Assembly: GCF_030295425.1 (NCBI RefSeq)
Contig: NZ_AP027081.1
Coordinates: 1,426,001 to 1,490,000 of the forward strand
From: Mesoterricola sediminis
GTDB taxonomy: Bacteria; Acidobacteriota; Holophagae; Holophagales; Holophagaceae
Reading direction: 5' to 3'
Length of the DNA: 64,000 bases
This document shows positions 1 through 64,000 of the stretch, piece after piece. The notes below the pieces were generated by a model. It was not told the DNA's origin. It saw only the letters and a program-made list of their open reading frames with translations, and did no database searches. The position numbers and the translations under genes are program-made. Position 1 is the first letter of the stretch, and each line of letters starts with the position of its first letter.

Positions 1-1
1 C

Positions 2-76
2 ATCGCCATCCTGTCCCTGGTCATCTCGATCCTGCATACGGTCGCCTACATCTGGTTCAACGCCGCCCGGCACTGA
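2..76 (+). CDS. C-terminal end of a membrane protein (partial)
   Basis: Only the last 24 codons of an open frame are inside the window, ending at a TGA. The residues are strongly hydrophobic (ILSLVISILHTVAYIWF) and finish in a short polar tail, so this is probably the last transmembrane helix of a host membrane protein. The family cannot be named from this fragment. Confidence 0.5.
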   Translation: MAILSLVISILHTVAYIWFNAARH

Positions 77-138
77 GCCGGGGTATTCCCGGCCGGGGGC
101 CTGCCGTAGACTGGGGGCGCATCCCCCCGGAGGCCGCC

Positions 139-912
139 GTGTCCTGGAACCCCGACTCCTACCTGCGGTTCGCCGAACCCCGCCTGCGCCCCGCCCTGGA
201 CCTGCTGGCCCGCGCCGACCTGACGGATCCGGGCGTCATCGTGGACCTGGGCTGCGGCACGGGCCACCTCACGCGACGCCTGGCGGAGCGCTGGCCCCAG
301 GCCCGGGTCACGGGCGTGGACAGTTCGGCGGCCATGCTCGGCAAGGCGGCGGAGGGCGGGCCGGGGCCCGAATGGGTCCTCGCGGACCTCGCCACCTGGC
401 AGCCCGCGGCGCCCGTGGACCTCCTCGTCTCGAACGCCGCCCTCCAGTGGCTGCCGGACCACGGGACCCTGCTCAAGCGGCTCATGGGCCACCTGGCCCC
501 CGGCGGCGTCCTGGCGGTCCAGATGCCCGACAACTACGAGGCCTCCTCCCACGTGCGCGTGGCCGAGGCGGCGGCCCTGGGCCCCTGGGCCCCGCGCCTC
601 GCCCACCTCCACGGGCCCCGGCCGGTCGCGTCCCGCTTCTTCTACTACGAGGTGCTCTCCCCCCTGGCGGCGGAGGTGGACATCTGGGGCACGGAGTACC
701 TCCACGTGCTGGAAGGCGCCGACCCCGTCATGAACTGGGTCCGGGGCACCTCCCTGCGGCCCTACCTGGACGCCCTGGAAGGGGCGGAGCGGGCCGCCTT
801 CGAGGCCCAGGTCACCTGGCGCCTGGCCTCCGCGTACCCTCAGCGGCCCGACGGCACCACCCTCTTCCCGTTCAAGCGCCTCTTCCTGGTGGCCCGCAAG
901 GCGGCGGACTGA
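139..912 (+). CDS. tam: trans-aconitate 2-methyltransferase-like SAM-dependent methyltransferase
   Basis: This 257-residue class I methyltransferase would methylate a carboxylate such as trans-aconitate using S-adenosylmethionine in the cytosol. The SAM-binding glycine motif VDLGCGTGHLT sits near residue 37, followed by an acidic GVDSS turn and the post-I segment ASNAALQWLPD typical of Tam proteins. The opening MSWNPDSYLRFAEPRLRPA is also characteristic of Tam. The length matches the family (about 255). The aconitate substrate is inferred from family resemblance. It belongs to the host flank and is followed 37 bp later by the MarC gene on the same strand. Confidence 0.8.
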   Translation: MSWNPDSYLRFAEPRLRPALDLLARADLTDPGVIVDLGCGTGHLTRRLAERWPQARVTGVDSSAAMLGKAAEGGPGPEWVLADLATWQPAAPVDLLVSNAALQWLPDHGTLLKRLMGHLAPGGVLAVQMPDNYEASSHVRVAEAAALGPWAPRLAHLHGPRPVASRFFYYEVLSPLAAEVDIWGTEYLHVLEGADPVMNWVRGTSLRPYLDALEGAERAAFEAQVTWRLASAYPQRPDGTTLFPFKRLFLVARKAAD

Positions 913-949
913 CCTCGCCACCGGCGGGGCGGGGCTGTACGCTGGAGCC

Positions 950-1558
950 ATGGACCTCGCCTCCTTCGCCTCGGCCATCCTCGTCCTCGTCCTGGTGACC
1001 GATCCCCTGGGGAACATCCCCATCGTCATCCCCCTCCTGCGCCGCGTGGACCCCGCGCGCCGGCGCCGGGTGATCATCCGCGAGGTGGCCTTCGCCACGG
1101 CGATCCTGCTGTTCTTCGCCCTCTTCGGCCAGCGGGTGCTGCGCCTCATGCACCTCTCCGACACCTCCCTGGGCATCGCCGGCGGCGTCATCCTCTTCCT
1201 GGTGGCCCTGCGCATGGTCTTCCCCCACCCCGAGGGCCAGGAGGGCACCCCCGACCACGGCGAGCCGTTCCTGGTGCCCCTGGCCATCCCCTTCATCGCC
1301 GGCCCCTCGGCCATCGCCACCGTGCTCCTGATGGTCTCCGGGGACCCGCACCGCCTGCCCCATTGGCTCGCCGCCACCGTCGTGGCCATGTCCGTCTCCG
1401 CGGTGGTCCTCGGTTCGGCGGAGCGCATCGCCGCCTTCCTGGGCGAGAAGGTCACCCTCGCCTTCGAGCGCCTCATGGGCCTTGTCCTCACCGCCATCGC
1501 CGTGGAGATGCTCCTCAACGGCATCGAGAAATTCGTCCGCCAGCTCCGGATGGGGTAG
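950..1558 (+). CDS. MarC family integral membrane protein
   Basis: This 202-residue protein has about six hydrophobic segments in the MarC/UPF0056 arrangement. Supporting features are the N-terminal LVTDPLGNIPIVIPLL motif, the central GIAGGVILFLVALRM helix and the AIPFIAGPSAIATVLL segment. The family is an inner-membrane protein of unsettled function; the old link to multiple antibiotic resistance has not held up. Length agrees with the family (about 200-220). A host gene, probably cotranscribed with the methyltransferase upstream. Confidence 0.85.
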   Translation: MDLASFASAILVLVLVTDPLGNIPIVIPLLRRVDPARRRRVIIREVAFATAILLFFALFGQRVLRLMHLSDTSLGIAGGVILFLVALRMVFPHPEGQEGTPDHGEPFLVPLAIPFIAGPSAIATVLLMVSGDPHRLPHWLAATVVAMSVSAVVLGSAERIAAFLGEKVTLAFERLMGLVLTAIAVEMLLNGIEKFVRQLRMG

Positions 1559-1573
1559 GCCGGAACGGGGCGC

Positions 1574-2662
1574 TCAGGTCAGGGGGATCCCCTGGACGGT
1601 CCCGGCGCGATCCGTCAGGCGCGACCCGTCGCCGAGCGCCTCGAGCATGACCCTCGCCGCGTCCCTGGCAAGCCGGTCCTCGGAGGCGCCCGATGCGCCC
1701 TGGGTGGCGGAGAAGGCCTTCAGCAGATCCCAGGCGGTCTTCTGCTGGTCCCGGTCCAGGGCGTCCAGGGCCAGGTAGAAACGGGTCAGCCTGAAGTCGG
1801 GGTCCAGGCGGTGGATGCGCCCGAACAGGGCCGAGGCCGCCGCATGATCGCCCTGCCTCCACAGGTCGACGGCCTTCCCGTAGGCGCTGTCCCTGGTGTC
1901 GCCGGTGACGCGGGGTTCCGACGCCGCCGTGGGGGCTGCGGGACCGGGCTGGGGCTTGACCCGGAACGGGAGCACCAGGGTCTGCGCGGAGGCGATGGGC
2001 GCGTCGTTGATCGTGGCGGGCGAGAACCGGCATTGCCTTGCGTAGTCCATGACGGCCTGGTTCAGCAGGGGGTGGCCCTGGACGATGTCGTAGCGGGTCG
2101 GTGTCCCGGCGGCGTCGAGGTGGATCTTGACGGTGACCTCCTTGGACACGGTGAAATACCTGGCCAGGAAGGGGTAGTCGGGGTTTTTTCCGGGATGGAA
2201 GATCCTGGAATTGGACACCTTGTAGAAATTCCCAACTGCGGGGTGCTTCCCGTGGCTGGGGCATTTCGTCCGGGTGTTCTTGGGCGTGGCGAAGTCCGGG
2301 CATCGGGATTCGACCGCTTCCTCGATCCTGAAGCGGATGACCCCCGTCGCCTTGTCGGTGGCGAACAGGATGTCGTAGAAGAAGATGTCCCCCTTCTCGG
2401 ACATCAGTTCCACGTAATCCTTGAAATAGACCTGCTTTTCGTCCTCGATCCGGGGCTGGACCGCCATGTAGTTGGACAGGGCCCTGACCTTGTTGTCGGG
2501 GTGGGCCAGGTTGTGGAAGGACTGCAGGGCGACGGCCTTGATTTCCGGGATGGGGGCCGAATAGACCGCCTTCGGGCGCGCGGGCGGTTCCGGCGACGGG
2601 CCGGCCCAGCCTGGCCAGGCCAGGAGCAGCCCGCAAAGGGTGGATGTCCGGAATTCCAGCAT
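1574..2662 (-). CDS. Exported protein with TonB C-terminal-like domain
   Basis: The chosen ATG at 2662 gives a 362-residue protein opening with a signal peptide (MLEFRTSTLCGLLLAWPGWAG) and preceded by a GAGG ribosome site. The frame stays open further upstream, but that part is low-complexity and runs toward the tRNA remnant. Residues about 175-240 resemble the TonB C-terminal fold: VTVKIHLDAAGTPTRYDI, then ending LVLPFRVKP. In TonB family proteins this domain contacts outer-membrane receptors; free-standing versions often have unknown roles. The C-terminal third looks TPR-like and alpha-helical. It is the last host gene before the prophage and converges on MarC. Confidence 0.6.
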   Translation of the reverse strand: MLEFRTSTLCGLLLAWPGWAGPSPEPPARPKAVYSAPIPEIKAVALQSFHNLAHPDNKVRALSNYMAVQPRIEDEKQVYFKDYVELMSEKGDIFFYDILFATDKATGVIRFRIEEAVESRCPDFATPKNTRTKCPSHGKHPAVGNFYKVSNSRIFHPGKNPDYPFLARYFTVSKEVTVKIHLDAAGTPTRYDIVQGHPLLNQAVMDYARQCRFSPATINDAPIASAQTLVLPFRVKPQPGPAAPTAASEPRVTGDTRDSAYGKAVDLWRQGDHAAASALFGRIHRLDPDFRLTRFYLALDALDRDQQKTAWDLLKAFSATQGASGASEDRLARDAARVMLEALGDGSRLTDRAGTVQGIPLT

Positions 2663-2839
2663 GGCGCTTCCTCGCGGGGTCGGGTCTCGAAGCCTGGGGG
2701 GGATGGTCCTGACCCTACCAGGGGGGCCCGTGGATCCGCAACCTGCGGTCCCCGGGCCCGGCTGCGGGGCGCCGCCCCGATCCGCCGCCTTGAAGGTGGC
2801 GTCCCTGCCCACGGCGGGCACCCGCCCTGCGCTGCGCGG

Positions 2840-2907
2840 GCCTGGAACCCTTGGTGCCGGCGGTCGGACTCGAACCGACACTCCCTTTCAGAAAACAGAT
2901 TTTGAGT
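2840..2907. repeat. attL: left copy of the 68-bp prophage attachment repeat (tRNA-Leu 3' fragment)
   Basis: These 68 bp match 58143-58210 exactly and in direct orientation. They include the 3' half of a tRNA-Leu (minus strand, 2852-2907: CCA end, T arm, variable arm and anticodon loop). Past 2907 the sequence diverges (TTATCG here against CTGTCG on the right), so the tRNA 5' half is missing here. This is the signature of tyrosine-integrase insertion into a tRNA gene, with the functional tRNA kept at the other end. Confidence 0.93.
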
Positions 2908-3003
2908 TTATCGCCACGGCCATGTAGAAGGTTGCAGGTATCGGTAACCATCCTGGTTTCAATGCCGGTGCCCGTGCCCATGCCTGATTTGCGGGGGCTG
3001 GAC

Positions 3004-3023
3004 TGCCCACAGCCTGCCCACAG
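3004..3023. promoter_or_regulatory. Putative integrase arm-type site pair (left arm)
   Basis: Two direct copies of TGCCCACAG start 11 bp apart between attL and the integrase gene. The same pair with the same 11-bp period occurs at 58098-58117 just inside attR. Paired short boxes at both prophage ends are what the N-terminal domain of a lambda-type integrase binds, so these are inferred arm sites. Confidence 0.6.
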
Positions 3024-3072
3024 GAACATGGTCGCGGGTTGAATCCCCATGACCTCGGACCTATGATGCCGC

Positions 3073-4245
3073 ATGGTTAAGCGGAAGAAAGTCGGGTTCA
3101 CGGTGGACGATGTCGAGGCGTTCCCCCCCAAGGAGAAGCAGTACGAATTGCCGACCCCTGGATGCCACGGCCTCTATCTCAGGGTCATGCCATCGGGGGA
3201 GAAAAGTTGGTCCTACCGATATTCGATTCTCGGGAAATCGCGTCGCGTTTCCCTGGGGCTCTGGCCAGAGCTGACATGTGACGGCGCGATGTCCAAGGCT
3301 GACGCTCTCCGCATCGACGTCCGGGATGGCAAGGACCCCCGCGGCGAGGAGAAGACCCGAGCATCCCTTGACCTCACCATGGAGAAGCTGGCCGAGCGTT
3401 TCGAGGAGCATATCGAGACCCTGAAACCTAGGACTCAGGCCCAGTACAGGTATTACATCAAGAAGTGGATCACGCCTCGCCTTGGAACATTTCTGGTAAG
3501 GCTCATCGGGCTGGTCCATCTCCAGGATTTCAAACGGTCGTTCAAGGGCAAACACCGGACGGCGAATCTATGCATGGCCGTAGTATCTGTGATGCTTGGG
3601 TGGGCAGAGGAACAAGGGCTGCGCCCCCCAGGGTCGAACCCGGCCAAGGCGGTCAAGCGTTTCCCCGTGACTGTCCGGCATCGCTTCCTGGACCCCTCTG
3701 AAATCGGGAAGATCCTGGATGCCATGGATAAATGGAAAGGGCCACTCTATCCCATCGCGGCCATCCGTCTTCTCCTCTTGACAGGCGCCCGGAGGTCTGA
3801 AATCCGGATGATCCGTTGGAAGGATGTGGACGAGACGATGGGGGTAGCCGATCTCCCCGACCACAAGACCATTTCAAGGGGTGATCGCACGCTCTATCTC
3901 CCCCAGGAGGCGGTGGACATCATCAAGTCATTGCCACAAAACCATCTGTCTGAATTCGTGTTCGCCGGGGAAGGGAAAGACGGAACCATTGGGTCCAGCC
4001 TTGATCATGCATGGAGGAAGATTAGGGAGGATGCTGGGCTTCCGGATGTGCCTCTGCACAGCCTGCGCCATACATGGGCGTCCCTTGGGCTGGTTGAGGG
4101 CCTAACGCTTTCGCAGGTTGGGGCCAACCTGGGGCATTCGTCACCAACCACGACACAAAAATACAGCCACCTTGCGGCGGCTGCGGGAAAGACGAATGCC
4201 GAAAAGGTGGCGGCTGCGATCAAGAGACCGAAAGCAATCGGTTAG
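3073..4245 (+). CDS. int: Prophage tyrosine recombinase (integrase)
   Basis: This 390-residue integrase has a DUF4102-like N-terminal arm-binding domain (about residues 15-95, PGCHGLYLRVMPSGEKSWSYR), a central core-binding SAM-like domain (about 100-190) and a C-terminal catalytic domain. The catalytic residues are visible: Arg in LTGARRSEI, His-x-x-Arg in HSLRHTWA, His in LGHSS and the nucleophile Tyr about 364 in TQKYSHL. It lies 165 bp inside attL and reads into the prophage. Its last 26 bp overlap the oppositely oriented excisionase-like gene. Length and motifs are complete, so excision and integration are probably still possible. Confidence 0.95.
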   Translation: MVKRKKVGFTVDDVEAFPPKEKQYELPTPGCHGLYLRVMPSGEKSWSYRYSILGKSRRVSLGLWPELTCDGAMSKADALRIDVRDGKDPRGEEKTRASLDLTMEKLAERFEEHIETLKPRTQAQYRYYIKKWITPRLGTFLVRLIGLVHLQDFKRSFKGKHRTANLCMAVVSVMLGWAEEQGLRPPGSNPAKAVKRFPVTVRHRFLDPSEIGKILDAMDKWKGPLYPIAAIRLLLLTGARRSEIRMIRWKDVDETMGVADLPDHKTISRGDRTLYLPQEAVDIIKSLPQNHLSEFVFAGEGKDGTIGSSLDHAWRKIREDAGLPDVPLHSLRHTWASLGLVEGLTLSQVGANLGHSSPTTTQKYSHLAAAAGKTNAEKVAAAIKRPKAIG

Positions 4246-4444
4246 CCTCTGCGATGTTACCGGCTGTGGGCTGGCTGGCCAGCCATGCGTCCAGATCGGA
4301 AACGCGATATCTGATAGTTCTCCGGCCCCAAATCAAGTACCGAGGCCCATTTCCGAATCGGCGCCATTCATAGAGCATGTCGATCGATACCCCAAGGTAA
4401 ACAGCGGCTGCTTTGGGGTTGAGGACTTGTGAGGTGGGGTTCAT
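4220..4444 (-). CDS. Small helix-turn-helix protein, excisionase-like
   Basis: Starting at the ATG at 4444 (AGGAT ribosome site), this is a 74-residue MerR/AlpA-type winged helix: VLNPKAAAVYLGVSIDMLY, then GPRYLIWGRRTIRY and SDLDAWLAS. The pattern of helix-turn-helix followed by a beta-wing (Y-x-x-x-DLDAWL) is that of phage excisionases and AlpA-like regulators. It is convergent with and overlaps the 3' end of the integrase gene, which fits a recombination directionality role. Family membership is firm; the excisionase role is inferred from position. Confidence 0.75.
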   Translation of the reverse strand: MNPTSQVLNPKAAAVYLGVSIDMLYEWRRFGNGPRYLIWGRRTIRYRVSDLDAWLASQPTAGNIAEANRLLSVS

Positions 4445-4540
4445 GGTTGATCCTGGATGGGGCTGGGTATCGGATGCGGTTATCGGGGCTCTGGGCCGCT
4501 GGGTTGTGGAGTAGGATTTCGGGGTGACTCTGGAGCTGCC

Positions 4541-4711
4541 ATGGAATCGCTCGTATCCCCTGAAGCCGAGGCATGGGCTGATGGTCACGCGGTTGGGATG
4601 GCTGGAGGTGCACCTGACTGCCCCCATCCAGAGGGGACTCTTTTATGGACGGCCTGGCACCTGGGGTTCCTGGCGGGGGTAAAAGATCTGGGGATGGGCC
4701 TTGATGGGTAG
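4541..4711 (+). CDS. Ribosome modulation factor-like small protein
   Basis: This 56-residue protein starts at the ATG at 4541, preceded by TGGAGC. It contains A-x-x-x-G-x-x-x-G-MAGGAPDCPHPEG-x(5)-W-x-x-G, which resembles the short Rmf fold (AxxxGxxAG, then CPYP and W-x-x-GW). Rmf binds ribosomes and drives dimerisation in starvation. Phage-borne members are seen elsewhere, but their role is not established. An upstream in-frame ATG at 4457 would add 28 low-complexity residues and has a poorer context. The assignment rests on a short motif. Confidence 0.45.
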   Translation: MESLVSPEAEAWADGHAVGMAGGAPDCPHPEGTLLWTAWHLGFLAGVKDLGMGLDG

Positions 4712-4758
4712 CAACTTAGGGCAGGAGCCGTTGACGTTGCGTTGACAATATGGAGCAA

Positions 4759-4788
4759 TTTTCATGGTTGGTTGTTCTTCGGTATAAT
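4759..4788 (+). promoter_or_regulatory. Candidate promoter of the AT-rich gene at 4810
   Basis: A perfect TATAAT -10 box lies at 4783-4788, 21 bp before the AT-rich gene. The -35 is weak (TTTTCA at 4759-4764, 18-bp spacer); a good TTGACA at 4742 is too far away. The gene has its own strong ribosome site (AGGAGG at 4795-4800), so independent expression in the lysogen is likely. Confidence 0.5.
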
Positions 4789-4809
4789 AAATTCAGGAGG
4801 TAATAACTT

Positions 4810-5019
4810 ATGGGTTTATTGGCAGAACGACACAAAATGAAGAGCTTGGAAATTCAAATGAAATACATTATTCAAGAAATTAATAGAATTGATAAATTAG
4901 ATAATACAGACGCAAGAGAACCAATCCTCGGTCTCCTTGAGGGCTGTAAGACGTTTATTCAGAATGGTATGAACAAAATTAATGGCTTGCCACTATTTGA
5001 AGGGACTAACGCGGGCTAG
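4810..5019 (+). CDS. AT-rich hypothetical protein (candidate moron)
   Basis: A 69-residue, mostly helical, charged protein (MGLLAERHKMKSLEIQMKY) with no recognised domain. Its codons use A/T at third positions almost throughout, unlike every neighbour, which points to recent acquisition. It has a consensus TATAAT and an AGGAGG ribosome site of its own, stands alone between the integrase end and the convergent early operon, and so looks like a lysogenic accessory gene. Confidence 0.65.
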   Translation: MGLLAERHKMKSLEIQMKYIIQEINRIDKLDNTDAREPILGLLEGCKTFIQNGMNKINGLPLFEGTNAG

Positions 5020-5045
5020 CGCATGCGAAGAGAATCGCTGGGGTC

Positions 5046-5225
5046 TCACGCCCCCCAATAGGGGCGCGAGATGACCTCGAAAATGCCTCCGGGGTAGCGT
5101 TCCTTATATTTTCGGCGGCCGTAGTGCTTCAGGTAGCCCACCGCGCACATGTGCGGGCTGGGGCGCTCGAACTTGTTGCGCCCGCAGAGGCGGCAGCGGA
5201 AGACCACGGCGAGGGTTGGGAGCAT
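5046..5225 (-). CDS. Small zinc-finger-like protein
   Basis: A 59-residue basic protein starting at ATG 5225. It contains FRCRLCGRNKFE followed by PHMCAVGYLKHY, giving CxxC and a downstream Cys/His that could hold one zinc ion. No function is recognised. It is the last gene of the leftward early operon, 8 bp after the preceding coding region. Confidence 0.6.
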   Translation of the reverse strand: MLPTLAVVFRCRLCGRNKFERPSPHMCAVGYLKHYGRRKYKERYPGGIFEVISRPYWGA

Positions 5226-5233
5226 AGGGATCC

Positions 5234-5494
5234 TCACGGGTTGAGCGCGACGTTGTCGATCTGGTTCATGCGCCCCGCGGACTGGGGTTCTCCTGCGTGC
5301 TCGCGGGTGATGGCCTCCAGCGCCTCGCGGTAGTGGTTGCGCAGCTTCTCGGCATCGTCCAGGTCCGCGCATCGCAGGCGAATCTCTCCCTCCAGTTCCA
5401 CAACACGGGCGCGAAGGCGGTCATTCTCGGGAACGAGGCAATGCACGGTCGATTCGTGCGTCCTCCGGCAGACGGCGCAGAATTTTTCAACCAT
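5234..5494 (-). CDS. Small Cys/His plus coiled-coil protein
   Basis: An 86-residue protein with an N-terminal CAVC-x(9)-HC cluster that could bind zinc, followed by a heptad-rich helix (about residues 24-70: NDRLRARVVELEGEIRLR). It starts with ATG behind TGGAGG. Function is not recognised; small zinc/coiled-coil proteins of this kind are common in phage early operons. Confidence 0.65.
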   Translation of the reverse strand: MVEKFCAVCRRTHESTVHCLVPENDRLRARVVELEGEIRLRCADLDDAEKLRNHYREALEAITREHAGEPQSAGRMNQIDNVALNP

Positions 5495-5512
5495 GGTTCC
5501 TCCAGGTGGACA

Positions 5513-5752
5513 TCAGCCGATGTCGATGGTGTTGAGCATGGTTTCGCCGTCCCGGGTCTTGTTCTCGGCCTCGTCCAGGTCCCCGGCGATCTCGGCTCGA
5601 ACCCAGATGATGTGGGCCTGGCGGTGGGGGCCTTCGGGAACCGGAACTCGGGTGTATTCAGGGCCCGGGTTCTCGCGGGAATCAGCAGCGAACAGGGCGA
5701 TGGTGATGGGGTCCACGATGGAATCCTTTCTGACGCGGCTGCGCCTAGACAT
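5513..5752 (-). CDS. Hypothetical early protein
   Basis: A 79-residue protein beginning MSRRSRVRKDSIVDPITIAL, with a mixed beta/alpha pattern and an acidic C terminus. No domain is recognised. It sits between two small Cys-rich genes in the same leftward operon; the short spacings support a real gene. Confidence 0.55.
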   Translation of the reverse strand: MSRRSRVRKDSIVDPITIALFAADSRENPGPEYTRVPVPEGPHRQAHIIWVRAEIAGDLDEAENKTRDGETMLNTIDIG

Positions 5753-5757
5753 GAGGG

Positions 5758-5958
5758 TTAATAGGGCTCGCCGAATTCGCGGGTCTCATCGGGCTTGCAG
5801 TTGTTGCACTGGTGTTCGGACGCACCCCAGCCGCCGCACCGGTTGAAGTGGAATCCTTGGCCGCACTCGCCGCAGACCCCAAGGTCGCGGTGGTCCAGAT
5901 ATTCGCCACAAACGCAGCACTCGCCGCATGGCATGGCGTCTTCAGGATCGAAGGGCAT
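5758..5958 (-). CDS. Double zinc-ribbon small protein
   Basis: A 66-residue protein with CGECCVCGEY, CGECGQGFHF and CNNC. The eight or more paired cysteines plus histidines suggest two interleaved zinc sites, similar to RING/PHD-like or rubredoxin-like knuckles. No catalytic motif. It starts at ATG 5958 behind TGGAGGA and lies directly downstream of the Gp37/Gp68-like gene. Confidence 0.65.
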   Translation of the reverse strand: MPFDPEDAMPCGECCVCGEYLDHRDLGVCGECGQGFHFNRCGGWGASEHQCNNCKPDETREFGEPY

Positions 5959-5979
5959 GGTTCCTCCAGATGGACAGGC

Positions 5980-6915
5980 TCAGGCCGTGGCCTGGGCGGT
6001 GGGGTATCCGTTGTGCTCGATGCCGTCCAGGACGCGACCAGCAAGGTGCTTGCCGACCTTCGCCGCACTGGTCCTATCCTCGGGCCATGGGCAGCAACGC
6101 TCACATCGCTTCCCGCTCCATGGTTCCTGGTCCTCCGGCACCCATTCCCCCCACTGCTTGAACAGGAAGGGGATTCTGGCGGCAGCGCACTGGTCGCGCA
6201 GTCCCCTGGCCCAGCCTGGGTGCATGGGACGGGCGTGGGGTCCGGACTCGCCACCACAGATCACCCAGTCCAAGCCATAGGCCCAGGTTCCGCCCGAGCT
6301 GGGGACTCTGGGATCGGGGTGCTGGAGGAAAGCCCCGTTGCTGGTAATGAGCCGGGGTTTCAGCGCGTCGAGCCCAGAGCCCAGGCGCGTCAGGTCCACC
6401 GGACCCAGAAGGGGTTCGCAGGACAGGAACCGCACGGCGGATGGAACCCGGAGCAGGTATGGGATCCGCTGGTTGGCCCGTTCCTGGTCCTCCACGGTTG
6501 TGCCAAGCCAGACGTTGGTCGGGGGGATGGGACGATTCTGGCCCCACCCAAGCCAGCGCCGGATCCAGTCGGAGCATCCAGTGGAATCGGTTTCGCGCTC
6601 GGCCCGTTTGAGCAGGCCCAGGATGGCCTCGGGCCGTTTGGTGAGGATCAACCAGTCCAAGTGGGGGGTCCGGAACATCACCTCCAGGGCCTTAGCCCGG
6701 TCGGCATCCAGGTCTCTGCGGTCCTCGAAGAAGTCGGCCATGGAGTTCGTGAAGACGCGGAACCGGGTGCCCATGGCCACGGCCTGGCGCTCGTAACGCA
6801 TGGCCTCCCGGGAGGCGGCGTCCACCCGCATGCGCCGGGGCGCGTCCTGCCCCCAATGCCCGGGGAAGATGCGATTGGTCAAAGGGGAAACGGCGATGTG
6901 AAGGGGCTTGGCCAT
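5980..6915 (-). CDS. Phage Gp37/Gp68 (DUF5131) family protein
   Basis: The ATG at 6915 with AAGGAGG upstream gives 311 residues; a longer frame adds ten unlikely residues. Family features are LDWLILTKRPEAI, NVWLGTTVEDQERANQRIP, VRFLSCEPLLGPVDL, LDWVICGGESGPHARP and PFLFKQWGEW. The family resembles radical-SAM proteins and its role is not settled. Typical members open with a KIEWTDxTWNP segment and a Cys cluster near the start; that segment is absent here, so this is a divergent or N-terminally replaced member. It is in the early operon, downstream of a small DnaJ-type zinc-finger gene. Confidence 0.8.
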   Translation of the reverse strand: MAKPLHIAVSPLTNRIFPGHWGQDAPRRMRVDAASREAMRYERQAVAMGTRFRVFTNSMADFFEDRRDLDADRAKALEVMFRTPHLDWLILTKRPEAILGLLKRAERETDSTGCSDWIRRWLGWGQNRPIPPTNVWLGTTVEDQERANQRIPYLLRVPSAVRFLSCEPLLGPVDLTRLGSGLDALKPRLITSNGAFLQHPDPRVPSSGGTWAYGLDWVICGGESGPHARPMHPGWARGLRDQCAAARIPFLFKQWGEWVPEDQEPWSGKRCERCCPWPEDRTSAAKVGKHLAGRVLDGIEHNGYPTAQATA

Positions 6916-6948
6916 GCGGCCTCCTTGGGTAGTGCGAGTGGGCATCCG

Positions 6949-7125
6949 TTACCGGATGGTGATGGTGGTGTTGGGTTCGCGGGACAGGAGCCCGGATCCG
7001 CCGCAGGTCCAGCAGGCGCATCCCTCTCCGAAGTCTGGATCTTCCCCTGTGCCCTTGCAGTCGAAGCATTTGTGCCAGGGTTGCTTCCGGCTCGGCTTTC
7101 GAATTGGCTTCGGGTTGCGTGCCAT
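6949..7125 (-). CDS. DnaJ-type zinc-finger small protein
   Basis: A 58-residue gene with a strong ribosome site (AAAGGAGGAACCC then ATG). After a basic N terminus it has CFDCKGTGED and, ten residues on, CACWTCGGSG, the CxxCxGxG pair of the DnaJ central zinc finger. Such stand-alone fingers may bind unfolded protein or nucleic acid; the role here is unknown. It precedes the Gp37/Gp68-like gene in the leftward operon. Confidence 0.75.
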   Translation of the reverse strand: MARNPKPIRKPSRKQPWHKCFDCKGTGEDPDFGEGCACWTCGGSGLLSREPNTTITIR

Positions 7126-7164
7126 GGGTTCCTCCTTTCTGGCGCGGGATGCGCCTGGACAGCC

Positions 7165-7272
7165 TCAACGGCTGCGCTTGTTGGTTTCGAGGGTGAAAAT
7201 CCGGTTCTCAAGCCGGATGATCCAGATGGTCGTAGCGACCATGTAGGTAGCGATCAAAACCCAGTCGGGCAT
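7165..7272 (-). CDS. Very small membrane protein
   Basis: A 35-residue frame (ATG 7272, AGGAG upstream) with one hydrophobic helix (WVLIATYMVATTIWIIRL) and a basic tail. It is probably a single-pass membrane peptide with N-out orientation. No family is recognised; support is the ribosome site and the fit between neighbouring early genes. Confidence 0.5.
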   Translation of the reverse strand: MPDWVLIATYMVATTIWIIRLENRIFTLETNKRSR

Positions 7273-7347
7273 CGTGGCTCCTGGACAGGAGCGCCGGGCC
7301 GCGTCCTGGTTGGGGTTGATGGCTCCGCTCCCGGGGAGCCGGCGAAG

Positions 7348-7983
7348 CTAGGCGGTCAACCCGAGACGGGCGTCGATCAGGTCTTCATGCGCCATATCGG
7401 GGTAGGTCTGGGTGATCCTCTGGGCCCTTCGGAGGGCTCGGATGTCCTCCAGTTGGGATTCCATGTCCTGGATGAGCTGGGCCAGGTTCTGCTGCCCTTC
7501 CAGGAGGTTGGCCACCTTGCCCCGCTCCACGTCCAGCTCGCACCGGAGCCGGTCGGCCTCGTCCTTGGCCGTGTCGCGCTGGTTGGCGAGCTGGGCTATC
7601 TGGCGTTCGCTCTCCATGAGGGACTGCCGAAATTCCTCTACCCTGCGGTGAGCGGCGGCGAGTTCGCGGTGGAGCGCCGGGACCTCGGAGCGGATCCGCT
7701 GGACCTCCGCGATCAGGCCGGCCCAGTTGAGGTGGGCGGGGGCGTTGAGGGCGATGCGCAGGGATTCCTCATGGGTGGGCTCGGTGGCAGGGGTGTCATC
7801 CACCTCAGTGGCTTCGGGGTAGCGGTAGTGGCGCAGGTTCTCAAGATGGCATTCCTCCGGCCCATCACGGTCGAAGTCCACCTTGGCCCACCTTCCATGG
7901 ACGTGGGTGATGACCCCGGGGTCTGGGTTGTGGCTGTCACTAAGGTGGAACACCCGATCCCCGATCTTGAATTCCTCGCTCAT
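7348..7983 (-). CDS. KOW/SH3-like N-terminal domain plus long coiled coil, hypothetical
   Basis: A 211-residue protein. Residues 1-50 (EFKIGDRVFHLSDSHNPDPG, then WAKVDFDRDG) look like a small SH3/KOW-type beta barrel. Residues about 80-195 are a heptad-rich helix. Its ATG overlaps the stop of the upstream gene by an ATGA. The combination suggests an adaptor or nucleoprotein-associated early protein, but no family is recognised. Confidence 0.65.
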   Translation of the reverse strand: MSEEFKIGDRVFHLSDSHNPDPGVITHVHGRWAKVDFDRDGPEECHLENLRHYRYPEATEVDDTPATEPTHEESLRIALNAPAHLNWAGLIAEVQRIRSEVPALHRELAAAHRRVEEFRQSLMESERQIAQLANQRDTAKDEADRLRCELDVERGKVANLLEGQQNLAQLIQDMESQLEDIRALRRAQRITQTYPDMAHEDLIDARLGLTA

Positions 7984-8147
7984 GCGATCCCTTTCTCTGA
8001 CAGCGCGTCAGACGTTTGGTATTCATCCCAGCCCTGGAATAGCTCCGTGGTTTCCTGCTGGATGAGAGCCCAGCAATGAGGGCCAAAGCCCCTGTCAATG
8101 GACTGGGGGTCCTTGAGGGAGCGGTGGCACCTCATGCAGATGGGCAT
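7980..8147 (-). CDS. Small CxxC zinc-finger protein (DUF6011-like)
   Basis: A 55-residue protein opening MPICMRCHRSLKDPQSIDRG followed by FGPHCW. The CxxC-HR-x-L...S-x-x-RGFGPHC pattern is that of short zinc-binding domains found in phage and actinobacterial proteins. Its start overlaps the previous stop (TGATG) and its stop overlaps the next start (ATGA), so it is translationally coupled on both sides. Confidence 0.7.
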   Translation of the reverse strand: MPICMRCHRSLKDPQSIDRGFGPHCWALIQQETTELFQGWDEYQTSDALSEKGIA

Positions 8148-8464
8148 CAGGCGGCCTTCTTCTGGAGGCGGTGTTTCTCGTGCAGTTCATCCCTGGCATC
8201 GGCACAGGCGCCGCACTGGGAACGGTTGGGCATGGCTTCACGCTGACCGCAGCACACGCAGATCTTGAGGAGGGCCCAGGCCTTACGCATCTTCCGGGCG
8301 CGGTTCCTGGAGGCTTCCAGGTTCTTGGAGCGGCAGGTCCCACACCGCTTGGACCCTTCCATGGGCGGGACCTTGGCGCACTGGCAGCATAGGCCCGCTT
8401 CCACGAGACGGCGGTAGCGACTCCTCGCGTAGGCCCTTTCCTTCTGGAGGTGACGGTGCTTCAT
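8147..8464 (-). CDS. Cys-rich zinc-finger hypothetical protein
   Basis: A 105-residue basic protein starting at ATG 8464. It has three Cys pairs: CCQCAKVP, CGTCRSKN, then CVCCGQRE and CGACADAR, spaced like two zinc ribbons around a basic helix (RNRARKMRKAW). Similar small proteins bind DNA or accompany HNH domains, but no HNH core is visible. Coupled to its neighbours by ATGA and TGATG overlaps. Confidence 0.65.
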   Translation of the reverse strand: MKHRHLQKERAYARSRYRRLVEAGLCCQCAKVPPMEGSKRCGTCRSKNLEASRNRARKMRKAWALLKICVCCGQREAMPNRSQCGACADARDELHEKHRLQKKAA

Positions 8465-8715
8465 GCCGTCCTCCCGTCCACGGGATGCCACCGGCTCATC
8501 TCCTGGCGCCGAAGGATCAGGAGGTCCTGTTCGATCAGCGCCTTGTCCTGGGCCCATACCGTCCTGGCCTGGAGGTGCCGCCAGTCGGGGCGCATGGCCA
8601 TGTGGTCGCGCAGCCTGGCCTCAAGGCGGGAGATCTCGTTCGCGAGGTGCGAGGCCGGAACTGGGCGGATCACATCCTCCCTCTCGGCGGGGTGGGGGTA
8701 GCGGATGGGGTTCAT
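8461..8715 (-). CDS. Hypothetical early protein
   Basis: An 84-residue helical, charged protein from ATG 8715. The start overlaps the stop of the cytosine methyltransferase reading frame and the stop overlaps the next start. No domain is recognised. A Trp- and Arg-rich centre (RPDWRHLQARTVWAQDK) hints at nucleic-acid contact, without further support. Confidence 0.6.
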   Translation of the reverse strand: MNPIRYPHPAEREDVIRPVPASHLANEISRLEARLRDHMAMRPDWRHLQARTVWAQDKALIEQDLLILRRQEMSRWHPVDGRTA

Positions 8716-9643
8716 GCGACCTGCTCCATGACGTGCCGGAGGAGCCATCGCACCTTGGGCGGGCAGACGGCATTCCCCAGGAGATTGATGTCTTCCTTGT
8801 GCTTCCCGGAAAGGCGGTAGTCGGACGGGAACCCCATGGCCCCCAGGGTTTCCTGGACGTTCATCATGCGGGTCAGGCCACCCTTCACGAGCCGGTAGCG
8901 GTCGTGCGTGGTGATGGTCCAGATAGGCTGGTCAACGCTCCACCCATTGACGTTGGCCCGAAGTAGGGAACCCAGAACGGGCGGTCACCGTGGCGCTTCC
9001 GCCCAGCCAGGATACGGGCCATGGGCTTGGGCTCGAACGGAGCAACCCCCATCGCAATCCGCTTGGAAGCCTCCCAGGGGAGCCATTCTCCCCCATCAAG
9101 GTCCAGCACCGTCCGGATGGGGACAGCGTCGGTCGTGGGCACCGGGGGGAAGACGAACCGCTTTCGCGCGGCCACGATGAACAGGCGCTCCCGGAATTGG
9201 GGGACCTGGAACCTGGAAGCGCACAGGATCTCCGCGCTCAGGGTGTAGCCCAGGGCCTCCAGGGCGGAGCACCAAGCCGGGAACAACACCCATTCCGCCA
9301 TCTCGGGGACGTTCTCCACCACGATTGCGCGGGGGCGGTGGCACTCCGCGGCGCTCACCACAGCCCAGGCGGTGGCCCTCTGGGCGTCGTGGTGGGGACG
9401 GTCCTTCCCCCTGGCCTTGGAGTGGCCCTTGCAGCTCGGGGAGGCGAGCATGATGTCGTGGGCGGGGACCTGGGTCCAGTCGGCCTGGTGGAGATCCTGG
9501 CACTTGGGCTTGATCCCGTGGTTGGCCTCGTGGACGTCGCAGGCCAACTTCCAGTGGTTGGCGGCCCATACCACATCCAGGCCTGCCTGACGGGCACCCT
9601 CTGAGAAGCCCCCGGCCCCTGCGAAGAGATCGATGGCCTTCAC
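8712..9643 (-). pseudogene. Frameshifted C5-cytosine DNA methyltransferase
   Basis: The gene opens with GTG at 9643, overlapping the previous stop (GTGA). C5-MTase motifs appear in order: motif I IDLFAGAGGFS, motif IV SPSCKGHS with the catalytic Cys (usual form PPCQ), motif VI ENVPEM, motif VIII QVPQFRERLF. The frame then stops at 8885. Motifs IX-X (GGLTRMMNVQETLGAMGFP, LLGNAVCPPKV) continue in another frame to a stop at 8712. One missing G in the run at about 8955-8959 would join them. This is either a real inactivating frameshift or a sequencing error. No restriction endonuclease partner is near, so an intact version would be an orphan methylase. Confidence 0.85.
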
Positions 9644-9777
9644 AGGGCCCCCCACCCAGCCATGAAGGCGATCACGACCAACTTGAGGACCAGCCCCAGA
9701 ACCACGAACAGCATGGCGCAGAGGGCGACGGAGGCGATGCAGCCGAAGCACCCGGGGGAGTTCTGGTTGGTGCTCAT
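9640..9777 (-). CDS. Small membrane protein
   Basis: A 45-residue protein (ATG 9777) with one long hydrophobic helix (ALCAMLFVVLGLVLKLVVIA) after a short Cys-containing N terminus. The start overlaps the upstream stop (ATGA) and the end overlaps the GTG of the methyltransferase. No family is recognised. Confidence 0.55.
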   Translation of the reverse strand: MSTNQNSPGCFGCIASVALCAMLFVVLGLVLKLVVIAFMAGWGAL

Positions 9778-10088
9778 GGCTGGGCCTCCAGGAGCGCGGC
9801 GGCCTTGGCCTCGAAGGCATCAATGGCCCGGACCAGTTCATTGCCAGTGGCCCGACTGTGGTTCCACAGGCTCCCCACCTCCAGCACGGCCAGGATCTCC
9901 GGGGCGAGGTTGCGGAGGGCGGCGGTCAGGTCGGCGTCCGCCTTCCGGGTGTGGGCGGTCGTGCCCCCGGCGGGATCGGGCCGGTAGACCAGCCAGCTTG
10001 TGCTCTCGGTGTATGGCGATTTGCTGGGATGCCACGGTCCCGGCCTGGCGTTGGCCTCCAGGGCTTTCAGCTTCTCGATGGGGTTCAT
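9774..10088 (-). CDS. Hypothetical early protein
   Basis: A 104-residue protein from ATG 10088. It opens MNPIEKLKALEANARPGPWH and ends in a helical stretch; the ARPGPW motif followed by A-D-A-x-L-T-AALRNLAPEIL resembles small phage proteins annotated only as hypothetical. Coupled by ATGA to the membrane protein downstream. Confidence 0.65.
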   Translation of the reverse strand: MNPIEKLKALEANARPGPWHPSKSPYTESTSWLVYRPDPAGGTTAHTRKADADLTAALRNLAPEILAVLEVGSLWNHSRATGNELVRAIDAFEAKAAALLEAQP

Positions 10089-10089
10089 G

Positions 10090-10893
10090 TCAGTTCTCCT
10101 TCGGCATGAAGGGCGCGGCGGCTTCCATGGCCAGGAACGCCCCGCAGGTGCAGGAGGTGTGCTCGGGATCATCCGCTTCGTATTCGCACGGCTGGACGTG
10201 TCCCACGAACGGCTCCAGCATCCGAATCACCCGCACGGCGTCGGCGCGGCCTTCCTCGCGGGCCTTGTCCAGGGCATTCTTCCAATCGTCGTTCAGTGGG
10301 GAGCAGCGAACCCGTCTGTCCTCATCCAGCCAAGCGCTCAGCCCACAATTACAAGCCGAGGAACCGTCTGTATTGACGGCGCAGGCGTCCTTGTGACTGA
10401 CGAACTGCCGCACATCAACCAGCAATCGTGCCAAATTGGAGGTGCGCAGAGTTTCGGCCTGGAGGTTCTTCTGTCCGAGCAGCAACGCCTTGTTTAGGCG
10501 ATTCTCGCGGTCCATGGTCCCGATGAGGCGGGCGCGGAGGCGGGTGGCGTAGTTGCGGAGGATGTCGTAATTCACGTCATCGCCTTCGGCGGGGACGTCC
10601 TTCGGCACCTCCTCCACCACGCCCTCATGGGCCTCGTGGCGGGCTTCCAGTTCGTGGATTTGCTCGATGTAGGTCTGCGCGGCTTCGGTCACCTCGGCCA
10701 GTTCCACCCGCAGCGCGGCGGCGGCGTCCCAGCCCTGGCGGCCCCAGGCTTCCACATCCGGCAGGTGCGCCCACCTGGAGCCATCCGGTCCGATGATCCT
10801 GTCCGGCATCGGCGGCTCCCCCTCGCGGGCGGCGTCGATTCGGCTCAGGCGCTCTTTCATTTCCTTGATGGCGTTGATGATGGGGTCGCTCAT
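10090..10893 (-). CDS. Hypothetical early protein with C-terminal Cys pair
   Basis: A 267-residue helical protein from ATG 10893. Its centre is a likely coiled coil (about 60-150). The C-terminal half has HKDAC...ACNCG and CEYEADDPEHTSCTCGAF, two similar Cys/His clusters that may be duplicated zinc sites. No enzyme motif is recognised. The start overlaps the HNH gene stop by ATGA. Confidence 0.65.
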   Translation of the reverse strand: MSDPIINAIKEMKERLSRIDAAREGEPPMPDRIIGPDGSRWAHLPDVEAWGRQGWDAAAALRVELAEVTEAAQTYIEQIHELEARHEAHEGVVEEVPKDVPAEGDDVNYDILRNYATRLRARLIGTMDRENRLNKALLLGQKNLQAETLRTSNLARLLVDVRQFVSHKDACAVNTDGSSACNCGLSAWLDEDRRVRCSPLNDDWKNALDKAREEGRADAVRVIRMLEPFVGHVQPCEYEADDPEHTSCTCGAFLAMEAAAPFMPKEN

Positions 10894-11345
10894 TCGGAAC
10901 TCCTGTTCTTTGCCCTGGATTTCCTGACGTAGTGCTTCCGGTATTCCTTGTCCTGAATCGAGGCGCATACCTTGCACACGCGCCGGTAATCGCCACGGCG
11001 GAAGCAATACCTCACGTTCTCGGGTGTCTGTGGATGCCCATGGAGGCAGAACGGCTTGGGAAGGTTGACCGGAGCCCGCTGCATGTTCTCCTTGCGGGTC
11101 ACGGGTTCAAGATGAGAGGGGTTGCAGCATGCCCGGTTTCTGCACAGGTGGTCGAGTTCCTTCCCCTCTGGCACAGGCCCGACCCAGTTCACGTAGGCGA
11201 ATCGATGGGACAGGACCAGCTTCCCCTCATCCCAAAACTGGCCATAGCCTCTTACTTTTGAGCCTTGCCACTCCCAGCATCCCGTGTCTGGATTCACCAT
11301 CACTTTGGCCTGGAATCGGACGACCTTATCCACGGCTGATCCCAA
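10890..11345 (-). CDS. HNH endonuclease
   Basis: Up to 151 residues. The core is WEWQGSKVRGYGQFW, then SHRFAYVNWVG, ELDHLCRNRACCNPSHLEPV, matching the HNH_3-type fold (paired histidines D-H and the N-P-x-HL motif). A second CLHGHP...CxxC segment follows. These enzymes nick or cut DNA; in early operons they are often free-standing homing-type or packaging-related nucleases. The start is unsure: TTG at 11345 overlaps the previous gene by 20 bp, and GTG at 11333 overlaps it by 8 bp. Confidence 0.8.
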   Translation of the reverse strand: MGSAVDKVVRFQAKVMVNPDTGCWEWQGSKVRGYGQFWDEGKLVLSHRFAYVNWVGPVPEGKELDHLCRNRACCNPSHLEPVTRKENMQRAPVNLPKPFCLHGHPQTPENVRYCFRRGDYRRVCKVCASIQDKEYRKHYVRKSRAKNRSSE

Positions 11346-12015
11346 GTTCGGCCTCGATGAGCGCTAGGCGCTCAGTCAGTTCCCGCACCCGGGCCTGGGC
11401 GGCGTCGCGCTCGGCGCGGAGCTGCCGATTCTCGGCCACGATGGTCCCCTTGCGGTCCTGAAGCTGCTCCGTCAGGCGGGCGTATTCGGACATGAAGTCC
11501 CGGTTGGGCTCCTGGAGGAGCTTCCCGGAGCGCCACTTGTAGAGGATCACCCCGATGGGCTGCCAGGATGCGGGGATCCGCCCCACGGCATCGGCGTCCC
11601 TCCCCTCTGACCGGTTGATGGCGCGGCAATGGGCGTCGAACACTTCCTGGATGCGGTTCATGGCTTCCACGGCGGCGCCCTCGGCCCCTGTGCGCCCCTC
11701 CTGGAAGGCGGCGTCGCGCTCGGCCTCGGTCTTCTCGGCGCGGGCCTGGGCCTTCACGATCCACTTGTTGGCCTCGATCAAGTCCTTGGCCAAATTGTCC
11801 GCTCTCGCTTCGTATTGTTCGGCGCAGGCTTCCGCCTTGCGCTCGCCCATGACGAGGTGATCGATGGTGACGTGGCCCTCAAGCCAGGGGATTACCGTTT
11901 CGGGGGTGATGACCGGATCGGGCTTGGCGGTGCGCCGGATCTCGGTCGCCAGGGCGTTGATGAAGTCCGCGATGACGCGAGTAGCATGGGGTTCCGATTC
12001 GATGCGGTCAGCCAT
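11326..12015 (-). CDS. Coiled-coil hypothetical protein
   Basis: A 229-residue acidic, mostly helical protein with heptad-rich stretches at about 65-120 and 180-225 (AERDAAQARVRELTERLALI). A short middle segment (ASWQPIGVILYKWRSGKLL) is not coiled. No domain is recognised. It lies between the HNH gene and another hypothetical, overlapping both slightly. Confidence 0.6.
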   Translation of the reverse strand: MADRIESEPHATRVIADFINALATEIRRTAKPDPVITPETVIPWLEGHVTIDHLVMGERKAEACAEQYEARADNLAKDLIEANKWIVKAQARAEKTEAERDAAFQEGRTGAEGAAVEAMNRIQEVFDAHCRAINRSEGRDADAVGRIPASWQPIGVILYKWRSGKLLQEPNRDFMSEYARLTEQLQDRKGTIVAENRQLRAERDAAQARVRELTERLALIEAELGISRG

Positions 12016-12283
12016 TGACCACGCTCCTTTCTCGGATGTGCTGGGGGGAGGCTTCGATTGCCCTGGACATGTGCAGGCAGGCCGTGCGTTCCAGCGGGGT
12101 CCCGCCGGTCTGGCTGATCGACTTGGAGACGCGGTCCTCCTCAGCGATCAGGACGGCTTTTTGGAGCAGGACCAGGCGAATGAGCTGGTCGCGGGTGGCG
12201 GAGAAAATATCCCGGACCATGGCGGCCTCGAAATCGGCGGGGCACCAGACGCGGCGCAGGAATCCTGTTTTGCGGGTGCTCAT
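12008..12283 (-). CDS. Hypothetical early protein
   Basis: A 91-residue protein from ATG 12283, helical with a basic N terminus (MSTRKTGFLRRVWCP). No domain is recognised. The start overlaps the preceding stop by ATGA, which supports the chosen start over a longer frame. Confidence 0.55.
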   Translation of the reverse strand: MSTRKTGFLRRVWCPADFEAAMVRDIFSATRDQLIRLVLLQKAVLIAEEDRVSKSISQTGGTPLERTACLHMSRAIEASPQHIRERSVVNG

Positions 12284-12426
12284 CGCTGGGCCTTCCTGGC
12301 GTTCCATTCGGCCTGGGCAGAGTTGAGCTTGGCGTCGCTGTAGATGTTGGCGGCGAGGATCAGGGCGCACATCACAACGAGGAGGGCGCCCGCCCAGAAA
12401 AGGTCATGCCGGTGCGGGTCTCTCAT
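12280..12426 (-). CDS. Small membrane protein
   Basis: A 48-residue single-pass membrane protein: HDLFWAGALLVVMCALILAA, then a polar amphipathic tail. Both ends are coupled to neighbours by ATGA overlaps. The function is unknown. Confidence 0.55.
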   Translation of the reverse strand: MRDPHRHDLFWAGALLVVMCALILAANIYSDAKLNSAQAEWNARKAQR

Positions 12427-12647
12427 GCGGGGATCCCCTCGTCATCCTGGAAGGGCAGCGCAGAAGAGAGCGCGTCCTTAGCCTCCTGGCGCGTGCGGTA
12501 GGGTCCGGTGGCGTCCATGCCGCCCCTGGGCCTCCAGCCGGCGGGGTAGCCCCACCATTCGGGAGGTCCGCCCTGGGCCATGAAAAACTCGCCCACCTTG
12601 GCGCCGTCGCTGCGGACGCTGCCGCCGGGGTAATCAGTCCAGATCAT
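12423..12647 (-). CDS. Hypothetical early protein
   Basis: A 74-residue protein from ATG 12647, rich in Gly, Trp and Pro (PPEWWGYPAGWRPRGG) and ending in an acidic tail. No family is recognised. The start overlaps the stop of the DUF1364-like gene by ATGA. Confidence 0.55.
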   Translation of the reverse strand: MIWTDYPGGSVRSDGAKVGEFFMAQGGPPEWWGYPAGWRPRGGMDATGPYRTRQEAKDALSSALPFQDDEGIPA

Positions 12648-12985
12648 GCAACCCTCTTCATGGTTCCGCTCTGGAGGAGCCAGAGCGTGGTGTGGTAAGC
12701 GGAGAGATAGAAAATCCGGTCCCGCTCTGCCCTCGGGAGCAGGGGCCCGCCTTCGGGCCTCCCGTCCACGCGGTGGTGGCACATCGGGCACAGGAACGCC
12801 GGAACGTCATGGGCCTTGTGCCCTGCGCCTTTCCCGTCCTCCAGGTTGTTGGAGTGGCAGGCGACGATCTGGTTGGGCATGTAGGCGCCGCACTCAGGGT
12901 TCTGGCACGTATCGCACTCCCTGGCCGCGTCGAGGATCCGGGGGTTCCTGTACGTGACCCTCTTGGGGTAGGGGAGGCCGGCCAT
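12644..12985 (-). CDS. DUF1364/YbcO-like nuclease-domain protein
   Basis: A 113-residue protein from ATG 12985. It has CDTCQNPECG, then VACHSN, GAGHKAHD and CPMCHHRVDG. The order of Cys pair, CH, G-x-G-x-K-x-x-D and CxxCH is that of YbcO/DUF1364, a small HNH-fold nuclease family often located in lambdoid early regions near NinB and RusA. Metal ligands are present, so it may be active. Nuclease function is inferred from the family. Confidence 0.7.
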   Translation of the reverse strand: MAGLPYPKRVTYRNPRILDAARECDTCQNPECGAYMPNQIVACHSNNLEDGKGAGHKAHDVPAFLCPMCHHRVDGRPEGGPLLPRAERDRIFYLSAYHTTLWLLQSGTMKRVA

Positions 12986-12987
12986 GG

Positions 12988-13572
12988 TCAGGCCGCCGGA
13001 TTCAGGGCTTCGACTTCTTCCCAGTCGAAGATCTGGCCGTGGGTTCCGCAACCGGAGCGAACGTGCCCCTGGCTGGGGATGAAGACCGTGTAGCGCCCGT
13101 CCTCGGAGATCTTGATGATTTCTCCGTCCAGGGTGTCCTTGTCGTGGCTCCACTTCTTCACCTTGACCTGGGCTCCCACGGCCAGCTTGGGCTTCACGTC
13201 GTTGTCGCGGATCCAGGCGAGGACGGCCTTGCCGTGGACTTCGTGGGAGGAGACCCCGTCCAGGAGTTCGACCAGGCTGGAATTGGCGTCCCAGAAGTGG
13301 CGATCCTCCAGCGTCTTGGCCATCTCGTAGCCATCCGAGAAGTCATCAAGGACGTCCAGGAGCTGCTCGCGGATCTCCTCCTGCTCCTCCTCGTCCTTCT
13401 CCTCGTTGAACCACTCCAGGACGTCCTCCATGCACTCCTCCACCACGAGGCGCTTGATGTCCTCGTTGTCGCGGTCGGGGCGAGGCTTGCCCTTGAAGTA
13501 GCCGGGAGGAAACGGGTCCTCCTTCTTGGGGATAGCTTGGGTGTAGTCCTCGGGATCGAAGAGATGGTCCAT
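12988..13572 (-). CDS. Acidic hypothetical early protein
   Basis: A 194-residue protein from ATG 13572. The middle is extremely acidic (EWFNEEKDEEEQEEIREQLL) and the C-terminal 70 residues look like a small beta domain (VGAQVKVKKWSHDK, GRYTVFIP), perhaps an SH3/KOW barrel. The acidity could suggest a DNA mimic, but nothing else supports that. Confidence 0.6.
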   Translation of the reverse strand: MDHLFDPEDYTQAIPKKEDPFPPGYFKGKPRPDRDNEDIKRLVVEECMEDVLEWFNEEKDEEEQEEIREQLLDVLDDFSDGYEMAKTLEDRHFWDANSSLVELLDGVSSHEVHGKAVLAWIRDNDVKPKLAVGAQVKVKKWSHDKDTLDGEIIKISEDGRYTVFIPSQGHVRSGCGTHGQIFDWEEVEALNPAA

Positions 13573-13574
13573 GC

Positions 13575-13778
13575 CTACCGCCCCTTCCTGGCCAGCTTCG
13601 CGGCCTTCCTGCGCTCGTGGCGGTTCAGCGCGTGGACGGTGGGCTTGTCCAGCTCGACGCGGGAGATCACCTCCTCGCCGGGGCGCAGGGCCGCGTCCAT
13701 CATCTGATCGATCTCGGCCTGGCTCTTGCCCTGGAAGATCCGCTGGGCGATCTGGCCTTCGTACATCGTGGTCTGCAT
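13575..13778 (-). CDS. Small basic hypothetical protein
   Basis: A 67-residue protein from ATG 13778 (AAGGAGCACC upstream). It ends in a very basic helix (HALNRHERRKAAKLARKGR), a pattern common at the C terminus of small nucleic-acid-associated proteins. No family is recognised. Confidence 0.6.
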   Translation of the reverse strand: MQTTMYEGQIAQRIFQGKSQAEIDQMMDAALRPGEEVISRVELDKPTVHALNRHERRKAAKLARKGR

Positions 13779-13871
13779 GGTGCTCCTTGTGGTTGGTTGG
13801 GGGTGAGGTGGATCCACTCAACCCAAGCGCGCGGGGGGACGCGCTTGGCCTCAGAGGATCGGTGCCGGAGG

Positions 13872-14105
13872 TCAGGACGGCGCCCTCACCGGTTCATCCA
13901 CCTTGAAGCGCGGATCGAAGACCCCGAGGGACGTAGAAGCGACCCTCTGTGTGAACCCCGGCTCGCTGGTGGGATCAGCGCCCCCGCCGGGGATGCCCTC
14001 CTGGTGCGCCCGCACATCGTTGTGCCAGGGCTGGCCGGCGTGTCCCGAGATCTGAGACCACAGCATGACCAGGATTAGGAGGGTGATGGAGAGAAGGATG
14101 AGCAT
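13872..14105 (-). CDS. Small membrane-anchored protein
   Basis: A 77-residue protein with an N-terminal helix (MLILLSITLLILVMLW) and a soluble C-terminal part. The start overlaps the stop of the coiled-coil gene (TGATG). It may be an N-terminally anchored periplasmic protein. No family is recognised. Confidence 0.55.
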   Translation of the reverse strand: MLILLSITLLILVMLWSQISGHAGQPWHNDVRAHQEGIPGGGADPTSEPGFTQRVASTSLGVFDPRFKVDEPVRAPS

Positions 14106-15304
14106 CAGTAGTGAATCTGGACGTGGGGGATCAACCCCTTGGCGATGGCGGTGAGGACGGCTTTGGCCATCCCTTCCAGGCCGTGGGCGTTGGGATCGGC
14201 GCCACGGATGGCGGTCACGATCTCGGCCAGGGCCTCCTGGTTGAACTTCCGGCGGTGCTCCTGGTCCCGCTCGCGGGCCTCCTGGTCCGCCTTGGCCTTG
14301 CGCTCGGCCTCAGCCTGGCGCTGGCGCTCGGCCTCCACGGCGGCCTGAGCCTTGGCCTCAGCCTCGGCCTTGGCCTTCTCGGCGGCGGCTTCGGCATCCT
14401 TCCGGGCCTGCTCGGCGCGGGCGGCGGCCTCCTGGGCCTCGCGGGCCTTGCGCTCGGCTTCGTCCTTCTCGCGCTGGGCCTTGGCCTCGGCTTCACGGCG
14501 GGCCTGTTCAGCGGCCTCGCGGACCCGGTGCTCCTCGGCCTCCTTGCGGTCCCGCTCCTCCTTCTCCTGGCGCAGACGGGCCAGCTCGGCAGCGTCGGCA
14601 TCGGCCTGGACCCTGGCGGCCAGCATCGACTCCACCTCCTGGATGGCCGTTTCCTGGGCCTGGGTGGCTTCCTGGGCGAAGTCCGGCGCTTGGGTGAGGT
14701 CCAGGGCCTTGAGCCCGGCCAGGGTCTCCCTGAGCAGTTCCTGGGGGGCACCCTGGACCTGCATGGGGGTGACCTGGATGTTGGAGATGAACGTGCGCTG
14801 GCGCTCCTGGTCGGTCTCCCAGCGCGTGACAGGGCTGCGGGTCTCGTCCTGGAGGTTCTGGAGGAATGCCTTGTAGCCGGCCTTGTTCTTGTCCACGGCG
14901 GTCGGAAGGGCCTTGAGCTTGCGGTTCAGGGCCACGCCGGTTTCCTCGACGTGGTTCTTGACCTTGCCCACCTTGAAGGCCAGGGACTTGATGGCCTCCC
15001 GCCCCTTGGGGGTGCTGGCGTCCAGCATGGCGGCAGCCTTGCGGACGTGCTCGGCCAGGGTGTTGAGCATGGGCGTCAACGCCCCTTCGGTGGTGAAGAT
15101 CTCCTGGACCTTCTCCTCCTCGATCTTCACGAGGTCCATGGGCTCGATGGTGCCTTCCAGGGGCTCGGACTCGGGCAGGGCAGGGGCGGCGGCACCGTCC
15201 AGGGGGATACCGCGGCGCAGGGTGTCGGCCTCGTCCAGCGCGAGGGGCCGCGCCTGGGCGGGCACGAGGGGCACGACAGGCTTGGGGGTGGCACGGATGA
15301 CCAT
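14105..15304 (-). CDS. Long coiled-coil protein of the recombination module
   Basis: A 399-residue protein. Residues about 60-190 are helical, residues about 200-355 form a continuous Ala/Glu/Arg/Lys coiled coil resembling the TolA stalk in composition, and the last 40 residues are a small globular end. There is no signal or membrane segment, so it is cytoplasmic. It lies directly downstream of the exonuclease and annealing genes and overlaps the exonuclease stop, so it is probably a structural partner in recombination or replication. No enzymatic motif was found. Confidence 0.6.
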   Translation of the reverse strand: MVIRATPKPVVPLVPAQARPLALDEADTLRRGIPLDGAAAPALPESEPLEGTIEPMDLVKIEEEKVQEIFTTEGALTPMLNTLAEHVRKAAAMLDASTPKGREAIKSLAFKVGKVKNHVEETGVALNRKLKALPTAVDKNKAGYKAFLQNLQDETRSPVTRWETDQERQRTFISNIQVTPMQVQGAPQELLRETLAGLKALDLTQAPDFAQEATQAQETAIQEVESMLAARVQADADAAELARLRQEKEERDRKEAEEHRVREAAEQARREAEAKAQREKDEAERKAREAQEAAARAEQARKDAEAAAEKAKAEAEAKAQAAVEAERQRQAEAERKAKADQEARERDQEHRRKFNQEALAEIVTAIRGADPNAHGLEGMAKAVLTAIAKGLIPHVQIHY

Positions 15305-15996
15305 CAGGCGGCGCTCCCTTCCTGGGGCTCTTCCTGGCCCAGCTTGCGGAGCTTGGCGACGAGGATGTCAACCTCGTCAAGGAACACGTCAACTTCCCGT
15401 TCGATCCTCTGGATCTCCTGCTCGTCGCGGGGAAGAGGGACGATGAAAAGCTGGATGTTCTCCGGAAGGCGGGGGTCGAAACTGGCGAAGTCGTTGACCT
15501 CGGCCCCGGTGCAGGCAAGCTCCCAATACATCTGGGGCCTGTAGTCGCTGGGAACCACACCGGCCTCGATGTAGCCGATGTGGGTGGCGGTCTTGGGGCA
15601 CTTGAACTGCACAATGCGCTTGGGGGAGGATTTCCCATCCCAATCCACCAAGCCATCAGGGGAGGCGGCGCAGCGGTCGGACTTGGGATGAATGGTCATG
15701 CCCACCACGTCCACCAGGACGCCCTCGGCAGCCGCGTAGGCGGCGCGGGCATAAGGCTCCTGCTCGTTGCCCCACTGCATGTCCTTGGAGTAGAACGTGT
15801 CCTCCTGGGGGACCCCGGTGAGGATCTCGCAGGCCAACTGCATCTTGTAGTCCCTGCGACAGGCCGGCTCGGCTCCGTTCTTCCCCTTGGCGAGGATGTC
15901 GCTGATCCGGCTGGCGGTGACGCGCCCGGCGCGGGCCTTCTTCCACTCGTCGGAGCCCTGCTCCACGTTGATGATGCGCTCGATGAAGGGCTTCAC
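15304..15996 (-). CDS. YqaJ/lambda-Exo-like recombination exonuclease
   Basis: A 230-residue PD-(D/E)XK nuclease. Motifs: GSDEWKKARAGRVTASR near the start, QWGNEQEPYARAAY (conserved Glu), ASPDGLVDWDG (catalytic Asp), VQFKCPK (the E-x-K strand, here Q-x-K), and RPQMYWELACTG. The family degrades one strand of duplex DNA to expose the single strand for annealing. It is paired with the ERF gene immediately upstream (ATGA overlap), forming a Red-like system. The Gln in place of the usual Glu in the E-x-K motif is unusual and could affect activity. Confidence 0.88.
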   Translation of the reverse strand: MKPFIERIINVEQGSDEWKKARAGRVTASRISDILAKGKNGAEPACRRDYKMQLACEILTGVPQEDTFYSKDMQWGNEQEPYARAAYAAAEGVLVDVVGMTIHPKSDRCAASPDGLVDWDGKSSPKRIVQFKCPKTATHIGYIEAGVVPSDYRPQMYWELACTGAEVNDFASFDPRLPENIQLFIVPLPRDEQEIQRIEREVDVFLDEVDILVAKLRKLGQEEPQEGSAA

Positions 15997-16799
15997 TTCT
16001 GGCCTCCCTTCTGGGTGGGCTGGGGCCGCAGCTCCTTGAGTCGGGCATCCTTGGCGGCGTTGATGGCGTCCATGGCGGCACGGTCGCCGTGCTTCTGGGC
16101 GGTGGCATAGGCGGCGTTGACGATGGCGGCCAGGGCCTTGGTGTCGGGAGCGGCCTTGATCTTGGCGACCTCGGCATCCAGGTCCAGTTCCTTCTCGCTG
16201 GCCTCGGGGCGCGGCGTGGGGGGCCGACCATCGTTGTCCTGGTCCTTGACGGCCATGCCGGTGATGGCCAGGAGGGTGTAGCGCTCCAGGTAGGTCACGG
16301 TGGAGCCCACCTGCTGGATGACGTTCTTGTTGCCGCTGTCATCAGCGGGCCCGTCCATGGTCACGGTCTCGCTGTGCCCCATCTCGTGCTGGAGGTAGCA
16401 GGTGACGTGGACGCGCGGCCCCTTCTGCTCGACGTTCCAGCGGAAGGAGAGCCCGTGGGGGGAGAGCGCCTGGCCGATCTGGGCCGCGACCTCATCCAGG
16501 GTCGCGTGGCGGTAGTGGGTGCGGATCCCGGTCTTGCCGGTGAAGTCCACCTCCTTGTTCTTGCGGAGGGTGGGCGGGTTGGCCTTGAACGCGGCCAAGG
16601 CCTTGTTGAAGGCCTTGCGGGCCTCGTCGGCTTCCCAGTCGCGCTTCATCTGCATGAGGCGTTCCAGGCGGTCAAGGTCGGCGCCCTGGCTCATGGCCAG
16701 TTGGAGTAGGCCCATGGGCGTCGGCTCCATGGAGACGGTGTTCGGCACCCTGGACGGGAGGGTCTGGAGGGCAGACGTACCCTCGGTTTCGGGGATCAC
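15993..16799 (-). CDS. erf: ERF-family single-strand annealing protein
   Basis: A 268-residue protein. The ERF core runs from about residue 65 to 185: FNKALAAFKANPPTLRKNKE, THYRHATLDEVAAQIGQAL, GLSFRW, then GSTVTYLERYTLLAITGMA, the hallmark of ERF proteins. It binds single-stranded DNA and anneals complementary strands during phage recombination and circularisation. It overlaps the YqaJ exonuclease gene by four bases. The C-terminal 60 residues are a linker and tail, as in P22 Erf. Confidence 0.9.
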   Translation of the reverse strand: MIPETEGTSALQTLPSRVPNTVSMEPTPMGLLQLAMSQGADLDRLERLMQMKRDWEADEARKAFNKALAAFKANPPTLRKNKEVDFTGKTGIRTHYRHATLDEVAAQIGQALSPHGLSFRWNVEQKGPRVHVTCYLQHEMGHSETVTMDGPADDSGNKNVIQQVGSTVTYLERYTLLAITGMAVKDQDNDGRPPTPRPEASEKELDLDAEVAKIKAAPDTKALAAIVNAAYATAQKHGDRAAMDAINAAKDARLKELRPQPTQKGGQK

Positions 16800-17038
16800 T
16801 GGATGACTCCTTTCAGGTGGGTGGACTGGGGTCGGAGGATGGCTGCGAGGGCGGGATCCATCTGGCCGCGCGGGGCGGCGTTGATGATCCGGTCGCGGGT
16901 GGTCTGCCGGAGCTGCGCCACGCGGGCGCGGTGGAGGTATTCGTCCAGGAGCAGCGGATCAGGGTTGGCCTTGCTCTTCTCCAGGAAATACGCCGCCATG
17001 TGGGCCTGGATCTCGGGGGTGGGGACCGGGGCGCACAT
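16796..17038 (-). CDS. Hypothetical early protein
   Basis: An 80-residue helical, basic protein (MCAPVPTPEIQAHMAAYF). No domain is recognised. Coupled to ERF by an ATGA overlap at 16796-16799, so it is probably made with the recombination proteins. Confidence 0.6.
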   Translation of the reverse strand: MCAPVPTPEIQAHMAAYFLEKSKANPDPLLLDEYLHRARVAQLRQTTRDRIINAAPRGQMDPALAAILRPQSTHLKGVIQ

Positions 17039-17394
17039 CAGGCCACGTCCTCAAGCGCCTGCCTCACCTTCTCGGCCAGGTCGCGCTTCGCGTTCTCGAC
17101 CATGCCCATGATGAACGGGTGCTCCAGGGCCTCGGCCTCCTCCATGGTCCAGACCTCGCCGGGGACCTCATAGAGGGGGACCTTGCAGAACCCGTAGAAG
17201 ACCCCGCGCCTCGCGGAGACCTGGAGCTTGAAGGACCTGGGGCGACTCTGGAAGTGGTAGCTGTCCAGGACCAAGAACCCGATCTCGACGGACTTCACGC
17301 TGCGGGCCTCACCTGGATCGGGCTGGGGCTGCGCGGGGACGGAGGAGGGGGAGGAGGGATCCTGCGGAACGGGATGATCGTGGACATGAGACAC
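17038..17394 (-). CDS. First gene of the leftward early operon, hypothetical
   Basis: Reading from GTG at 17394 (GGAGG four bases upstream) gives 118 residues. The upstream extension in the same frame is low-complexity. After a Pro-rich N terminus it contains VEIGFLVLDSYHFQSRPRSF and a helical C terminus (MVENAKRDLAEKVRQALEDVA). No family is recognised. It is the first protein-coding gene after the tRNA and tmRNA genes in the leftward direction. Confidence 0.6.
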   Translation of the reverse strand: MSHVHDHPVPQDPSSPSSVPAQPQPDPGEARSVKSVEIGFLVLDSYHFQSRPRSFKLQVSARRGVFYGFCKVPLYEVPGEVWTMEEAEALEHPFIMGMVENAKRDLAEKVRQALEDVA

Positions 17395-17566
17395 ACGTCC
17401 TCCATGGCGCCGTTGGGCGCTGGTTAAGGACCCCGGCCAGGGGTCGAAGATGGGATTGGGATTGGGGAATGAAGGTGCCGGTCTTTCCCGGCTGCCAGCT
17501 TTCCAAGCAGGGCTCCCAGTCAAGGGAGACTCAAGCCCGATGCCGAATCAACGGCAGTGCGGGGAC

Positions 17567-17639
17567 TGGTAGCAGGCCAGGGAGTTGAACCCTGCGAGCT
17601 GGGCTTATGAGACCCTGCTGCACGTCCGGTGCGCCTGCG
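17567..17639 (-). tRNA. tRNA-Met-like gene, anticodon CAT, initiator-like acceptor
   Basis: The minus strand shows a perfect 5-bp T stem (CAGGG/CCCTG) with loop TTCAACT, an encoded CCA, an anticodon loop CTCATAA with anticodon at 17607-17609, and an acceptor with six pairs (GCAGGC/GCCTGC) capped by a C1-U72 mismatch, as initiator tRNAs have a mismatch at 1-72. The D arm is short (GCAC-CGGAC-GTGC) and overlaps where the linker should be, so folding is non-standard. It lies 2 nt downstream of the tmRNA 3' end on the same strand. It could be a degenerate or specialised initiator tRNA. Confidence 0.6.
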
Positions 17640-17641
17640 TC

Positions 17642-17987
17642 TGGTGGACGTGGCGGGAGTCGAACCCGCGTCCAAGAAGAGAGAAACAATCGCGATTCAC
17701 AGGCTTTTCATGCAAGGGTGACTTTCGCCACCTCCACCACCCGGCCTGGTGTTCTCCGGGGCCGGGTCCGGTCTGCCTGGGTCATCCCCAGAGCATGTTG
17801 GGTATCAGGCCGCCGCCGGGAGGGCGACGGGGGCCCACTCCTGTTCGGAATGGGGGGTGAAGAAGCTGCGGACGAAGGTGAAGACGTTCTTGGCAGTTTT
17901 CTTTTGATCGGCTTGATGAGCGGGCCAACCGATCAACCCGCGCCTGCGCTCATGTGTTCCATCAACCTGTCGAAACCATTCACGCCC
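17642..17987 (-). ncRNA. ssrA: tmRNA (ssrA) encoded within the prophage
   Basis: The 346-nt gene begins GGGCGTG and carries the conserved GGTTTCGACAGG 5' segment. Its 3' end has a perfect T arm (GCGGG-TTCGACT-CCCGC) and CACGTCC-A-CCA, whose last seven stem bases pair with the 5' GGGCGTG (one G-U pair). The tag frame runs from a GCC at 17892-17894, after AAAACT, to a TGA at 17805-17807: 29 residues ending in VALPAAA, a hydrophobic protease-type degron. tmRNA rescues stalled ribosomes with SmpB. The tag is much longer than the usual 10-15 residues. It lies between the leftward promoter and the early operon. Confidence 0.88.
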
Positions 17988-18120
17988 GTGTTGTCGAAGA
18001 TCTGAAGCTGGCCCCCAGCCGCGATCCCCCAGGCCCTTGGTGCGCGGGGGATCTTGTCGGCTACTTCATGAGGCCTCCGGGTTGGGGTTGATCCGTGATG
18101 GATCGGTGGTGCGATACCCT

Positions 18121-18149
18121 AATGTCGCACAAGATGCGATACTCGTCAA
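18121..18149 (-). promoter_or_regulatory. Leftward early promoter PL
   Basis: Read on the minus strand: TTGACG (18144-18149), a 17-bp spacer, then GACATT (18121-18126). Operator O1 fills most of the spacer and touches the -10, so repressor binding would block RNA polymerase. Transcription would start near 18114 and run into the tmRNA, the tRNA and the recombination operon. The promoter is inferred from the boxes and the operator overlap. Confidence 0.6.
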
Positions 18150-18173
18150 GGGCGAATATCGCAAAAGATGCGA
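18125..18173. promoter_or_regulatory. Left operator region (two TCGCA-N5-TGCGA sites)
   Basis: Perfect inverted repeats TCGCA-N5-TGCGA lie at 18125-18139 and 18159-18173, centres 34 bp apart. A GCGAATATCGC palindrome overlaps the second. The same set (two full sites, centres 33 bp apart, plus the overlapping palindrome) recurs at 19779-19826 on the other side of the repressor operon. This is the layout of lambda OL and OR, so these are taken as binding sites of the prophage repressor. Confidence 0.75.
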
Positions 18174-18184
18174 AAATCTCTCAG

Positions 18185-18216
18185 GCAAAAAGAAAGCCCT
18201 GCGTTTGCAGGGCTTT
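18185..18216 (-). terminator. Rho-independent terminator of the repressor operon
   Basis: A perfect 10-bp stem (AAAGCCCTGC/GCAGGGCTTT) with a 4-nt loop at 18193-18216, followed on the minus strand by a T-rich tract (TTTCTTTTTG). It stands 22 bp after the stop of the last lysogeny gene (18238) and just before the leftward promoter, and so separates the two transcription units. Confidence 0.85.
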
Positions 18217-18237
18217 GTGGATTGAGAAAGGTTTCGT

Positions 18238-18474
18238 TTAGACCTGGCGTTTGAAAAATGCCAGGACGCAGTCTGTCCTCATCGGCCCGCTCAAGAGCCC
18301 GCCTGAGCCGCTGGAGAACGGTATCGCAGCCACCATCTCCCAGCCATCGTTGCCCAACCCGTCCAGGACTTCTGAACTCTCTTCGGAGATCCCGCTCAAG
18401 ATGTCCTTCCTGGTGAAGGCAAGAACTTTATCTTTGATTTTTAGAGCCACAGCTTGGTGCTCGTACTTGGGCAT
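18238..18474 (-). CDS. DUF4177-like small protein
   Basis: A 78-residue protein from ATG 18474 (AAGGGAGAG upstream). The pattern YEHQAVALKIKDKV, then LDGLGNDGWEMVAAIPF and a final FFKRQ matches DUF4177, a short beta-rich fold of unknown role found in many bacteria and phages. It is the last gene of the repressor operon, before the terminator, and is expected to be expressed in the lysogen. Confidence 0.7.
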   Translation of the reverse strand: MPKYEHQAVALKIKDKVLAFTRKDILSGISEESSEVLDGLGNDGWEMVAAIPFSSGSGGLLSGPMRTDCVLAFFKRQV

Positions 18475-18487
18475 TTTGTCTCTCCCT

Positions 18488-18874
18488 TTAGTGGTGTCCA
18501 TTCCTTTTCTCCATCTCTTCAACAGTTTCTCTCATGGCCATGAGATAAACATCGGCCTCCTCCTGAACGCCTTTGGGGTTCATTCTGATCGCAAGTTCGG
18601 CATGCCGGTATTTGGTGAATACGTCTGAGTCTCCGATCCCCCAAGCCTTCTGGTGGCGGAGTCTTTGTTGGACTTCAATGCATAGCCCACTCAGGTAAGA
18701 CCTGCATCCTGGTGGCCAATATTTTAACCCGCTCGCGATTTCTGTTTGAGAATGTGACATTTCAAACGGAACAAGACTCACAGATCTTGCAAGGTCATGG
18801 ACACAATAAAAATGCCAAAAACACGCCAGCATCAGAATCAGCAAAAGAGTAGATGAAGCTATAATCCTTTTCAT
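18488..18874 (-). CDS. Membrane-anchored protein in the lysogeny operon
   Basis: A 128-residue protein from ATG 18874, overlapping the ImmA stop by ATGA. Residues 5-25 form a signal anchor (IIASSTLLLILMLACFWHF). The rest is soluble, with two Cys in CRSYLSGLCIEVQQ, and probably periplasmic. Small anchored proteins made with the repressor are often superinfection-exclusion factors; that is inference from position only. Confidence 0.6.
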   Translation of the reverse strand: MKRIIASSTLLLILMLACFWHFYCVHDLARSVSLVPFEMSHSQTEIASGLKYWPPGCRSYLSGLCIEVQQRLRHQKAWGIGDSDVFTKYRHAELAIRMNPKGVQEEADVYLMAMRETVEEMEKRNGHH

Positions 18875-19329
18875 GCCACCTCCTGGGCGAGTGCAGATAG
18901 TCGATATTTGGCTATACTGGCCGCTAGGTCGCGTGCTGGGCAATCTTCAAAAGGTATATCCTCATAATGAGCTGATAGCGCACCAATAAATGCATCAATA
19001 GATGCGTTCTGGTACATACAGATTCTTTGAATAGGGATTAAGGCCTGCGCTGCCCATCGGCTAGCCTGAACCTCTTCCTTCCGGTATGAAAGAGACCCTT
19101 TGGCACCAGAGTGCTGAAAGGCATGGCCGAGCTCATGGGCGAGGGCCCAAATCCTCATAAGCGGGGATACACCATTGGGGATGACGATTACCCTCACCCC
19201 CATGATATTTGGGTAGTACAGCCCAAAGGGCACGTCGGCAAAACCGACCCCAATCCGATTTTCTTCTGCTAGGCCAAGCATGGTATGAAAATCTGGGTAA
19301 GAGTTGCCAAACCAATCCGGGTTTTGCAT
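18871..19329 (-). CDS. ImmA/IrrE-type metallopeptidase
   Basis: A 152-residue protein from ATG 19329. It has the zinc-protease motif ALAHELGHAFQHSG with a downstream Glu (EEVQASRWAAQALIP), as in the ImmA/IrrE family. In ICEBs1 and similar elements this protease cleaves the neighbouring repressor to derepress excision. Here it lies 4 bp after the HTH repressor gene, so it is the likely anti-repressor of this switch. The repressor has no S24 self-cleavage domain, which fits. Confidence 0.88.
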   Translation of the reverse strand: MQNPDWFGNSYPDFHTMLGLAEENRIGVGFADVPFGLYYPNIMGVRVIVIPNGVSPLMRIWALAHELGHAFQHSGAKGSLSYRKEEVQASRWAAQALIPIQRICMYQNASIDAFIGALSAHYEDIPFEDCPARDLAASIAKYRLSALAQEVA

Positions 19330-19333
19330 CCGC

Positions 19334-19741
19334 CTATTGTGACAGCACTGCCCTCGCCGCCGCCATCGCAACTCGATAGGCATGGAGCTTTTGCTCGTCA
19401 GTCAACTGTCCTACGACATCTTGCCCCATGGCGCCTTCCAATGCCTCACATGCGAGCGCCAGTTCGTCCTTCACTACTGGCTGGGCAGGGGCTGGGTTAT
19501 ATACATCCCAAGGGTTGATGTGGTATCGCTTGGCGATTTTTTCCACCACTGCCCTTTCTGGCTTGCGGTCAAGATTATAGCGCCACCCGGTAAGAAGGCT
19601 GTAAGTCGTCCCGAGGCCAAATTCTTTTGCGAGGTCCTCGTAGGTGACTACTCCGCTGGAGACCTCTGCATCGATGAGGCCTAGGACAAAAAGCCGTTGC
19701 GGCCAAATATCATCGGGCCTTTGTTTCCGAGGTCTGCTCAT
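19334..19741 (-). CDS. Prophage HTH repressor (ImmR-like position)
   Basis: From ATG 19741 (TTTGGGG upstream) this is 135 residues; an ATG at 19771 is possible but has no ribosome site. An XRE-like domain spans about residues 12-65: VTYEDLAKEFGLGTTYSLLTGW, then AVVEKIAKRYHINPWDVYNP. The C-terminal half is helical and carries no S24 peptidase motif. Operator O3 lies 38 bp upstream. Coupled to the ImmA-type protease, it should bind the TCGCA-N5-TGCGA operators and keep the early promoters off. Confidence 0.75.
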   Translation of the reverse strand: MSRPRKQRPDDIWPQRLFVLGLIDAEVSSGVVTYEDLAKEFGLGTTYSLLTGWRYNLDRKPERAVVEKIAKRYHINPWDVYNPAPAQPVVKDELALACEALEGAMGQDVVGQLTDEQKLHAYRVAMAAARAVLSQ

Positions 19742-19778
19742 CCCCAAATGGTGATGCCTTGTTGCATCCATTGCAATT

Positions 19779-19826
19779 TCGCAACAAGTGCGAGATTCAC
19801 TCTTGCGAATATCGCAGTCTGTGCGA
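19779..19826. promoter_or_regulatory. Right operator region (two TCGCA-N5-TGCGA sites)
   Basis: Full sites at 19779-19793 and 19812-19826, centres 33 bp apart, with TGCGAATATCGCA at 19804-19816 overlapping the second. It mirrors the left operator region and sits between the divergent repressor and Cro-like genes. The second site fills the spacer of the rightward promoter. Confidence 0.78.
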
Positions 19827-19830
19827 TAAT
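19803..19830 (+). promoter_or_regulatory. Rightward early promoter PR
   Basis: TTGCGA (19803-19808), a 16-bp spacer, then GATAAT (19825-19830). Operator O4 covers the spacer. A start 7-8 bp past the -10 falls at about 19837-19838, which is the ATG of the Cro-like gene, so the transcript may be leaderless or have its ribosome site left untranscribed. Confidence 0.6.
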
Positions 19831-19837
19831 TGGAGGC

Positions 19838-20086
19838 ATGAGATTCAACCTCCCGAATGGGGCGTCTGCTTGGTCCCTCGCTGATTCCTGTGGTGTCCAC
19901 GTTGCCACCATTCACCGGGCGCTTGCCGGAGGCCCCTGCTCGGCTGACTTGGCCGTCCTGATCCATTACGCCTCCGGGGGTGCGGTGCCCTGCTGGGTGC
20001 TGAAGCCGAAACTTTGGAGGCCCGGCCAGATTCCCCCGATCCCTGACCGTTTCGATCATGGTTCCACTGAAAAGGCTTCGGCATGA
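19838..20086 (+). CDS. Cro/YdaS-like DNA-binding protein
   Basis: An 82-residue protein from ATG 19838. The helix-turn-helix is GASAWSLADSCGVHVATIHR, followed by ADLAVLIHYASGGAVPCW and LKPKLW, the YdaS/Cro ending (TGGxVxxxxLRPDLW). It is divergent from the repressor across the operator region, the place of cro, and probably helps the lytic choice. GGAGG lies only 1 bp before the ATG, too close to serve well as a ribosome site. Confidence 0.75.
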   Translation: MRFNLPNGASAWSLADSCGVHVATIHRALAGGPCSADLAVLIHYASGGAVPCWVLKPKLWRPGQIPPIPDRFDHGSTEKASA

Positions 20087-20139
20087 GCCTCGTCTGCCCG
20101 GCAGAGCCCGGGCCTTTCCACAACCACAAAGGAGAAGAA

Positions 20140-20334
20140 ATGACCCTGACGCCGGGAGACATCGAGGCCATCCGACAGATCGTCCAGGAGCAGGTTGAGA
20201 GGGTCCCTGGCTTGATCTGGTATTTCCCTATTCCGACCGGAGAACTGCGTGAACGGAAGTCCGAATCGCTCGCAGACGTGTGCGGAATTCGTCTGAATCC
20301 ATCGCCAGACCAGGATTCTGAATCGAGCAAATGA
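20140..20334 (+). CDS. Hypothetical protein after cro
   Basis: A 64-residue protein from ATG 20140 with AAAGGAGAAGAA upstream. It begins MTLTPGDIEAIRQIVQEQVE and looks helical. No domain is recognised. Its last 107 bp overlap an opposing minus-strand frame (20228-20491), so one of the two may not be expressed. Confidence 0.5.
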   Translation: MTLTPGDIEAIRQIVQEQVERVPGLIWYFPIPTGELRERKSESLADVCGIRLNPSPDQDSESSK

Positions 20335-20491
20335 TGACGAAATTCTGCTCGATGAGCATCCGGCCTTGGGCGAGCGAATCCGATCCGTTCTTTTCGATTG
20401 CGGACAGCAGCTCGACCATCTCGTGGCCAAAGTTCCGCATGGGAGGCATTGCGGGGAAGTCCATTCTGCACCTCGGATTGGTTCCCCCCAT
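20228..20491 (-). CDS. Hypothetical protein, opposing strand
   Basis: An 87-residue frame with a natural-looking composition (HEMVELLSAIEKNGSDSLAQ). AGGTGAGAGA precedes ATG 20491, and it starts 4 bp after the stop of another minus-strand frame, which supports a two-gene minus operon. It overlaps the 3' half of the plus-strand gene 20140-20334. No family is recognised. Confidence 0.5.
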   Translation of the reverse strand: MGGTNPRCRMDFPAMPPMRNFGHEMVELLSAIEKNGSDSLAQGRMLIEQNFVIICSIQNPGLAMDSDEFRTRLRAIRTSVHAVLRSE

Positions 20492-20495
20492 TCTC

Positions 20496-20777
20496 TCACC
20501 TGCCCTCCCCGGGGAAGCGGTCGAAATCGATCACCTGTCCCATGGTCGGGCGTCCGAAACGCCGGATGGCCTGGAGATGCCCGTAGATCCGCTGAGCCTC
20601 GTCCTGCCACTGCGGGGTTGGGGCCATGAGTGCGGCGGATCCCAGCCGGATGAGCTCCGGAATGAAGGGCGTCCCTGGCTGGGTGAGTGTCCCGCCCCGT
20701 TTGACCGTCTCCCCCTCCCCGACCCGCCGGTAGGTGCGGGTCGCGTCTGAATTCTCACCCAAAAAGGAATGCCTCAT
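20496..20777 (-). CDS. Hypothetical protein, divergent with the CII-position gene
   Basis: A 93-residue frame from ATG 20777: MRHSFLGENSDATRTYRRVG, then a helical segment (PQWQDEAQRIYGHLQAIRRF). The ATG shares the palindromic CATG at 20775-20778 with the start of the plus-strand gene, so the two reading frames start back to back. No ribosome site is evident, so the true start may be internal. No family is recognised. Confidence 0.45.
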   Translation of the reverse strand: MRHSFLGENSDATRTYRRVGEGETVKRGGTLTQPGTPFIPELIRLGSAALMAPTPQWQDEAQRIYGHLQAIRRFGRPTMGQVIDFDRFPGEGR

Positions 20778-21285
20778 GGGCGAAATTATCGATCCCGGGA
20801 CCCCCACTCCGCAGCGCGATTCACATGAAAGCGCGCTGCTTGAGGGCATCAAAATCAAGATCCGTCAGGAGTTAGACGATGCTCCGTGGAAATGGGAGGT
20901 GTCCGCGCTTGAGCTGTGCGTGGACGTGAGCCTCCTGTCCCACTGGACTTCCAGGAGCAAGCCGGTGTGCATGCCCCTCCATCGCCTCGTGCGCTGGACC
21001 AAGGTCATGGGGCCCGGTCTCCTGCGATGGATCGCCCGCAAGTGCGGGTTCGAGTTGGTGGAGCTAGCGCCCAACGGGAACGTCCCGGATCCTTCGTCCC
21101 TGGTGGCCATCTTCTCGCGCAAGGCGGGAGCTGCGGTGGGCCAGACCATTGAGGATATCGCGAGCGGCGGGACCTGGGACCCCGAGGAGCGCCGCGCCGA
21201 CCTTCGCACGTGGCTCCAGGTCCAGTCCATCGTGGACGGGATCGTGAACGGGATCCAGGACAGCCTGAAGGAGCACGCCGTATGA
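20776..21285 (+). CDS. CII-position regulatory protein (putative)
   Basis: A 169-residue protein from ATG 20776 (AAAAAGGAA upstream). Its N-terminal half has a possible helix-turn-helix: VSALELCVDVSLLSHWTSRS, then LVRWTKVMGPGLLRWIARKCG, similar in layout to phage CII-type and YdaT-type regulators (helix, SYLSKW-like helix, then a GFELV strand). The C-terminal half is helical. It follows the Cro-like gene in the rightward operon, where cII is found in lambdoid phages. The function is inferred from position. Confidence 0.55.
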   Translation: MGEIIDPGTPTPQRDSHESALLEGIKIKIRQELDDAPWKWEVSALELCVDVSLLSHWTSRSKPVCMPLHRLVRWTKVMGPGLLRWIARKCGFELVELAPNGNVPDPSSLVAIFSRKAGAAVGQTIEDIASGGTWDPEERRADLRTWLQVQSIVDGIVNGIQDSLKEHAV

Positions 21286-21356
21286 AGACCCTCCTGATCG
21301 CCTGCCTCCTGAGCCTCGCGTCTGGCGCTGCCCTGGCCTACTCGGTGCTGCCATGA
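21282..21356 (+). CDS. Tiny secreted or membrane peptide
   Basis: A 24-codon frame (MKTLLIACLLSLASGAALAY) that looks like a bare signal peptide. Its ATG overlaps the upstream stop (ATGA) and its stop overlaps the next ATG in the same way, which argues for translation despite its size. Confidence 0.4.
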   Translation: MKTLLIACLLSLASGAALAYSVLP

Positions 21357-21508
21357 CCCCCTACGCCGCCCGCATCCTCATGGCCGTGCTCGCCCTGGCA
21401 TGGGTGGCTCTCATCGCCCTGGCCGTCTACGGAGACCAGATGGCCGGCTACATCCGTCACCGTCGCCAGCGCCGCGCGTGGCGTCTCTCCAAGCGGATCC
21501 CCCGCTAA
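21353..21508 (+). CDS. Small membrane protein
   Basis: A 51-residue protein with one transmembrane helix (ILMAVLALAWVALIALAVYG) and a strongly basic cytoplasmic tail (RHRRQRRAWRLSKR). Coupled to the previous frame by ATGA. No family is recognised. Confidence 0.5.
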   Translation: MTPYAARILMAVLALAWVALIALAVYGDQMAGYIRHRRQRRAWRLSKRIPR

Positions 21509-21520
21509 GAACAATCCCTA

Positions 21521-21542
21521 GCCCACGGATCAGACCGTGGGC
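21521..21542 (+). terminator. Stem-loop without T-tract
   Basis: GCCCACGG and CCGTGGGC form a perfect 8-bp stem around a 6-nt loop, 12 bp after the stop at 21508. There is no following T run, so it may be a weak terminator, a processing site or an mRNA stabiliser. Confidence 0.35.
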
Positions 21543-21562
21543 CAAACACCATGGAGGTTTGT

Positions 21563-21691
21563 ATGAAAGCCAGCGTAATCAGCGCCACCGTTGCCGGCGC
21601 CGCCCTCAGAAGACCGGGTTTCTGGGCCCGGTTGTGGCTCATCTTCTCATTCCCGTTCCGCTACGTCCTGACCGGGGAAATCCGCCTGTAG
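21563..21691 (+). CDS. Small basic membrane-associated protein
   Basis: A 42-residue frame from ATG 21563 behind TGGAGGTTTGT. It is rich in aromatic and basic residues (RRPGFWARLWLIFSFPFRYV) and may be an amphipathic membrane peptide. No family is recognised. Confidence 0.4.
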   Translation: MKASVISATVAGAALRRPGFWARLWLIFSFPFRYVLTGEIRL

Positions 21692-21692
21692 G

Positions 21693-21938
21693 TCAAGGGA
21701 GAAGCCCTTTGATTCTCGTCTGGAGGAACGTAATGACCCGCCCACACCTGGAGCACACAGCGACGGCGACAGGGACCGACATGGTGGGGATTAGCCCGCT
21801 ATTGCCTTGCTCCACAAGGGGTATGGACGCTGGTTCATCGACCACGTCCCAGTGCGTGTTCGCACACCCAGGGCAGGGCCCTGCGTGGGCTACGACGTGC
21901 TCCTGGATGCGCTGGATTTTCTCCTGGCTCATGGGCAT
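21693..21938 (-). CDS. Zinc-ribbon hypothetical protein
   Basis: An 81-residue protein from ATG 21938, preceded by ACAGGAGGCGGCC. CPGCANTHW and CSRCGRVIT form a two-knuckle zinc ribbon separated by about 35 residues. It is transcribed against the rightward operon, in the gap before the antirepressor gene. A similar CPxC...CxxCG arrangement is common in small phage proteins of unknown role. Confidence 0.6.
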   Translation of the reverse strand: MPMSQEKIQRIQEHVVAHAGPCPGCANTHWDVVDEPASIPLVEQGNSGLIPTMSVPVAVAVCSRCGRVITFLQTRIKGLLP

Positions 21939-22039
21939 GGCCGCCTCCTGTTTGGTTGGTTGGGCCAAGGCTACCAGGAATCCCCTCTCCAAGAACAACA
22001 ACGCCCCACTGGAATGGGGCGGTCACTGAAAGGAATTGC

Positions 22040-22837
22040 ATGGACATCCAGAGTATCAATACCTTCAGTTTCGGCGTCAACCCCATCCGTGTGATCGTGC
22101 GGGAAGGTGACCCCTGGTTCGTGGCCTCCGACGTGTGTGCGGTGCTGGATCACGGCAACCCGAGGCAGGTCATCTCCCGCCTGGACGAGGATGAAAAGGG
22201 TGTCCACATTATGGACACCCTTGGCGGTCGTCAGCAGATGGCCATCATCAGCGAATCGGGCCTCTACTCCCTGGTGCTGACCAGCCGGAAGCCCGAAGCC
22301 AGGACCTTCAAGAAGTGGGTCACCTCGGACGTTCTCCCCACCATCAGGCGCACCGGGGCCTATTCCATCCAGGGCGGCTTCCAGGTCCCCCAGACGCTCC
22401 CGGAGGCCCTGCGGCTGGCGGCGGACCTGGAGGAGAAGCGCTACGCGCTGGCGTGCAAGGTCGAGTCCCAAGCCGAAGAAATCCAGGTTTTGGAGCCGAA
22501 AGCTGCGGCGGCTGATGCCATCACCCGCGCGGATGACAGCCTCTCCATGTCCGAGGCCGCCAAGACCTTGGGGATCGGGCGGCAGCGCCTCTTCGACAAG
22601 ATGCGGGCCTGGGGGTGGATCATCCCGGGCAGCGGCGACCCTACGCCCTACCAGGTCCAGATCGACCGGGGGAACGTCACCGTCCGGGTGATCCACTACG
22701 AGGACCAGCATGGCCGGGACAGGATCTACCCCAAGATCCTCATCACCGGCAAGGGCCTGATCGCGCTCCACAAGAAGCTGGCCCAGGAGCGCGGCGCGTT
22801 CATGATCAGGCCTCAGCATCAGCGGGAGGCCTCGTGA
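22040..22837 (+). CDS. ant: Phage antirepressor (BRO-N + KilAC)
   Basis: A 265-residue protein from ATG 22040 (AAAGGAATTGC upstream). Residues about 8-105 form a BRO-N domain: PIRVIVREGDPWFVASDVCA, GNPRQVISRLDEDEKGV, SESGLYSLVLTSRKPEA, FKKWVTSDVLPTIRRTGAYS. Residues about 150-260 are a KilAC domain (SMSEAAKTLGIGRQRLFDKM). P22-type Ant proteins with this architecture bind and inactivate repressors. It may offer a second route to induction beside the ImmA-type protease. Confidence 0.9.
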   Translation: MDIQSINTFSFGVNPIRVIVREGDPWFVASDVCAVLDHGNPRQVISRLDEDEKGVHIMDTLGGRQQMAIISESGLYSLVLTSRKPEARTFKKWVTSDVLPTIRRTGAYSIQGGFQVPQTLPEALRLAADLEEKRYALACKVESQAEEIQVLEPKAAAADAITRADDSLSMSEAAKTLGIGRQRLFDKMRAWGWIIPGSGDPTPYQVQIDRGNVTVRVIHYEDQHGRDRIYPKILITGKGLIALHKKLAQERGAFMIRPQHQREAS

Positions 22838-22989
22838 GGGCCCCCCTGATCACCGTCTCAATCTGGATCCCCATCTCCCTCCTCATCCAGATCAACCGCG
22901 ATGCCCGCGACAGGGGCATGTCCCGCGATGCCTGGATCAAGGCGGCGCTTGAGGCGCAGTTCGAGGCGCCCGTGGAGGCTGCGTCATGA
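22834..22989 (+). CDS. Ribbon-helix-helix-like small protein
   Basis: A 51-residue protein from GTG 22834, overlapping the antirepressor stop (GTGA). LITVSIWIPISLLIQINRDA then GMSRDAWIKAALEAQF resembles an Arc/CopG ribbon-helix-helix: a strand, a first helix, a turn with G-x-S-R-D and a second helix. It is probably a small DNA-binding regulator. Confidence 0.6.
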   Translation: MRAPLITVSIWIPISLLIQINRDARDRGMSRDAWIKAALEAQFEAPVEAAS

Positions 22990-23165
22990 GGCACGATGCC
23001 AAGGCCTGCCGTGGACGGGCCACCTCGGAGCAAATCCGCGTCAGCCTGGGTCTCCTCACGCCCCAGGAACGCAAGGCCATGGAAGAGGCCGAGCGCAAGC
23101 GGCAGATGGCCCAGGCCAAGGAAGCCGCGAAAGGGGCGCCGCTACTTCTGGAGGGGCTGGAATGA
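22986..23165 (+). CDS. Small charged hypothetical protein
   Basis: A 59-residue basic, helical protein (ATSEQIRVSLGLLTPQERKA). ATGA overlaps on both sides tie it to the ribbon-helix-helix and RusA-like genes. No family is recognised. Confidence 0.5.
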   Translation: MRHDAKACRGRATSEQIRVSLGLLTPQERKAMEEAERKRQMAQAKEAAKGAPLLLEGLE

Positions 23166-23521
23166 CCTGGACCCTCACCATCCAGCGGGCCACGCCCAGC
23201 CAGAACGAGTTCGCGTTCTCGCACTGGCGGGAAGGGCACCGCTCCAAGAAACTCTGGGCGGGCCTCATCCGGGGCGCCAAGGGCTTCCTGTCCATCCCCC
23301 GCGCCTCCGGGAAACGACGCCTCACCGTCGAACGCCACGGCCACAAGGCCCTGGACATCCCCAACCTCATCGGGGGCGCCAAGGGCATCGTGGACAACCT
23401 CGTCCAGCTCCGCTTGCTCGTGGACGATACCCCCGAATTGCTCGAAATCACCGGCCTTAATGTCGCCCTCAAGCGGGGCGAGAAACCCTACACCGTCCTG
23501 ATTCTGGAGGATTGCCAATGA
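23162..23521 (+). CDS. rusA: RusA-like Holliday junction resolvase
   Basis: A 119-residue protein from ATG 23162. The RusA pattern of acidic residues is present: ALDIPNLIGGAKGIVDNLVQ followed by LLVDDTPELLEI, corresponding to the D-x-x-N-x(6)-D-x-L...DD active site. It cuts four-way junctions formed in replication and recombination, which suits the neighbouring helicase, primase and NinB genes. The N terminus is divergent, so substrate preference is uncertain. Confidence 0.7.
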   Translation: MTWTLTIQRATPSQNEFAFSHWREGHRSKKLWAGLIRGAKGFLSIPRASGKRRLTVERHGHKALDIPNLIGGAKGIVDNLVQLRLLVDDTPELLEITGLNVALKRGEKPYTVLILEDCQ

Positions 23522-23730
23522 AGATCGAATGTTCTCTTTTCAGACTCGAAATTGATTTCGTATTTCGTCCCAATCAGAAACAGGACAGATTTCGGAAAAT
23601 GTTTCTTGGAGCGGTTGCAGAAGCGATTCAATCTGCCCTTCAAAATTATCCATTTGTGCCTTCGCAACCCTCTCCTGCGAGGCCGGATCAAGGCACTTCC
23701 TCATCTCCGAAACCTGATGTTCAAGGATGA
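23518..23730 (+). CDS. Hypothetical protein, antisense-overlapped
   Basis: A 70-residue frame with GGAGG before ATG 23518 and ATGA overlaps to both neighbours, which favours a real operon member. It begins MKIECSLFRLEIDFVFRPNQ and ends in a low-complexity Pro/Ser tail. The opposite strand over 23540-23791 also reads as a plausible protein. Confidence 0.45.
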   Translation: MKIECSLFRLEIDFVFRPNQKQDRFRKMFLGAVAEAIQSALQNYPFVPSQPSPARPDQGTSSSPKPDVQG

Positions 23731-23791
23731 GGATTTTTACCATGGAACCCACGAGAACCTTTACCAAGGCTTCTAGCTGCGCCTCTCCCAT
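23540..23791 (-). CDS. Hypothetical protein on the opposing strand
   Basis: An 83-residue frame from ATG 23791 with AAAGGAG upstream. Its sequence is well balanced and helical (GEAQLEALVKVLVGSMVKIL, then DNFEGQIESLLQPLQETFSE), more protein-like than the plus-strand frame it overlaps. GC is lower here than around it. One of the two strands may be non-coding. Confidence 0.45.
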   Translation of the reverse strand: MGEAQLEALVKVLVGSMVKILILEHQVSEMRKCLDPASQERVAKAQMDNFEGQIESLLQPLQETFSEICPVSDWDEIRNQFRV

Positions 23792-23990
23792 TGGGAAACT
23801 CCTTTGCTGGTTTGACCGACATGGTAGTCAAATCAGGAGAACAGCCCAAGCTATTTCCAGGGTATCCCGGCGCCTCCTGCTCAACCTAGGAATCCTGCGC
23901 GTCAAGCCCTGGGATGACCCCCGCCGGTCCCCGGAGGATCGTCAGGCCTGGCGCGATGCCGAGCCCAAGTCCATGCGGAGGTCGGCATGA
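23727..23990 (+). CDS. Hypothetical basic protein
   Basis: An 87-residue basic frame coupled by ATGA to both the preceding frame and the ParB-like gene. A second start, ATG 23742, has GGATGAGGATTTTTACC upstream. No domain is recognised (CWFDRHGSQIRRTAQAISRV). Confidence 0.5.
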   Translation: MRIFTMEPTRTFTKASSCASPIGKLLCWFDRHGSQIRRTAQAISRVSRRLLLNLGILRVKPWDDPRRSPEDRQAWRDAEPKSMRRSA

Positions 23991-25084
23991 GCGTCTGCCA
24001 GATCCTCCTCAAGCACATCCGCCTGGACGGTGGCACCCAGGCCCGCGCCGCCGTGGACAGGGCTGCGATCGAGGAATACGCCGCCCTCTGGAAAGACGGG
24101 GCTCGTTTCCCGCCCATCGTGGTCTTCCAGGACCAGGACATCTACTGGCTGGCCGATGGGTTCCACCGCCACGCCGCCGCCGACAAGGCGGGGCTGAAGA
24201 AGATCCCCGCCGAGGTCAGGGTGGGGACCCTGCGGGATGCCCGGCTCTACGCCATCGGCGCGAATACCGCCCACGGCGTCAGGCGCACCAACGCGGACAA
24301 GCGGCTGGCCGTTTCCATGCTCCTGGATGACCCCGAGTGGTCGAAGTGGAGCAACCGGCAGATCTCGGAGATCACTGGGGTAAGTCATCATTTCGTCAAC
24401 AACATGAGAAACGAGAGGGTGGCAACCGTTGCCACACAGTCGTTCGGTTCCCAGCCCCCTGATGCCCCCGAGCACCCCCCTGTTCCGGCGCCCGAGCCGA
24501 CCCCCGCGCCTGCCCCTGGCCAGGCTCAGGAACCCGCTCAACCTGCCCCCGCCCCTGAGCCGCCCGATGAAGAAGACTGCCCCCCGGTGGACATGACCGC
24601 TCGGCCCGCGCCGGCTCCGCCCCCCGCCGACGAACGCCCCCGCGTGGCCCAGCTCGAACGGCTGCTCCAGGAGAGGGACGCTGAGATCAAGGACCTCCGG
24701 GAGCACCTGGGCGAGACCGCCGACATGCTGGCCGAGGCCCAGAAGGAAATCGAGCGGTGCCACGGGATCCTCAATGCCGACGATCGGATGGCAGCATGCG
24801 AGGCCAGCACAAGGACGAACTCCGAGCTGGCCCGGGTGATCCAGGTCCGCAACAACGGGCTGATGGTCGAGAACGCCCAGGTGATCGGCTTCGTGAAGTT
24901 CTGGCGCCGCAACTTCGACAGCCTCATGGCCCGGGTCCGGAAGGCCCTTGAGACCAAGGAGGGCGATGACCTGCGTGCCGCGATCCAGGACGCGCTATCC
25001 CGTGACGCCCGGAAGATCGAGGCCAAGAAGAAAGCCACGACTGAGGAAGAGGAATACAACCTGCTCTTCGGGGAGGCCTCGTGA
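23987..25084 (+). CDS. ParB/sulfiredoxin-fold N-terminal domain protein
   Basis: A 365-residue protein. Residues about 5-95 form a ParB-N domain: TQARAAVDRAAIEEYAALW, PPIVVFQDQDIYWLADGFHR, then AIGANTAHG. An HTH-like stretch follows (SNRQISEITGVSHHFVNNMR). Then come a Pro/Ala-rich linker (about 150-225) and a C-terminal coiled coil. ParB-fold phage proteins are DNA-binding, CTP-binding or nucleolytic. Its place just before helicase and primase genes suggests replication initiation. A ParA partner is not present. Confidence 0.75.
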   Translation: MSVCQILLKHIRLDGGTQARAAVDRAAIEEYAALWKDGARFPPIVVFQDQDIYWLADGFHRHAAADKAGLKKIPAEVRVGTLRDARLYAIGANTAHGVRRTNADKRLAVSMLLDDPEWSKWSNRQISEITGVSHHFVNNMRNERVATVATQSFGSQPPDAPEHPPVPAPEPTPAPAPGQAQEPAQPAPAPEPPDEEDCPPVDMTARPAPAPPPADERPRVAQLERLLQERDAEIKDLREHLGETADMLAEAQKEIERCHGILNADDRMAACEASTRTNSELARVIQVRNNGLMVENAQVIGFVKFWRRNFDSLMARVRKALETKEGDDLRAAIQDALSRDARKIEAKKKATTEEEEYNLLFGEAS

Positions 25085-26700
25085 GCCTCTTCCAAGGCAC
25101 GTTCCCAGAGTTGCGGGAATTCCAGGTTTCCGCCCACGAGGAGATCCGGCAGGCCGTGCGCGATGGCCACCGGATGATTCTCCTGATGGCCCCCACAGGG
25201 TCGGGCAAGACCATCCTGGGGTTCAACGTGGTCCGGGAGACCAACGGCAAGGGCAACCGGGCCGGTTTCGTCTGCGACCGCCGCGTGCTCATCTCTCAGA
25301 CCTCCAACGCCGCCAGGGACGTCGGGCTGGGGAACCACGGCATCATCCAGGCCAACAATCCGCTCCTGGACCTTTCCAGGCCCTTCCAGATCATGTCCTG
25401 CCAGACCCTCCGGAGGCGCGGCTGGCCCACGGACCTGGACGTGGTGATCGTGGACGAGGCCCACACCCTTTATGCCACGTGGGTTGACGAGCTTTCGGTG
25501 CCACCGAAGGCATGTCCGCGCTGCGGGAGGTCGGTTGTGACGGACCCAGGGCGGCCCAATTTCCCGCGCTGCGAGGACCGCACGGGTTGCCGCTGGAAAA
25601 TGCCGATCGTCATTGGCCTGAGCGCAACGCCGTTCACCAAGGGGCTCGGGACGGTCTTCACCAAGCTCATCAACGCGGCGACCATGGACCATCTCGTCCA
25701 GAAGGGCATTCTTGTCCCGCTCCGGATCTTCTCCTGCCGCCGTCCGAACATGGAAGGGGCGGAGGTCGGGAGCGACGGGGAGTGGACCGAACGGGCCCAG
25801 GAGAAGGCCGAAATGGTCCTGGTGGGAGACGTCATCACCGAATGGGCTAGGCTCGCCCAGGGCAAGAAGACCATCGCCTTCGGACCAACCATCCTCTACT
25901 GCGAGGAGTTGGCCAAGAAATTCAACGAGGCCGGGATCCCTGCCGGCGTGGTCTGCGCCGACACCCCCGACGATCTTCGACAGAAGCGGTTCGATGACTT
26001 CCACTGGGGTAGGCTCACAGTCCTCATCAGCGTGGATGCCCTGGCCAAAGGGTTCGACCAGCGGGACGTGGAAGTGGTCTGCGACTGCCGGCCTCTCCGG
26101 AAATCCCTGTCCACGGCTATCCAGATGTGGGGACGCGGCCTGCGGGCATCCATAGAGACAGGGAAGACCGAATGCCGCCTCCTCGACTTCTCGGGCAACA
26201 TCATCCGGTTCGCGGACGATTTCAGCCGGATCTACTACGAGGGCCTGGACAAGCTCGATGACGGCGAGCGGCTGGATCGCGAGGTCCGGGAGGACAAGGG
26301 CAAGGAACCCGCTACCTGCCCCAAGTGCGGCTATACCCCCATGGGCGGGAAGAAGTGTGTCGGATGCGGGTATGAGATCCCCAAGCCGGTGCTCCACGAA
26401 CACCTCCCTGGGGAGATGAAGGAAATCCGGCTCCAGGGCAAAAATGGGGCGGTCCTGGCCCCCGACGAGGCTCACATGTGGGCGCAGCTCTGCACCTACG
26501 CCAAGAGCCACGGGAAGGACAACAAGTGGGCCTTTGGCCATTTCATCGGGATCGTTGGGCACAAGCCGCCCCTGAATTTCCGCTTTGAGACGGCCCCCTT
26601 GATCCAGCCCACGCCCACAACCATGTCCAAGCTTCACAGCATGCGGATTGCCTACGCCAAGGCCAAGGCCAAGGGCGAGAAGTTGCAGGCCGCGTCATGA
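25081..26700 (+). CDS. DEAD/DEAH-box superfamily 2 helicase
   Basis: A 539-residue protein from GTG 25081, overlapping the ParB-like stop. Helicase motifs: Walker A MAPTGSGKT, motif II VDEAHT, motif III GLSATPF, motif VI QMWGRGLRAS. A Cys4 insert (CPRCGRS...CEDRTGC) lies between motifs II and III and a second zinc ribbon (CPKCGYTP...CVGCGYE) lies near residue 410. It is a phage replicative or recombinational helicase that probably works with the primase encoded next. Confidence 0.9.
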   Translation: MSLFQGTFPELREFQVSAHEEIRQAVRDGHRMILLMAPTGSGKTILGFNVVRETNGKGNRAGFVCDRRVLISQTSNAARDVGLGNHGIIQANNPLLDLSRPFQIMSCQTLRRRGWPTDLDVVIVDEAHTLYATWVDELSVPPKACPRCGRSVVTDPGRPNFPRCEDRTGCRWKMPIVIGLSATPFTKGLGTVFTKLINAATMDHLVQKGILVPLRIFSCRRPNMEGAEVGSDGEWTERAQEKAEMVLVGDVITEWARLAQGKKTIAFGPTILYCEELAKKFNEAGIPAGVVCADTPDDLRQKRFDDFHWGRLTVLISVDALAKGFDQRDVEVVCDCRPLRKSLSTAIQMWGRGLRASIETGKTECRLLDFSGNIIRFADDFSRIYYEGLDKLDDGERLDREVREDKGKEPATCPKCGYTPMGGKKCVGCGYEIPKPVLHEHLPGEMKEIRLQGKNGAVLAPDEAHMWAQLCTYAKSHGKDNKWAFGHFIGIVGHKPPLNFRFETAPLIQPTPTTMSKLHSMRIAYAKAKAKGEKLQAAS

Positions 26701-27647
26701 GCGCCCTCCCCAAAACCCGTGAGGCAGCCCAGGGCCACTGGATGCACATCCTGACGCATTTCGGGGTGTCCGATCGATTCCTTGTGGACAAACATGGGCC
26801 ATGCCCGATGTGCGGTGGGAAGGACCGGTACCGCTGGGACAACAAGGATGGGAGCGGGTCCTACTTCTGCTCATCCTGTGGTTCAGGGGATGGGTTCGCC
26901 CTTCTGGCCGCATACCGCCAGTGGGACATCTCCCGTGCTCTGGCCGAGGTCGAAAAGCTTATCGGCTGGGGGCCGCTGCGCCAGGACGTTGTCCGGCAGG
27001 AACGCACCGACGAACAGAAGCGGGACGCCCTCCGGAGGGTCTGGAGGGGCGGGAAATACGTCACGCCGGATACACCTGCCGGGATCTACCTCGCCTCCCG
27101 CTGCGGGGACCTGGCGGGGCTCACGGAAGACCTGCGGGCCCACCCAGGGATCCAGCACAGCGCGGAGGACAGGACCGTCTACCCGGCCCTCCTGGCGCTG
27201 ATGCGCTACCCCAACGGCAAGACGGCCTCGATCCACCGGACCTACCTCACCGAAGGCGGCAAAAAGGCCCCGGTTGAACCCGTCCGCAAGATCATGCCGG
27301 GGTTCCCACTGGAGGGGAGCTCCGTTCGGCTGGGACCCGTGGCCGAGAGGATGGGCATTGCCGAGGGCATCGAGACCGCGATCAGCGCCGGCCACATGGA
27401 CGGGTTGACCGTCTGGGCTGGTATCAGCGCCAACGGATTGGCCTCGTGGGTCCCCCCTGAAGGCGCACGGTCCATCGTGGTCTACGGGGACAACGACCCC
27501 AACTACACGGGGCAGAGCGCGGCCTACGCCCTGGCGAGGAGGCTCTGCCTCCAGCTGCACCTGGACGTGGAGGTGAGGATCCCCCCCGATGCTGCGACGG
27601 ATTGGAACGACGTGTGGGCGCAACAGGCGCTCGGGAGGGTGGGATGA
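26697..27647 (+). CDS. Zinc-ribbon/Toprim DNA primase
   Basis: A 316-residue protein. The N-terminal primase zinc ribbon is CPMCGGKDRYRWDNKDGSG and then CSSCGSGDGFALL. The Toprim domain at about residues 220-310 has GIAEGIETAISAG and SIVVYGDNDPNYTGQ (the D-x-D motif is D-N-D). It makes RNA primers for phage replication. No helicase motor is fused, which fits the separate helicase gene upstream. Coupled by ATGA on both sides. Confidence 0.88.
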   Translation: MSALPKTREAAQGHWMHILTHFGVSDRFLVDKHGPCPMCGGKDRYRWDNKDGSGSYFCSSCGSGDGFALLAAYRQWDISRALAEVEKLIGWGPLRQDVVRQERTDEQKRDALRRVWRGGKYVTPDTPAGIYLASRCGDLAGLTEDLRAHPGIQHSAEDRTVYPALLALMRYPNGKTASIHRTYLTEGGKKAPVEPVRKIMPGFPLEGSSVRLGPVAERMGIAEGIETAISAGHMDGLTVWAGISANGLASWVPPEGARSIVVYGDNDPNYTGQSAAYALARRLCLQLHLDVEVRIPPDAATDWNDVWAQQALGRVG

Positions 27648-27883
27648 CCCGGAAAGGTCGTAAGCCAACCTGGAAGATCCTGGACCGGGGAGACGTCCCA
27701 GACCCCACTCTGGAATTCGCCATGCTGACCTGCCTCGGGTGCGGCGCTGAGGCCGAGCTGCCCGTGGTGGGCCTGGCAATCGCCCAGATCCATCAGGGAC
27801 TCGTCTTCGACATCGGGCCTCATGCGGTGCCCAAGCGGATCCAATGCCGCCGCTGCCGGCGTTTCTACGAGACGGGGGAGTGA
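27644..27883 (+). CDS. Zinc-ribbon small protein
   Basis: A 79-residue protein from ATG 27644. CLGCGAEAEL and CRRCRRFYE form a zinc ribbon; the spacer includes a short helix (GLAIAQIHQGLVFD). Function is unknown; it lies between the primase and a winged-helix-like gene, so a replication role is possible. Confidence 0.6.
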   Translation: MTRKGRKPTWKILDRGDVPDPTLEFAMLTCLGCGAEAELPVVGLAIAQIHQGLVFDIGPHAVPKRIQCRRCRRFYETGE

Positions 27884-28266
27884 TGTACGGGAAGCACTTT
27901 TCCTCCATGTACGGAGGGTCCATGTATGGCTCTGGGCCTGTGGTCTTCGCCGTCTGGGGCTACGTGATCGCTAACACTGTGGACTCCAGGGTGGAGCTGA
28001 ACCCGCGGCCCTTGGCCGGGATCATCGGGACTACCCCCGAGGAGATCGAGAAGGCCATCGAATTCCTCTGCCGTCCCGACCCTGAAAGCCGGAATACCGA
28101 GCGCGAAGGCCGCCGGCTGGTCCAGGAAGGCCGCTTCCAGTATTTCGTGGTCAGCCACGCCATCTACAGGTCCATGCGGGACGAGGAGGAGCGCAGGGCC
28201 TACAACGCGAGGAAGCAGCGCGAGCACCGGGAGAAGAAGAAAAACGCCCCCGAATGTCAAACATAA
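27883..28266 (+). CDS. Phage replication-region protein, winged-helix-like
   Basis: A 127-residue protein from ATG 27883 (TGATG overlap). It opens MYGKHFSSMYGGSMYGSGPV and has VELNPRPLAGIIGTTPEEIE, a helix-turn-helix typical of small replication proteins that end in a basic helix (RKQREHREKKKNAPE). It resembles phage proteins annotated as replication or regulatory, without a proven function. Confidence 0.6.
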   Translation: MYGKHFSSMYGGSMYGSGPVVFAVWGYVIANTVDSRVELNPRPLAGIIGTTPEEIEKAIEFLCRPDPESRNTEREGRRLVQEGRFQYFVVSHAIYRSMRDEEERRAYNARKQREHREKKKNAPECQT

Positions 28267-28374
28267 CAGTCAAACGTGGTCAAGCGTAGTCAGCACATAC
28301 AGAAGCAGAAACAGAAACAGAACTGTACGTCATCACCGAAACGTTAAAGAACCCATCCATGAGGAACCTGTACG
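28267..28374. other. Short intergenic stretch with imperfect direct repeats
   Basis: It holds three near-repeats starting GTCA (GTCAAACGTG, GTCAAGCGTA, GTCAGCACAT) and a CAGAAG/CAGAAA run. It is more AT-rich than its surroundings and is the only gap within the rightward replication operon. No promoter or terminator is clear. Iteron-like repeats next to replication genes could mark an origin, but the evidence is thin. Confidence 0.3.
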
Positions 28375-28629
28375 ATGGTAGGAACAACGGATAGCCCCCT
28401 GAGCCGGGAAGACCTGGAGCCCGGAATGGAAATCCGGGGCCGGAACCCCAGGACCGGGACCTGCGGCGTGCGGCGGATCGTCACCCTGGCCGGGAACCGA
28501 ATCAAATACCGCTGCGTCTCGTTCGATCAGGGCGACATCCGGGCCACCCGGCAGCGGCTCTACACCACCTCCGTGGACGATTTCCTCGCCTGGGCGATCC
28601 GGGACGTGACCGAGGAGCCGGCATGCTGA
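28375..28629 (+). CDS. Hypothetical protein
   Basis: An 84-residue protein from ATG 28375. After LEPGMEIRGRNPRTG it reads as an SH3-like or small beta domain (GVRRIVTLAGNRIKYRC). No family is recognised. It overlaps the next gene by 7 bp. Confidence 0.55.
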   Translation: MVGTTDSPLSREDLEPGMEIRGRNPRTGTCGVRRIVTLAGNRIKYRCVSFDQGDIRATRQRLYTTSVDDFLAWAIRDVTEEPAC

Positions 28630-29087
28630 CCCTCGCCACCGTCAACCTCCACGGAACGGACGTCCTGATCCTGAAGGACGAGGGCCCCATCTCTGGGACG
28701 ATCGAGTTCATCCCCGTCATCGCCCCCGACGCCCCCTGGACCCCCGAGGCCTACACCGCGGCCAGGGGCATCGCCGACGTCTGGAAGGCCTCCAGGATGA
28801 CCCCCCCGGCTCCCCAGAAAATCACCGGAGGCCAGATCGAGGCCCACGCGTTCCCCCAGACCCCCTTCGAGATGCTCTACCAACCCGGCACGCCGGGCTC
28901 CAGCCGGTCCCAGGTGGCGCCGTTCACCCCGGCCCCCCATCCCTGCACCCCCCGCACCCCGTTAAGGGCCAGGATCGCTGAGATCATGTTTCAACCTCTA
29001 CACCGGGGATGGTGGGTCTTTGCGGCCATCCTGTACGTTGCCTCCCACGCCCTCCTCGTGTTCGCTGCCATCGGGGGGCGGCCATGA
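28623..29087 (+). CDS. Hypothetical protein with C-terminal membrane helix
   Basis: A 154-residue protein. The N-terminal third is beta-rich (LATVNLHGTDVLILKDEGPI), the middle is Pro-rich, and the last 30 residues form one transmembrane helix (WWVFAAILYVASHALLVFAA). It overlaps NinB by ATGA. No family is recognised. Confidence 0.55.
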   Translation: MLTLATVNLHGTDVLILKDEGPISGTIEFIPVIAPDAPWTPEAYTAARGIADVWKASRMTPPAPQKITGGQIEAHAFPQTPFEMLYQPGTPGSSRSQVAPFTPAPHPCTPRTPLRARIAEIMFQPLHRGWWVFAAILYVASHALLVFAAIGGRP

Positions 29088-29503
29088 GCCAAGCCATGAA
29101 GCCCCGGACCTGGGTCCTCGACGGCGAAAAAGCAACCGCGTCCCTCTGGCAATTCCTCAAGGCCAACGCCAAGGCAATGGCCCTGGAAGGGAAACCCCTG
29201 ACCTGCACGGTCGCCCCCTACAGGAGCAAGCGCAGCATCCAGGCCAACGCCTACTACTGGGGTGTCACCCTCAAGCAGATCTCAGAGCAAGCCTGGGTCG
29301 AGAACCGCCAGTTCACCCCCGAGGTCTGGCATGAGTATTTCAAAGACACCTTCGCCCCCCGCATGGACAAGCCCTTCGGCGGATCCTTCGCCCTGGGGAC
29401 CCACGACATGAGCGTCGAGGAGTTCCACGCCTTCACCTGCGAGGTGGAAAGGTTCGCGGCCCAGCACCTGGGCGTCGTTTTCATTGAGGAGAGAATCGCA
29501 TGA
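29084..29503 (+). CDS. ninB: NinB-family recombination protein
   Basis: A 139-residue protein from ATG 29084. The NinB signature is KRSIQANAYYWGVTLKQISE, followed by FTPEVWHEYFKDTF and MSVEEFHAFTCEVERFAAQH. Lambda NinB (Orf) binds single-stranded DNA and SSB and helps load annealing protein in the RecFOR step. It complements the ERF and YqaJ pair carried on the left arm. Length matches the family. Confidence 0.88.
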   Translation: MSQAMKPRTWVLDGEKATASLWQFLKANAKAMALEGKPLTCTVAPYRSKRSIQANAYYWGVTLKQISEQAWVENRQFTPEVWHEYFKDTFAPRMDKPFGGSFALGTHDMSVEEFHAFTCEVERFAAQHLGVVFIEERIA

Positions 29504-29949
29504 CCGTGATCGCATGGGACGGAAAGACTCTGGCCGTTGACCGGATGGGGACGAACGGGGATAAAAAATTCCCCGCCAAAAAATGCCGTAAGACCCAGAA
29601 CGGTGATATAATTGCATGGTCAGGAACCCTTGAGGTGGGGATCACGCTCGCGGACTGGTGGGAGGCCGGACGCGACCCGAAGACCTGGCCCGAAGCCCAA
29701 AAGGGCGAGGACTGGACTCGGCTGGTCATCCTCATGGGCGGGCAGGTCTACACCATGGAGCAGCTTCCCGTCCTCCAGCCGGTAGAGTCTCCATTCCACG
29801 CCTGGGGATCCGGTTCTGAGTTCGCAATGGGTGCCATGGCCATGGGAGCCGACGCCCGCAAGGCAGTAGAGATCGCCTCCCAACTCTGCCCCTCCTGCGG
29901 GTTCGGCGTGGATGCCTACGACGTGGAAATCCAGGAGGACGTGGCATGA
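29500..29949 (+). CDS. HslV/proteasome-like Ntn-hydrolase family protein
   Basis: A 149-residue protein beginning M-TVIAWDGKTLAVDR, the pattern of proteasome beta/HslV chains in which a Thr just after the initiator Met is the nucleophile. Later GSGSEFAMGAMAMGADARKA and GVDAYDV match the HslV GSGGxYAxAAxxAL helix and final strand. Phage relatives are usually annotated only as proteasome-like. Shorter than HslV (about 175). Whether it is an active peptidase or a degraded fold is unknown. It lies between ninB and terminase. Confidence 0.65.
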   Translation: MTVIAWDGKTLAVDRMGTNGDKKFPAKKCRKTQNGDIIAWSGTLEVGITLADWWEAGRDPKTWPEAQKGEDWTRLVILMGGQVYTMEQLPVLQPVESPFHAWGSGSEFAMGAMAMGADARKAVEIASQLCPSCGFGVDAYDVEIQEDVA

Positions 29950-30236
29950 GGTCCATCGAACGTAGGCTCCGGAAGCTGGAAGAACGGCTCCTGGTCAAAC
30001 CCGGGAAGATCCCCATTGCCGAATGCAAGCGGATCTCACAGGCCTACCATGTCCCCCTGGTCATCACGTTCACCTGCGACGGCAAGGACGGGTTCCAGGT
30101 CGTGACCTACGGGTCATCAAAACGATGGGGAGGGATAGCAAAGACCCTAGCTCCGGTTATCGGGAGGTTCATCGAAGCCTACCTAGGAGGTGATGTGGAG
30201 GTGATCGTCCAAGAGCACGAGGTTAGCGGTGACTGA
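29946..30236 (+). CDS. Hypothetical protein
   Basis: A 96-residue protein. An N-terminal basic helix (MRSIERRLRKLEERLLVKPG) is followed by a small alpha/beta segment (HVPLVITFTCDGKDGFQVV). No family is recognised. ATGA to the Ntn-hydrolase gene and an 8-bp overlap with the terminase small subunit gene. Confidence 0.55.
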   Translation: MRSIERRLRKLEERLLVKPGKIPIAECKRISQAYHVPLVITFTCDGKDGFQVVTYGSSKRWGGIAKTLAPVIGRFIEAYLGGDVEVIVQEHEVSGD

Positions 30237-30744
30237 TAAGCCCAACCCAAAGCGAGACCGGTTCTGCGAGGAATACCTTGTGGACCTAAACGGAACACAG
30301 GCAGCGATTAGGGCCGGATACTCGCCGACTTCCGCCAAGACAACCGCCTCTCGGTTGCTTGCGGATGTTGACGTTCGGGCGAAAATTGATGACCTCCGCA
30401 AAGAGCAAGCCAAAAGAACAGGCATTACAGCAGATAGGGTAATAAGCGAGTTGGCAAAGATCGGATTTGCCGACACCACAAAGGCCGTCAGGATCAGGCG
30501 CGGCAAGGTCGAGGTGACCGACACGGACGATCTGGACGAGGGGACCAGGGCCGCAATTTCTGAGATTCGGCAGACCAAGACCCAGCACGGGGGCACCCTG
30601 GCCGTGAAGTTTCACGACAAACGGGCGGCCCTGCACGACCTCGGGGAGCACCTGGGCATCTTCGCCCCCGAGGACGAGACACGGGACCTCCCGATGCCGG
30701 CCACGGTGGTTGTCCAGGTCGTGGACGGGAGAAAGCCCGCATGA
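30229..30744 (+). CDS. terS: Terminase small subunit
   Basis: A 171-residue protein from GTG 30229. KRDRFCEEYLVDLNGTQAAI, RAGYSPTSAKTTASRLL and ADVDVRAKIDDLR are the terminase_2 family signature (helix-turn-helix DNA recognition). The middle segment ITADRVISELAKIGFAD is also typical. It recognises the packaging site and recruits the large subunit encoded next (ATGA overlap). Confidence 0.92.
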   Translation: MTDKPNPKRDRFCEEYLVDLNGTQAAIRAGYSPTSAKTTASRLLADVDVRAKIDDLRKEQAKRTGITADRVISELAKIGFADTTKAVRIRRGKVEVTDTDDLDEGTRAAISEIRQTKTQHGGTLAVKFHDKRAALHDLGEHLGIFAPEDETRDLPMPATVVVQVVDGRKPA

Positions 30745-32087
30745 GGACGGTCGGGTCCCTCGCCCTCCAAGACATGCCGGATCAGCCGGCGCCTACCCTC
30801 AATATCCCACAGGCCCAATTCCTCGCCATGCCCCACAAGTACCGGGCCTTCGTCGCGGGGTTCGGGTCGGGGAAGACCTGGGTCGGGTGTGGAGGATCCG
30901 CCCAGCACCACTACGAGCACCCTGGAGTCCATTCGGGGTACTTCGCCCCCTCATACCCCCAGATCAGGGATATTTTCTATCCCACGGTGGAGGAAGCCCT
31001 GTTTGATTGGGGCCTCCGGACGCGCGTCAAAGTGGGCGACCACGAGGTAGAAGTCTGGCGAGGGCGGTCCTTCCTCGGGATGATCATGTGCCGTTCGATG
31101 GATGACCCAGCCAGCATCATCGGGTTCAAGATCGGGCACGCCCTCGTGGATGAGATGGACGTGATGCCCATGGTCAAGGCCCAGCAGGCCTGGCGCAAGA
31201 TTATCGCCCGCATGCGCTATCGGAGGGACGGGCTGAAAAATGGAATCGACCTCACCACGACGCCCGAGGGGTTCAAATTCGTCTACCAGCAATTCCACCA
31301 GCAGGTTCAAAAGAGGCCCGAGCTGGGGAAGATCTACGGCATGGTCCAGGCCTCCACCTACGACAACGAGATCTACCTGCCGGACGATTACATCCCGTCC
31401 CTCCTGGCCTCCTACCCTGAGAACCTGATCGACGCCTACATCAAGGGCCTGTTCGTCAACCTTCAGACCGGGAACGTCTACAAGGCGTTCAACCGACACC
31501 TGAACCGGTGCGATGACGCCCCCATGGACGGGGAGCCGGTGCACATCGGCATGGACTTCAACGTCGGGAAGATGGCCTCCATCGCCCACGTGGTCAGGCA
31601 GGACCTCCCTCGGGCCGTGGACGAGATCATTGGGGCCGATGACACCCCGGACATGATCCGGCAGATCAAGGAGCGTTTCTGGCGCGTCCAGGGCGGCCAG
31701 GTCCTCAAGACCCGCACCATTTCCATCTACCCCGACGCCTCCGGGGCCTCCCGCAAGAGCGTCAACGCCTCAACCAGCGATCTGGACCTACTCCGGCAGG
31801 CAGGGTTCCAGGTCTACGCCAATGCCGCCAACCCCGCCGTCAAGGATCGGGTCAACGCCATGAACGCCATGTTTTGCAATTCCGCTGGCGAGCGTCGTTA
31901 CCTGGTGAATCCTGAACGCTGCCCCACCTACGTCGATTGCCTAGAACAGCAGGCATGGGGCACGAACGGCGAACCCGACAAGACAACGGGCCATGACCAT
32001 CCCGTGGATGCCGGCGGCTACTACATCGTCTACCGGTTCCCCGTGGTCAAGCCCATCGCCAAAACCGTCAAGGTCATTGGGGTATAG
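30741..32087 (+). CDS. terL: Terminase large subunit
   Basis: A 448-residue packaging motor. Walker A is GFGSGKTWVG at about residue 39, the Walker B/catalytic acid is HALVDEMDVM, and the coupling motif is DLTTTPEGF. The C-terminal RNase H-like nuclease has GMDFNVGKMAS and HDHPVDAGGYYI with the metal-binding Asp residues. Length and motif order fit PBSX-type or terminase_6 large subunits. Confidence 0.93.
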   Translation: MRTVGSLALQDMPDQPAPTLNIPQAQFLAMPHKYRAFVAGFGSGKTWVGCGGSAQHHYEHPGVHSGYFAPSYPQIRDIFYPTVEEALFDWGLRTRVKVGDHEVEVWRGRSFLGMIMCRSMDDPASIIGFKIGHALVDEMDVMPMVKAQQAWRKIIARMRYRRDGLKNGIDLTTTPEGFKFVYQQFHQQVQKRPELGKIYGMVQASTYDNEIYLPDDYIPSLLASYPENLIDAYIKGLFVNLQTGNVYKAFNRHLNRCDDAPMDGEPVHIGMDFNVGKMASIAHVVRQDLPRAVDEIIGADDTPDMIRQIKERFWRVQGGQVLKTRTISIYPDASGASRKSVNASTSDLDLLRQAGFQVYANAANPAVKDRVNAMNAMFCNSAGERRYLVNPERCPTYVDCLEQQAWGTNGEPDKTTGHDHPVDAGGYYIVYRFPVVKPIAKTVKVIGV

Positions 32088-32088
32088 C

Positions 32089-32421
32089 ATGGGCGCCTGC
32101 CGCGAGCTGCAAGACGAATCTCTACCCGGAACCGTCGAAATCCTGATCGACGCCGTGGCCGACATCCTGATCAGCCTGGGTGCGTCCCCGGCAGGTGCCA
32201 GGGCGCTGGCCAGGCACCACGTGGACCAGATCCTCCGGCGGATCGGCGGGGGGAAGGTCTACCTCCCCAGGGGGATCGACTACACCCCTGACGCCAGGGC
32301 GGCCAGGAACGAGGCCATCAAGAGCATGGCCAGGCAGGGTGTCGCCAAGGCGGCAGTCGGTCGCGCGTTCCGGCTCAGCCGGTCCCAGATCGACCGGATT
32401 CTGAGGGCTAGGCGGGGGTGA
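32089..32421 (+). CDS. Mor-family transcription activator
   Basis: A 110-residue protein from ATG 32089. GGKVYLPRGIDYTPDARAAR then FRLSRSQIDRIL is the Mor/C activator signature (YVPKG strand followed by an HTH). In phage Mu such proteins bind dyad sites next to weak -10 boxes to turn on middle or late genes. It is the first gene after terminase and 45 bp before a dyad motif that recurs at 40572, so it is the likely late activator. Confidence 0.8.
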   Translation: MGACRELQDESLPGTVEILIDAVADILISLGASPAGARALARHHVDQILRRIGGGKVYLPRGIDYTPDARAARNEAIKSMARQGVAKAAVGRAFRLSRSQIDRILRARRG

Positions 32422-32466
32422 ACGGGCTAGGGACGCCCAAAAAACCTTGTGGCTACTGGCATTTGC

Positions 32467-32498
32467 ACGAATGCGCATCGTAGGGCCCAACATGCGAC
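32467..32498 (+). promoter_or_regulatory. 32-bp repeated dyad motif, copy 1 (putative late activator site)
   Basis: The segment matches 40572-40603 at 27 of 32 positions without gaps. Both copies contain CGCAT-N13-ATGCG with an identical GGCCCAACATGCGAC right half. Here it lies between the Mor-like gene and the lysis cassette, 102 bp before the endolysin start. A weak -10 candidate (GATTCT at about 32511-32516) follows. Confidence 0.6.
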
Positions 32499-32600
32499 AC
32501 CCCCCGCCTGATTCTGGATCGGCGGGGAGGACACACCCACCTAGTGCAAGGGCCTGCGCCCATTCGTCCCGAGCCTCCACCGCCCCCCATCGGAGGACCC

Positions 32601-33056
32601 GTGACGAGCCTGACCGCCCATTTCACCCTGGAGGAGATGACCCGGAGTGAGGTGGCGTCCCGTCGCGGGATCATCAACACCCCCAACCAGGACCAGGCGG
32701 AGAACCTGGAATACCTCTGCATGACCCTCCTGGAGCCGATCCGGAACATGCTGGGCTGCCCCCTGCACGTGAACTCCGGCTTCCGGTCGCACGTGGTCAA
32801 CCTGCTGGTGGGCGGGGCGTCGAACTCCGCGCACCTGGACGGGCGTGCCTGTGATTTCGTCCCGGTGGGCATGGACATCCGGCTCGCGTTCGACGCCATC
32901 CGACGTTCGGCCCTGCCCTACGACAAGGTGCTCCTGGAATGCGGCTCCTGGATCCATGTCCAGATCGCCCCCAAGGGAGCCCAGCCCCGCCGGCAGGCCT
33001 ACCTCGCCACCGGAGGCCCCGGCGCATGGGAATACCAGGAGGTGCGCGGTGCGTGA
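32601..33056 (+). CDS. Endolysin, peptidase M15A family
   Basis: A 151-residue protein from GTG 32601 (CGGAGG upstream). FTLEEMTRSEVASRRGI, VNSGFRSHVVN, SNSAHLDGRACDF (His and Asp zinc ligands) and WIHVQIAPKG (second His) identify an M15A D-Ala-D-Ala carboxypeptidase-type lysin. It cleaves peptidoglycan cross-links. There is no signal peptide, so release depends on the small membrane proteins encoded next. Confidence 0.9.
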   Translation: MTSLTAHFTLEEMTRSEVASRRGIINTPNQDQAENLEYLCMTLLEPIRNMLGCPLHVNSGFRSHVVNLLVGGASNSAHLDGRACDFVPVGMDIRLAFDAIRRSALPYDKVLLECGSWIHVQIAPKGAQPRRQAYLATGGPGAWEYQEVRGA

Positions 33057-33234
33057 TTTCGCCCTGGCTCTGGCTGCCTTCCTGTCGTTCGCGGCGATGC
33101 TCAGTTTCCGCGTCTGGTTCCCGCGCCAGCCCTACGTCAACCGGACTGCCCGCATCCTCTGGTGGCTTGGCCTCCTGGGGGCCATCGGTGCCGTCCTGAC
33201 CATCGCCTACGCTGTGGGGGTGCGACGTGCCTGA
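33049..33234 (+). CDS. Small two-helix membrane protein (holin candidate)
   Basis: A 61-residue protein from GTG 33049, overlapping the endolysin end. Two hydrophobic helices (FALALAAFLSFAAMLSF and WWLGLLGAIGAVLTIAYAVG) are joined by a basic loop. Size and position suit a holin or antiholin. No family is recognised by sequence. Confidence 0.6.
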   Translation: MRDFALALAAFLSFAAMLSFRVWFPRQPYVNRTARILWWLGLLGAIGAVLTIAYAVGVRRA

Positions 33235-33481
33235 GTGGCTGACCCCCTACCTCACCGCCGGGATCCCGCAGAGTTCCAAACGGCTGGTCATGGTGGCCGC
33301 CGCGCTCGTCCTGCTCATGGTTACCGCCATCATCGGGGCCGCCTGCGCCTACCGCATCGCCTCGACCGGGGACCTGGGGTCTGGCGCCGTGACCGTCCTA
33401 ACCCTCGTCGCAGGGATCGCCGCCGCCCTGGCTGGGGTGGCCTACCGCAAGCCGGACACCAAGGGGGGCACCAATGCTTGA
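33227..33481 (+). CDS. Holin candidate
   Basis: An 84-residue protein from GTG 33227. It has two transmembrane helices (VMVAAALVLLMVTAIIGAA and GAVTVLTLVAGIAAALAGVA) and a charged C terminus. This is the usual topology of class II holins. Two such proteins in tandem could be holin and antiholin; which is which cannot be told from sequence. Confidence 0.65.
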   Translation: MPEWLTPYLTAGIPQSSKRLVMVAAALVLLMVTAIIGAACAYRIASTGDLGSGAVTVLTLVAGIAAALAGVAYRKPDTKGGTNA

Positions 33482-34127
33482 CCGCCTGAAGACCGCCCTC
33501 ACCCGCTACCGCTGGATCGGACCCGTCCTCCTGGCCCTGGCCTGCCTCTGGATCGCCCTGGACGTGCGCTCCTGCACCGCCAGGCGCTCCATGGACAACG
33601 CAGCCCAGCAGGCCGACCAGAGCCACGAGACCGCGGTGATCGCCGCCGCGCAGGGAGCCGCACATGACGCAGAGGCCCAGGCCCGCGAGGCCAAATTGCA
33701 GGACGCGGAGGCCCGTGTCGCTCGGCTCAAGGCTCAGCTCTCCCGTCTACAGGCGGCTCCACTGGCGCCTGTTCCTCCCGTGGGAACTGTGCCTCCCGTG
33801 GTGGCCGGGGGTGACAACGCCGGAGGGGAACCTGGAATTCAGCCAGCCGGAGACCCTGAAAAGGCCGTACTACGTGAGCTAGTCCAGGCCCAGGACGTGC
33901 AGATCCAGGGGCTCAAGGCCCAGCTGAACACTGTGACCCTGTCCCGCGACTCCTGGCGCATGTCCGCGCAGGCCAGGGCCCAGGAGTCCATCCAGCTTCG
34001 CGCGTCCCTCGCCGCCGCCCAGGGCCTCGCCAAGGCCGAATACTGGCGGGGGTTCCGCACCGGCCTACTTGCCGGGGGGCTCACGGGTGGCACCGCCGGG
34101 GTCTACGCCGGCATGAGGATCCATTGA
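33474..34127 (+). CDS. Rz-like inner-membrane spanin (putative)
   Basis: A 217-residue protein. N-terminal anchor (IGPVLLALACLWIALDV), then long coiled coils (about 45-100 and 130-190) separated by a Pro/Gly linker. A second hydrophobic Gly-rich stretch (GLLAGGLTGGTAGVYAG) at the C terminus is atypical for Rz. Position after endolysin and holin suggests disruption of the outer membrane. No embedded Rz1 lipoprotein frame was recognised. Confidence 0.55.
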   Translation: MLDRLKTALTRYRWIGPVLLALACLWIALDVRSCTARRSMDNAAQQADQSHETAVIAAAQGAAHDAEAQAREAKLQDAEARVARLKAQLSRLQAAPLAPVPPVGTVPPVVAGGDNAGGEPGIQPAGDPEKAVLRELVQAQDVQIQGLKAQLNTVTLSRDSWRMSAQARAQESIQLRASLAAAQGLAKAEYWRGFRTGLLAGGLTGGTAGVYAGMRIH

Positions 34128-34212
34128 CCGCCCGTGGCGGTCGTATCGCAACGTGCCTCCCGGAGGGAGGCCCCACCAACTGGGCGGAATCCCGCCAGTT
34201 CTGAGGCTTCCC

Positions 34213-34464
34213 ATGACCCTCCCCAAACTGGATATGTCCTTCAACCTCCAGAATTTCCTCACGGCCATGGCCATCGCCGGGGGCCTCGTCGCGTGGGGGA
34301 TGCGGATCGAATCCCGCATCTCCGTGGTCGAGTCCACGGTGGCGGCCCAGAAGGAAATCGACAAGCGCCAGGACGCCGAGAAGGACCGCTCGCAGGATCA
34401 GGTCCGCGCTGACCTCAAGGAGATCCAGGCCAAGCTCGACCGCCTGATCGAGCGGAGGCGCTGA
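34213..34464 (+). CDS. Membrane-anchored coiled-coil protein
   Basis: An 83-residue protein from ATG 34213. One helix (NFLTAMAIAGGLVAWGM) precedes a coiled coil (AAQKEIDKRQDAEKDRSQDQ). It lies between lysis and portal genes and may belong to either module. Hairpins at 34129-34141 (CCGCC/GGCGG) and 34153-34168 (CCTCC/GGAGG) precede it. Confidence 0.55.
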   Translation: MTLPKLDMSFNLQNFLTAMAIAGGLVAWGMRIESRISVVESTVAAQKEIDKRQDAEKDRSQDQVRADLKEIQAKLDRLIERRR

Positions 34465-35846
34465 TGGGCATCTCCACGCGACACCCCACGTTCCAGGCCA
34501 TCGTGGCCAAGGCCGGCGTGGTCCGCGATGTGGTCGAGGGCGAGGATGCCGTCAAGGCCAAGAAGACCAAATACCTCCCCAAAATCGGCGGCCAGAGCGA
34601 GGACGAATACGACGCCTACCGCAACCGGGCCATGTTCTACGGCGCCACGGGGCGCACCCTGGAGGCCCTGTCCGGAGCCGTCTGCCGCAAGGCCGCGACC
34701 CTGCACGGGCCTGAGACCTGGGTGAAGAAGTACGCCGAGGACGTGACGGGAACCGGGGTCAGCCTCAACTCCATGGTCGGGGAAATGGTCCGCGAGACCC
34801 TGACCACGAGCATGGTGGGCATCCTGGTGGATCACAACGGGAAGCGCCCCTACATCAGCTCCTACGTGGCCGAGAACGTCATCAACTCCCTCCCGGACGG
34901 CACGATCGTGCTCTCCGAAACCGAGTGGGTACCCAGCCCGGAGGACAAGTACACCCTCACGCAGCAGACCAACTACCGGGAGCTGGTCCCCATCCCTGGA
35001 GGTGTCCAGGTCAACCTCTGGAAGCCCGATACCTCCGGCAAGCTCACGATCACCCTGGAAACTGTCCTGGACCGTCGCGGCGACACCTCCGTGATCCAGG
35101 AGCCTCCGTTCGTGCTGGCGCAGCTCCCCAGCCTGCCCCTGCTCCCCCTGGCCAACGCCAACCTGAGCCACTACCGGACCTCGGCGGACCTGGAGAACGG
35201 CCTGCACTGGGGCGGCATTTTCACGCCCTGGGTCGCGGCGAACCTCGACGGCGACAAGACAACCCTCAAGATCGGGGACAGCAACGCCTGGATCCTCCCC
35301 CAAGGATCCACGGTGGGCATGCTGGAGGTCACCGGGGCAGCGCTCTCCGCCCTGGAGACCAACAAGAAGGCCAAAGAGGACCTGATGGCCGCCCTCGGGG
35401 CGCGGCTCCTGGTGGCCCAGAAAAAGACCGCCGAGACCGAGGCCACGGCGCGGATCAACGCGGGAGGGGAGGGCGCTACGCTCTCGATGACCGTGGACAC
35501 CATCGAAACCACGCTCACCAAGGCCGCCCGGATCATGGCCCGCTGGGACGGCCTCAGTGATTCCGATGTCGAGTCCATCCGAGTCGAGATCAACCGCGAT
35601 TTCGTGGACGCCCGCCTCAGCGCCCAGGACATCGCCGCCTACCTCTCCCTCTACACCGCCGGAACGATCGACCTGGAAACGTTCCTGCTCATCCTCCAGG
35701 GCGGGGAAGTGCTGCCCGATGGGCGCACCCCCGAGCAGATCCGGGACCTGCTCGACACGCAGGCTCCCCCCATGGCCGCCTCGGCCTCCGACCCCGCCGC
35801 CAACCTCAAGGCCCGCGCCGCCGCGCGCAAGGCCCCCGCCAAATAA
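34464..35846 (+). CDS. Portal protein (DUF4055 family)
   Basis: A 460-residue protein. The pattern SEDEYDAYRNRAMFYGATGR, LEALSGAVCRKA, TSMVGILVDHNGKRPYI, and the C-terminal half ALGARLLVAQKKTAETEATA with a long helix agrees with the DUF4055 portal-like family that replaces the classical portal in many siphophages. The portal forms the dodecameric DNA channel at the head vertex. Terminase lies upstream and the Mu-F-like minor head gene downstream, which supports the assignment. Confidence 0.82.
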   Translation: MGISTRHPTFQAIVAKAGVVRDVVEGEDAVKAKKTKYLPKIGGQSEDEYDAYRNRAMFYGATGRTLEALSGAVCRKAATLHGPETWVKKYAEDVTGTGVSLNSMVGEMVRETLTTSMVGILVDHNGKRPYISSYVAENVINSLPDGTIVLSETEWVPSPEDKYTLTQQTNYRELVPIPGGVQVNLWKPDTSGKLTITLETVLDRRGDTSVIQEPPFVLAQLPSLPLLPLANANLSHYRTSADLENGLHWGGIFTPWVAANLDGDKTTLKIGDSNAWILPQGSTVGMLEVTGAALSALETNKKAKEDLMAALGARLLVAQKKTAETEATARINAGGEGATLSMTVDTIETTLTKAARIMARWDGLSDSDVESIRVEINRDFVDARLSAQDIAAYLSLYTAGTIDLETFLLILQGGEVLPDGRTPEQIRDLLDTQAPPMAASASDPAANLKARAAARKAPAK

Positions 35847-35855
35847 GGAGACCCC

Positions 35856-36314
35856 ATGGCTGCTCCCGGCTCGTTCATTCTCACCCAGGCCGCCCGCCAG
35901 TGGCTCATGGACGGCACGTTCGACCTCGACCTCAACACGTTCAAGGCCGCCCTCCTGACGAGCGCCTGGACGCCCAACATGGCCTCGCAGAGCCTCTTTG
36001 CGGACATCTCCGCCAACGAGGTGGGCACGACCAACACCGGCTACACCGCCGGGGGCAACACCCTGACCAGTGTCTCCGTGTCCCAGACTGGAGGCGTGGG
36101 CAAATTCACCGGGACGATCCCCACCTGGACCGCCGGGAGTGCGGGTCTCACGGCCCGCTACTGCGCCATCTACGCCGTGGGCACCCTCAACGGCCACCTG
36201 AACCCCCTCCTGGGCTATTTCCTGCTCGATAGCGCCCCCGCCGACGTGGTGACGGCCAGCGGCAACACGCTCCAGGTCAACACCCCGGTCAGCGGGTTCT
36301 TCACCCTGACCTGA
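35856..36314 (+). CDS. Phage structural protein (decoration or fibre-like)
   Basis: A 152-residue Ala/Thr/Ser/Gly-rich beta protein beginning MAAPGSFILTQAARQWLMDG. The composition is that of secreted or virion surface proteins. It follows the portal gene with AAGGAG 4-9 bp before the ATG. Similar proteins are annotated as hypothetical structural; no enzymatic motif is visible. Confidence 0.6.
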   Translation: MAAPGSFILTQAARQWLMDGTFDLDLNTFKAALLTSAWTPNMASQSLFADISANEVGTTNTGYTAGGNTLTSVSVSQTGGVGKFTGTIPTWTAGSAGLTARYCAIYAVGTLNGHLNPLLGYFLLDSAPADVVTASGNTLQVNTPVSGFFTLT

Positions 36315-36315
36315 T

Positions 36316-37281
36316 ATGGCCCTCAAACACACCAAGACCAGCGCCAAGAGCGACGGTGCGGACTCCACCCAGGTCCAGCCGAGCGACTGGAATGCGGAGC
36401 ACGTCGCGGATGCCGGCGGCGTCCAGATGGCGGTGGCCAGCACGGACCCCGCGCCCAGCGCCGGATTCGCCAATGTCTACACCAAGGCGATCGGGGGCTA
36501 CACCGGGCTCAAGTGGGTCGGTTCCAACGGCGTGGACAAGCTCGCCCAGACCCACCTCGGGCAGGACAAGGTCGCGTGGGGAACGGCCATCGGCAACGCC
36601 ACGACGGTGATCGCCTGGACCGGCATCGTGGCCCCGACCTATCTGGGTACCGCCACCGCCCGGAACTGGGCCTCGACCAATCTGGTCACGCGCACCCGCA
36701 GGATCGCCTATGTGTCCAGCTCGACGGCGGGGAGCCTGGCTGGAGCCTACTGGACGGTCGCCCAGTTCTCGCTCGGCGTCCCGGGGACACCCAACGTGGG
36801 CGGGTTCCTGTGTGTCATCCGTTTCGCCGTGAGCGACGCCGCAGCGGTGAGCGGAGCCCGGATGTTCGTGGGCATGAGTTCCAGCACCTCCGCCGCGACC
36901 AACGTGGAGCCCAGCACCCTGACCAACAGCGTCGGCGTGGCGGCGATCAGCACGTCCAGCAACCTCCAGATCGTCTACGGGGGCAGCGCCGCCCAGACCG
37001 CCATCGACCTGGGATCCAATTTCCCGGCCAACAGCCTGAGCGCTGACCTCTACGAACTGGCCCTCTACGCCAACCCCGGCGCCAACAACACGGTGGGCTA
37101 CAAGGTGACGAGGCTGAACACCGGACACGTCGCGGAGGGAACCCTGACCGCGGCGACCCCCGGAACGCAGCTTCCGGCCAATGCCACGGCCTTGTGCATG
37201 CGGGCCTGGAGGTGCAACAACGCCACGGCCCTGGCGGTGGGCCTGGACCTCGTGAGTTTCTACATCCAGACGGACGATTGA
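36316..37281 (+). CDS. Virion structural protein, fibre-like
   Basis: A 321-residue beta-rich protein with no signal peptide. The short N-terminal part (LKHTKTSAKSDGADSTQVQP then DWNAEHV) is a form common at the start of phage fibre and appendage proteins, and is followed by a lectin-like or jelly-roll pattern. Host contact is likely but unproven. It starts 1 bp after the preceding gene stop and abuts the next gene. Confidence 0.6.
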   Translation: MALKHTKTSAKSDGADSTQVQPSDWNAEHVADAGGVQMAVASTDPAPSAGFANVYTKAIGGYTGLKWVGSNGVDKLAQTHLGQDKVAWGTAIGNATTVIAWTGIVAPTYLGTATARNWASTNLVTRTRRIAYVSSSTAGSLAGAYWTVAQFSLGVPGTPNVGGFLCVIRFAVSDAAAVSGARMFVGMSSSTSAATNVEPSTLTNSVGVAAISTSSNLQIVYGGSAAQTAIDLGSNFPANSLSADLYELALYANPGANNTVGYKVTRLNTGHVAEGTLTAATPGTQLPANATALCMRAWRCNNATALAVGLDLVSFYIQTDD

Positions 37282-37433
37282 TGAGCCCCTACACCGTCAG
37301 CCTCAGCCTAGGCACCGTCACTCGCAACGAGGACGGGAAGATCGTGGCGCCCTGCCAGAGCCCGGAGGACCCGGATTTCATGGCCTACATCGCGTGGGTA
37401 GAGGCGGGGAACCAGCCCGACATCGTGGAGTAG
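37281..37433 (+). CDS. Small hypothetical protein
   Basis: A 50-residue acidic protein from ATG 37281, immediately overlapping the fibre-like gene stop. It contains RNEDGKIVAPCQSPEDPDF followed by AYIAWVEAGNQP, like the short C-terminal segments of tail-fibre assembly or structural proteins. No firm family. Confidence 0.5.
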   Translation: MSPYTVSLSLGTVTRNEDGKIVAPCQSPEDPDFMAYIAWVEAGNQPDIVE

Positions 37434-37436
37434 CCC

Positions 37437-39110
37437 ATGGCCATCGGCCTGCGGGGATCCTACATCAGCGCCGGGCTCTCGCAGTCCGGCGTTGCTGTGC
37501 AGGCCGGGGACCTCATCGTCGTGCTCTACTCGGCCAACCTGGGACCCTACCAGTGGGCCGCCAGCGACACGGCGGGCAACACCTACTCCCAGATCGGCGC
37601 CGTCACCACATTCTCGAACGCCAGCGTCTACCAGCAGGCGTTCAAGGCCATCTCCGCAGCTTCGGGAACCATCACCGTCAGCGTCAGCGACTCCAGCGGG
37701 GCTAGCCAGGCGGTCATCGGCGTCCTGGTCATCTCCGGGGCGCTCCAGGACGCCTCGAACGTGGTGGACGCCTACGTGTTCGGGGCGGACGAGACCAGCG
37801 CGGGGACCTCCCACAGCGTAGGACCCATCACTCTGACCGGCGCAGATTACGTCGTGGCGTGGTGGAGCCAGTATGCGACCCTCACCAACACCTACAGCGC
37901 AGGCACCCCCGGGATCCTCCAACAGATCTCGTCCAACCCGTTCGCCGCCCTGGCCGGGGGCACGGCCTCAGCGGGGAGCTACACCGGCAGCGCCACGACG
38001 AGCGCCAGCATCAGCACGGGCAAGGCCTTGTTCGCGTTCAAGCCCGCGCTCTCCACTGGCCCCGCATTCGACGGCGGTGCGTTCGACAATTCGGCCTTCT
38101 ACACCCCAGCCGCCTCGGGTTTGACCCCCACCACGGGTGCCCTCACCCTCAACGGACAGACCCCCAGCCTGACCCAGGCCCTCCTCCCCATCGCCGCCTC
38201 GCTCCTCTTGACGGGGATGGTCCCGAGCCTGACCAAGGGGCTCACCCCCCAGGGCGGGTCTCTTGCGATCGCAGGGCAGCAGCCGACCATCTCCCAGGGC
38301 GTGACGCCAGGGACGGGCGCCATCACGATCACGGGCAACGCCCCCAGCCTCACCCGGGGCATCACTCCTGGAACGGGCAGCGTCTCCCTCACGGGGCAGG
38401 CGCCCTCCCTCACCCAGAGCATGACCCCCACCCCGGGGGCGCTTTCCCTGTCCGGCCAGACCCCCTCCCTGACCAGCGGGGTCACGCCCACCCCTGCCGC
38501 CCTGGTCCTGACGGGCCAGCAGCCAACCCTCAGCGCGGCCACCGGCCTGACCCCGCAGACGGGCTCCCTGACCCTGACCGGCAACGCGCCCTCCATCACC
38601 ATCGGGATCACCCCCCAGACGGGCTCCCTGGGGCTCTCAGGGCAGGCCCCGGCTCTGACCCGGGGTGTCACCCCCACCCCAGGGGCTCTCGCGCTCTCTG
38701 GGCAGGCCCCAGCCCTCACGCGGGGCCTTCTGCCGTCCTCTGGGGCGCTCGCCATCTCCGGCCAGGCACCGACCCTCACCCGTGGGTTGACCCCTGCGCC
38801 TGGCGCCCTGGTTCTCGCCGGTCAGGCTCCCAGGTTGACCAGGGGTATCACCCCAGGCTCGGCGGCGCTCGCCCTGGGCGGGCAGACTCCGACCCTCACC
38901 CAGTCGGTCACGTTCACCTCCGCGTCCCTGGTCATCTCCGGCGGGTTCCCGTCCATCACGATCTCCTCGCCCTACGAGGTCCCCGACTCCATGGTCACGG
39001 CGTACATGACCTCCATGGTGGAGGCGCCGGTCCTGGACACCCTGGCCGAGGTCCCCCAGTTCGTCCACCTCGTCACCGCGCATCTCGACTACCTCGTGGA
39101 GGCCGTATGA
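37437..39110 (+). CDS. Repeat-containing virion surface protein
   Basis: A 557-residue protein. Residues 1-225 are a beta-rich globular domain (GVLVISGALQDASNVVDAYV). Residues about 229-510 are 14 tandem repeats of about 20 residues with consensus x-TP-x-x-G-x-L-x-L-x-G-Q-x-P-x-L-T-x-G. The last 47 residues are a different, acidic domain (VPDSMVTAYMTSMVEAPVLD). Such repeats form elongated beta or PPII rods, suggesting a long fibre or head appendage. It sits between portal and minor head genes, not with the tail tip. Confidence 0.65.
   Translation: MAIGLRGSYISAGLSQSGVAVQAGDLIVVLYSANLGPYQWAASDTAGNTYSQIGAVTTFSNASVYQQAFKAISAASGTITVSVSDSSGASQAVIGVLVISGALQDASNVVDAYVFGADETSAGTSHSVGPITLTGADYVVAWWSQYATLTNTYSAGTPGILQQISSNPFAALAGGTASAGSYTGSATTSASISTGKALFAFKPALSTGPAFDGGAFDNSAFYTPAASGLTPTTGALTLNGQTPSLTQALLPIAASLLLTGMVPSLTKGLTPQGGSLAIAGQQPTISQGVTPGTGAITITGNAPSLTRGITPGTGSVSLTGQAPSLTQSMTPTPGALSLSGQTPSLTSGVTPTPAALVLTGQQPTLSAATGLTPQTGSLTLTGNAPSITIGITPQTGSLGLSGQAPALTRGVTPTPGALALSGQAPALTRGLLPSSGALAISGQAPTLTRGLTPAPGALVLAGQAPRLTRGITPGSAALALGGQTPTLTQSVTFTSASLVISGGFPSITISSPYEVPDSMVTAYMTSMVEAPVLDTLAEVPQFVHLVTAHLDYLVEAV
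38121..38966 (+). repeat. 14 tandem ~60-bp coding repeats
   Basis: In-frame repeats of 60 bp (one of 66 bp) encode the 20-residue unit of the surface protein. Units differ by many synonymous and replacement changes, so they are old or diversified rather than freshly amplified. Recurrent blocks such as GGGCAGGCCCC keep neighbouring units similar enough for recombination. Confidence 0.85.
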
Positions 39111-39418
39111 GCCAGTTTTTCAGCCCCAAGACTCCCATGGCCGTGATCAAGCTGGGCGTTGACTGGACCAAAGCGCTCGCGGAGCTCGGGGACACGATCC
39201 AGTCCGCGACCTGGGCGATCACCAACACGACGGACCCGAGCGAGGTCACAACCGCCATGCTCCAGGGCGCGGTGGACCTCTCCAAGACGGGCCAGGTCTG
39301 GCAGAAGGTCTCCGGCGGAACCGCGGGATGCGTCTATGAGCACACCTGCACGGTCACGACCACGGGCGGGCAAACGATACCCTACAGCGTCCGGCAGAGC
39401 GTCAAGGCGGATTCATGA
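39107..39418 (+). CDS. Structural hypothetical protein
   Basis: A 103-residue protein from ATG 39107 (ATGA overlap). FFSPKTPMAVIKLGVDWTKA then QSATWAITNTTDPSEVTTAM suggests a small Ig-like beta domain similar to phage structural proteins of about 100 residues that accompany fibre genes. No firm family. Confidence 0.55.
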   Translation: MSQFFSPKTPMAVIKLGVDWTKALAELGDTIQSATWAITNTTDPSEVTTAMLQGAVDLSKTGQVWQKVSGGTAGCVYEHTCTVTTTGGQTIPYSVRQSVKADS

Positions 39419-40557
39419 AAGTCCCGGACAAGATCCGTTCCAACCTCATCTCCCATCAGGTGGACCTGCTCCGCTATGAGGCGGGGCTGCGCAAGGACAT
39501 CCGCGACATGCTGGTCCAGCTCGGGAGGGACCTGAATACCGCCCTTGTCGGAGCCGGCCTGGACACCCCCCGCACGGACTGGCAACGCGCCAGGATGCGG
39601 GCGCTCGCGGACGAGGCGGAGGCCAAGATCAAGGAGACCTACGGGACCATCTCCGAGGCGCACCTGGGCGAAATGGAGGGTCTGGTCGAGGTCAGCAGCG
39701 CTGGGGTGGTGACGGCCATCAATGAGGCGCTGGGCGCGGACCTGCTCATCAAGCCCAAGTGGACGAGCGAGCAACTGGCCAAACTCGTCGGGAATACCCT
39801 GATCGAGGGGGCGCCGTCCGCCGACTGGTGGGACCGGCAGGCCCAGATCCTCACCAATGCGTTCTCGGACACGCTCCGGCAGGGGCTCCTCCGTGGCGAG
39901 ACGATCGACCAGCTCCGCGACCGCGTGATCGGCATGGACCTCCCCGGGGTGGACGCCGTGGGCAAGGTGGACCTCCGGCAAGTCCCCGCCCAGGGCAGGG
40001 GCGTGATCTGGGAGGCCCGGCGCAACGCGGAGGCCCTGGTCCGCACCTCGGCCATTTCCATTGCGGGCGAGGCACACCTGGCTGCCTACGAGGCCAACGC
40101 GGACATCATGGCCGGGTATCAGTGGTGCTCCACCCTCGACGCCAGGACCACGCCGATTTGCCGGGCGCTCGATGGATTGCGCTGGGACATGGACTGGAAT
40201 CCCATCGGCCACGATTTCCCCTACCCTGGCCCTACGGCGCATTGGGGCTGCCGGTCGTTTACCCTCCCCGTGACGAAATCCTGGGAGGAACTGGCCCGCG
40301 AGGCCCACGGCAATTCCCGGATGGCCAAGGAGCTGGACAAGATGGGCCCGGGGCAACGCGCCTCCATGGGCGGCCCAGTCTCCGGAGACCTCACGTTCCA
40401 GGGCTGGTTCGACGGGCTCCCGGAGGCCAAACAAAAGGAGATCCTGGGGCCCAAGCGGTACGATTCCTGGGTATCTGGGAATCTCAAATTTCAGGACATG
40501 GTGGACCAGTCCGGGAACCCCCTGACCCTCGAACAGCTCCGGGCGAAGTCCGCGTAA
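39415..40557 (+). CDS. Phage Mu F-like minor head protein
   Basis: A 380-residue protein. The C-terminal third has the Mu-F/SPP1 gp7 signature YQWCSTLDARTTPICRALDG with HWGCRS, and the N terminus is helical. In Mu and SPP1 the protein binds the portal and is needed for head morphogenesis or DNA ejection. Upstream genes are fibre-like proteins and downstream lies the scaffold operon. Confidence 0.88.
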   Translation: MKVPDKIRSNLISHQVDLLRYEAGLRKDIRDMLVQLGRDLNTALVGAGLDTPRTDWQRARMRALADEAEAKIKETYGTISEAHLGEMEGLVEVSSAGVVTAINEALGADLLIKPKWTSEQLAKLVGNTLIEGAPSADWWDRQAQILTNAFSDTLRQGLLRGETIDQLRDRVIGMDLPGVDAVGKVDLRQVPAQGRGVIWEARRNAEALVRTSAISIAGEAHLAAYEANADIMAGYQWCSTLDARTTPICRALDGLRWDMDWNPIGHDFPYPGPTAHWGCRSFTLPVTKSWEELAREAHGNSRMAKELDKMGPGQRASMGGPVSGDLTFQGWFDGLPEAKQKEILGPKRYDSWVSGNLKFQDMVDQSGNPLTLEQLRAKSA

Positions 40558-40571
40558 ACCCGCGCCACGAC

Positions 40572-40603
40572 ACGATTGCGCATGCGATGGCCCAACATGC
40601 GAC
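40572..40603 (+). promoter_or_regulatory. 32-bp repeated dyad motif, copy 2 (putative late activator site)
   Basis: Second copy of the motif at 32467-32498 (27 of 32 identical), with CGCAT-N13-ATGCG. It occupies the 100-bp gap before the scaffold and capsid genes, 55 bp before the scaffold start. A CATATG at about 40624-40629 could act as a -10. The gap and motif suggest an independent late promoter for the highly expressed head operon. Confidence 0.6.
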
Positions 40604-40657
40604 AGTCCGGGAGCCAACCTCTGCATATGCCCACGGTGTGGGCGTTGTGGAGATTCC

Positions 40658-41440
40658 ATGGCCTTCAAGATGAAATACGCCACCAAGGCGGAAGTTCCTG
40701 CGGAGCTTCAGCCCCACTTTGTCGAGAAGGACGGCGCGTGGGTGGCTGACACCGAAGTTGGAGAGCACCCCTCCTTCATCGCCGTGCGCGAGAAGAAGGA
40801 CGAACTCCTGGGCGAGGTGAAGAAGGTCAAGGCCGAGCGGGAGGAAGCCCGTTCCGCTGTCGATCAGGTCAAGACCGCCCTCGGGATCACCGACCTGGCC
40901 GAGCTGCCCAACGCCCTCAAGGGCAAGGCCTCCGCCGGCAAGGAGGAAGTGGAGAAGATCGTCACGGAGCGCGTCGCCGCCTTCAAGGCCGAGTCTGAGA
41001 AGCAGGTCAAGGCGCTCACCGATCAGAACAACGCTGCCCAGGCGCAGCTCCAGGTCCTCCTGATCGACAACGCGATCACCGCCGAGGCCACCAAGGCCGG
41101 CATCGCCCCCACCGCCATGCAGGACGTGCTCCTGCGGGGCCAGCGGCTCTTCAAGGTCGTGGAGGGCAAGCCCGTCCCCATGGACGGGGAGAAGGTGATC
41201 TACGGCAAGGACGGCGTCAATCCGATGCCGGTTTCCGAATGGATGGGTCGCCTCACGACCGAGGCCCCCCACCTGTTCAACCCCTCCCAGGGCGGCGGTG
41301 CCAAGCCCGGGGAAGGCGGACGCCAGCCTGTGGCCGGGAATGTCCGCAGCCGCGCCGATCTCAAGAACGACGCGGAGAAAGCGAAGTTCATCACCGACCA
41401 CGGCGTGGACGCCTACAAGGCGCTTCCGGCCACCGCATAA
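40658..41440 (+). CDS. Capsid scaffold protein
   Basis: A 260-residue protein. The coiled coil at about 45-145 (EKKDELLGEVKKVKAEREEA) is acidic/basic, and the C-terminal portion is flexible. A charged helical protein immediately before the major capsid gene is the classical position of a scaffold or scaffold-protease. No protease motif is seen, so it is a non-cleaving or host-cleaved scaffold. Confidence 0.75.
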   Translation: MAFKMKYATKAEVPAELQPHFVEKDGAWVADTEVGEHPSFIAVREKKDELLGEVKKVKAEREEARSAVDQVKTALGITDLAELPNALKGKASAGKEEVEKIVTERVAAFKAESEKQVKALTDQNNAAQAQLQVLLIDNAITAEATKAGIAPTAMQDVLLRGQRLFKVVEGKPVPMDGEKVIYGKDGVNPMPVSEWMGRLTTEAPHLFNPSQGGGAKPGEGGRQPVAGNVRSRADLKNDAEKAKFITDHGVDAYKALPATA

Positions 41441-41452
41441 GGAGCCATCACC

Positions 41453-42430
41453 ATGGCCATCGGCAAAGCCTCCGACTTCGTCATCTACCAGGACCAGTTC
41501 CAGGCGGGCGTCTGGGAAGCTATCACCCAGAACGTCAACGTCTTCAACGGTGCCTCCGCCGGCGCGATCAAGTTGGTCGCGAAGGACCTGAAGGGCGACT
41601 TCAACAAGGACACCTTCTTCAAGACCATCGCGGGCCTCGTCTCCCGCCGGGACACGACCTCCACCGCTACGGTGGCCGATACCGCCCTCGCGCAGGGCGA
41701 GAACATCGGCGTGAAGCTCAACCGCAAGATCGGCCCCATCGCCCTCACCCTGGACTCCCTCCGCAAGATCGGGTCCAGCAGCGAGGAGATCAGCTTCGGC
41801 ATCGGCCGCATGGTCGGCGAGCGCAAGGCCGTGGACATGCTCAACGGGGCCCTCATCGGCGCCACCGCCGCCCTGGGCGCCCAGTCCAGCGTCCTCTACG
41901 ATGCCACCGCGGACACGACCAAGACCCTGAACCACACCGCCATGGTCAGCGGCATGGCCAAGTTCGGCGACCAGAGCGCCCGCATCAAGGCCTGGGTCAT
42001 GCACTCCAAGCCCTACTTCGACCTCGTCAAGCAGGCGATCGGCGACAAGATCGTGGAAGTGGCCGGCGTCACGATCTACAGCGGCAACGTGGCCACGTTC
42101 AACCGCCCGACCATCGTCACCGACGCGGCCCCCCTCCTGGTCAGCGGCTCCCCCAACACCTACCCCATCCTGGGCCTGGTCGAGGGCGGCATCGTCGTGA
42201 CCGAGAGCGAGCAGCAGGAGATCGCCACCCAGCTCGTCACCGGCCTCGAGAACCTGGTCCACCGGATCCAGGGCGAGTTCGCCTACAACCTCAACATCAT
42301 GGGGTTCCAGTGGGACGTGACCAACGGCGGCGCGAACCCCAACGACACCGCCCTCGGCACCGGCACCAACTGGGATCCCGTCGTGACGTCCTACAAGGAC
42401 TACGCGGGCATCTACCTGAAGGTGCAGTAA
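41453..42430 (+). CDS. Major capsid protein
   Basis: A 325-residue protein with a compact Ala/Thr/Gly-rich composition and no cysteines. Features seen in HK97-fold coats: the N-terminal helix (SDFVIYQDQFQAGVWEAIT), a spine-helix region (GRMVGERKAVDMLNGALIGA), WVMHSKPYFDLV (P-domain strand) and the C-terminal VTSYKDYAGIYLKVQ. It directly follows the scaffold gene with AAGGAG upstream. The sequence belongs to the capsid families of mid-size siphophages; the fold is inferred. Confidence 0.82.
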   Translation: MAIGKASDFVIYQDQFQAGVWEAITQNVNVFNGASAGAIKLVAKDLKGDFNKDTFFKTIAGLVSRRDTTSTATVADTALAQGENIGVKLNRKIGPIALTLDSLRKIGSSSEEISFGIGRMVGERKAVDMLNGALIGATAALGAQSSVLYDATADTTKTLNHTAMVSGMAKFGDQSARIKAWVMHSKPYFDLVKQAIGDKIVEVAGVTIYSGNVATFNRPTIVTDAAPLLVSGSPNTYPILGLVEGGIVVTESEQQEIATQLVTGLENLVHRIQGEFAYNLNIMGFQWDVTNGGANPNDTALGTGTNWDPVVTSYKDYAGIYLKVQ

Positions 42431-42431
42431 G

Positions 42432-42962
42432 ATGCGGCCCCTGATCTTCGGGTCCCCCGAGGACGCGAGGTTCCAGGCCGTCAAGGCGGAGCTGGAGGCC
42501 CAGGGCCTCCGGCCCGTCTTCCGGAATCCCGCCTTCTTCAAGGTCAACGAGGTCGAGAAGGCGGACCTCGTCGTTGTCGGCGCGGAGGCAATCTTCGCCG
42601 CCGACATCAAGGCTGCCTTCGAAGCCCTCCAGGCCGAGGTTCGCGTCCTGGAGGCTCCGCCCGAGCCCGAGGGCCTGACCATCCAGGTCACCGTCGAGAC
42701 CCCCGAGGTCAAGGCCGCCCTGGAGGAGGCCTCCGCCCTCATCAAGTCCCTGGAGGAGGCCCTGGCCGCCAAGGACGCCCGGATCGCGGAGCTTGAGGCC
42801 GCCCTGGCCGGGAAGCCCGTGGACCTCGACTCCATGAAGGCCAGCGAGCTGATCGACTACGCCGCCAAGAACGACCTGGACATCGGCGGGCTCGTCCCCC
42901 AGGCGGGGCAGGTCCGCATCCTCGCCGCCGTCAAGGAAGCCATCGCCAAGAAGGAGGCGTAA
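42432..42962 (+). CDS. Head-associated hypothetical protein
   Basis: A 176-residue acidic protein. The N-terminal alpha/beta part (RPLIFGSPEDARFQAVKAEL) is followed by a coiled coil and a C-terminal SAP/rho-like helical motif (MKASELIDYAAKNDLDIGGL). Similar small proteins follow the capsid gene in many siphophages. Not assigned. Confidence 0.55.
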   Translation: MRPLIFGSPEDARFQAVKAELEAQGLRPVFRNPAFFKVNEVEKADLVVVGAEAIFAADIKAAFEALQAEVRVLEAPPEPEGLTIQVTVETPEVKAALEEASALIKSLEEALAAKDARIAELEAALAGKPVDLDSMKASELIDYAAKNDLDIGGLVPQAGQVRILAAVKEAIAKKEA

Positions 42963-42965
42963 GCC

Positions 42966-43202
42966 ATGGCCGTCAACGTCGAGATTTCTTCCACCGCCCT
43001 GACCGCCGTGACCACGGCCCGCGGAAACTACACCCTCACCGCCGGGGATCACCGGAAGCAGTACGGCACCCTCAGCGTCAACGAGTTCGTGGGCACCTGC
43101 GTCCTGCTCATGCTCGAACGTCTCGCCCAGGACCACACCTACGAGACCGAGTTCCGGAAGAGAGCCGCCGCCTACAAGGCCTCCTCCCAGTTGGTGGCCT
43201 GA
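42966..43202 (+). CDS. Small head-region hypothetical protein
   Basis: A 78-residue protein beginning MAVNVEISSTALTAVTTARG with a short beta domain and a basic helix at the end. It is between capsid and connector genes and may be a head-tail joining or decoration component. No family is recognised. Confidence 0.5.
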   Translation: MAVNVEISSTALTAVTTARGNYTLTAGDHRKQYGTLSVNEFVGTCVLLMLERLAQDHTYETEFRKRAAAYKASSQLVA

Positions 43203-43204
43203 TC

Positions 43205-43729
43205 ATGACCCTGATCACGACCCCCGGCGATCCCACCGCCAACAGCCTCGCCTCCCTCGCGGAGGCCGAGGCCTACATGGGGTCCGTGATTTTCAAGGAT
43301 GACTGGACCGCAGCCACGGAGGCCACCAAGGAAGCCGCGCTGCGTCAGGCGTCCAGGCTCATGGGCCAGTGGGCCTGGAAGGGCATCAGAGTCACCAAGG
43401 CGCAGGCGATGTGCTGGCCCCGGGTGGATGGCGTCCCTCGCTACAACCTGGACAACCCCCCGTCCATCCTGCTCTGCGACGAGGACGGCTACTACGTCGC
43501 CGCCGACGAGATCCCCACCTGCGTGAAGGAGGCCTGCATCGAATACGCCTTCCGGCTCCTCTCCGAGGACCGGGAGGCTGACGCGGGCGCCCTCGTCCCC
43601 GATGACCTCAAGAGCGGCACCACGACGATCACGAACCTCCGCCGCCGGCCCATCCCGCCCTCCGCGCTGGACAAGGTCAGGTTCTGGCTCACCACGGACG
43701 GGATCTCCGTCAAGCTGGTGCGCGGATGA
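43205..43729 (+). CDS. Head-tail connector/adaptor protein (DnaT-like domain)
   Basis: A 174-residue protein with ANSLASLAEAEAYMGS, AALRQASRLMGQWAWKGIRV and CWPRVDGV, followed by EIPTCVKEACIEYAFRLLSE. This is the DnaT-like/gp6 adaptor pattern found next to capsid genes (a helical head-completion fold). It connects the portal to the tail. Position after the capsid supports the role. Confidence 0.78.
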   Translation: MTLITTPGDPTANSLASLAEAEAYMGSVIFKDDWTAATEATKEAALRQASRLMGQWAWKGIRVTKAQAMCWPRVDGVPRYNLDNPPSILLCDEDGYYVAADEIPTCVKEACIEYAFRLLSEDREADAGALVPDDLKSGTTTITNLRRRPIPPSALDKVRFWLTTDGISVKLVRG

Positions 43730-44109
43730 ACCTGGACCCGCTCCTCGTCTCCCAGGTCCACAAGGCCTACGTCCTCACCGGAGCCCCGAAGGGGGCCATC
43801 ACCCGGAAGGTCAAAGGGGAGATCGACCCCGGCCAGGGGGAGCCCGTTAGCGTGACCACGCTCACGGCAGCGCCCCTGTACCGCGAGGATTCGACCAGCC
43901 TCAAGACCCTCGGGTCGAAATTCGGGGAGGACTTGGTCCTTGGAGGCGATGTCCAGATCAGCATTCCTGCCTACAAGCTGGCGTTCCGGCCCGAGGCCGG
44001 TGACCGGTTCTCCTACGCTGACGGTGCGTCCAGGGCCATCGTGGATGTCCGCCCCAGCTACGCCCCCGGGGGGACGCCCACGGAGTATTCCCTGCTGGTG
44101 CGCCGATGA
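43726..44109 (+). CDS. Head completion/neck protein
   Basis: A 127-residue beta-rich protein (SVTTLTAAPLYREDSTSLKT) in the slot between adaptor and HK97-gp10-like genes, coupled by ATGA on both sides. A stopper or head-closure role is likely from gene order. No strong sequence motif. Confidence 0.65.
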   Translation: MNLDPLLVSQVHKAYVLTGAPKGAITRKVKGEIDPGQGEPVSVTTLTAAPLYREDSTSLKTLGSKFGEDLVLGGDVQISIPAYKLAFRPEAGDRFSYADGASRAIVDVRPSYAPGGTPTEYSLLVRR

Positions 44110-44537
44110 CCGGCTTTGGTGCATCCCTCCGCGATTTTGCCAAGGGCACCGGGATCCGCATGGACCAGGTTGTCCGCAAGGTCGCCTTCGACCTCACGAG
44201 CGATCTGGTCAAGCTCACTCCGGTCGATACCGGCCTCGCCCGGTCCAACTGGTTCATCGACTACCAGCGCAACCCCTCCACGGGCATCGACAAGGTCAAG
44301 AGCGGGGCGCCGTCTCTCCAGAGGGCGGCCACGTTCATCTCCACCCTCAAGGCCGGCGGGGTCTTCTACATCACCAACAACGTGCCTTACATCATGGTCC
44401 TGGAATACGGGTCCTCGAATCAGGCGCCCGGAGGCATGGCCCGGATCACCGTGGCCCGTTGGCAGCAGGTCGTGGACGGGGCGGTCAAGGCCGGATCCCA
44501 GTCCTCGCGCATGACTATCTACCGGGGTGAGGCATGA
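44106..44537 (+). CDS. HK97 gp10-like tail-completion protein
   Basis: A 143-residue protein. VRKVAFDLTSDLVKLTPVDT, GLARSNWF, then VFYITNNVPYIMVLEYGSSN and MARITVARW fit the HK97-gp10/minor tail Z-like family, with the PVDTGxLRxSW motif. It joins neck and tail tube. Confidence 0.82.
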   Translation: MTGFGASLRDFAKGTGIRMDQVVRKVAFDLTSDLVKLTPVDTGLARSNWFIDYQRNPSTGIDKVKSGAPSLQRAATFISTLKAGGVFYITNNVPYIMVLEYGSSNQAPGGMARITVARWQQVVDGAVKAGSQSSRMTIYRGEA

Positions 44538-44911
44538 GCGAGACCGCACGCGCCGCCCTGGACCAGCACCTCGCCGCCTTTGTCGATGACCCGTCCACCA
44601 TCGCCTGGCCCAACCGGGTGTTCGACCCCGCGAAGGTCACCGCCTACTGGAAGGTCTCTCTCCTGCTCGTGGGCATCAACCCTGAGCAGGGTTCCGAAAA
44701 CGATCACGTCCAGGGGATCTACCAGGTCTCCAGGATGAGCCCCCCGGATTCAGGCATCGCGCAGGCCCTCAAGGACTGCGAGGCCCTGGCCCAGCATTTC
44801 CGGCTGGCCCGTCTGGGAGATGTCCAGTGCGGGCGCCCCACGATCGGGACGCCCATGTCGCAGCCCGACCGGCTCCACACCCCCGTTTCCATCCCGTTTC
44901 TCTGCCTCTGA
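44534..44911 (+). CDS. Tail terminator protein
   Basis: A 125-residue protein, order-assigned: between the gp10-like gene and the tail tube gene. ARAALDQHLAAFVDDPSTIA, WPNRVFDP and the alternating strand pattern (YWKVSLLLVGINPEQ) are typical of the DUF4128/tail terminator (gpU-like) fold that caps tail polymerisation. Confidence 0.72.
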   Translation: MSETARAALDQHLAAFVDDPSTIAWPNRVFDPAKVTAYWKVSLLLVGINPEQGSENDHVQGIYQVSRMSPPDSGIAQALKDCEALAQHFRLARLGDVQCGRPTIGTPMSQPDRLHTPVSIPFLCL

Positions 44912-44919
44912 GGTGACCC

Positions 44920-46080
44920 ATGGCTGTCGAGAATGCCAACAGCACGCAGCTCGCTTACATCCAGGAGGGCCAGTTCGGCGTGACGCCCTCCACCCCCACC
45001 GGCCAGCTCATCCGCTGGACGGACCTGAGCCTCGGGCCCGACCGGGACTACATCGACAACCCCGAGTACCGCACGGATGGCCAGACCGCCGCCGGGAGGG
45101 GCGGGGCCATCCGGGGCAAGGGCAGTTTCGGGGGGAAAGTCTCCTACGGCACCCTCGATGATTTCCTCGCCGCCGCGCTCGGCAATTTCGGCTGGTCCTC
45201 CAACGTCATCAAGATCAAGGGCACGTCGGTCATGAGCGCGGCCAGCGTTGCCGTCGCCGCCTCCGGCAAGACTTTCACGCGCCTCGCGGGGTCCTTCCTC
45301 ACGGACGGTTTCGCGGTGGGCGACTACGTCACCTGGTCGGGGTTCACCAACTCCGCCAACAACATCACCGTCCAGATCACAACCCTGACCGCCACCGTCA
45401 TGACCTGCTCCAACGCCGCCGGTCTGGTCGATGAGGGGACTGCGACGGGGCGCTCCTGCGTGACCAACACCCGGCCCTCGTTCACGTTCGAGAAGGGCCA
45501 CCGCAACAACGGCCTCTACTTCGGCTACACGGGCTGTGTGGTGGACGGGTTCGAACTCAAGGGCGCGGTGGACTCCGCCGTGGAATACGGCATCGACCTG
45601 CTGGCCAAGGCCGCCCTGGACGAAGCCCGCGCCAGCCTGTTCTCCGCCCTCACCGCGGTCAACACCAACCCGCTCCTCACGACCTGGGAAGGCGGGGCCA
45701 AGAAGGGCGGAAACTCGATCAGCCTGACCTCCTGGAGCATGAAGGTCGCCCGGAATTCCGACAGCGGGAAGGTCTGCGGCTCCAGCGCCCTCTACGACAT
45801 CTCCCCCCGGGCCGCCAAGGTCACCGGGAGCCTGGAGCTCTACTTCGACCAGAACGCCTACGGGCTCTACACCGACATGCGGGCCGACAACGACGCGGCG
45901 CTCCAGTTCATTCTCGGCTCCGGGACGGCCAAGTCCTACCAGGTCGACCTGACGAAGTGCAAGTTGAAGAACTGGAAGGGCGATCCCAGGGAAGGGATGG
46001 GCCTCGTCTCCGTGGACTACGAGTCCTACGCCCCCGATTCCGGGACCAACACGGCCTGCATGATCACCCGCATCCCCTGA
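44920..46080 (+). CDS. Major tail tube protein with inserted domain
   Basis: A 386-residue protein. Tube parts: ANSTQLAYIQEGQFGVTPST, DYIDNPEYRTDGQ, VSYGTLDDFLAAALG, RPSFTFEKGHRNNGLYFGYT, and the C-terminal AYGLYTDMRADNDAALQF. An inserted segment at residues about 106-174 (TFTRLAGSFLTDGFAVGDYV) resembles one in the central fibre protein at 51668. Tail tube proteins are usually 200-300 residues; the insert explains much of the extra length. Confidence 0.85.
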   Translation: MAVENANSTQLAYIQEGQFGVTPSTPTGQLIRWTDLSLGPDRDYIDNPEYRTDGQTAAGRGGAIRGKGSFGGKVSYGTLDDFLAAALGNFGWSSNVIKIKGTSVMSAASVAVAASGKTFTRLAGSFLTDGFAVGDYVTWSGFTNSANNITVQITTLTATVMTCSNAAGLVDEGTATGRSCVTNTRPSFTFEKGHRNNGLYFGYTGCVVDGFELKGAVDSAVEYGIDLLAKAALDEARASLFSALTAVNTNPLLTTWEGGAKKGGNSISLTSWSMKVARNSDSGKVCGSSALYDISPRAAKVTGSLELYFDQNAYGLYTDMRADNDAALQFILGSGTAKSYQVDLTKCKLKNWKGDPREGMGLVSVDYESYAPDSGTNTACMITRIP

Positions 46081-46091
46081 TAGGAGCACGC

Positions 46092-46460
46092 ATGGACCTC
46101 TCTCTCTTCAAGGTCAAGGACTCGCTCTGGGTGGACATCATCCACCCAGAACTGGACGGCGACCTCTCGTTCGAGCTGGCCGGCCCCTCCCACCCGCGCA
46201 CCCTCCAGGCCCAGCGCGATTTCCAGGACCGTCTGGCCAAGGGCCGGCGGAAGCGCCTGGATGCCGACGAGCTGACCGCGATCGGCAATGAAGCCCTGGC
46301 GGCCCGGATCCTCTCCTGGAAGGGCCTGGAGTGGGAAGGCAAGCCCCTCGAATGCAACCAGGAGAACGCCATCAAGATCCTGGGCAGCAAGAACTTGGCG
46401 TTCATCGCGGACCAGATTTCCCGCGCCCTGGGGGATAACGACAGTTTTTTCGGGAAGTAG
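46092..46460 (+). CDS. Tail assembly chaperone, upstream frame (gpG-like)
   Basis: A 122-residue protein. It lies between tube and tape measure and ends just past a T-TTT-TTC heptamer. Its C terminus (ALGDNDSFFGK) is followed at once by a second frame. It resembles gpG-type tail chaperones (SFELAGPSHPRTLQAQRDFQ), which coat the tape measure protein during assembly. Confidence 0.8.
   Translation: MDLSLFKVKDSLWVDIIHPELDGDLSFELAGPSHPRTLQAQRDFQDRLAKGRRKRLDADELTAIGNEALAARILSWKGLEWEGKPLECNQENAIKILGSKNLAFIADQISRALGDNDSFFGK
46445..46451 (+). other. Programmed -1 frameshift site (T TTT TTC)
   Basis: The canonical X-XXY-YYZ heptamer TTTTTTC sits at the end of the gpG-like frame, three codons before its stop (TAG 46458-46460). 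Slipping back one base reads CGG GAA GTA GAA GCC GAT GTG and continues in frame to 46813, producing a G-T type fusion. This is the conserved arrangement in lambda-like tails. Confidence 0.82.
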
Positions 46461-46468
46461 AAGCCGAT

Positions 46469-46813
46469 GTGCTGGCCCATGCGGAGCCCCTGTTCCGCCT
46501 GGCCCGCACCGACAAGGACGGCGTTTCTCTGCTCCAGAAGCTCCAGCACGTCGAGAAAGCCACTGGGAAGCGCCCGCCCGAGCTTGAGATTCCCGACCCC
46601 CCGGTCAGCGCCGTCCACGTCCTCTCCTGGTTCCAGGACCTCTCCGAAGCCCGGGGGGGGACTGGATTCGGGGCCCTGCCCATCCAGTGGGGCGACATCC
46701 AGGCGTGGTCGCAGCTCACCGGAACAACCATCCGCCCATGGGAAGTCCGGCTGATCCGATCTCTTGACCGCCTCTGGCTCTCGGTCTTCAAGCCCTCGCA
46801 GGAGAACAAATGA
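46469..46813 (+). CDS. Tail assembly chaperone, downstream frame (gpT-like, made by -1 frameshift)
   Basis: A 114-residue frame if started at GTG 46469, but the real product is probably the extension of the gpG-like protein through the slippery site at 46445. HAEPLFRLARTDKDGVSLLQ and WFQDLSEARGG are typical of the T half. No ribosome site precedes the GTG. It overlaps the tape measure start by ATGA. Confidence 0.75.
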   Translation: MLAHAEPLFRLARTDKDGVSLLQKLQHVEKATGKRPPELEIPDPPVSAVHVLSWFQDLSEARGGTGFGALPIQWGDIQAWSQLTGTTIRPWEVRLIRSLDRLWLSVFKPSQENK

Positions 46814-49296
46814 CGGATCTTGCGACCCTCTCGATCAAGGTGGACAGCAGCGACGTTCCGCGCGCGTCCCGTGAACTGGACAGCCTGAGCACGGCTGGTG
46901 AGTTCGCGTCCAAGGCCATCGCCACCCTCGGCGCCGGGTTCGCCGCCCTCAAGGTGATCGAGGTCACGAAGGAAACCGCCCTCCTGGCGGCTCGGTTCGA
47001 AACGATGGGCGTGGTCATGAGGGTGGCCGGCCTCAACGCCGGCTACAGCGCCGTCCAGATGCAAGCCCTCGAATCGACCCTCCAGAAGACCGGCATCTCC
47101 ATGCTGGAATCTCGGAACGCCCTCACCTCCCTGGCCACGGCCCACATCGATCTCGGCAAGGCCGCCCAGCTCGCGCGAGCCGCCCAGGACCTCGCCGTCG
47201 TGGGCGGGATCAACAGCTCCGAAGCCATGGCCCGCGTGGTGCAGGGCATCAAGAGCGGGGAAACGGAAGTCCTGCGGACCATCGGCCTCAACGTCCAGTT
47301 CGAGGACAGCTACAAGAAGTTGGCCCAGAGCCTCGGCAAGAACGTGAAGGACCTCACAGACCAGGAGAAGACCCAGGCCCGGGTCAACGTCGTTCTGAAA
47401 CAAGCTGCGGCCTACCAGGGGATCTACGAGGCCTCCATGACCACGGCTGGGAAACAGCTCAAGTCCATGGAACGCTACCTCGAAGACCTGAAGGTCAAGG
47501 CAGGGGAGGTCTTTGGTCCAGCCCTGACGGGGCTTGTATCTTCGTCCACAACGGGCATCCAGCGCCTCTCCGCGGCCATCTCCAGGGCGAGCCAGGACGG
47601 GAGCCTCGGCAAGCTGGCCGACACCCTGGGAGCGCTCGCGGGGAGCGGCATCGGCGCCATCGGCGGCACCCTGTCGTTCATCGTCAACAACCTCGAATTG
47701 CTCGAAAAAGCCCTCATCGCCGTCGCCATCGCATCGGCCTACGCGTGGGGGCCCAGGGGCCTGGCGATGCTCAGCAACATCGCAGGTCCGCTCCTGTCCA
47801 ACCTGGTTGGGGTGGTCTCAGCGGTCCAGAATTTCACCGCCTCCGCGACCCTGGCGTCCACGGCGAGCGCTGCGTGGGGCGGAACGCTGGCGTTCCTGTC
47901 CAACCCCATCACCGCCATCATCGCTGGCGTGACGGCCCTCACCGGGGCGTTCCTGCTCTACGACACCATCGTCCATGGCTCCATGGCTGACGTCGAGGCG
48001 CAATCGAAGCGGATGGAGGAGCATAACCAGCGCCAGAAGGGCTGGCTGTCCCTCCGGGAAGATGCCCTCCGCGTCGAGAAACAGCTTGCGGCTCTGAGGT
48101 CGGACGGGGGCAAGGAAGGCCCTGCCACCCGCGAGAACTCCATCCAGGCCCTCGTCAAGAAGGCCCTCCCCGATGGCGGCAGCGCGGAAGACATGGCCAG
48201 CGCGAGGCTCTATGCCGAGAAATACATCGACGCCTCGGAGGCCCTGAAGAAATATCAGAAATCCATGCAAGACAAGGCGGATGCCGACAGGAAGGCTGCG
48301 GATGCGGCCAAGGAGATGCGCGAGGCGCTGGCCTCCGAGAACAAGACCATCTACGACCAGTGGGTTCTGCTCACCATGGGCGAGCGGGCCCAGTATTTCA
48401 ACAGCATCCGGAGCCAGACATTCAGTAATGGGGAGCGGTATTCGGAGGAGCAGATCCAGTCCCTGATGATCCAGTGGGATGCGAACAAGGCGCTCAAGGA
48501 TCAGATCCAACTGGAAAAGGACCTGAAGGCCGCGCGTGAGGCCGCCGCGAAGGAGCAGGAGCGGCGCGACAAGGCGCTCATGGAAGAAGGGATGCGGGTC
48601 TCGGATCAGTACCTCACTCCTGAAGCCCGCCGGGCCAAGGACATCGAGCACCTTAACCTCTTGCTTGGAGCCGGAGGGCTCAGTGTGGATGCCTACAACC
48701 GCAAGATGGCGGACCTAAACCCGATCACGGGACCCGCCCTTGAGGGGCTTGCCAACAGCTTCGACAGCGCCGCGACCTCGCTTGGGAACTGGGCAGCGGG
48801 CATGGACAATGCTTCGCTCCGGTTCAAGGACATGGTGAAGTCCATGGGCGCCGACCTAGCCCGCCTCTATGCCCAGCAAGGGTTCAAGAGTTTGTTTGGG
48901 TTCATTGCCGGTGGGTTATCCAATTGGATTTTCGGTGGCGGCGGGATGTCCTACGACCATTCCGTCCCCTTCTCGAACGATCTGGGCGTCGGGTGGGGCG
49001 GCGCTCTGGCCGGTGGCGGTGCGACCGAAGCCGGGAAGTACTACCTGGTTGGCGAGCAGGGCCCGGAGCTGTTCAGCCCTGGCCGGTCCGGCACCATCAC
49101 CCCCAACAGCGCCTTGGGCGGGCAGACCATCAACAGCACCGTGATCGTGAACATCGACTCAAACGGCAACGCCAACGCGCAGACGCAGACCTCTGGGACC
49201 GGACCCGACCTGGGGCGGCTCATCAAGTCCGCCGTGATCGCGACCATCCAGGAGGAAATGCGCCCGCGCGGCCTGCTCAACCAGGGAGGTAGGTGA
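46810..49296 (+). CDS. Tail tape measure protein
   Basis: An 828-residue protein; its length sets the tail length. Coiled-coil N terminus (LDSLSTAGEFASKAIATLGA), a LARAAQDLAVVGGINSSEAM region typical of the TMP core, central hydrophobic stretches (ALIAVAIASAYAWGPRGLAM, ITAIIAGVTALTGAF) and a Gly-rich C-terminal lambda-H-like end (YLVGEQGPELFSPGRSG). It starts at ATG 46810 overlapping the chaperone stop. Confidence 0.92.
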   Translation: MTDLATLSIKVDSSDVPRASRELDSLSTAGEFASKAIATLGAGFAALKVIEVTKETALLAARFETMGVVMRVAGLNAGYSAVQMQALESTLQKTGISMLESRNALTSLATAHIDLGKAAQLARAAQDLAVVGGINSSEAMARVVQGIKSGETEVLRTIGLNVQFEDSYKKLAQSLGKNVKDLTDQEKTQARVNVVLKQAAAYQGIYEASMTTAGKQLKSMERYLEDLKVKAGEVFGPALTGLVSSSTTGIQRLSAAISRASQDGSLGKLADTLGALAGSGIGAIGGTLSFIVNNLELLEKALIAVAIASAYAWGPRGLAMLSNIAGPLLSNLVGVVSAVQNFTASATLASTASAAWGGTLAFLSNPITAIIAGVTALTGAFLLYDTIVHGSMADVEAQSKRMEEHNQRQKGWLSLREDALRVEKQLAALRSDGGKEGPATRENSIQALVKKALPDGGSAEDMASARLYAEKYIDASEALKKYQKSMQDKADADRKAADAAKEMREALASENKTIYDQWVLLTMGERAQYFNSIRSQTFSNGERYSEEQIQSLMIQWDANKALKDQIQLEKDLKAAREAAAKEQERRDKALMEEGMRVSDQYLTPEARRAKDIEHLNLLLGAGGLSVDAYNRKMADLNPITGPALEGLANSFDSAATSLGNWAAGMDNASLRFKDMVKSMGADLARLYAQQGFKSLFGFIAGGLSNWIFGGGGMSYDHSVPFSNDLGVGWGGALAGGGATEAGKYYLVGEQGPELFSPGRSGTITPNSALGGQTINSTVIVNIDSNGNANAQTQTSGTGPDLGRLIKSAVIATIQEEMRPRGLLNQGGR

Positions 49297-49637
49297 TGGC
49301 TGGCACGTTTACGTGGACCCCCGACCAGGGCCCGCAGGCTCCGCACAGGCCCCGGGGTTTCAGCGTCAGTTTTGGCGACGGCTACGTGCAGGACACCGGG
49401 GATGGGCTCAACATCGACCTTCCCGAGTGGTCTGTCGCGTTCACCAACCGCTCCACCGCCGAGTTCGACGCCATCAAGGCGTTCCTGGGCGGCCTGGCCT
49501 ACGGCGAGCGGTTCACCTGGACGCCGCCCCGGGGCTCCGCCGGCCTCTACAAGTGCACGGAGTGGGATGAGACGCCCTACACCAACGGGATCACGACGCA
49601 CACGATCACGGCCAAGTTCAAGAAGGTGGTGGCATGA
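49296..49637 (+). CDS. Minor tail protein M-like
   Basis: A 113-residue beta protein. TWTPDQGPQAPHRPRGFSVS, FGDGYVQDTGDGLNIDLPEW, FTWTPPRG and the ending THTITAKFKKV match gpM of lambda tails (the FGDGYxQ signature). It is part of the tail tip between TMP and L. ATG 49296 shares its A with the previous TGA; a GTG at 49293 is possible. Confidence 0.85.
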   Translation: MAGTFTWTPDQGPQAPHRPRGFSVSFGDGYVQDTGDGLNIDLPEWSVAFTNRSTAEFDAIKAFLGGLAYGERFTWTPPRGSAGLYKCTEWDETPYTNGITTHTITAKFKKVVA

Positions 49638-50305
49638 CGGCGCGTGCTGACGTCCAGACCCTCAACCCCGGCGCGATCTGGGAGGGATACGTCGTTGACG
49701 CCTCGCTCCTGGGGGGCTCGGTCTACTACCTGACCTCCGCGCTCAACCCGCTGGGGGCCTCGGTGGTGTGGCAGGGCAACACCTACCAGCCCATCCCGAT
49801 CGAGGGTGACGGTTGGGAGGCCAGCACCAACGGGGCGCTACCCCACCCCACGCTGACGGTCGCCAACCTGGACGGGTTCATCTCCGGCATCGTGGACAGT
49901 TTCCAGGATCTCGTCGGGGCTGTCGTGACCCGGAAGCGGTGCCTGATCAAGTACCTCGACGCCGCGAACGGGATCCCCGGGGCAACCCCGGACCCGACCG
50001 GCGGGTTCGATGATGAGGTCTGGGTCGTGGAGCAGAAGAAGGCCGAGACCCTGGAGAGCATCGTTTTCGACCTCGTGGCCGCATCCGACGCCCAGGGGCT
50101 CATGCTCCCCTCGCGGCAGATCCTCACGACCTGCACGGCGGTCTACAAGAACACAGACGGGTCCGGCCTCTGCCCCTACACGGGTGCGCTGGCGACATGC
50201 AGCCATGAGATCCCTGCGGAAGGAGGCGGCTGCCGCGCCCATTTCCCCACCGGTCCCCTCCCGTTCGGGGGGTTCCCCGGAGCTATCCAGGTGATGGAGT
50301 CCTGA
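49634..50305 (+). CDS. Minor tail protein L-like
   Basis: A 223-residue protein. It has four Cys in the C-terminal region (TTCTAVYKN, GLCPYTG, ATCSHEI, GGCRAHF), equivalent to the iron-sulfur or metal-binding cysteines of lambda gpL. The N-terminal part is beta-rich (GAIWEGYVVDASLLGGSVYY). It joins the tape measure to the central fibre. Confidence 0.85.
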   Translation: MTARADVQTLNPGAIWEGYVVDASLLGGSVYYLTSALNPLGASVVWQGNTYQPIPIEGDGWEASTNGALPHPTLTVANLDGFISGIVDSFQDLVGAVVTRKRCLIKYLDAANGIPGATPDPTGGFDDEVWVVEQKKAETLESIVFDLVAASDAQGLMLPSRQILTTCTAVYKNTDGSGLCPYTGALATCSHEIPAEGGGCRAHFPTGPLPFGGFPGAIQVMES

Positions 50306-50967
50306 TGCTGCTCTCCACGTTCGAGGCGTTCAAGGCGCATGCCCATTCCGAGGGCCAGCGCGAGGCCTGCGGGCTCATCGTGGGCGAGGAATACATCCCA
50401 TGCCGCAACGTCGCGCCCGACATGGATGATTTCGAAATCCACGCCGAGGACTGGGACGCCGCCGAGGACCGCGGCACCATCCGGGCCGTCTGCCATTCTC
50501 ACCCCGGGAGGTCTCGCCGCGAGACCGAGGCGGACCTGAAGGGCTGCAAGGCCCTGGGGATCCCCTGGTTCATCCTCGGGGACGATGGGCTCCAGCGGAT
50601 CGACCCGGAGCCCATCCCCTTGGTCGGGCGGGTCTTCGACTACGGCTGGAGCGACTGCTACTCCATCGTGCGGGACTACCTCGGGGACCTACCTGATTTC
50701 CCGCGTGAGCCCGAGTTCTGGAGGGCGGGCCATTCCCCCTACGAGGAGCAGTTCGAGGGGCTGGGATTCCGCCGGCTGGACCCCACCGAGGCGCTTCCGG
50801 GTGACGTCCTGCTCATGCGGGTCCTGTCCCCCGTCGTGCCCAACCATGCCGCCATCTACCTGGGCGCCGGCTGGATCCTCCATCACCTCTGGGGGCGGAT
50901 GTCCTGCCGCGAGCTGTGGGGACCCTGGATGAGCGCCACGACCCATGTTCTCCGGAGGGATCGATGA
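50305..50967 (+). CDS. Tail tip assembly protein K-like (JAMM + NlpC/P60)
   Basis: A 220-residue protein with two domains. Residues 1-95 have a JAMM/MPN motif (EACGLIVG, then CHSHPGRSRRETEADL). Residues 110-220 have an NlpC/P60 pattern: YGWSDCYSIVRDYLG with the catalytic Cys, then NHAAIYLGAGWILHH with the His. The lambda K protein has the same pair; the peptidoglycan-cutting NlpC part may aid entry. Confidence 0.88.
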   Translation: MLLSTFEAFKAHAHSEGQREACGLIVGEEYIPCRNVAPDMDDFEIHAEDWDAAEDRGTIRAVCHSHPGRSRRETEADLKGCKALGIPWFILGDDGLQRIDPEPIPLVGRVFDYGWSDCYSIVRDYLGDLPDFPREPEFWRAGHSPYEEQFEGLGFRRLDPTEALPGDVLLMRVLSPVVPNHAAIYLGAGWILHHLWGRMSCRELWGPWMSATTHVLRRDR

Positions 50968-51659
50968 ACGAGCCCCTGACTCCCGTCATCCTGCGCGGCC
51001 CCCTGGCGGCGAAGTTCGGGGCGCGGCGAATGCTGGCCGTCCGCCGGCCCTCCGAGGCCATCAGGGCGCTCATCGCCACTGTCCCGGGGTTCGAGGACTA
51101 CCTGCGGACCTCGGGCCTGGAATACGCCATTCTCGTGCGGCAACAGCCCATCGACCCCGAGACGGAGATGGGTCTGCCCACGGGCACGGGCGAGATCCGC
51201 ATCGTACCTCGGGTGAAGGGCAGCAAGAACGGATTCTGGAAGTTCGTTTCCGGTGTCGCCATGATCGTCCTCGCCGCCTATGGGTACGGTGGCCAGCTCG
51301 CCTCCAGCTTCGGCGCGTCCGCTTCTGGCGCAGCCGCGTTCAACTCCTTCGTCGGGGCGATGGGCTTGTCGATGGCCATTGGCGGGATCGCCCAGATGCT
51401 GACGGGCTCTCCCAACAAGACCTATGGCTCGGAGGGGAGCAATTCCAGCCTATTCAGTTCCGGACAGAACACGGTCGCCCAAGGGGTTTCTCTTCCGGTG
51501 CTCTGCGGGGAGTTCTACTGCACGCCCCCTCTCGTGTCCGAGGCCATCGACACCGAGGCATACAGCGCCACGGTGTTCAACGGAAGCTACGACGGCAACG
51601 GCACCTGGCTGGGAGACGGTGACACCACGCCCTGGGGCGCGAGCCTGACGGCCAAGTAG
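50964..51659 (+). CDS. Tail tip assembly protein I-like
   Basis: A 231-residue protein from ATG 50964. ILRGPLAAKFGARRMLAVRR, PSEAIRALIATVPGFEDYL, GEIRIVPRVKGSKNGFWKF and the hydrophobic Gly/Ala-rich stretch MAIGGIAQMLTGSP identify gpI. The segment QGVSLPVLCGEFYCTPPLVS recalls the I-J junction seen in many phages. It is required for the assembly of the tip. Confidence 0.85.
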   Translation: MNEPLTPVILRGPLAAKFGARRMLAVRRPSEAIRALIATVPGFEDYLRTSGLEYAILVRQQPIDPETEMGLPTGTGEIRIVPRVKGSKNGFWKFVSGVAMIVLAAYGYGGQLASSFGASASGAAAFNSFVGAMGLSMAIGGIAQMLTGSPNKTYGSEGSNSSLFSSGQNTVAQGVSLPVLCGEFYCTPPLVSEAIDTEAYSATVFNGSYDGNGTWLGDGDTTPWGASLTAK

Positions 51660-51667
51660 GGGGGATC

Positions 51668-54600
51668 ATGACGCGGAACATCAACTGGGTGGACGGCGGC
51701 GGAGATACCGACCCCAAACGGCCAACATCCCTCGGCATCCAGACGGTGCAGCAGGCCAAACTCCTGTTCGCGCTGTCCTGCGGGGCCATCCTGGGGCCCG
51801 TCCATGGCCAATGCGGGCTCATGACCGGCACGCCCAACGTCGCCGTGGACGGGACCGCCAAGACGTTCACGCGGGACGCCGGATCGTTCCTTACGGACGG
51901 CTTCGCGGTGGGCCAGAGCTTCCAGAGTTGGGGCTTCTCCAACGCGGCAAACAACGGGTTCTTCACCATCACCTCGGTATCGGCCACCGTCCTGACGTGC
52001 TCCGGGGCCACCCTCGTGACCGAGGGCAGCGGCTCGAATCGCCACATCGGACCCTCCGGGCTCCGGGACATCTACCTCAACGACGTCCCGATCCAGAACA
52101 GCGACGGAACCTTTAACTTCTCCGGCATCAACGTCTCGATGACGAAGGGGACGCTGACCCAGACCCCGATCAACGGGTTCTCGGACACGGAATCCGTCAC
52201 CGTTTCTGGGGCGCAGATCCTCAACTCCACACCCCAGCCTGTGTATATTCCCAATGTTGCGGCTACCGCTGTCCGGCTCAACATCAGTCTCCCCGCGCTC
52301 TACCAGCAGTCCTCCTACGACGGCTCCATGAGCGGGGATACCGTCAACCTCAAGGTGGAGGTGAGCAACAACGGGGCATCGTACGTGGACGCCTCTGCCA
52401 AGATCGGGGCGGACGTGCTCAAAATCACCGGGGGCCCGACCACGGGCGCTGTCGTGCGCTCGATCCGGCTCAACCTGACCCAGTTCGGCTCCGGCCCCTG
52501 GAGCGTGCGCGTCTCGCGCGTCACCGCCGACAACAACACGACCTACCGGGAAAACCGGACCTACCTCCAGAGCTACAGCGCCATCACGGAACAGCAGCTC
52601 CGCTACCCAGGGACCGCGCTCCTGGCGATCACAGTGGACGCCAAGCGCTTCTCCAGCATGCCCAAGGTGAGCGTCCGGTCCTATGGCCGGAAGGTCTTGG
52701 TTCCCGCGAACTACACGCCGGCCACGCGCAATCCGGACACCGGGGTCTGGACCCCTGCGGTCTACGCCACGACGGGCACCGGCACCTCCGGAGGGTCCTG
52801 GGACGGCACGTTCAAGGAGGCGTGGACCTCGAATCCCGCCTGGATTTTCATGGACATGGCCACGAGCAAGGTCTACGGCGCGGGGACCTACCTGTCCCAG
52901 AGCGGGGTGGACAAGTGGGGCCTGTACACGCTGGCGATGTACTGCGACGGCATGGTCTCCGATGGGTTCGGAGGGACCGAGCCGCGGTTCGCCTTCAACG
53001 GCTACATCCAGTCCCAGGAAGAAGCATTCCACATGCTCGCGCACATCATCTCGTGCGCTCGTGCCCAGCTCTACTACGGCAAGGGCAAGGTCATGCCCGT
53101 CCAGGATGTGGACGATACGCCGGTCCACCTGTTCACGCCCTCGAACGTGGTGGGCGGGAAATTCTCCTACAGCGGCACCGCCCGGAAGGCGCGGCACACC
53201 GTCGCCCAGGTCACCTGGAACGACCCCGCGCAGCTCTGGAAAGCCGTTCCGGAGCAGGTCCAGGCCGATTCCAGCTACATCTCCCGGTATGGGGTCCAGG
53301 TCACGAGCTACACCGCCGTGGGCTGCACCTCCAAGGGCCAGGCCAGAAGGTCGGGGCGCTACACCCTACTCAGCGAACTCAACGAGACCGAGGCCGTGAC
53401 GTTCTCCACGGGCATTGAGGGGACCTACGTCAAACCCGGAAAGATCATTCTGATCCAGGACCCTGCCCGGTTGAGGTTCCGCATGGGCGGGCGCATCGAC
53501 TCCGCGACGTCCAGCACCGTCACCCTGGACGGGCAGGTCACCCTCCAGAGCGGCCAGACCTACACGCTCTGGGTGCAGCTACCCGATGGCTCCCTGGTCT
53601 CCAAGACCGTCACCACGGCGGCTGGGACCGTCTCCGCCCTCACGATCAGCGGGACATTCGCCACGATCCCGAGCGCCAAGGCCCAGTGGCTCCTGTCCTC
53701 CACCGCTCAGCCCGCCTCGCGCTGGCGCGTCATCTCCGTCCGGGAGGTGCAGGACCAGACCATCGAAATCACGGCCCTTGCCAACTATCAGGCCAAGTAC
53801 GCCCTTGCGGACATCACGGATTCCCTGGTCGCCGCGCCTGTCGCAACCTCCAACCTGGGGGCTCCGTCCGGCCTCGTCCTGACCCACACCACACAGACCC
53901 AATCCGACCGTCTGGCCTACTCCCTGTCGGCCTCCTGGACCGCTCCGACCGGAACGCCCAACGGCTACATCGCCCAGTACCGCAAGGACACCGGGGCCTG
54001 GATCGACATGACCGTCGCAGGCTGCGGGGCCTCCGCGCAGGACCTCCTGGTCGGGGTCTACGACGTCCGGGTCGCCGCCCAGTATCAGGACGGCGTTTCC
54101 GACTGGGTGGTCGGGGCAGGGCACACGATCAGCAACGCCGGAGGCAGCCCCGCCGAAATCGCCCAGGGCGGCGTGGACCAGATCAACAGCGTCAACTACC
54201 TCGTGAACCTCGACAAGATCACGCTGGTCCAGGACTGGAAAGCGGAGCTCCAGACCCAGACCCAGCTAGACTCACAGGCCTCCACCCTGGGCGTTTCGGC
54301 CACGGCCTACGATGCCGCGGTCGCCGCGCTCTCGTCCGGGCTCATCTCCGCCGGGGCCCCGAGCAACTGGGCCACCCTCTGGCCCGATGGCACGACCTGG
54401 GCCAAGACCGGAATCATGACCAGCCTCCAGGGCTGGTGGCAGAACATCGTCTCGGCCCGCACGGCGCTCATGACCGCCATCACCGCCAAAGTGAACACCA
54501 CGGCCACGGCCAGCGGGGCTACGGCGACGTGGGGGAGCATCAGCGGCGGGGCGGCGCAGGCGGCTCCGAGCGGAGGGTGGGCTGGGGCCTCCAATTTCAC

Positions 54601-56149
54601 GGGGGCCATCAACGGCGTATCGCTCTCCCTCACCTCCCCGAGCCCGTATGTCCTGTGGGTCAATGCCGATGCCACGGTTACCGGGACCCTGTTCTCCGTC
54701 AATTCCGGCGGATCCTTTCGGTTCGGGGTTAACAACAACGGGGCGGTCACTGCCAATGGGGGCGGTTCCTTCGGGGGAATCGTTTCAAGCCCTGGATTCT
54801 GTGCCGCCGGAGCCGTTGTCACTGCTGGGGCCAACGCCTGCTGGTTTGATGCCGCAGGAGGAGGGCGGATCGCGACCGTCGGTCCGAACTCGTCTACCTT
54901 CAATGGCTGGGGCATCGACCAGTACACCTCCGACCTCAGCGGATACCGGAGAGTCTTCGACATCACAGCCGCTGGGGTGGGCTACCTCAACGGCTCCCTG
55001 ATCCTCACCCTCGGCAACGTGGGGTCCAACTCCGCCACCCTCCAGGCTGCTGTGGCCTCTGCAATGGCGCCCAAGGTGGGGACCTACGCCCAGATGATCG
55101 CCTACAGCGTGCCGGCAGGCACCACGCCCTTCTGGTATGCCACGGACGCGACCGCTCCGGACGGGCTCCTGGGCAGGCTGTACCAGTGGAACGGCTCGAC
55201 CTGGGTTGACCAGGGCAATCCCAACGCCGTCATCGGGCGCATCACCGCCGGCATCATCTCGGCTGGAGCCGTAGGCGCCCAGGCCCTCGCGGCGGACATC
55301 GCCCTCATCGGGCAGGTCATCCGATCCACAGGCTACACGGCGGGGACCTCCAGCGTCCCTCCCAGTGGGTTCAAGCTGAGCGGGTCTGCGTTCACGGTCA
55401 CCTACCTGGACGGGACCACGGATAGCGTCATCGCGGATTTCGGGGGCAACGTCTCGATCGCCGGCATGAAAGCGGCGGTGGTGGCGAACCGGATCCGGGG
55501 CAACACCTACACCCAGAGCGGGACGGGCACCCTCGACGTGCCGATCCCCGAGGGCATCACGAGCGTCGAACTGACCCTCCAGGCGGCTGGCGGCAACGGT
55601 GGCAGCTCCTACGGGGCTGGCGGGAACGGGGGCCAGTACATCCGCAAGACCATCACCGTGAAGCCCCACAACACCTACCGGATCACGGTGGGCGCGGTGG
55701 GGTCCAACAGCACGTTCTCGTGGCTCTCGTTCGACAGCACGAGCGGGTTCACCACGGACTCTGGTTTCGCGACGATCACCGCGACGTGCGGCGCGAACGG
55801 GGCAGGGTCCAGCTCTGGCGTAAACGGCACGGACTCTCCCAACTGCGTCCAGCAACCCGAATACGGCTGGGTGGTGACCGGTGGGACCGGCGGCGACAGC
55901 GGCGTCTACAGCGGCGTGGCCAAAGCCGGGAACGGCGGGGCCTGCGGGCTCCAGGCGGGCGGGGCTGGCCCCACCGCGACGGCGGTCAAGACCAATTCCG
56001 GCGGAGGTGGAGGCGCTTCTGCGATGGCTCCGGGCGGGGCAGGGGCGCTTACCGGAGCGAATGGAACGGCTGGGACCCTGGGTTCCGGCGGAGGTGGCGG
56101 GGCTACCGGTGGCGCGGGTGGCCCTGGGTTCGGACGCGCCAAGTGGTGA
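51668..56149 (+). CDS. Central tail fibre/host specificity protein J
   Basis: A 1493-residue protein. The opening SLGIQTVQQAKLLFALSCGA and GPVHG, then after an inserted ~75-residue segment LRDIYLNDVPIQNSDGTFNF, is the J N terminus. Middle parts: KFSYSGTARKARHTVAQVTW, EAVTFSTGIEGTYVKPGKI, and a fibronectin-III-like domain near 725-815. The C-terminal end is very Gly-rich (about 1310-1493). J forms the tip spike that binds the host receptor. The inserted segment is related to one in the tail tube protein. Confidence 0.92.
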   Translation: MTRNINWVDGGGDTDPKRPTSLGIQTVQQAKLLFALSCGAILGPVHGQCGLMTGTPNVAVDGTAKTFTRDAGSFLTDGFAVGQSFQSWGFSNAANNGFFTITSVSATVLTCSGATLVTEGSGSNRHIGPSGLRDIYLNDVPIQNSDGTFNFSGINVSMTKGTLTQTPINGFSDTESVTVSGAQILNSTPQPVYIPNVAATAVRLNISLPALYQQSSYDGSMSGDTVNLKVEVSNNGASYVDASAKIGADVLKITGGPTTGAVVRSIRLNLTQFGSGPWSVRVSRVTADNNTTYRENRTYLQSYSAITEQQLRYPGTALLAITVDAKRFSSMPKVSVRSYGRKVLVPANYTPATRNPDTGVWTPAVYATTGTGTSGGSWDGTFKEAWTSNPAWIFMDMATSKVYGAGTYLSQSGVDKWGLYTLAMYCDGMVSDGFGGTEPRFAFNGYIQSQEEAFHMLAHIISCARAQLYYGKGKVMPVQDVDDTPVHLFTPSNVVGGKFSYSGTARKARHTVAQVTWNDPAQLWKAVPEQVQADSSYISRYGVQVTSYTAVGCTSKGQARRSGRYTLLSELNETEAVTFSTGIEGTYVKPGKIILIQDPARLRFRMGGRIDSATSSTVTLDGQVTLQSGQTYTLWVQLPDGSLVSKTVTTAAGTVSALTISGTFATIPSAKAQWLLSSTAQPASRWRVISVREVQDQTIEITALANYQAKYALADITDSLVAAPVATSNLGAPSGLVLTHTTQTQSDRLAYSLSASWTAPTGTPNGYIAQYRKDTGAWIDMTVAGCGASAQDLLVGVYDVRVAAQYQDGVSDWVVGAGHTISNAGGSPAEIAQGGVDQINSVNYLVNLDKITLVQDWKAELQTQTQLDSQASTLGVSATAYDAAVAALSSGLISAGAPSNWATLWPDGTTWAKTGIMTSLQGWWQNIVSARTALMTAITAKVNTTATASGATATWGSISGGAAQAAPSGGWAGASNFTGAINGVSLSLTSPSPYVLWVNADATVTGTLFSVNSGGSFRFGVNNNGAVTANGGGSFGGIVSSPGFCAAGAVVTAGANACWFDAAGGGRIATVGPNSSTFNGWGIDQYTSDLSGYRRVFDITAAGVGYLNGSLILTLGNVGSNSATLQAAVASAMAPKVGTYAQMIAYSVPAGTTPFWYATDATAPDGLLGRLYQWNGSTWVDQGNPNAVIGRITAGIISAGAVGAQALAADIALIGQVIRSTGYTAGTSSVPPSGFKLSGSAFTVTYLDGTTDSVIADFGGNVSIAGMKAAVVANRIRGNTYTQSGTGTLDVPIPEGITSVELTLQAAGGNGGSSYGAGGNGGQYIRKTITVKPHNTYRITVGAVGSNSTFSWLSFDSTSGFTTDSGFATITATCGANGAGSSSGVNGTDSPNCVQQPEYGWVVTGGTGGDSGVYSGVAKAGNGGACGLQAGGAGPTATAVKTNSGGGGGASAMAPGGAGALTGANGTAGTLGSGGGGGATGGAGGPGFGRAKW

Positions 56150-56180
56150 ACCGGGCCGTCGTGCCCATCCAGGAGACAGC

Positions 56181-56546
56181 ATGTCGATCAAACTCCCCTC
56201 ATCCAACACCACGGTGGTCCCGGAATACGCGGCCATCGAGATCAAGTTCAACCGCGGCATGCAGCCGAACACGGACGGCCACCTCGTGCCGGTCTTCACG
56301 GCCAGCATCGCCTACGCCCGCACGGACTACCTCGTGGACGCGGACGGCAACAAGGTCGGGCAGGTCTCCCGCGCCGCCGTGCCGCCCGTGACGCCCGACC
56401 CCTACACCGGCTGGATCTACCTGGACGGGCCCGCCCTGGCCGCCATGGAGGCCTCCGTGACCCCCGCCTCGACCATGCTGGACACCATCGCCGATGCGGC
56501 GGACAGCCTGATCCAGCAGGACCTCACCCGCAGGGGGCTCCTGTGA
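56181..56546 (+). CDS. Tail-associated hypothetical protein
   Basis: A 121-residue protein from ATG 56181 (AGGAGACAGC upstream). SNTTVVPEYAAIEIKFNRGM then VPVFTASIAYARTDYLVD and a C-terminal helix. No family is recognised. It follows J and may be a tip, fibre or fibre-assembly component. Confidence 0.55.
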   Translation: MSIKLPSSNTTVVPEYAAIEIKFNRGMQPNTDGHLVPVFTASIAYARTDYLVDADGNKVGQVSRAAVPPVTPDPYTGWIYLDGPALAAMEASVTPASTMLDTIADAADSLIQQDLTRRGLL

Positions 56547-57106
56547 AGACGGCCCTGATCGCCCTCTGGGGGCTCGTGGCCTGGCTCCTGGTGGAGATGG
56601 TGGTCTTCCTGCCCCTCTACCTCCTGGGACTGGTCCTGATGCCCATCCTCCTGCGCTGGGCTCCGCGCACGGTGCGCCCTACGCGGATCCCCAACGAGTA
56701 CATGCACCCCGGCGGGCTCGTGGAGGCCTTCGCCTGGGACTGGGCTGATGCTCTCTGGGGCAACAAGGAGGACGGCCTTCTGCCGTGGTGGTGGGAGCAG
56801 AAAGGCGGCACGGCCTGGGGTTGGTTCCTCCGCAACCCCGTCTGCAACATGCGGTTCTGGCCGATCATTTCGACGCTCCCGAGCCCGTCCACGCAGTACG
56901 TCGGCACCCTCCAGGACGTGCCCGCGAACGGAGATCCCGGCTGGTTCCTGGCCTGGGCCGGGCCCTACGTCGGGTTCCTGTGGCAGAACACCCACTGGGG
57001 GCTCTGGATCGGCTGGAAGATCAACCCCCGCGATGCCCGCAGGATCGACCCCGAGGACTACCGAACCCATGGTCTCGGAACGGCCTGCCAATTTATGAGG
57101 TTCTGA
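56543..57106 (+). CDS. Membrane-anchored phage protein (DUF7338-like)
   Basis: A 187-residue protein with a signal anchor (LVAWLLVEMVVFLPLYLLGL) and a Trp-rich soluble part (DGLLPWWWEQKGG, FLRNPVCNMRFWPIIST). Similar proteins occur at the end of tail operons in siphophages and are of unknown role. Coupled to the previous gene by ATGA. Confidence 0.6.
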   Translation: MKTALIALWGLVAWLLVEMVVFLPLYLLGLVLMPILLRWAPRTVRPTRIPNEYMHPGGLVEAFAWDWADALWGNKEDGLLPWWWEQKGGTAWGWFLRNPVCNMRFWPIISTLPSPSTQYVGTLQDVPANGDPGWFLAWAGPYVGFLWQNTHWGLWIGWKINPRDARRIDPEDYRTHGLGTACQFMRF

Positions 57107-57270
57107 TGCCCAAGAAGGAGCGAACCATCGAGCGCCCCGAGTGTCCGGCTGACCGCAGGACCCGGGAGGCGCAGGCGGAGCACGAGCGCGAGCGCCAGGA
57201 ATGGCTGGCCACCCTGGACCCCCGGCAGAGGGCCGGTGGTGAATGGAGCCTCGACCCCCAGACGCCGTGA
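57106..57270 (+). CDS. Small charged hypothetical protein
   Basis: A 54-residue highly charged protein (PADRRTREAQAEHERERQEW). The ATG overlaps the previous stop (TGATG). It is the last gene of the late operon; the reading after it drops in GC content. Confidence 0.5.
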   Translation: MPKKERTIERPECPADRRTREAQAEHERERQEWLATLDPRQRAGGEWSLDPQTP

Positions 57271-57621
57271 CGATAACGGCAAAAAACACGATTCCGGCAG
57301 GTTAGAATTGTTTGGTAAGCGTCAATTACCATCCAAAAAGCTTCAATGTGACCTTGCCTATAGATAGTTACCAGCCATAGGTATGAGATAGCTGTAGGTG
57401 CAATTAGATGGGTTTTACCAGCGACCAGAAAAAGTGTTAGGCAACCATACACAAGTGCAAGAAACCTTCGGATTAGACGGGCAATAATTTCTTGAATGTC
57501 CCCCTCAATGGGTCTAGCCTTTGGGGACACGATCAGGCAGGCTGGACCCACGATTGAACACCCTCTGTCGCATTCGGTCGGGCAAGCTTGAGGCGAAACA
57601 AAAGCGAACCAGGGGGTTGTC
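57271..57621 (-). other. AT-rich gap with a possible minus-strand membrane protein
   Basis: This gap of about 350 bp is far more AT-rich than its surroundings and has no plus-strand gene. On the minus strand an open frame runs from ATG 57623 to 57093. Its hydrophobic part (FLALVYGCLTLFLVAGKTHL, then ISYLWLVTIY) falls in the AT-rich section, whereas its 3' third is antisense to the gene at 57106. No ribosome site is visible. It may be an accessory membrane protein or simply non-coding. Confidence 0.35.
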
Positions 57622-57819
57622 ATGGCAGGGCAGGACCAGCTCGTGATTGCACTCAGCCACGCGGAGAGAGCGTCGGCCCTGGCACTGGCGGTTCATCGAA
57701 TGGCCTCTGAGCGTGGTCACGAATCCATTGCCGACGTGGCCTGGGTTGCCCACCTGGAGGCCCGTGATGCCGCAGAAGATCTCGGGGATGTTCTGGGCCT
57801 TGAGACCTCGACGGAATAA
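57622..57819 (+). CDS. Small hypothetical accessory protein
   Basis: A 65-residue helical protein (QLVIALSHAERASALALAVH, HESIADVAWVAHLEARDA) from ATG 57622 with AGGGGG upstream. No family is recognised. It lies at the right end of the prophage outside the structural operon, a common position for lysogenic accessory genes. Confidence 0.5.
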   Translation: MAGQDQLVIALSHAERASALALAVHRMASERGHESIADVAWVAHLEARDAAEDLGDVLGLETSTE

Positions 57820-57863
57820 TTGTCGGGCTATTTCCTGGGCGGGGCGTACGTTCCCCTTGGGGG

Positions 57864-58082
57864 ATGCCCTTCCGCCGCGAACCTGGACGCCCCAGGACCG
57901 AGGACCCGCCAGCCCCCAGCCGGAGGATCGACGTGCGCGTGCCCCTGGATCTCCTCGAACGTCTGGAAGCGATCGCGGCGGAGAGGGGGATCAGCCGGCA
58001 TCAGGCCATCCGTGAGGCGATCGCGGAATGGGTCGAGAAGCGGGATGCGAAGGGCGAAGAAGATGCCCGGGACCAGGATTGA
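57864..58082 (+). CDS. Ribbon-helix-helix (CopG/Arc) regulator
   Basis: A 72-residue protein from ATG 57864. RRIDVRVPLDLLERLEAIAA followed by GISRHQAIREAIAEWVEKR is a clear ribbon-helix-helix: strand, helix A, turn with G-x-SR, helix B. It lies 16 bp before the right arm sites and 60 bp before attR. It may regulate its own expression or recombination at attR, or belong to an accessory module. Confidence 0.72.
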   Translation: MPFRREPGRPRTEDPPAPSRRIDVRVPLDLLERLEAIAAERGISRHQAIREAIAEWVEKRDAKGEEDARDQD

Positions 58083-58097
58083 TGTGGGCCCCTTGTA

Positions 58098-58117
58098 TGC
58101 CCACAGACTGCCCACAG
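58098..58117. promoter_or_regulatory. Putative integrase arm-type site pair (right arm)
   Basis: Two TGCCCACAG boxes start 11 bp apart, identical in sequence and period to the pair at 3004-3023. They lie 26 bp inside attR. Presence at both ends supports binding by the integrase N-terminal domain. Confidence 0.6.
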
Positions 58118-58142
58118 CAATTTGCCCAAATTCTGTTGCCTA

Positions 58143-58210
58143 GCCTGGAACCCTTGGTGCCGGCGGTCGGACTCGAACCGACACTCCCTTTCAGAAAACA
58201 GATTTTGAGT
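58143..58210. repeat. attR: right copy of the 68-bp attachment repeat within tRNA-Leu
   Basis: A perfect match to 2840-2907. It covers the 3' 56 bases of the tRNA (CCA, acceptor 3' strand, T arm, variable arm, anticodon) plus 12 bp downstream. Crossover must lie inside these 68 bp. The 5' tRNA half at 58211-58240 is host sequence, so the tRNA stays whole. Confidence 0.93.
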
Positions 58211-58240
58211 CTGTCGCGTCTGCCATTTCGCCACGCCGGC
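58155..58240 (-). tRNA. tRNA-Leu, anticodon CAA
   Basis: The 86-nt gene has acceptor GCCGGCG/CGCCGGC, anticodon stem CAGA/TCTG with loop CTCAAAA (anticodon CAA, reads TTG), a long variable arm, T arm GTCGG-TTCGAGT-CCGAC and an encoded CCA. All class II tRNA features are present. It is the attachment target of the prophage and remains functional at the right junction. Confidence 0.93.
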
Positions 58241-58369
58241 GGCTGGGGGTAAGGATACCGGGAAAGGGCCCCCCGGGCCAACCCGCGCGGCGAGGGCGGT
58301 GGGCGCGGCGCGGCCGTGCTACGATCTTGGCATCCTGAACAATCGGGTTTTTACAGCGGGAGTGACGGC

Positions 58370-59587
58370 ATGGCAAGGCTGCGCACATGGATCATCACCG
58401 GCGCCGGAGCCGTGGGGCTCGCGGGCTCCCTGGGATGGATGGGGCTGCGGTCGTCATCCGCGACGCCCGAATATTCGGTGGAGGCGGCCAGGGTCCAGGA
58501 TCTCCGGGACAGCGTGGCCGCGAACGGCGAGGTGCAGGCCCGCACCAAGGTGAACGTGGGCGTGCAGGTGACGGCGGCCATCCGCGAGATCCACGTGAAG
58601 GACGGCCAGTGGGTGAAGGCCGGCGACCTGCTCGTGACGCTGGACCAGGAGCGCTACCGCCAGGCCCTGAACCAGGCGGAGATGGGCCTGCGCATGTCCC
58701 GCAAGGACCTGGAGATCGCCCAGGCGACCTGGACCAAGCAGGAGCAGACCTTCCGCCGCAACGAGACCCTCCATGGCCAGGGCCTGGTCTCCGCCGAGGA
58801 GTTCCAGCAGGTGAAGCTGGCCCGGGACACGGCCGCGACCTCGCTGGAGCGGGCGCGGGTGGCGGTGCAGCAGTCCGAGGCCCAGGTGGCGATCGCCCAG
58901 GACGATCTCAGCAAGACCGTCATCCGGGCCTCCATGTCGGGCCAGGTCACGGGCCTCAAGGCCGAGAAGGGGGAGACCGCCATCGCGGGCACGACGAACC
59001 TCGCGGGCGCCGTCCTGATGGTCATCTCCGACCTGTCCGAGATGATGGGCGAGGTGCGGGTGGGCGAGCTGGAGGTGGTGAAGGTCAAGGAAGGGCAGCC
59101 CGCCGAGATCACCGTGGACGCCCTGCCGGGCAGCCTCTTCCGGGGGAAGGTCATGACGGTGGCCACCGGCACGGACCGGCCCGCGAACGCCAGTTCCACG
59201 TCGCAGGAGACCCAGACCTACAAGGTGCGCGTCCTCATCGAGGGGACCCCCGAGGCGCTGGGGGCCCTCAAGCCGGGCATGAGCGCGCGCATCGCCGTGC
59301 TCACCTCCGAGCACAAGGGGGTGCTCACGGTGCCCCTGGCCGCCATCCAGGACCGCGAGGTGAAGGGCCGGGGCCTTGGCCTCCTCGCCGGCTCCCGCAG
59401 CGTCGTCTACGTCGCGAAGGACGGCAAGGTCCAGGAGCGGGAGATCCAGACGGGCCTGTCCACCCGCCGGGCGGCGGAGGTTCTTTCCGGCGTCAAGGCC
59501 GGCGAACTCGTCGTCACCGGGCCGACCAAGCTCCTCACGGGCCTCACGGACGGGGCCGCCGTGAAGCTGCAGAAGGGCCAGCCGTGA
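58370..59587 (+). CDS. MacA-like periplasmic adaptor (HlyD family)
   Basis: A 405-residue protein from ATG 58370 with GGGAG upstream. N-terminal anchor (WIITGAGAVGLAGSLGWMG), biotinyl-lipoyl segments (VNVGVQVTAAIREIHVKDGQ and VIRASMSGQVTGLKAEKGET), an alpha-helical hairpin (about 100-180) and beta-barrel parts. It links an inner-membrane ABC permease to an outer-membrane channel in MacAB-type efflux. The next gene (GTGA overlap) is the permease. Confidence 0.85.
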   Translation: MARLRTWIITGAGAVGLAGSLGWMGLRSSSATPEYSVEAARVQDLRDSVAANGEVQARTKVNVGVQVTAAIREIHVKDGQWVKAGDLLVTLDQERYRQALNQAEMGLRMSRKDLEIAQATWTKQEQTFRRNETLHGQGLVSAEEFQQVKLARDTAATSLERARVAVQQSEAQVAIAQDDLSKTVIRASMSGQVTGLKAEKGETAIAGTTNLAGAVLMVISDLSEMMGEVRVGELEVVKVKEGQPAEITVDALPGSLFRGKVMTVATGTDRPANASSTSQETQTYKVRVLIEGTPEALGALKPGMSARIAVLTSEHKGVLTVPLAAIQDREVKGRGLGLLAGSRSVVYVAKDGKVQEREIQTGLSTRRAAEVLSGVKAGELVVTGPTKLLTGLTDGAAVKLQKGQP

Positions 59588-60861
59588 ACGGCTGGGGCCA
59601 CTTCACCGAGACCCTGCGCACGGCCCTGGCCAGCATCTGGGCGCACCGCATGCGCAGCGCGCTCACGACCCTGGGCATCATCATCGGCGTCGGATCCGTC
59701 ATCGCCGTGGTCAACCTCACGAAGGGACTCGAGGGCCGGATCATGGCCGACGTCCGCCAGGAGGGCACCCACACCTTCTTCGTCAGCTCCTGGGTGCCCT
59801 ACTCCCGGTTCAAGACCGCCAGGGTCCGCCGCATGCCCATGGACGTGCAGACCATCCGCGAGATCCGCGAGGTCATGCCCCAGGTGACCCTGGCCAGCCC
59901 CCAGGTCACGATCTGGGTGCCCCAGATGCTGGTGAAGGCCGGGGGCATCACGCGCCGGATCTCGTACCTCACGGCCGTGGACGAGAACGGGCTGGACCTC
60001 TCCAACCGGGAGCTGGCCTGCGGCCGCAACTTCACGGCCACGGACCGCGCGACCCGCGCCCCCCTGGCCATCCTGGGCGCCCAGATCGCCGAGGACCTCG
60101 GGGTCACGGAAGCCTCCCTGGGGCGGCACCTGACGGTGAACGGCCAGACCCTGGAGCTGGTAGGCATCCTCAAGAAGCATGGCGAGATCCCCTTCATGCC
60201 CACGCAGGAGGGGGATGAGGACTCGGCCATGTGGGGGCCCGACGGCATGTTCTTCGTGCCGTACGGGAGCCTGCGGGAGCTGGCCCGGCCCGGGGCCTTC
60301 GACAGCCCCTTCTGGCGCCTCCAGGTGGACAGCCGCATGCCGGTGAAGGAGGCGGAGGAATCCCTGCGCCGCAACCTGAGGCGCATCCGCGGCCTCAAGG
60401 GGGACGACGCCGACAACTTCATGCTCGAGAGCAACGAGAAGGCCGTGGCCCAGGTCGAGAAGATCGGCAAGACCCTCATGACCGCCAGCGGCGCGATGGT
60501 GGGCATCAGCCTGCTCGTGGGCGGCATCGGGGTGATGAACATCATGCTGGTAAGCGTCACCGAGCGCACCCGGGAGATCGGGGTCCGCAAGGCCCTGGGC
60601 GCCCGCCGGCGCCACATCCTCTTCCAGTTCCTCATCGAGGCGACGGTGCTGTGCGTCTCCGGGGGGATCATCGGGACCCTCCTGGGGCTGGCCTTCGGCT
60701 CCGTGCTGAGCCAGGTGCTCATGAAGCACGTGGGGGGCGTGCCGGTGTGGGCCTTCCTGTCGGCCCTGATCGTGCCGGCGGCGGTGGGCCTGGGCTTCGG
60801 CCTCTATCCCGCGGCCCGGGCCGCGAAGCTGGATCCGATCGAGGCGCTCCGCTACGAGTAG
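59584..60861 (+). CDS. MacB-type ABC transporter permease
   Basis: A 425-residue protein from GTG 59584. FtsX/MacB features: the first helix RSALTTLGIIIGVGSVIAVV, a large periplasmic MacB-core domain (about 45-280), then three helices with VGGIGVMNIMLVSVTERTRE, IGVRKALGARRRHILFQFLI and YPAARAAKLDPIEALRYE. No nucleotide-binding domain is fused and none follows; the ATPase must be encoded elsewhere, perhaps outside this window. Confidence 0.88.
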   Translation: MNGWGHFTETLRTALASIWAHRMRSALTTLGIIIGVGSVIAVVNLTKGLEGRIMADVRQEGTHTFFVSSWVPYSRFKTARVRRMPMDVQTIREIREVMPQVTLASPQVTIWVPQMLVKAGGITRRISYLTAVDENGLDLSNRELACGRNFTATDRATRAPLAILGAQIAEDLGVTEASLGRHLTVNGQTLELVGILKKHGEIPFMPTQEGDEDSAMWGPDGMFFVPYGSLRELARPGAFDSPFWRLQVDSRMPVKEAEESLRRNLRRIRGLKGDDADNFMLESNEKAVAQVEKIGKTLMTASGAMVGISLLVGGIGVMNIMLVSVTERTREIGVRKALGARRRHILFQFLIEATVLCVSGGIIGTLLGLAFGSVLSQVLMKHVGGVPVWAFLSALIVPAAVGLGFGLYPAARAAKLDPIEALRYE

Positions 60862-61358
60862 GCGGGGCGCGGGCGCGCCGCCATCAGGTGGCCGATGGCC
60901 ACCGCGGCGGCGTCGGCCGCGTCGGCGGGGAGGGGCTCCTTGAGGCTGAGGAGGGTCATGACCATGCGGCCCACCTGGCCCTTGTCGGCCCAGCCGTAGC
61001 CGCTGACGGCCTTCTTCACCTGCATGGGGTTGTAGTCCCCGACCGCGAGCCCGTGGAGGCCGGCGGTGAGGAGGATCCCGCCCCGGATCTGCCCGAGCTT
61101 GAGGGCGGACTGGGCGTTCTTCTCCACGAAGGGACTCTCCACGGCCATGAAGTCGGGCGCGGTGCGCGCGATGACCTCGCTGAGCTTCTGGTGGATGCCC
61201 AGGATGCGCTGGTCGAAGTCGGCGCCCCGGGGGGAGCGGATGACGCCCGCCTCGACGAGTTCCAGGCGGGAGCCCCAGCGCGAGACCACGGCGAAGCCGC
61301 AGGCCAGGGAACCGGGGTCCACGCCCAGGCAGCGGACGGGCGCCGCGGGGGCGGGCAC
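60852..61358 (-). CDS. ruvC: Crossover junction endodeoxyribonuclease RuvC
   Basis: From GTG 61358 this is 168 residues; further upstream the frame is antisense to the rnr tail. CLGVDPGSLACGFAVV (catalytic Asp), FMAVESPFVEKNAQSALKLG (Glu) and ADAADAAAVAIGHLM (two Asp) are the RuvC active site. It resolves Holliday junctions with RuvAB. The start overlaps the rnr stop region (TGAGGTG), so it is likely cotranscribed with rnr, and it ends convergent with the permease gene. Confidence 0.93.
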   Translation of the reverse strand: MPAPAAPVRCLGVDPGSLACGFAVVSRWGSRLELVEAGVIRSPRGADFDQRILGIHQKLSEVIARTAPDFMAVESPFVEKNAQSALKLGQIRGGILLTAGLHGLAVGDYNPMQVKKAVSGYGWADKGQVGRMVMTLLSLKEPLPADAADAAAVAIGHLMAARPRPAYS

Positions 61359-61359
61359 C

Positions 61360-63675
61360 TCAGCCCTTCCTGCGCTTGCCGCCGCCCCGGACGGAGCCCT
61401 TGGGCGGCTTGGGACGCCCGCTGTCCCGGCCGGGCGCACCGGGACGGCTCGGCCGGCCGGGGCGCGGGGCGCTGCCGGTCCGGGGTCCGGGCCGGGGACC
61501 GCCGGGTCGTCCGGGCCTGTCGGAATCCCGGTCGCCGCGGGCCTGGCGCACCCCCTTGGGGGGGCGGCCCCGGGGGGGCTCCTCCACGAAGCGCTCCTCG
61601 CGCACGGCCGCGGGGGCCGCGAGGCTGGGCACGAAGGTGAGGGGCTTGCCCTTGCCGTCCCGGCCCTGGGCCTCGACGACCCAGGCGGAGACGCGGCGCA
61701 GATCCTCGTCCACCCCCGTGATCTCCACCTTCACGGGGTCGCCGATGGAGAGCACCACCCCGCTGCCCGCCGCGGCGGCGTGGGTGCGGTTGGCGTCCAC
61801 CTCGAAGGCCGCGCCCAGGGCGCCCAGGGGCACGCCCACCTCCACGAAGGGGCTGTCCAGGCGCACGAAGGCCGCCCGCAGGGAGAAGCCCTGGATCCGG
61901 CCCTCATAGCGGTTGCCGATCCGGGTCTTCATGAGGAGGCAGGTCTTCCAGCGGTCGTTCTCGCGCTCGGCCTCGGTGGCCACCTGTTCGGTGTCGCTGC
62001 TCTGCTTGGCCACGATGGCGAGGCGGCTGTGGAGGCCTTCCGGGAAGCCCGCGCCCCGCAGGGCCTTGCGCAGGAGGCGGTGGACGATGAGGTCCGGGTA
62101 GCGGCGGATGGGGCTGGTGAAGTGCAGGTAGTCCTGGAGGGCCAGGCCGGAGTGGCCGATGTTGTCGGCGCTGTAGGCGGCCTTCTTGAGGCTGCGCACC
62201 AGGAGGTTGTTCAGCATGGCCTCCAGCGGCCCCCCGCGGATCTTGTCCAGCATGGCGTTCAGGACTTCGGGGGTGGCGGGGTCGTAGGGCCGGATCAGGC
62301 CGAAGGCCGAGGCGACCTCCTTGAAGGCCTCCAGCTTGAGGGGATCGGGCACGTCGTGGACCCGGTAGATGGTGGCCAGCTTGCGGCGGGTGAAGAACCG
62401 CGCCACGGCCTCGTTCGCCAGCAGCATGAACTCCTCGATCATGCGGTGGGCGTCGTGGTGGGCGTAGCGGCGGGCGTCCTTGACGCGGCCCTCCTCGTCG
62501 AAGACGAACTCCGTCTCCTCGGAATCCAGGTTGAGGGCGCCGCGGCCCAGGCGGATGGCGGTGAGGCTCCGGCTCACCCGGAGGGCCTCCTCCAGCATGG
62601 CGGCGACGTCCTCGCCCATCCAGGCGCGCACGGCCCGGTCCCCGTCCATGCACGCGGCCTTCACCTGGTCGTAGGTGAGGCGCTTCCGGGAGCGGATCAC
62701 GGATTCGGAGAAGCGGGTCTCCACCACCTCCAGGGCGGGGGAGAGGGTCATCCACGCGGTCAGGGTGAGGCGGTCCACGCCCTCCCGGAGGCTGCAGAGT
62801 TCGCCCGAGAGGCGCTCGGGGAGCATGGGGATGCACTGGTCGGGGAAGTAAACGGAGGTGCCCCGGGCCAGGGCCTCGCGGTCGAGGGGGCCCTCCTCGG
62901 CCACGTAGTGGCTCACGTCGGCGATGTGGACGCCCAGGATCCAGCCGCCGCCCTCCTCCTCGGGGAGGGCCTCGAGGCTGATGGCGTCGTCGAAGTCCTT
63001 GGCGCTGGGCGGGTCCACGGTCACCGTGAGCTGCTGGCGCAGGTCCTCCCGGTCCCGGGTCCAGGCCTCGGGGAGCTCGGTGGGGAAGGGGGCCAGCTCC
63101 TGCATCACCGCGTCGGGGAAGTCCGTGCGCAGGTTGAAGAGGGCGGCGGTGAGGCGGTTCTCGATGTGCAGGTCGGTGGGCCGGCCCAGCCGGGCCTTCA
63201 CGACGCCCTTCACCTGGCGCGCGGCCACGTCGGGATCCAGGAGGACGCTCACCAGGTCGCCATCCCCGGCCAGGTCGGTGGGCGGCACGGAGACGATCTG
63301 GGAGAGCCGGGGCTCCAGGGGGATGGCCCGCCAGCCCCAGGCCTGCTTCTGGAGCAGGGCGGGGATGGGGTCGGGGGTGCGGGAGAGGATGCGGAGGACC
63401 TTGGCCCGGGGCCGGCCGTCCAGGGTCAGGCCCGTGAGCTCGGCCTGGACCCGGTCCCCGTGGATGGCGTCGTGCCCCTCACGCCAGTCGACCAGGAGGT
63501 CCAGCCCGTCGCTCCGGCGGGCGTTGAGGGGGCGCAGGAAGCCCCCGGTGCCCTCCGGGTGACCCAGGAACAGGGCTTCGAAGGTCTCGCCCTCCCGGGG
63601 CAGGCCCCGGACGGGACCCCTTTCCGGTCGGGGAGCGTTGGCGTGGCGGGGTGGCGGTTGCTTGCGGTGGCCCAT
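61360..63675 (-). CDS. rnr: Ribonuclease R
   Basis: A 771-residue 3'-5' exoribonuclease. Cold-shock domains at about 25-190, RNB catalytic domain with VDPPSAKDFDDAISLE (metal-binding Asp residues) and HIADVSHYVAEEGPLDREAL, SPIRRYPDLIVHR, and an S1 domain at about 580-665. The C-terminal 80 residues are Arg/Gly/Pro-rich (RPGRPSRPGAPGRDSGRPKP), a disordered RNA-binding tail. RNase R degrades structured RNA and, with tmRNA-SmpB, non-stop mRNA. Confidence 0.93.
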   Translation of the reverse strand: MGHRKQPPPRHANAPRPERGPVRGLPREGETFEALFLGHPEGTGGFLRPLNARRSDGLDLLVDWREGHDAIHGDRVQAELTGLTLDGRPRAKVLRILSRTPDPIPALLQKQAWGWRAIPLEPRLSQIVSVPPTDLAGDGDLVSVLLDPDVAARQVKGVVKARLGRPTDLHIENRLTAALFNLRTDFPDAVMQELAPFPTELPEAWTRDREDLRQQLTVTVDPPSAKDFDDAISLEALPEEEGGGWILGVHIADVSHYVAEEGPLDREALARGTSVYFPDQCIPMLPERLSGELCSLREGVDRLTLTAWMTLSPALEVVETRFSESVIRSRKRLTYDQVKAACMDGDRAVRAWMGEDVAAMLEEALRVSRSLTAIRLGRGALNLDSEETEFVFDEEGRVKDARRYAHHDAHRMIEEFMLLANEAVARFFTRRKLATIYRVHDVPDPLKLEAFKEVASAFGLIRPYDPATPEVLNAMLDKIRGGPLEAMLNNLLVRSLKKAAYSADNIGHSGLALQDYLHFTSPIRRYPDLIVHRLLRKALRGAGFPEGLHSRLAIVAKQSSDTEQVATEAERENDRWKTCLLMKTRIGNRYEGRIQGFSLRAAFVRLDSPFVEVGVPLGALGAAFEVDANRTHAAAAGSGVVLSIGDPVKVEITGVDEDLRRVSAWVVEAQGRDGKGKPLTFVPSLAAPAAVREERFVEEPPRGRPPKGVRQARGDRDSDRPGRPGGPRPGPRTGSAPRPGRPSRPGAPGRDSGRPKPPKGSVRGGGKRRKG

Positions 63676-63767
63676 GGAGCCAGCTTAGCACCGGCCCCCC
63701 CGGCGCGCCCGGCGCCCGTACGCACGAGGGGGGACCGCGCCGGCGGTCCCCCCGGGGTCACGGCGGC

Positions 63768-63998
63768 CTACTTCTTGCGGGCCTTGGCGGCGGCCTTGGG
63801 CTGCACGCCGCTCTTGCCGTCGAGGACGTCCTTCAGGGCCTGCCGGAGGGCGGGGCTCTCGGGGTCCAGCACGATGAGGCGGCGGACGAAGGCGACCTTG
63901 TCGGCCTTCTCGGGGAAGGCGTTCATGTAGGCGGGGGTGGTGACCACGCCCTCGGCCCACTGGGACTTGTGGTGCTGCTCGACGGTGAACTTCGCCAC
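63768..63998 (-). CDS. Small hypothetical host protein (start near window edge)
   Basis: A 76-residue protein if it starts at GTG 63998; the frame may extend beyond the window. FTVEQHHKSQWAEGVVTTPA then FVRRLIVLDPESPALRQALK and a basic Ala/Lys tail (QPKAAAKARKK). No family is recognised. About 90 bp of GC-rich gap separate it from rnr. Confidence 0.55.
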   Translation of the reverse strand: MAKFTVEQHHKSQWAEGVVTTPAYMNAFPEKADKVAFVRRLIVLDPESPALRQALKDVLDGKSGVQPKAAAKARKK

Positions 63999-64000
63999 CT

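Follow-up and report, generated by a model that had tools for sequence, protein, structure and literature searches.

Mycobacteriophages and phage G are known to carry genes for tmRNA (PMC4131195), and a published survey found such genes in 402 of 18,146 phage genomes (PMC9004378). Bxz1, Wildcat, Bacillus phage G, the Streptomyces BE phages and Melnitz, like the prophage described below, carry a complete tmRNA of their own, often near tRNA genes, and the tmRNA of the OM43 phage Melnitz also lies directly behind an early promoter but is a two-piece molecule (PMC4131195, PMC9004378). These phages are large and mostly lytic, whereas the carrier here is a 55-kb temperate Acidobacteriota prophage with an operator-controlled PL. 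A tmRNA inside an integrated prophage is reported for prophiT49-2 of M. abscessus (PMC9934374), which differs in having 24 tRNAs alongside and in being an 80-kb serine-integrase prophage. In view of the survey (PMC9004378) and of the M. abscessus prophage (PMC9934374), the statement of the first-pass annotation of the present locus that phage tmRNAs are rare outside mycobacteriophages was too strong. CP4-57 and CP4So also link a prophage with tmRNA, but use the host ssrA as their att site (PMC10107115); unlike in these elements, the att site here is a tRNA-Leu gene and the phage carries its own tmRNA gene. A tmRNA is known to be processed by RNase P, alanylated via G3-U70 and bound by SmpB before its tag is translated (PMC3985003, PMC3968760), and the roles suggested in print for a phage tmRNA range from keeping up the translation machinery that the phage has hijacked to having host proteins selectively degraded (PMC9004378). 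Long tags, as well as phage tmRNAs, have precedents (see below); the present case contributes a temperate Acidobacteriota lineage, the setting at PL operators, two diverged members with a common tag core, and a relative without the tmRNA.

The window (the whole stretch of DNA analysed, 64,000 nt) comes from the complete genome of the soil-type bacterium Mesoterricola sediminis (one 4.52-Mb contig; Holophagaceae, Acidobacteriota), in which a prophage of 55.3 kb, the carrier of the tmRNA, has integrated at tRNA-Leu(CAA). The location inside a prophage, as first annotated, was confirmed by the integrase and an 84-nt direct repeat of tRNA-Leu(CAA) bounding the element, and the tmRNA is indeed apart from the att site; insertion at ssrA was rejected, the att site being tRNA-Leu. 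The features of the prophage frame are as follows.

2840-2923, no strand: attL, the duplicated 3' part of tRNA-Leu(CAA) (direct repeat D3, 94%)
3073-4245, plus strand: tyrosine integrase (phrog_1, E 9e-68; PF00589), adjoining attL
14105-16799, minus strand: Erf-like annealing protein, RecE-like exonuclease and phrog_1376 protein (by PHROGs), downstream of the tmRNA
58143-58226, no strand: attR, within the reconstituted tRNA-Leu(CAA) gene (58155-58240, minus strand)

The prophage also encodes an ImmA-type protease, a CII-like protein, an antirepressor, a helicase, and Erf and RecE-type recombination proteins, as well as terminase, portal, major head, tape measure and J-like tip proteins. No homologue of the major capsid protein was found in the genome collection, nor any of 44920-46080 in IMG/VR. 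Two relatives (G001 and G005) have a 9-kb right-flank stretch with tRNA-Leu(CAA) as its only tRNA and with no prophage sequence; their left flank did not align, so that the comparison falls short of a full empty-site proof.

The tmRNA was assigned the same ends by ARAGORN and by the Rfam covariance model RF00023 (score 95.1 bits, where the gathering cut-off is 47; E 8e-36; full model, positions 1-374, spanned). Its parts are listed below.

17642-17987, minus strand: phage tmRNA gene (ssrA-like), 346 nt, one-piece, complete, with encoded CCA (ARAGORN, Rfam, homologue)
17906-17941, minus strand: PK1, stems GCGGG/CCCGC and GATCGG/CCGATC, directly before the tag
17805-17894, minus strand: tag frame, 29 codons and TGA, AKNVFTFVRSFFTPHSEQEWAPVALPAAA* (ARAGORN coding part 94-183)

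Both ends proposed in the first-pass annotation (5' GGTTTCGACAGG, paired acceptor, T arm and CCA) were thus recovered, on the minus strand, which had not been stated. The acceptor stem (GGGCGUG / CACGUCC) has all pairs formed, among them G3-U70 (for the role of the G-U pair in alanine identity, see PMC3985003), and the T arm is perfect. The resume codon GCC aligns with the GCC of the host tmRNA. The Holophagaceae host ssrA and the phage copy alike have the TLD with G3-U70, the T arm, CCA, PK1, GCC, and an open tag with a stop codon; the phage copy differs in its length (346 nt vs 383 nt in the host), in its tag (29 codons without the LAA end vs 11 in the host), and in lying under PL in a prophage. 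It also differs in PK2-PK4, which are reduced or not recognisable, with shorter hairpins instead; three hairpins behind the tag hold in both phage RNAs (see below), with no pseudoknot demonstrated there, and the fit to the Rfam model behind the tag is poor (mean posterior, about 0.64). In E. coli, PK1 is needed for tagging, and PK2-PK4 can be dispensed with or interchanged (PMC3968760), so that activity is compatible with such a reduced 3' half. The folding energy of the window tmRNA was only moderately better than that of shuffles (z -2.6), and hence the comparative evidence matters more.

Such evidence was provided by another species of the genus (G001), which has two tmRNAs, the second one (1818437-1818752, 316 nt) being inside a collinear prophage, in the left operon as in the window, about 550 nt behind a small gene. 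ARAGORN did not call this second tmRNA; its tag, read from the homologous GCC, is AKHSNVVPFARSFRPMAQAA* (20 residues). The two prophages are collinear and strongly diverged, the alignable proteins being mostly 28-61% identical. In eight hand-named helices, the two phage RNAs showed nine compensatory changes and no broken pair, and RNAalifold gave ten double changes; compensatory changes are found before as well as behind the tag. In the acceptor stem, both partners of pairs 4 and 5 are altered with G3-U70 retained, and PK1, which is conserved in host tmRNAs, has one compensatory change. In the tree of the conserved parts, the phage pair was split from 17 host tmRNAs (98% bootstrap). With this homologue and its compensatory base changes, the window tmRNA locus is, as judged from sequence comparison, not a chance resemblance, and the gene is shared by related phages rather than a one-off capture. 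We consider that the tmRNA gene is probably functional and forms part of the early cargo of a temperate siphovirus-like Holophagaceae phage.

The same comparison bears on two other readings. First, the RNA might be a neutral passenger, that is, a captured host ssrA now drifting, with a tag lengthened after selection on it was gone; a host derivation is in line with the 5' 98 nt, which are about 75-83% identical to Holophagaceae ssrA, and no tmRNA was found in the other related phages searched. Drift would break pairs, however, and the helices show nine compensatory changes and no broken pair; in addition, the gene occupies equivalent positions in two diverged prophages, both of which retain G3-U70 and an open tag frame containing the common core, so that we regard this reading as very improbable. 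Second, the RNA might be a decoy, or dominant-negative RNA, that depresses trans-translation by the host because it and the host tmRNA compete for SmpB; the reduced 3' half and the altered tag would suit it, and the RNA of mycobacteriophage DS6A, which consists of the tRNA-like domain (TLD) only, is reported to inhibit the endogenous tmRNA in E. coli (PMC4131195, PMC11915505). DS6A has, however, little beyond the TLD, whereas PK1, the resume region, the open tag frame with its stop codon and the common tag core are all retained here, and a pure decoy needs no tag, on both sides of which the compensatory changes lie; a decoy role is thus improbable.

The host has a second, ordinary ssrA at 3770342-3770724, 2.3 Mb from the prophage copy, with the tag ANDNFELALAA; this tag, or a variant by one to a few residues, was found in most relatives with a called tmRNA. 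The genome-wide search for another ssrA proposed with the first-pass annotation therefore returned one with a different tag. The annotation had also offered replacement of a host copy lost to integration, which we reject, since integration took place at tRNA-Leu and left the host ssrA intact. SmpB is encoded by one gene in the genome, outside the prophage; together with the intact host ssrA, this indicates that the phage tmRNA is no replacement and would have to borrow the host SmpB. That a rearrangement might have captured or moved the ssrA of the host itself into the window has in its favour the sequence similarity of the tRNA-like domain and PK1 and nothing more; the second ssrA in the complete genome, with the family-standard tag, refutes it, and the window copy lies within att-bounded prophage DNA, so that this reading has next to no probability. 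As for the origin, the 5' 98 nt matched only Holophagaceae tmRNAs among the 100 relatives searched, and outside the family the match was confined to the T-arm end; the phage tmRNA therefore probably derives from the ssrA of a Holophagaceae host, taken long ago. The placement of the host itself in the Holophagaceae agrees with its RNase R, whose best named relatives are from MAGs of that family (up to 79%).

Among other Holophagaceae, a second tmRNA was found in the two prophages and the MAG G103 only. In G103, of the same family, RF00023 matched twice, over about 390 nt each and on separate contigs; this MAG may be of mixed genomes. A partial match in G010 was by eye a host-type tmRNA ending NTELALAA. 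The blastn search against named phages and plasmids gave no close relative, its one match being a 34-nt stretch of the T arm in an Alcaligenes phage, and the exact PK1 pattern had no match in IMG/VR.

The region upstream of the tmRNA contains the following features.

18121-18149, minus strand: putative PL promoter, TTGACG - 17 nt - GACATT, with an operator between the hexamers (architecture shared with G456)
18125-18139, no strand: operator palindrome TCGCACAAGATGCGA (OL), TCGCAN5TGCGA
18159-18173, no strand: operator palindrome TCGCAAAAGATGCGA (OL), TCGCAN5TGCGA
18193-18216, minus strand: intrinsic terminator-like hairpin (10-pair stem and T run) between the repressor operon and PL
18871-19383, minus strand: ImmA/IrrE-type metalloprotease of the immunity region (PF06114, E 2e-7; phrog_87)
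19334-19741, minus strand: putative repressor, 135 aa (start codon approximate), by eye like the operator-side protein of G456
19779-19826, no strand: second operator pair (OR), sites 19779 and 19812, before the repressor-like gene
19803-19830, plus strand: promoter-like site at OR

The TCGCA-N5-TGCGA palindrome occurs exactly four times in the window, always in the immunity region; two copies stand before the tmRNA, surrounding or overlapping TTGACG-17-GACATT. The putative PL has a weak -10 box, GACATT, and was not among the calls of the promoter scan; Pfam gave no match for the putative repressor (ORF 19334-19741). A related 56-kb virus contig (G456), collinear and with proteins up to 60% identical, has a promoter of like layout (TCGCACATCATGCGA...TTGACG...TCGCAGTCGATGCGA...TATT; TTGACG-17-GATATT), and no tmRNA was found in it. 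The placement next to PL given in the first-pass annotation is thus supported by operator sites, the promoter being putative. This tmRNA-less relative serves as a control, and its layout, together with the terminator-like hairpin, marks the tmRNA as cargo directly behind a conserved operator-bearing early promoter; PL operators were identified beside the window tmRNA, not beside that of the G001 prophage. From this arrangement we predict that the tmRNA is silent in the lysogen and expressed early on induction. The leader (window about 18060-18085, minus strand) contains a strong Shine-Dalgarno sequence and then a two-codon minigene, GGAGGCCTCATGAAGTAG; in other phages, such minigenes can cause translation to stall or become depleted.

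Behind the tmRNA there is an adjoining tRNA-like gene.

17567-17639, minus strand: tRNA-Met(CAU)-like gene with a short D arm and a 1-72 mismatch, separated from the tmRNA by 2 nt

ARAGORN did not call this gene in the window; it is 74.7% identical to the ARAGORN-called tRNA-Met(CAT) of the second prophage. The counterpart lies near 17286-17364 of record L060 (about 1817285-1817363 in G001), where some 1.07 kb separates it from the tmRNA. Inspection by eye showed for the two genes a D arm that is very short (loop CGGAC/CGGAT), a 1-72 mismatch as in initiator tRNAs, and covariation in the D, anticodon and T stems; their identity may be Met or Ile2.

Under the working-gene reading, the repressor would keep PL off in the lysogen and the terminator would block transcripts from the repressor operon, and thus only the host ssrA would be used. 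On induction, PL would fire, and the leader, the tmRNA and the adjoining tRNA-like gene would be transcribed first; tRNA-type processing would free the tmRNA, AlaRS would charge it via G3-U70, host SmpB would carry it to stalled ribosomes, and translation would resume at GCC, adding the 29-residue phage tag instead of the 11-residue host tag. Of this scheme, the sequence itself shows the structure of the RNA and its context, the homologue and the operators, the difference between the tags, and the presence of SmpB and an intact ssrA in the host, whereas we infer transcription, activity and the fate of the tagged proteins. The likely benefit is extra ribosome-rescue capacity in early lytic growth, with products marked differently from those of the host. 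A redirection of rescue during infection, as suggested in the first-pass annotation, would be a possible effect.

The 29-codon tag frame ending VALPAAA (then TGA) was confirmed by ARAGORN at 17894-17805. Its length, which had been called unusual, is so but is not unique; among 30 distinct tags of IMG/VR tmRNAs (8 to 29 residues), one other has 29, in a sample from three pattern scans in which some tags are probably from prophages at host ssrA sites. Long-tag tmRNAs in this sample (L191, 29 aa; L278, 21 aa; L167, 20 aa) pass the RF00023 cut-off as the window tmRNA does; they belong to other viruses, and no similarity of their tags to the phage tags was detectable. The 26-residue tag of L190 was discounted for weak Rfam support. 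The tag of phage G is AKLNITNNELQVA. The two phage tags here share the core NVFTFVRSF / NVVPFARSF (NVxxFxRSF; shuffle p 0.005-0.014), a conservation resting on two sequences with p of about 0.01 and with tag lengths of 29 and 20, and neither resembles the host tag (p 0.26-0.45 in shuffles). Since the lengths differ, length itself is probably not the selected property. Both phage tags keep the terminal AA of LAA and have lost its Leu (PAAA in the window and AQAA in the second prophage, vs ALAA in the host), and LAA ends 17 of the 18 host tags called by ARAGORN. ClpX binds the LAA residues (PMC3968760); with the Leu lost from both known phage tags, slower or differently addressed proteolysis of phage-tagged proteins is plausible, and a fate different from that of host-tagged products is a proposal.

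How far the tag itself matters may be weighed on the same data. The phage RNA may act by dose only, rescuing ribosomes with the tag difference irrelevant, and ClpXP or some other protease would then degrade the products in the usual way. The final AA is retained, and tags vary widely among bacteria and phages, but the two phage tags have a core in common that the host tag does not contain, and neither has Leu at -3. We hold this to be possible, with a minor though appreciable share of our confidence. Alternatively, the phage may swap the host degradation tag in lytic growth, with NVxxFxRSF and the loss of LAA diverting peptides from ClpXP or to another partner; we put this forward tentatively, rather doubting it, and, if true, it would make the tmRNA a tool for redirecting host protein turnover. 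The host tmRNA and the apparently repressor-controlled phage tmRNA, with clearly different tags, offer a clean comparison in one cell, and with the core common to two phages the role of a phage tag thus becomes a testable question.

The tag core may also resemble the cyanobacterial tags NNIVxFxR and NNVVPFAR, which is a lead only, and the tag of L167, ANDNVVRVDFSRKADLRLVA, contains an NVV...F.R pattern. Finally, in the Alcaligenes phage QDWS595 (L513; Schitoviridae), positions 54500-56000 of the record hold an unannotated permuted tmRNA beside tRNA genes, with the tag ANDNVYAAAA by ARAGORN.
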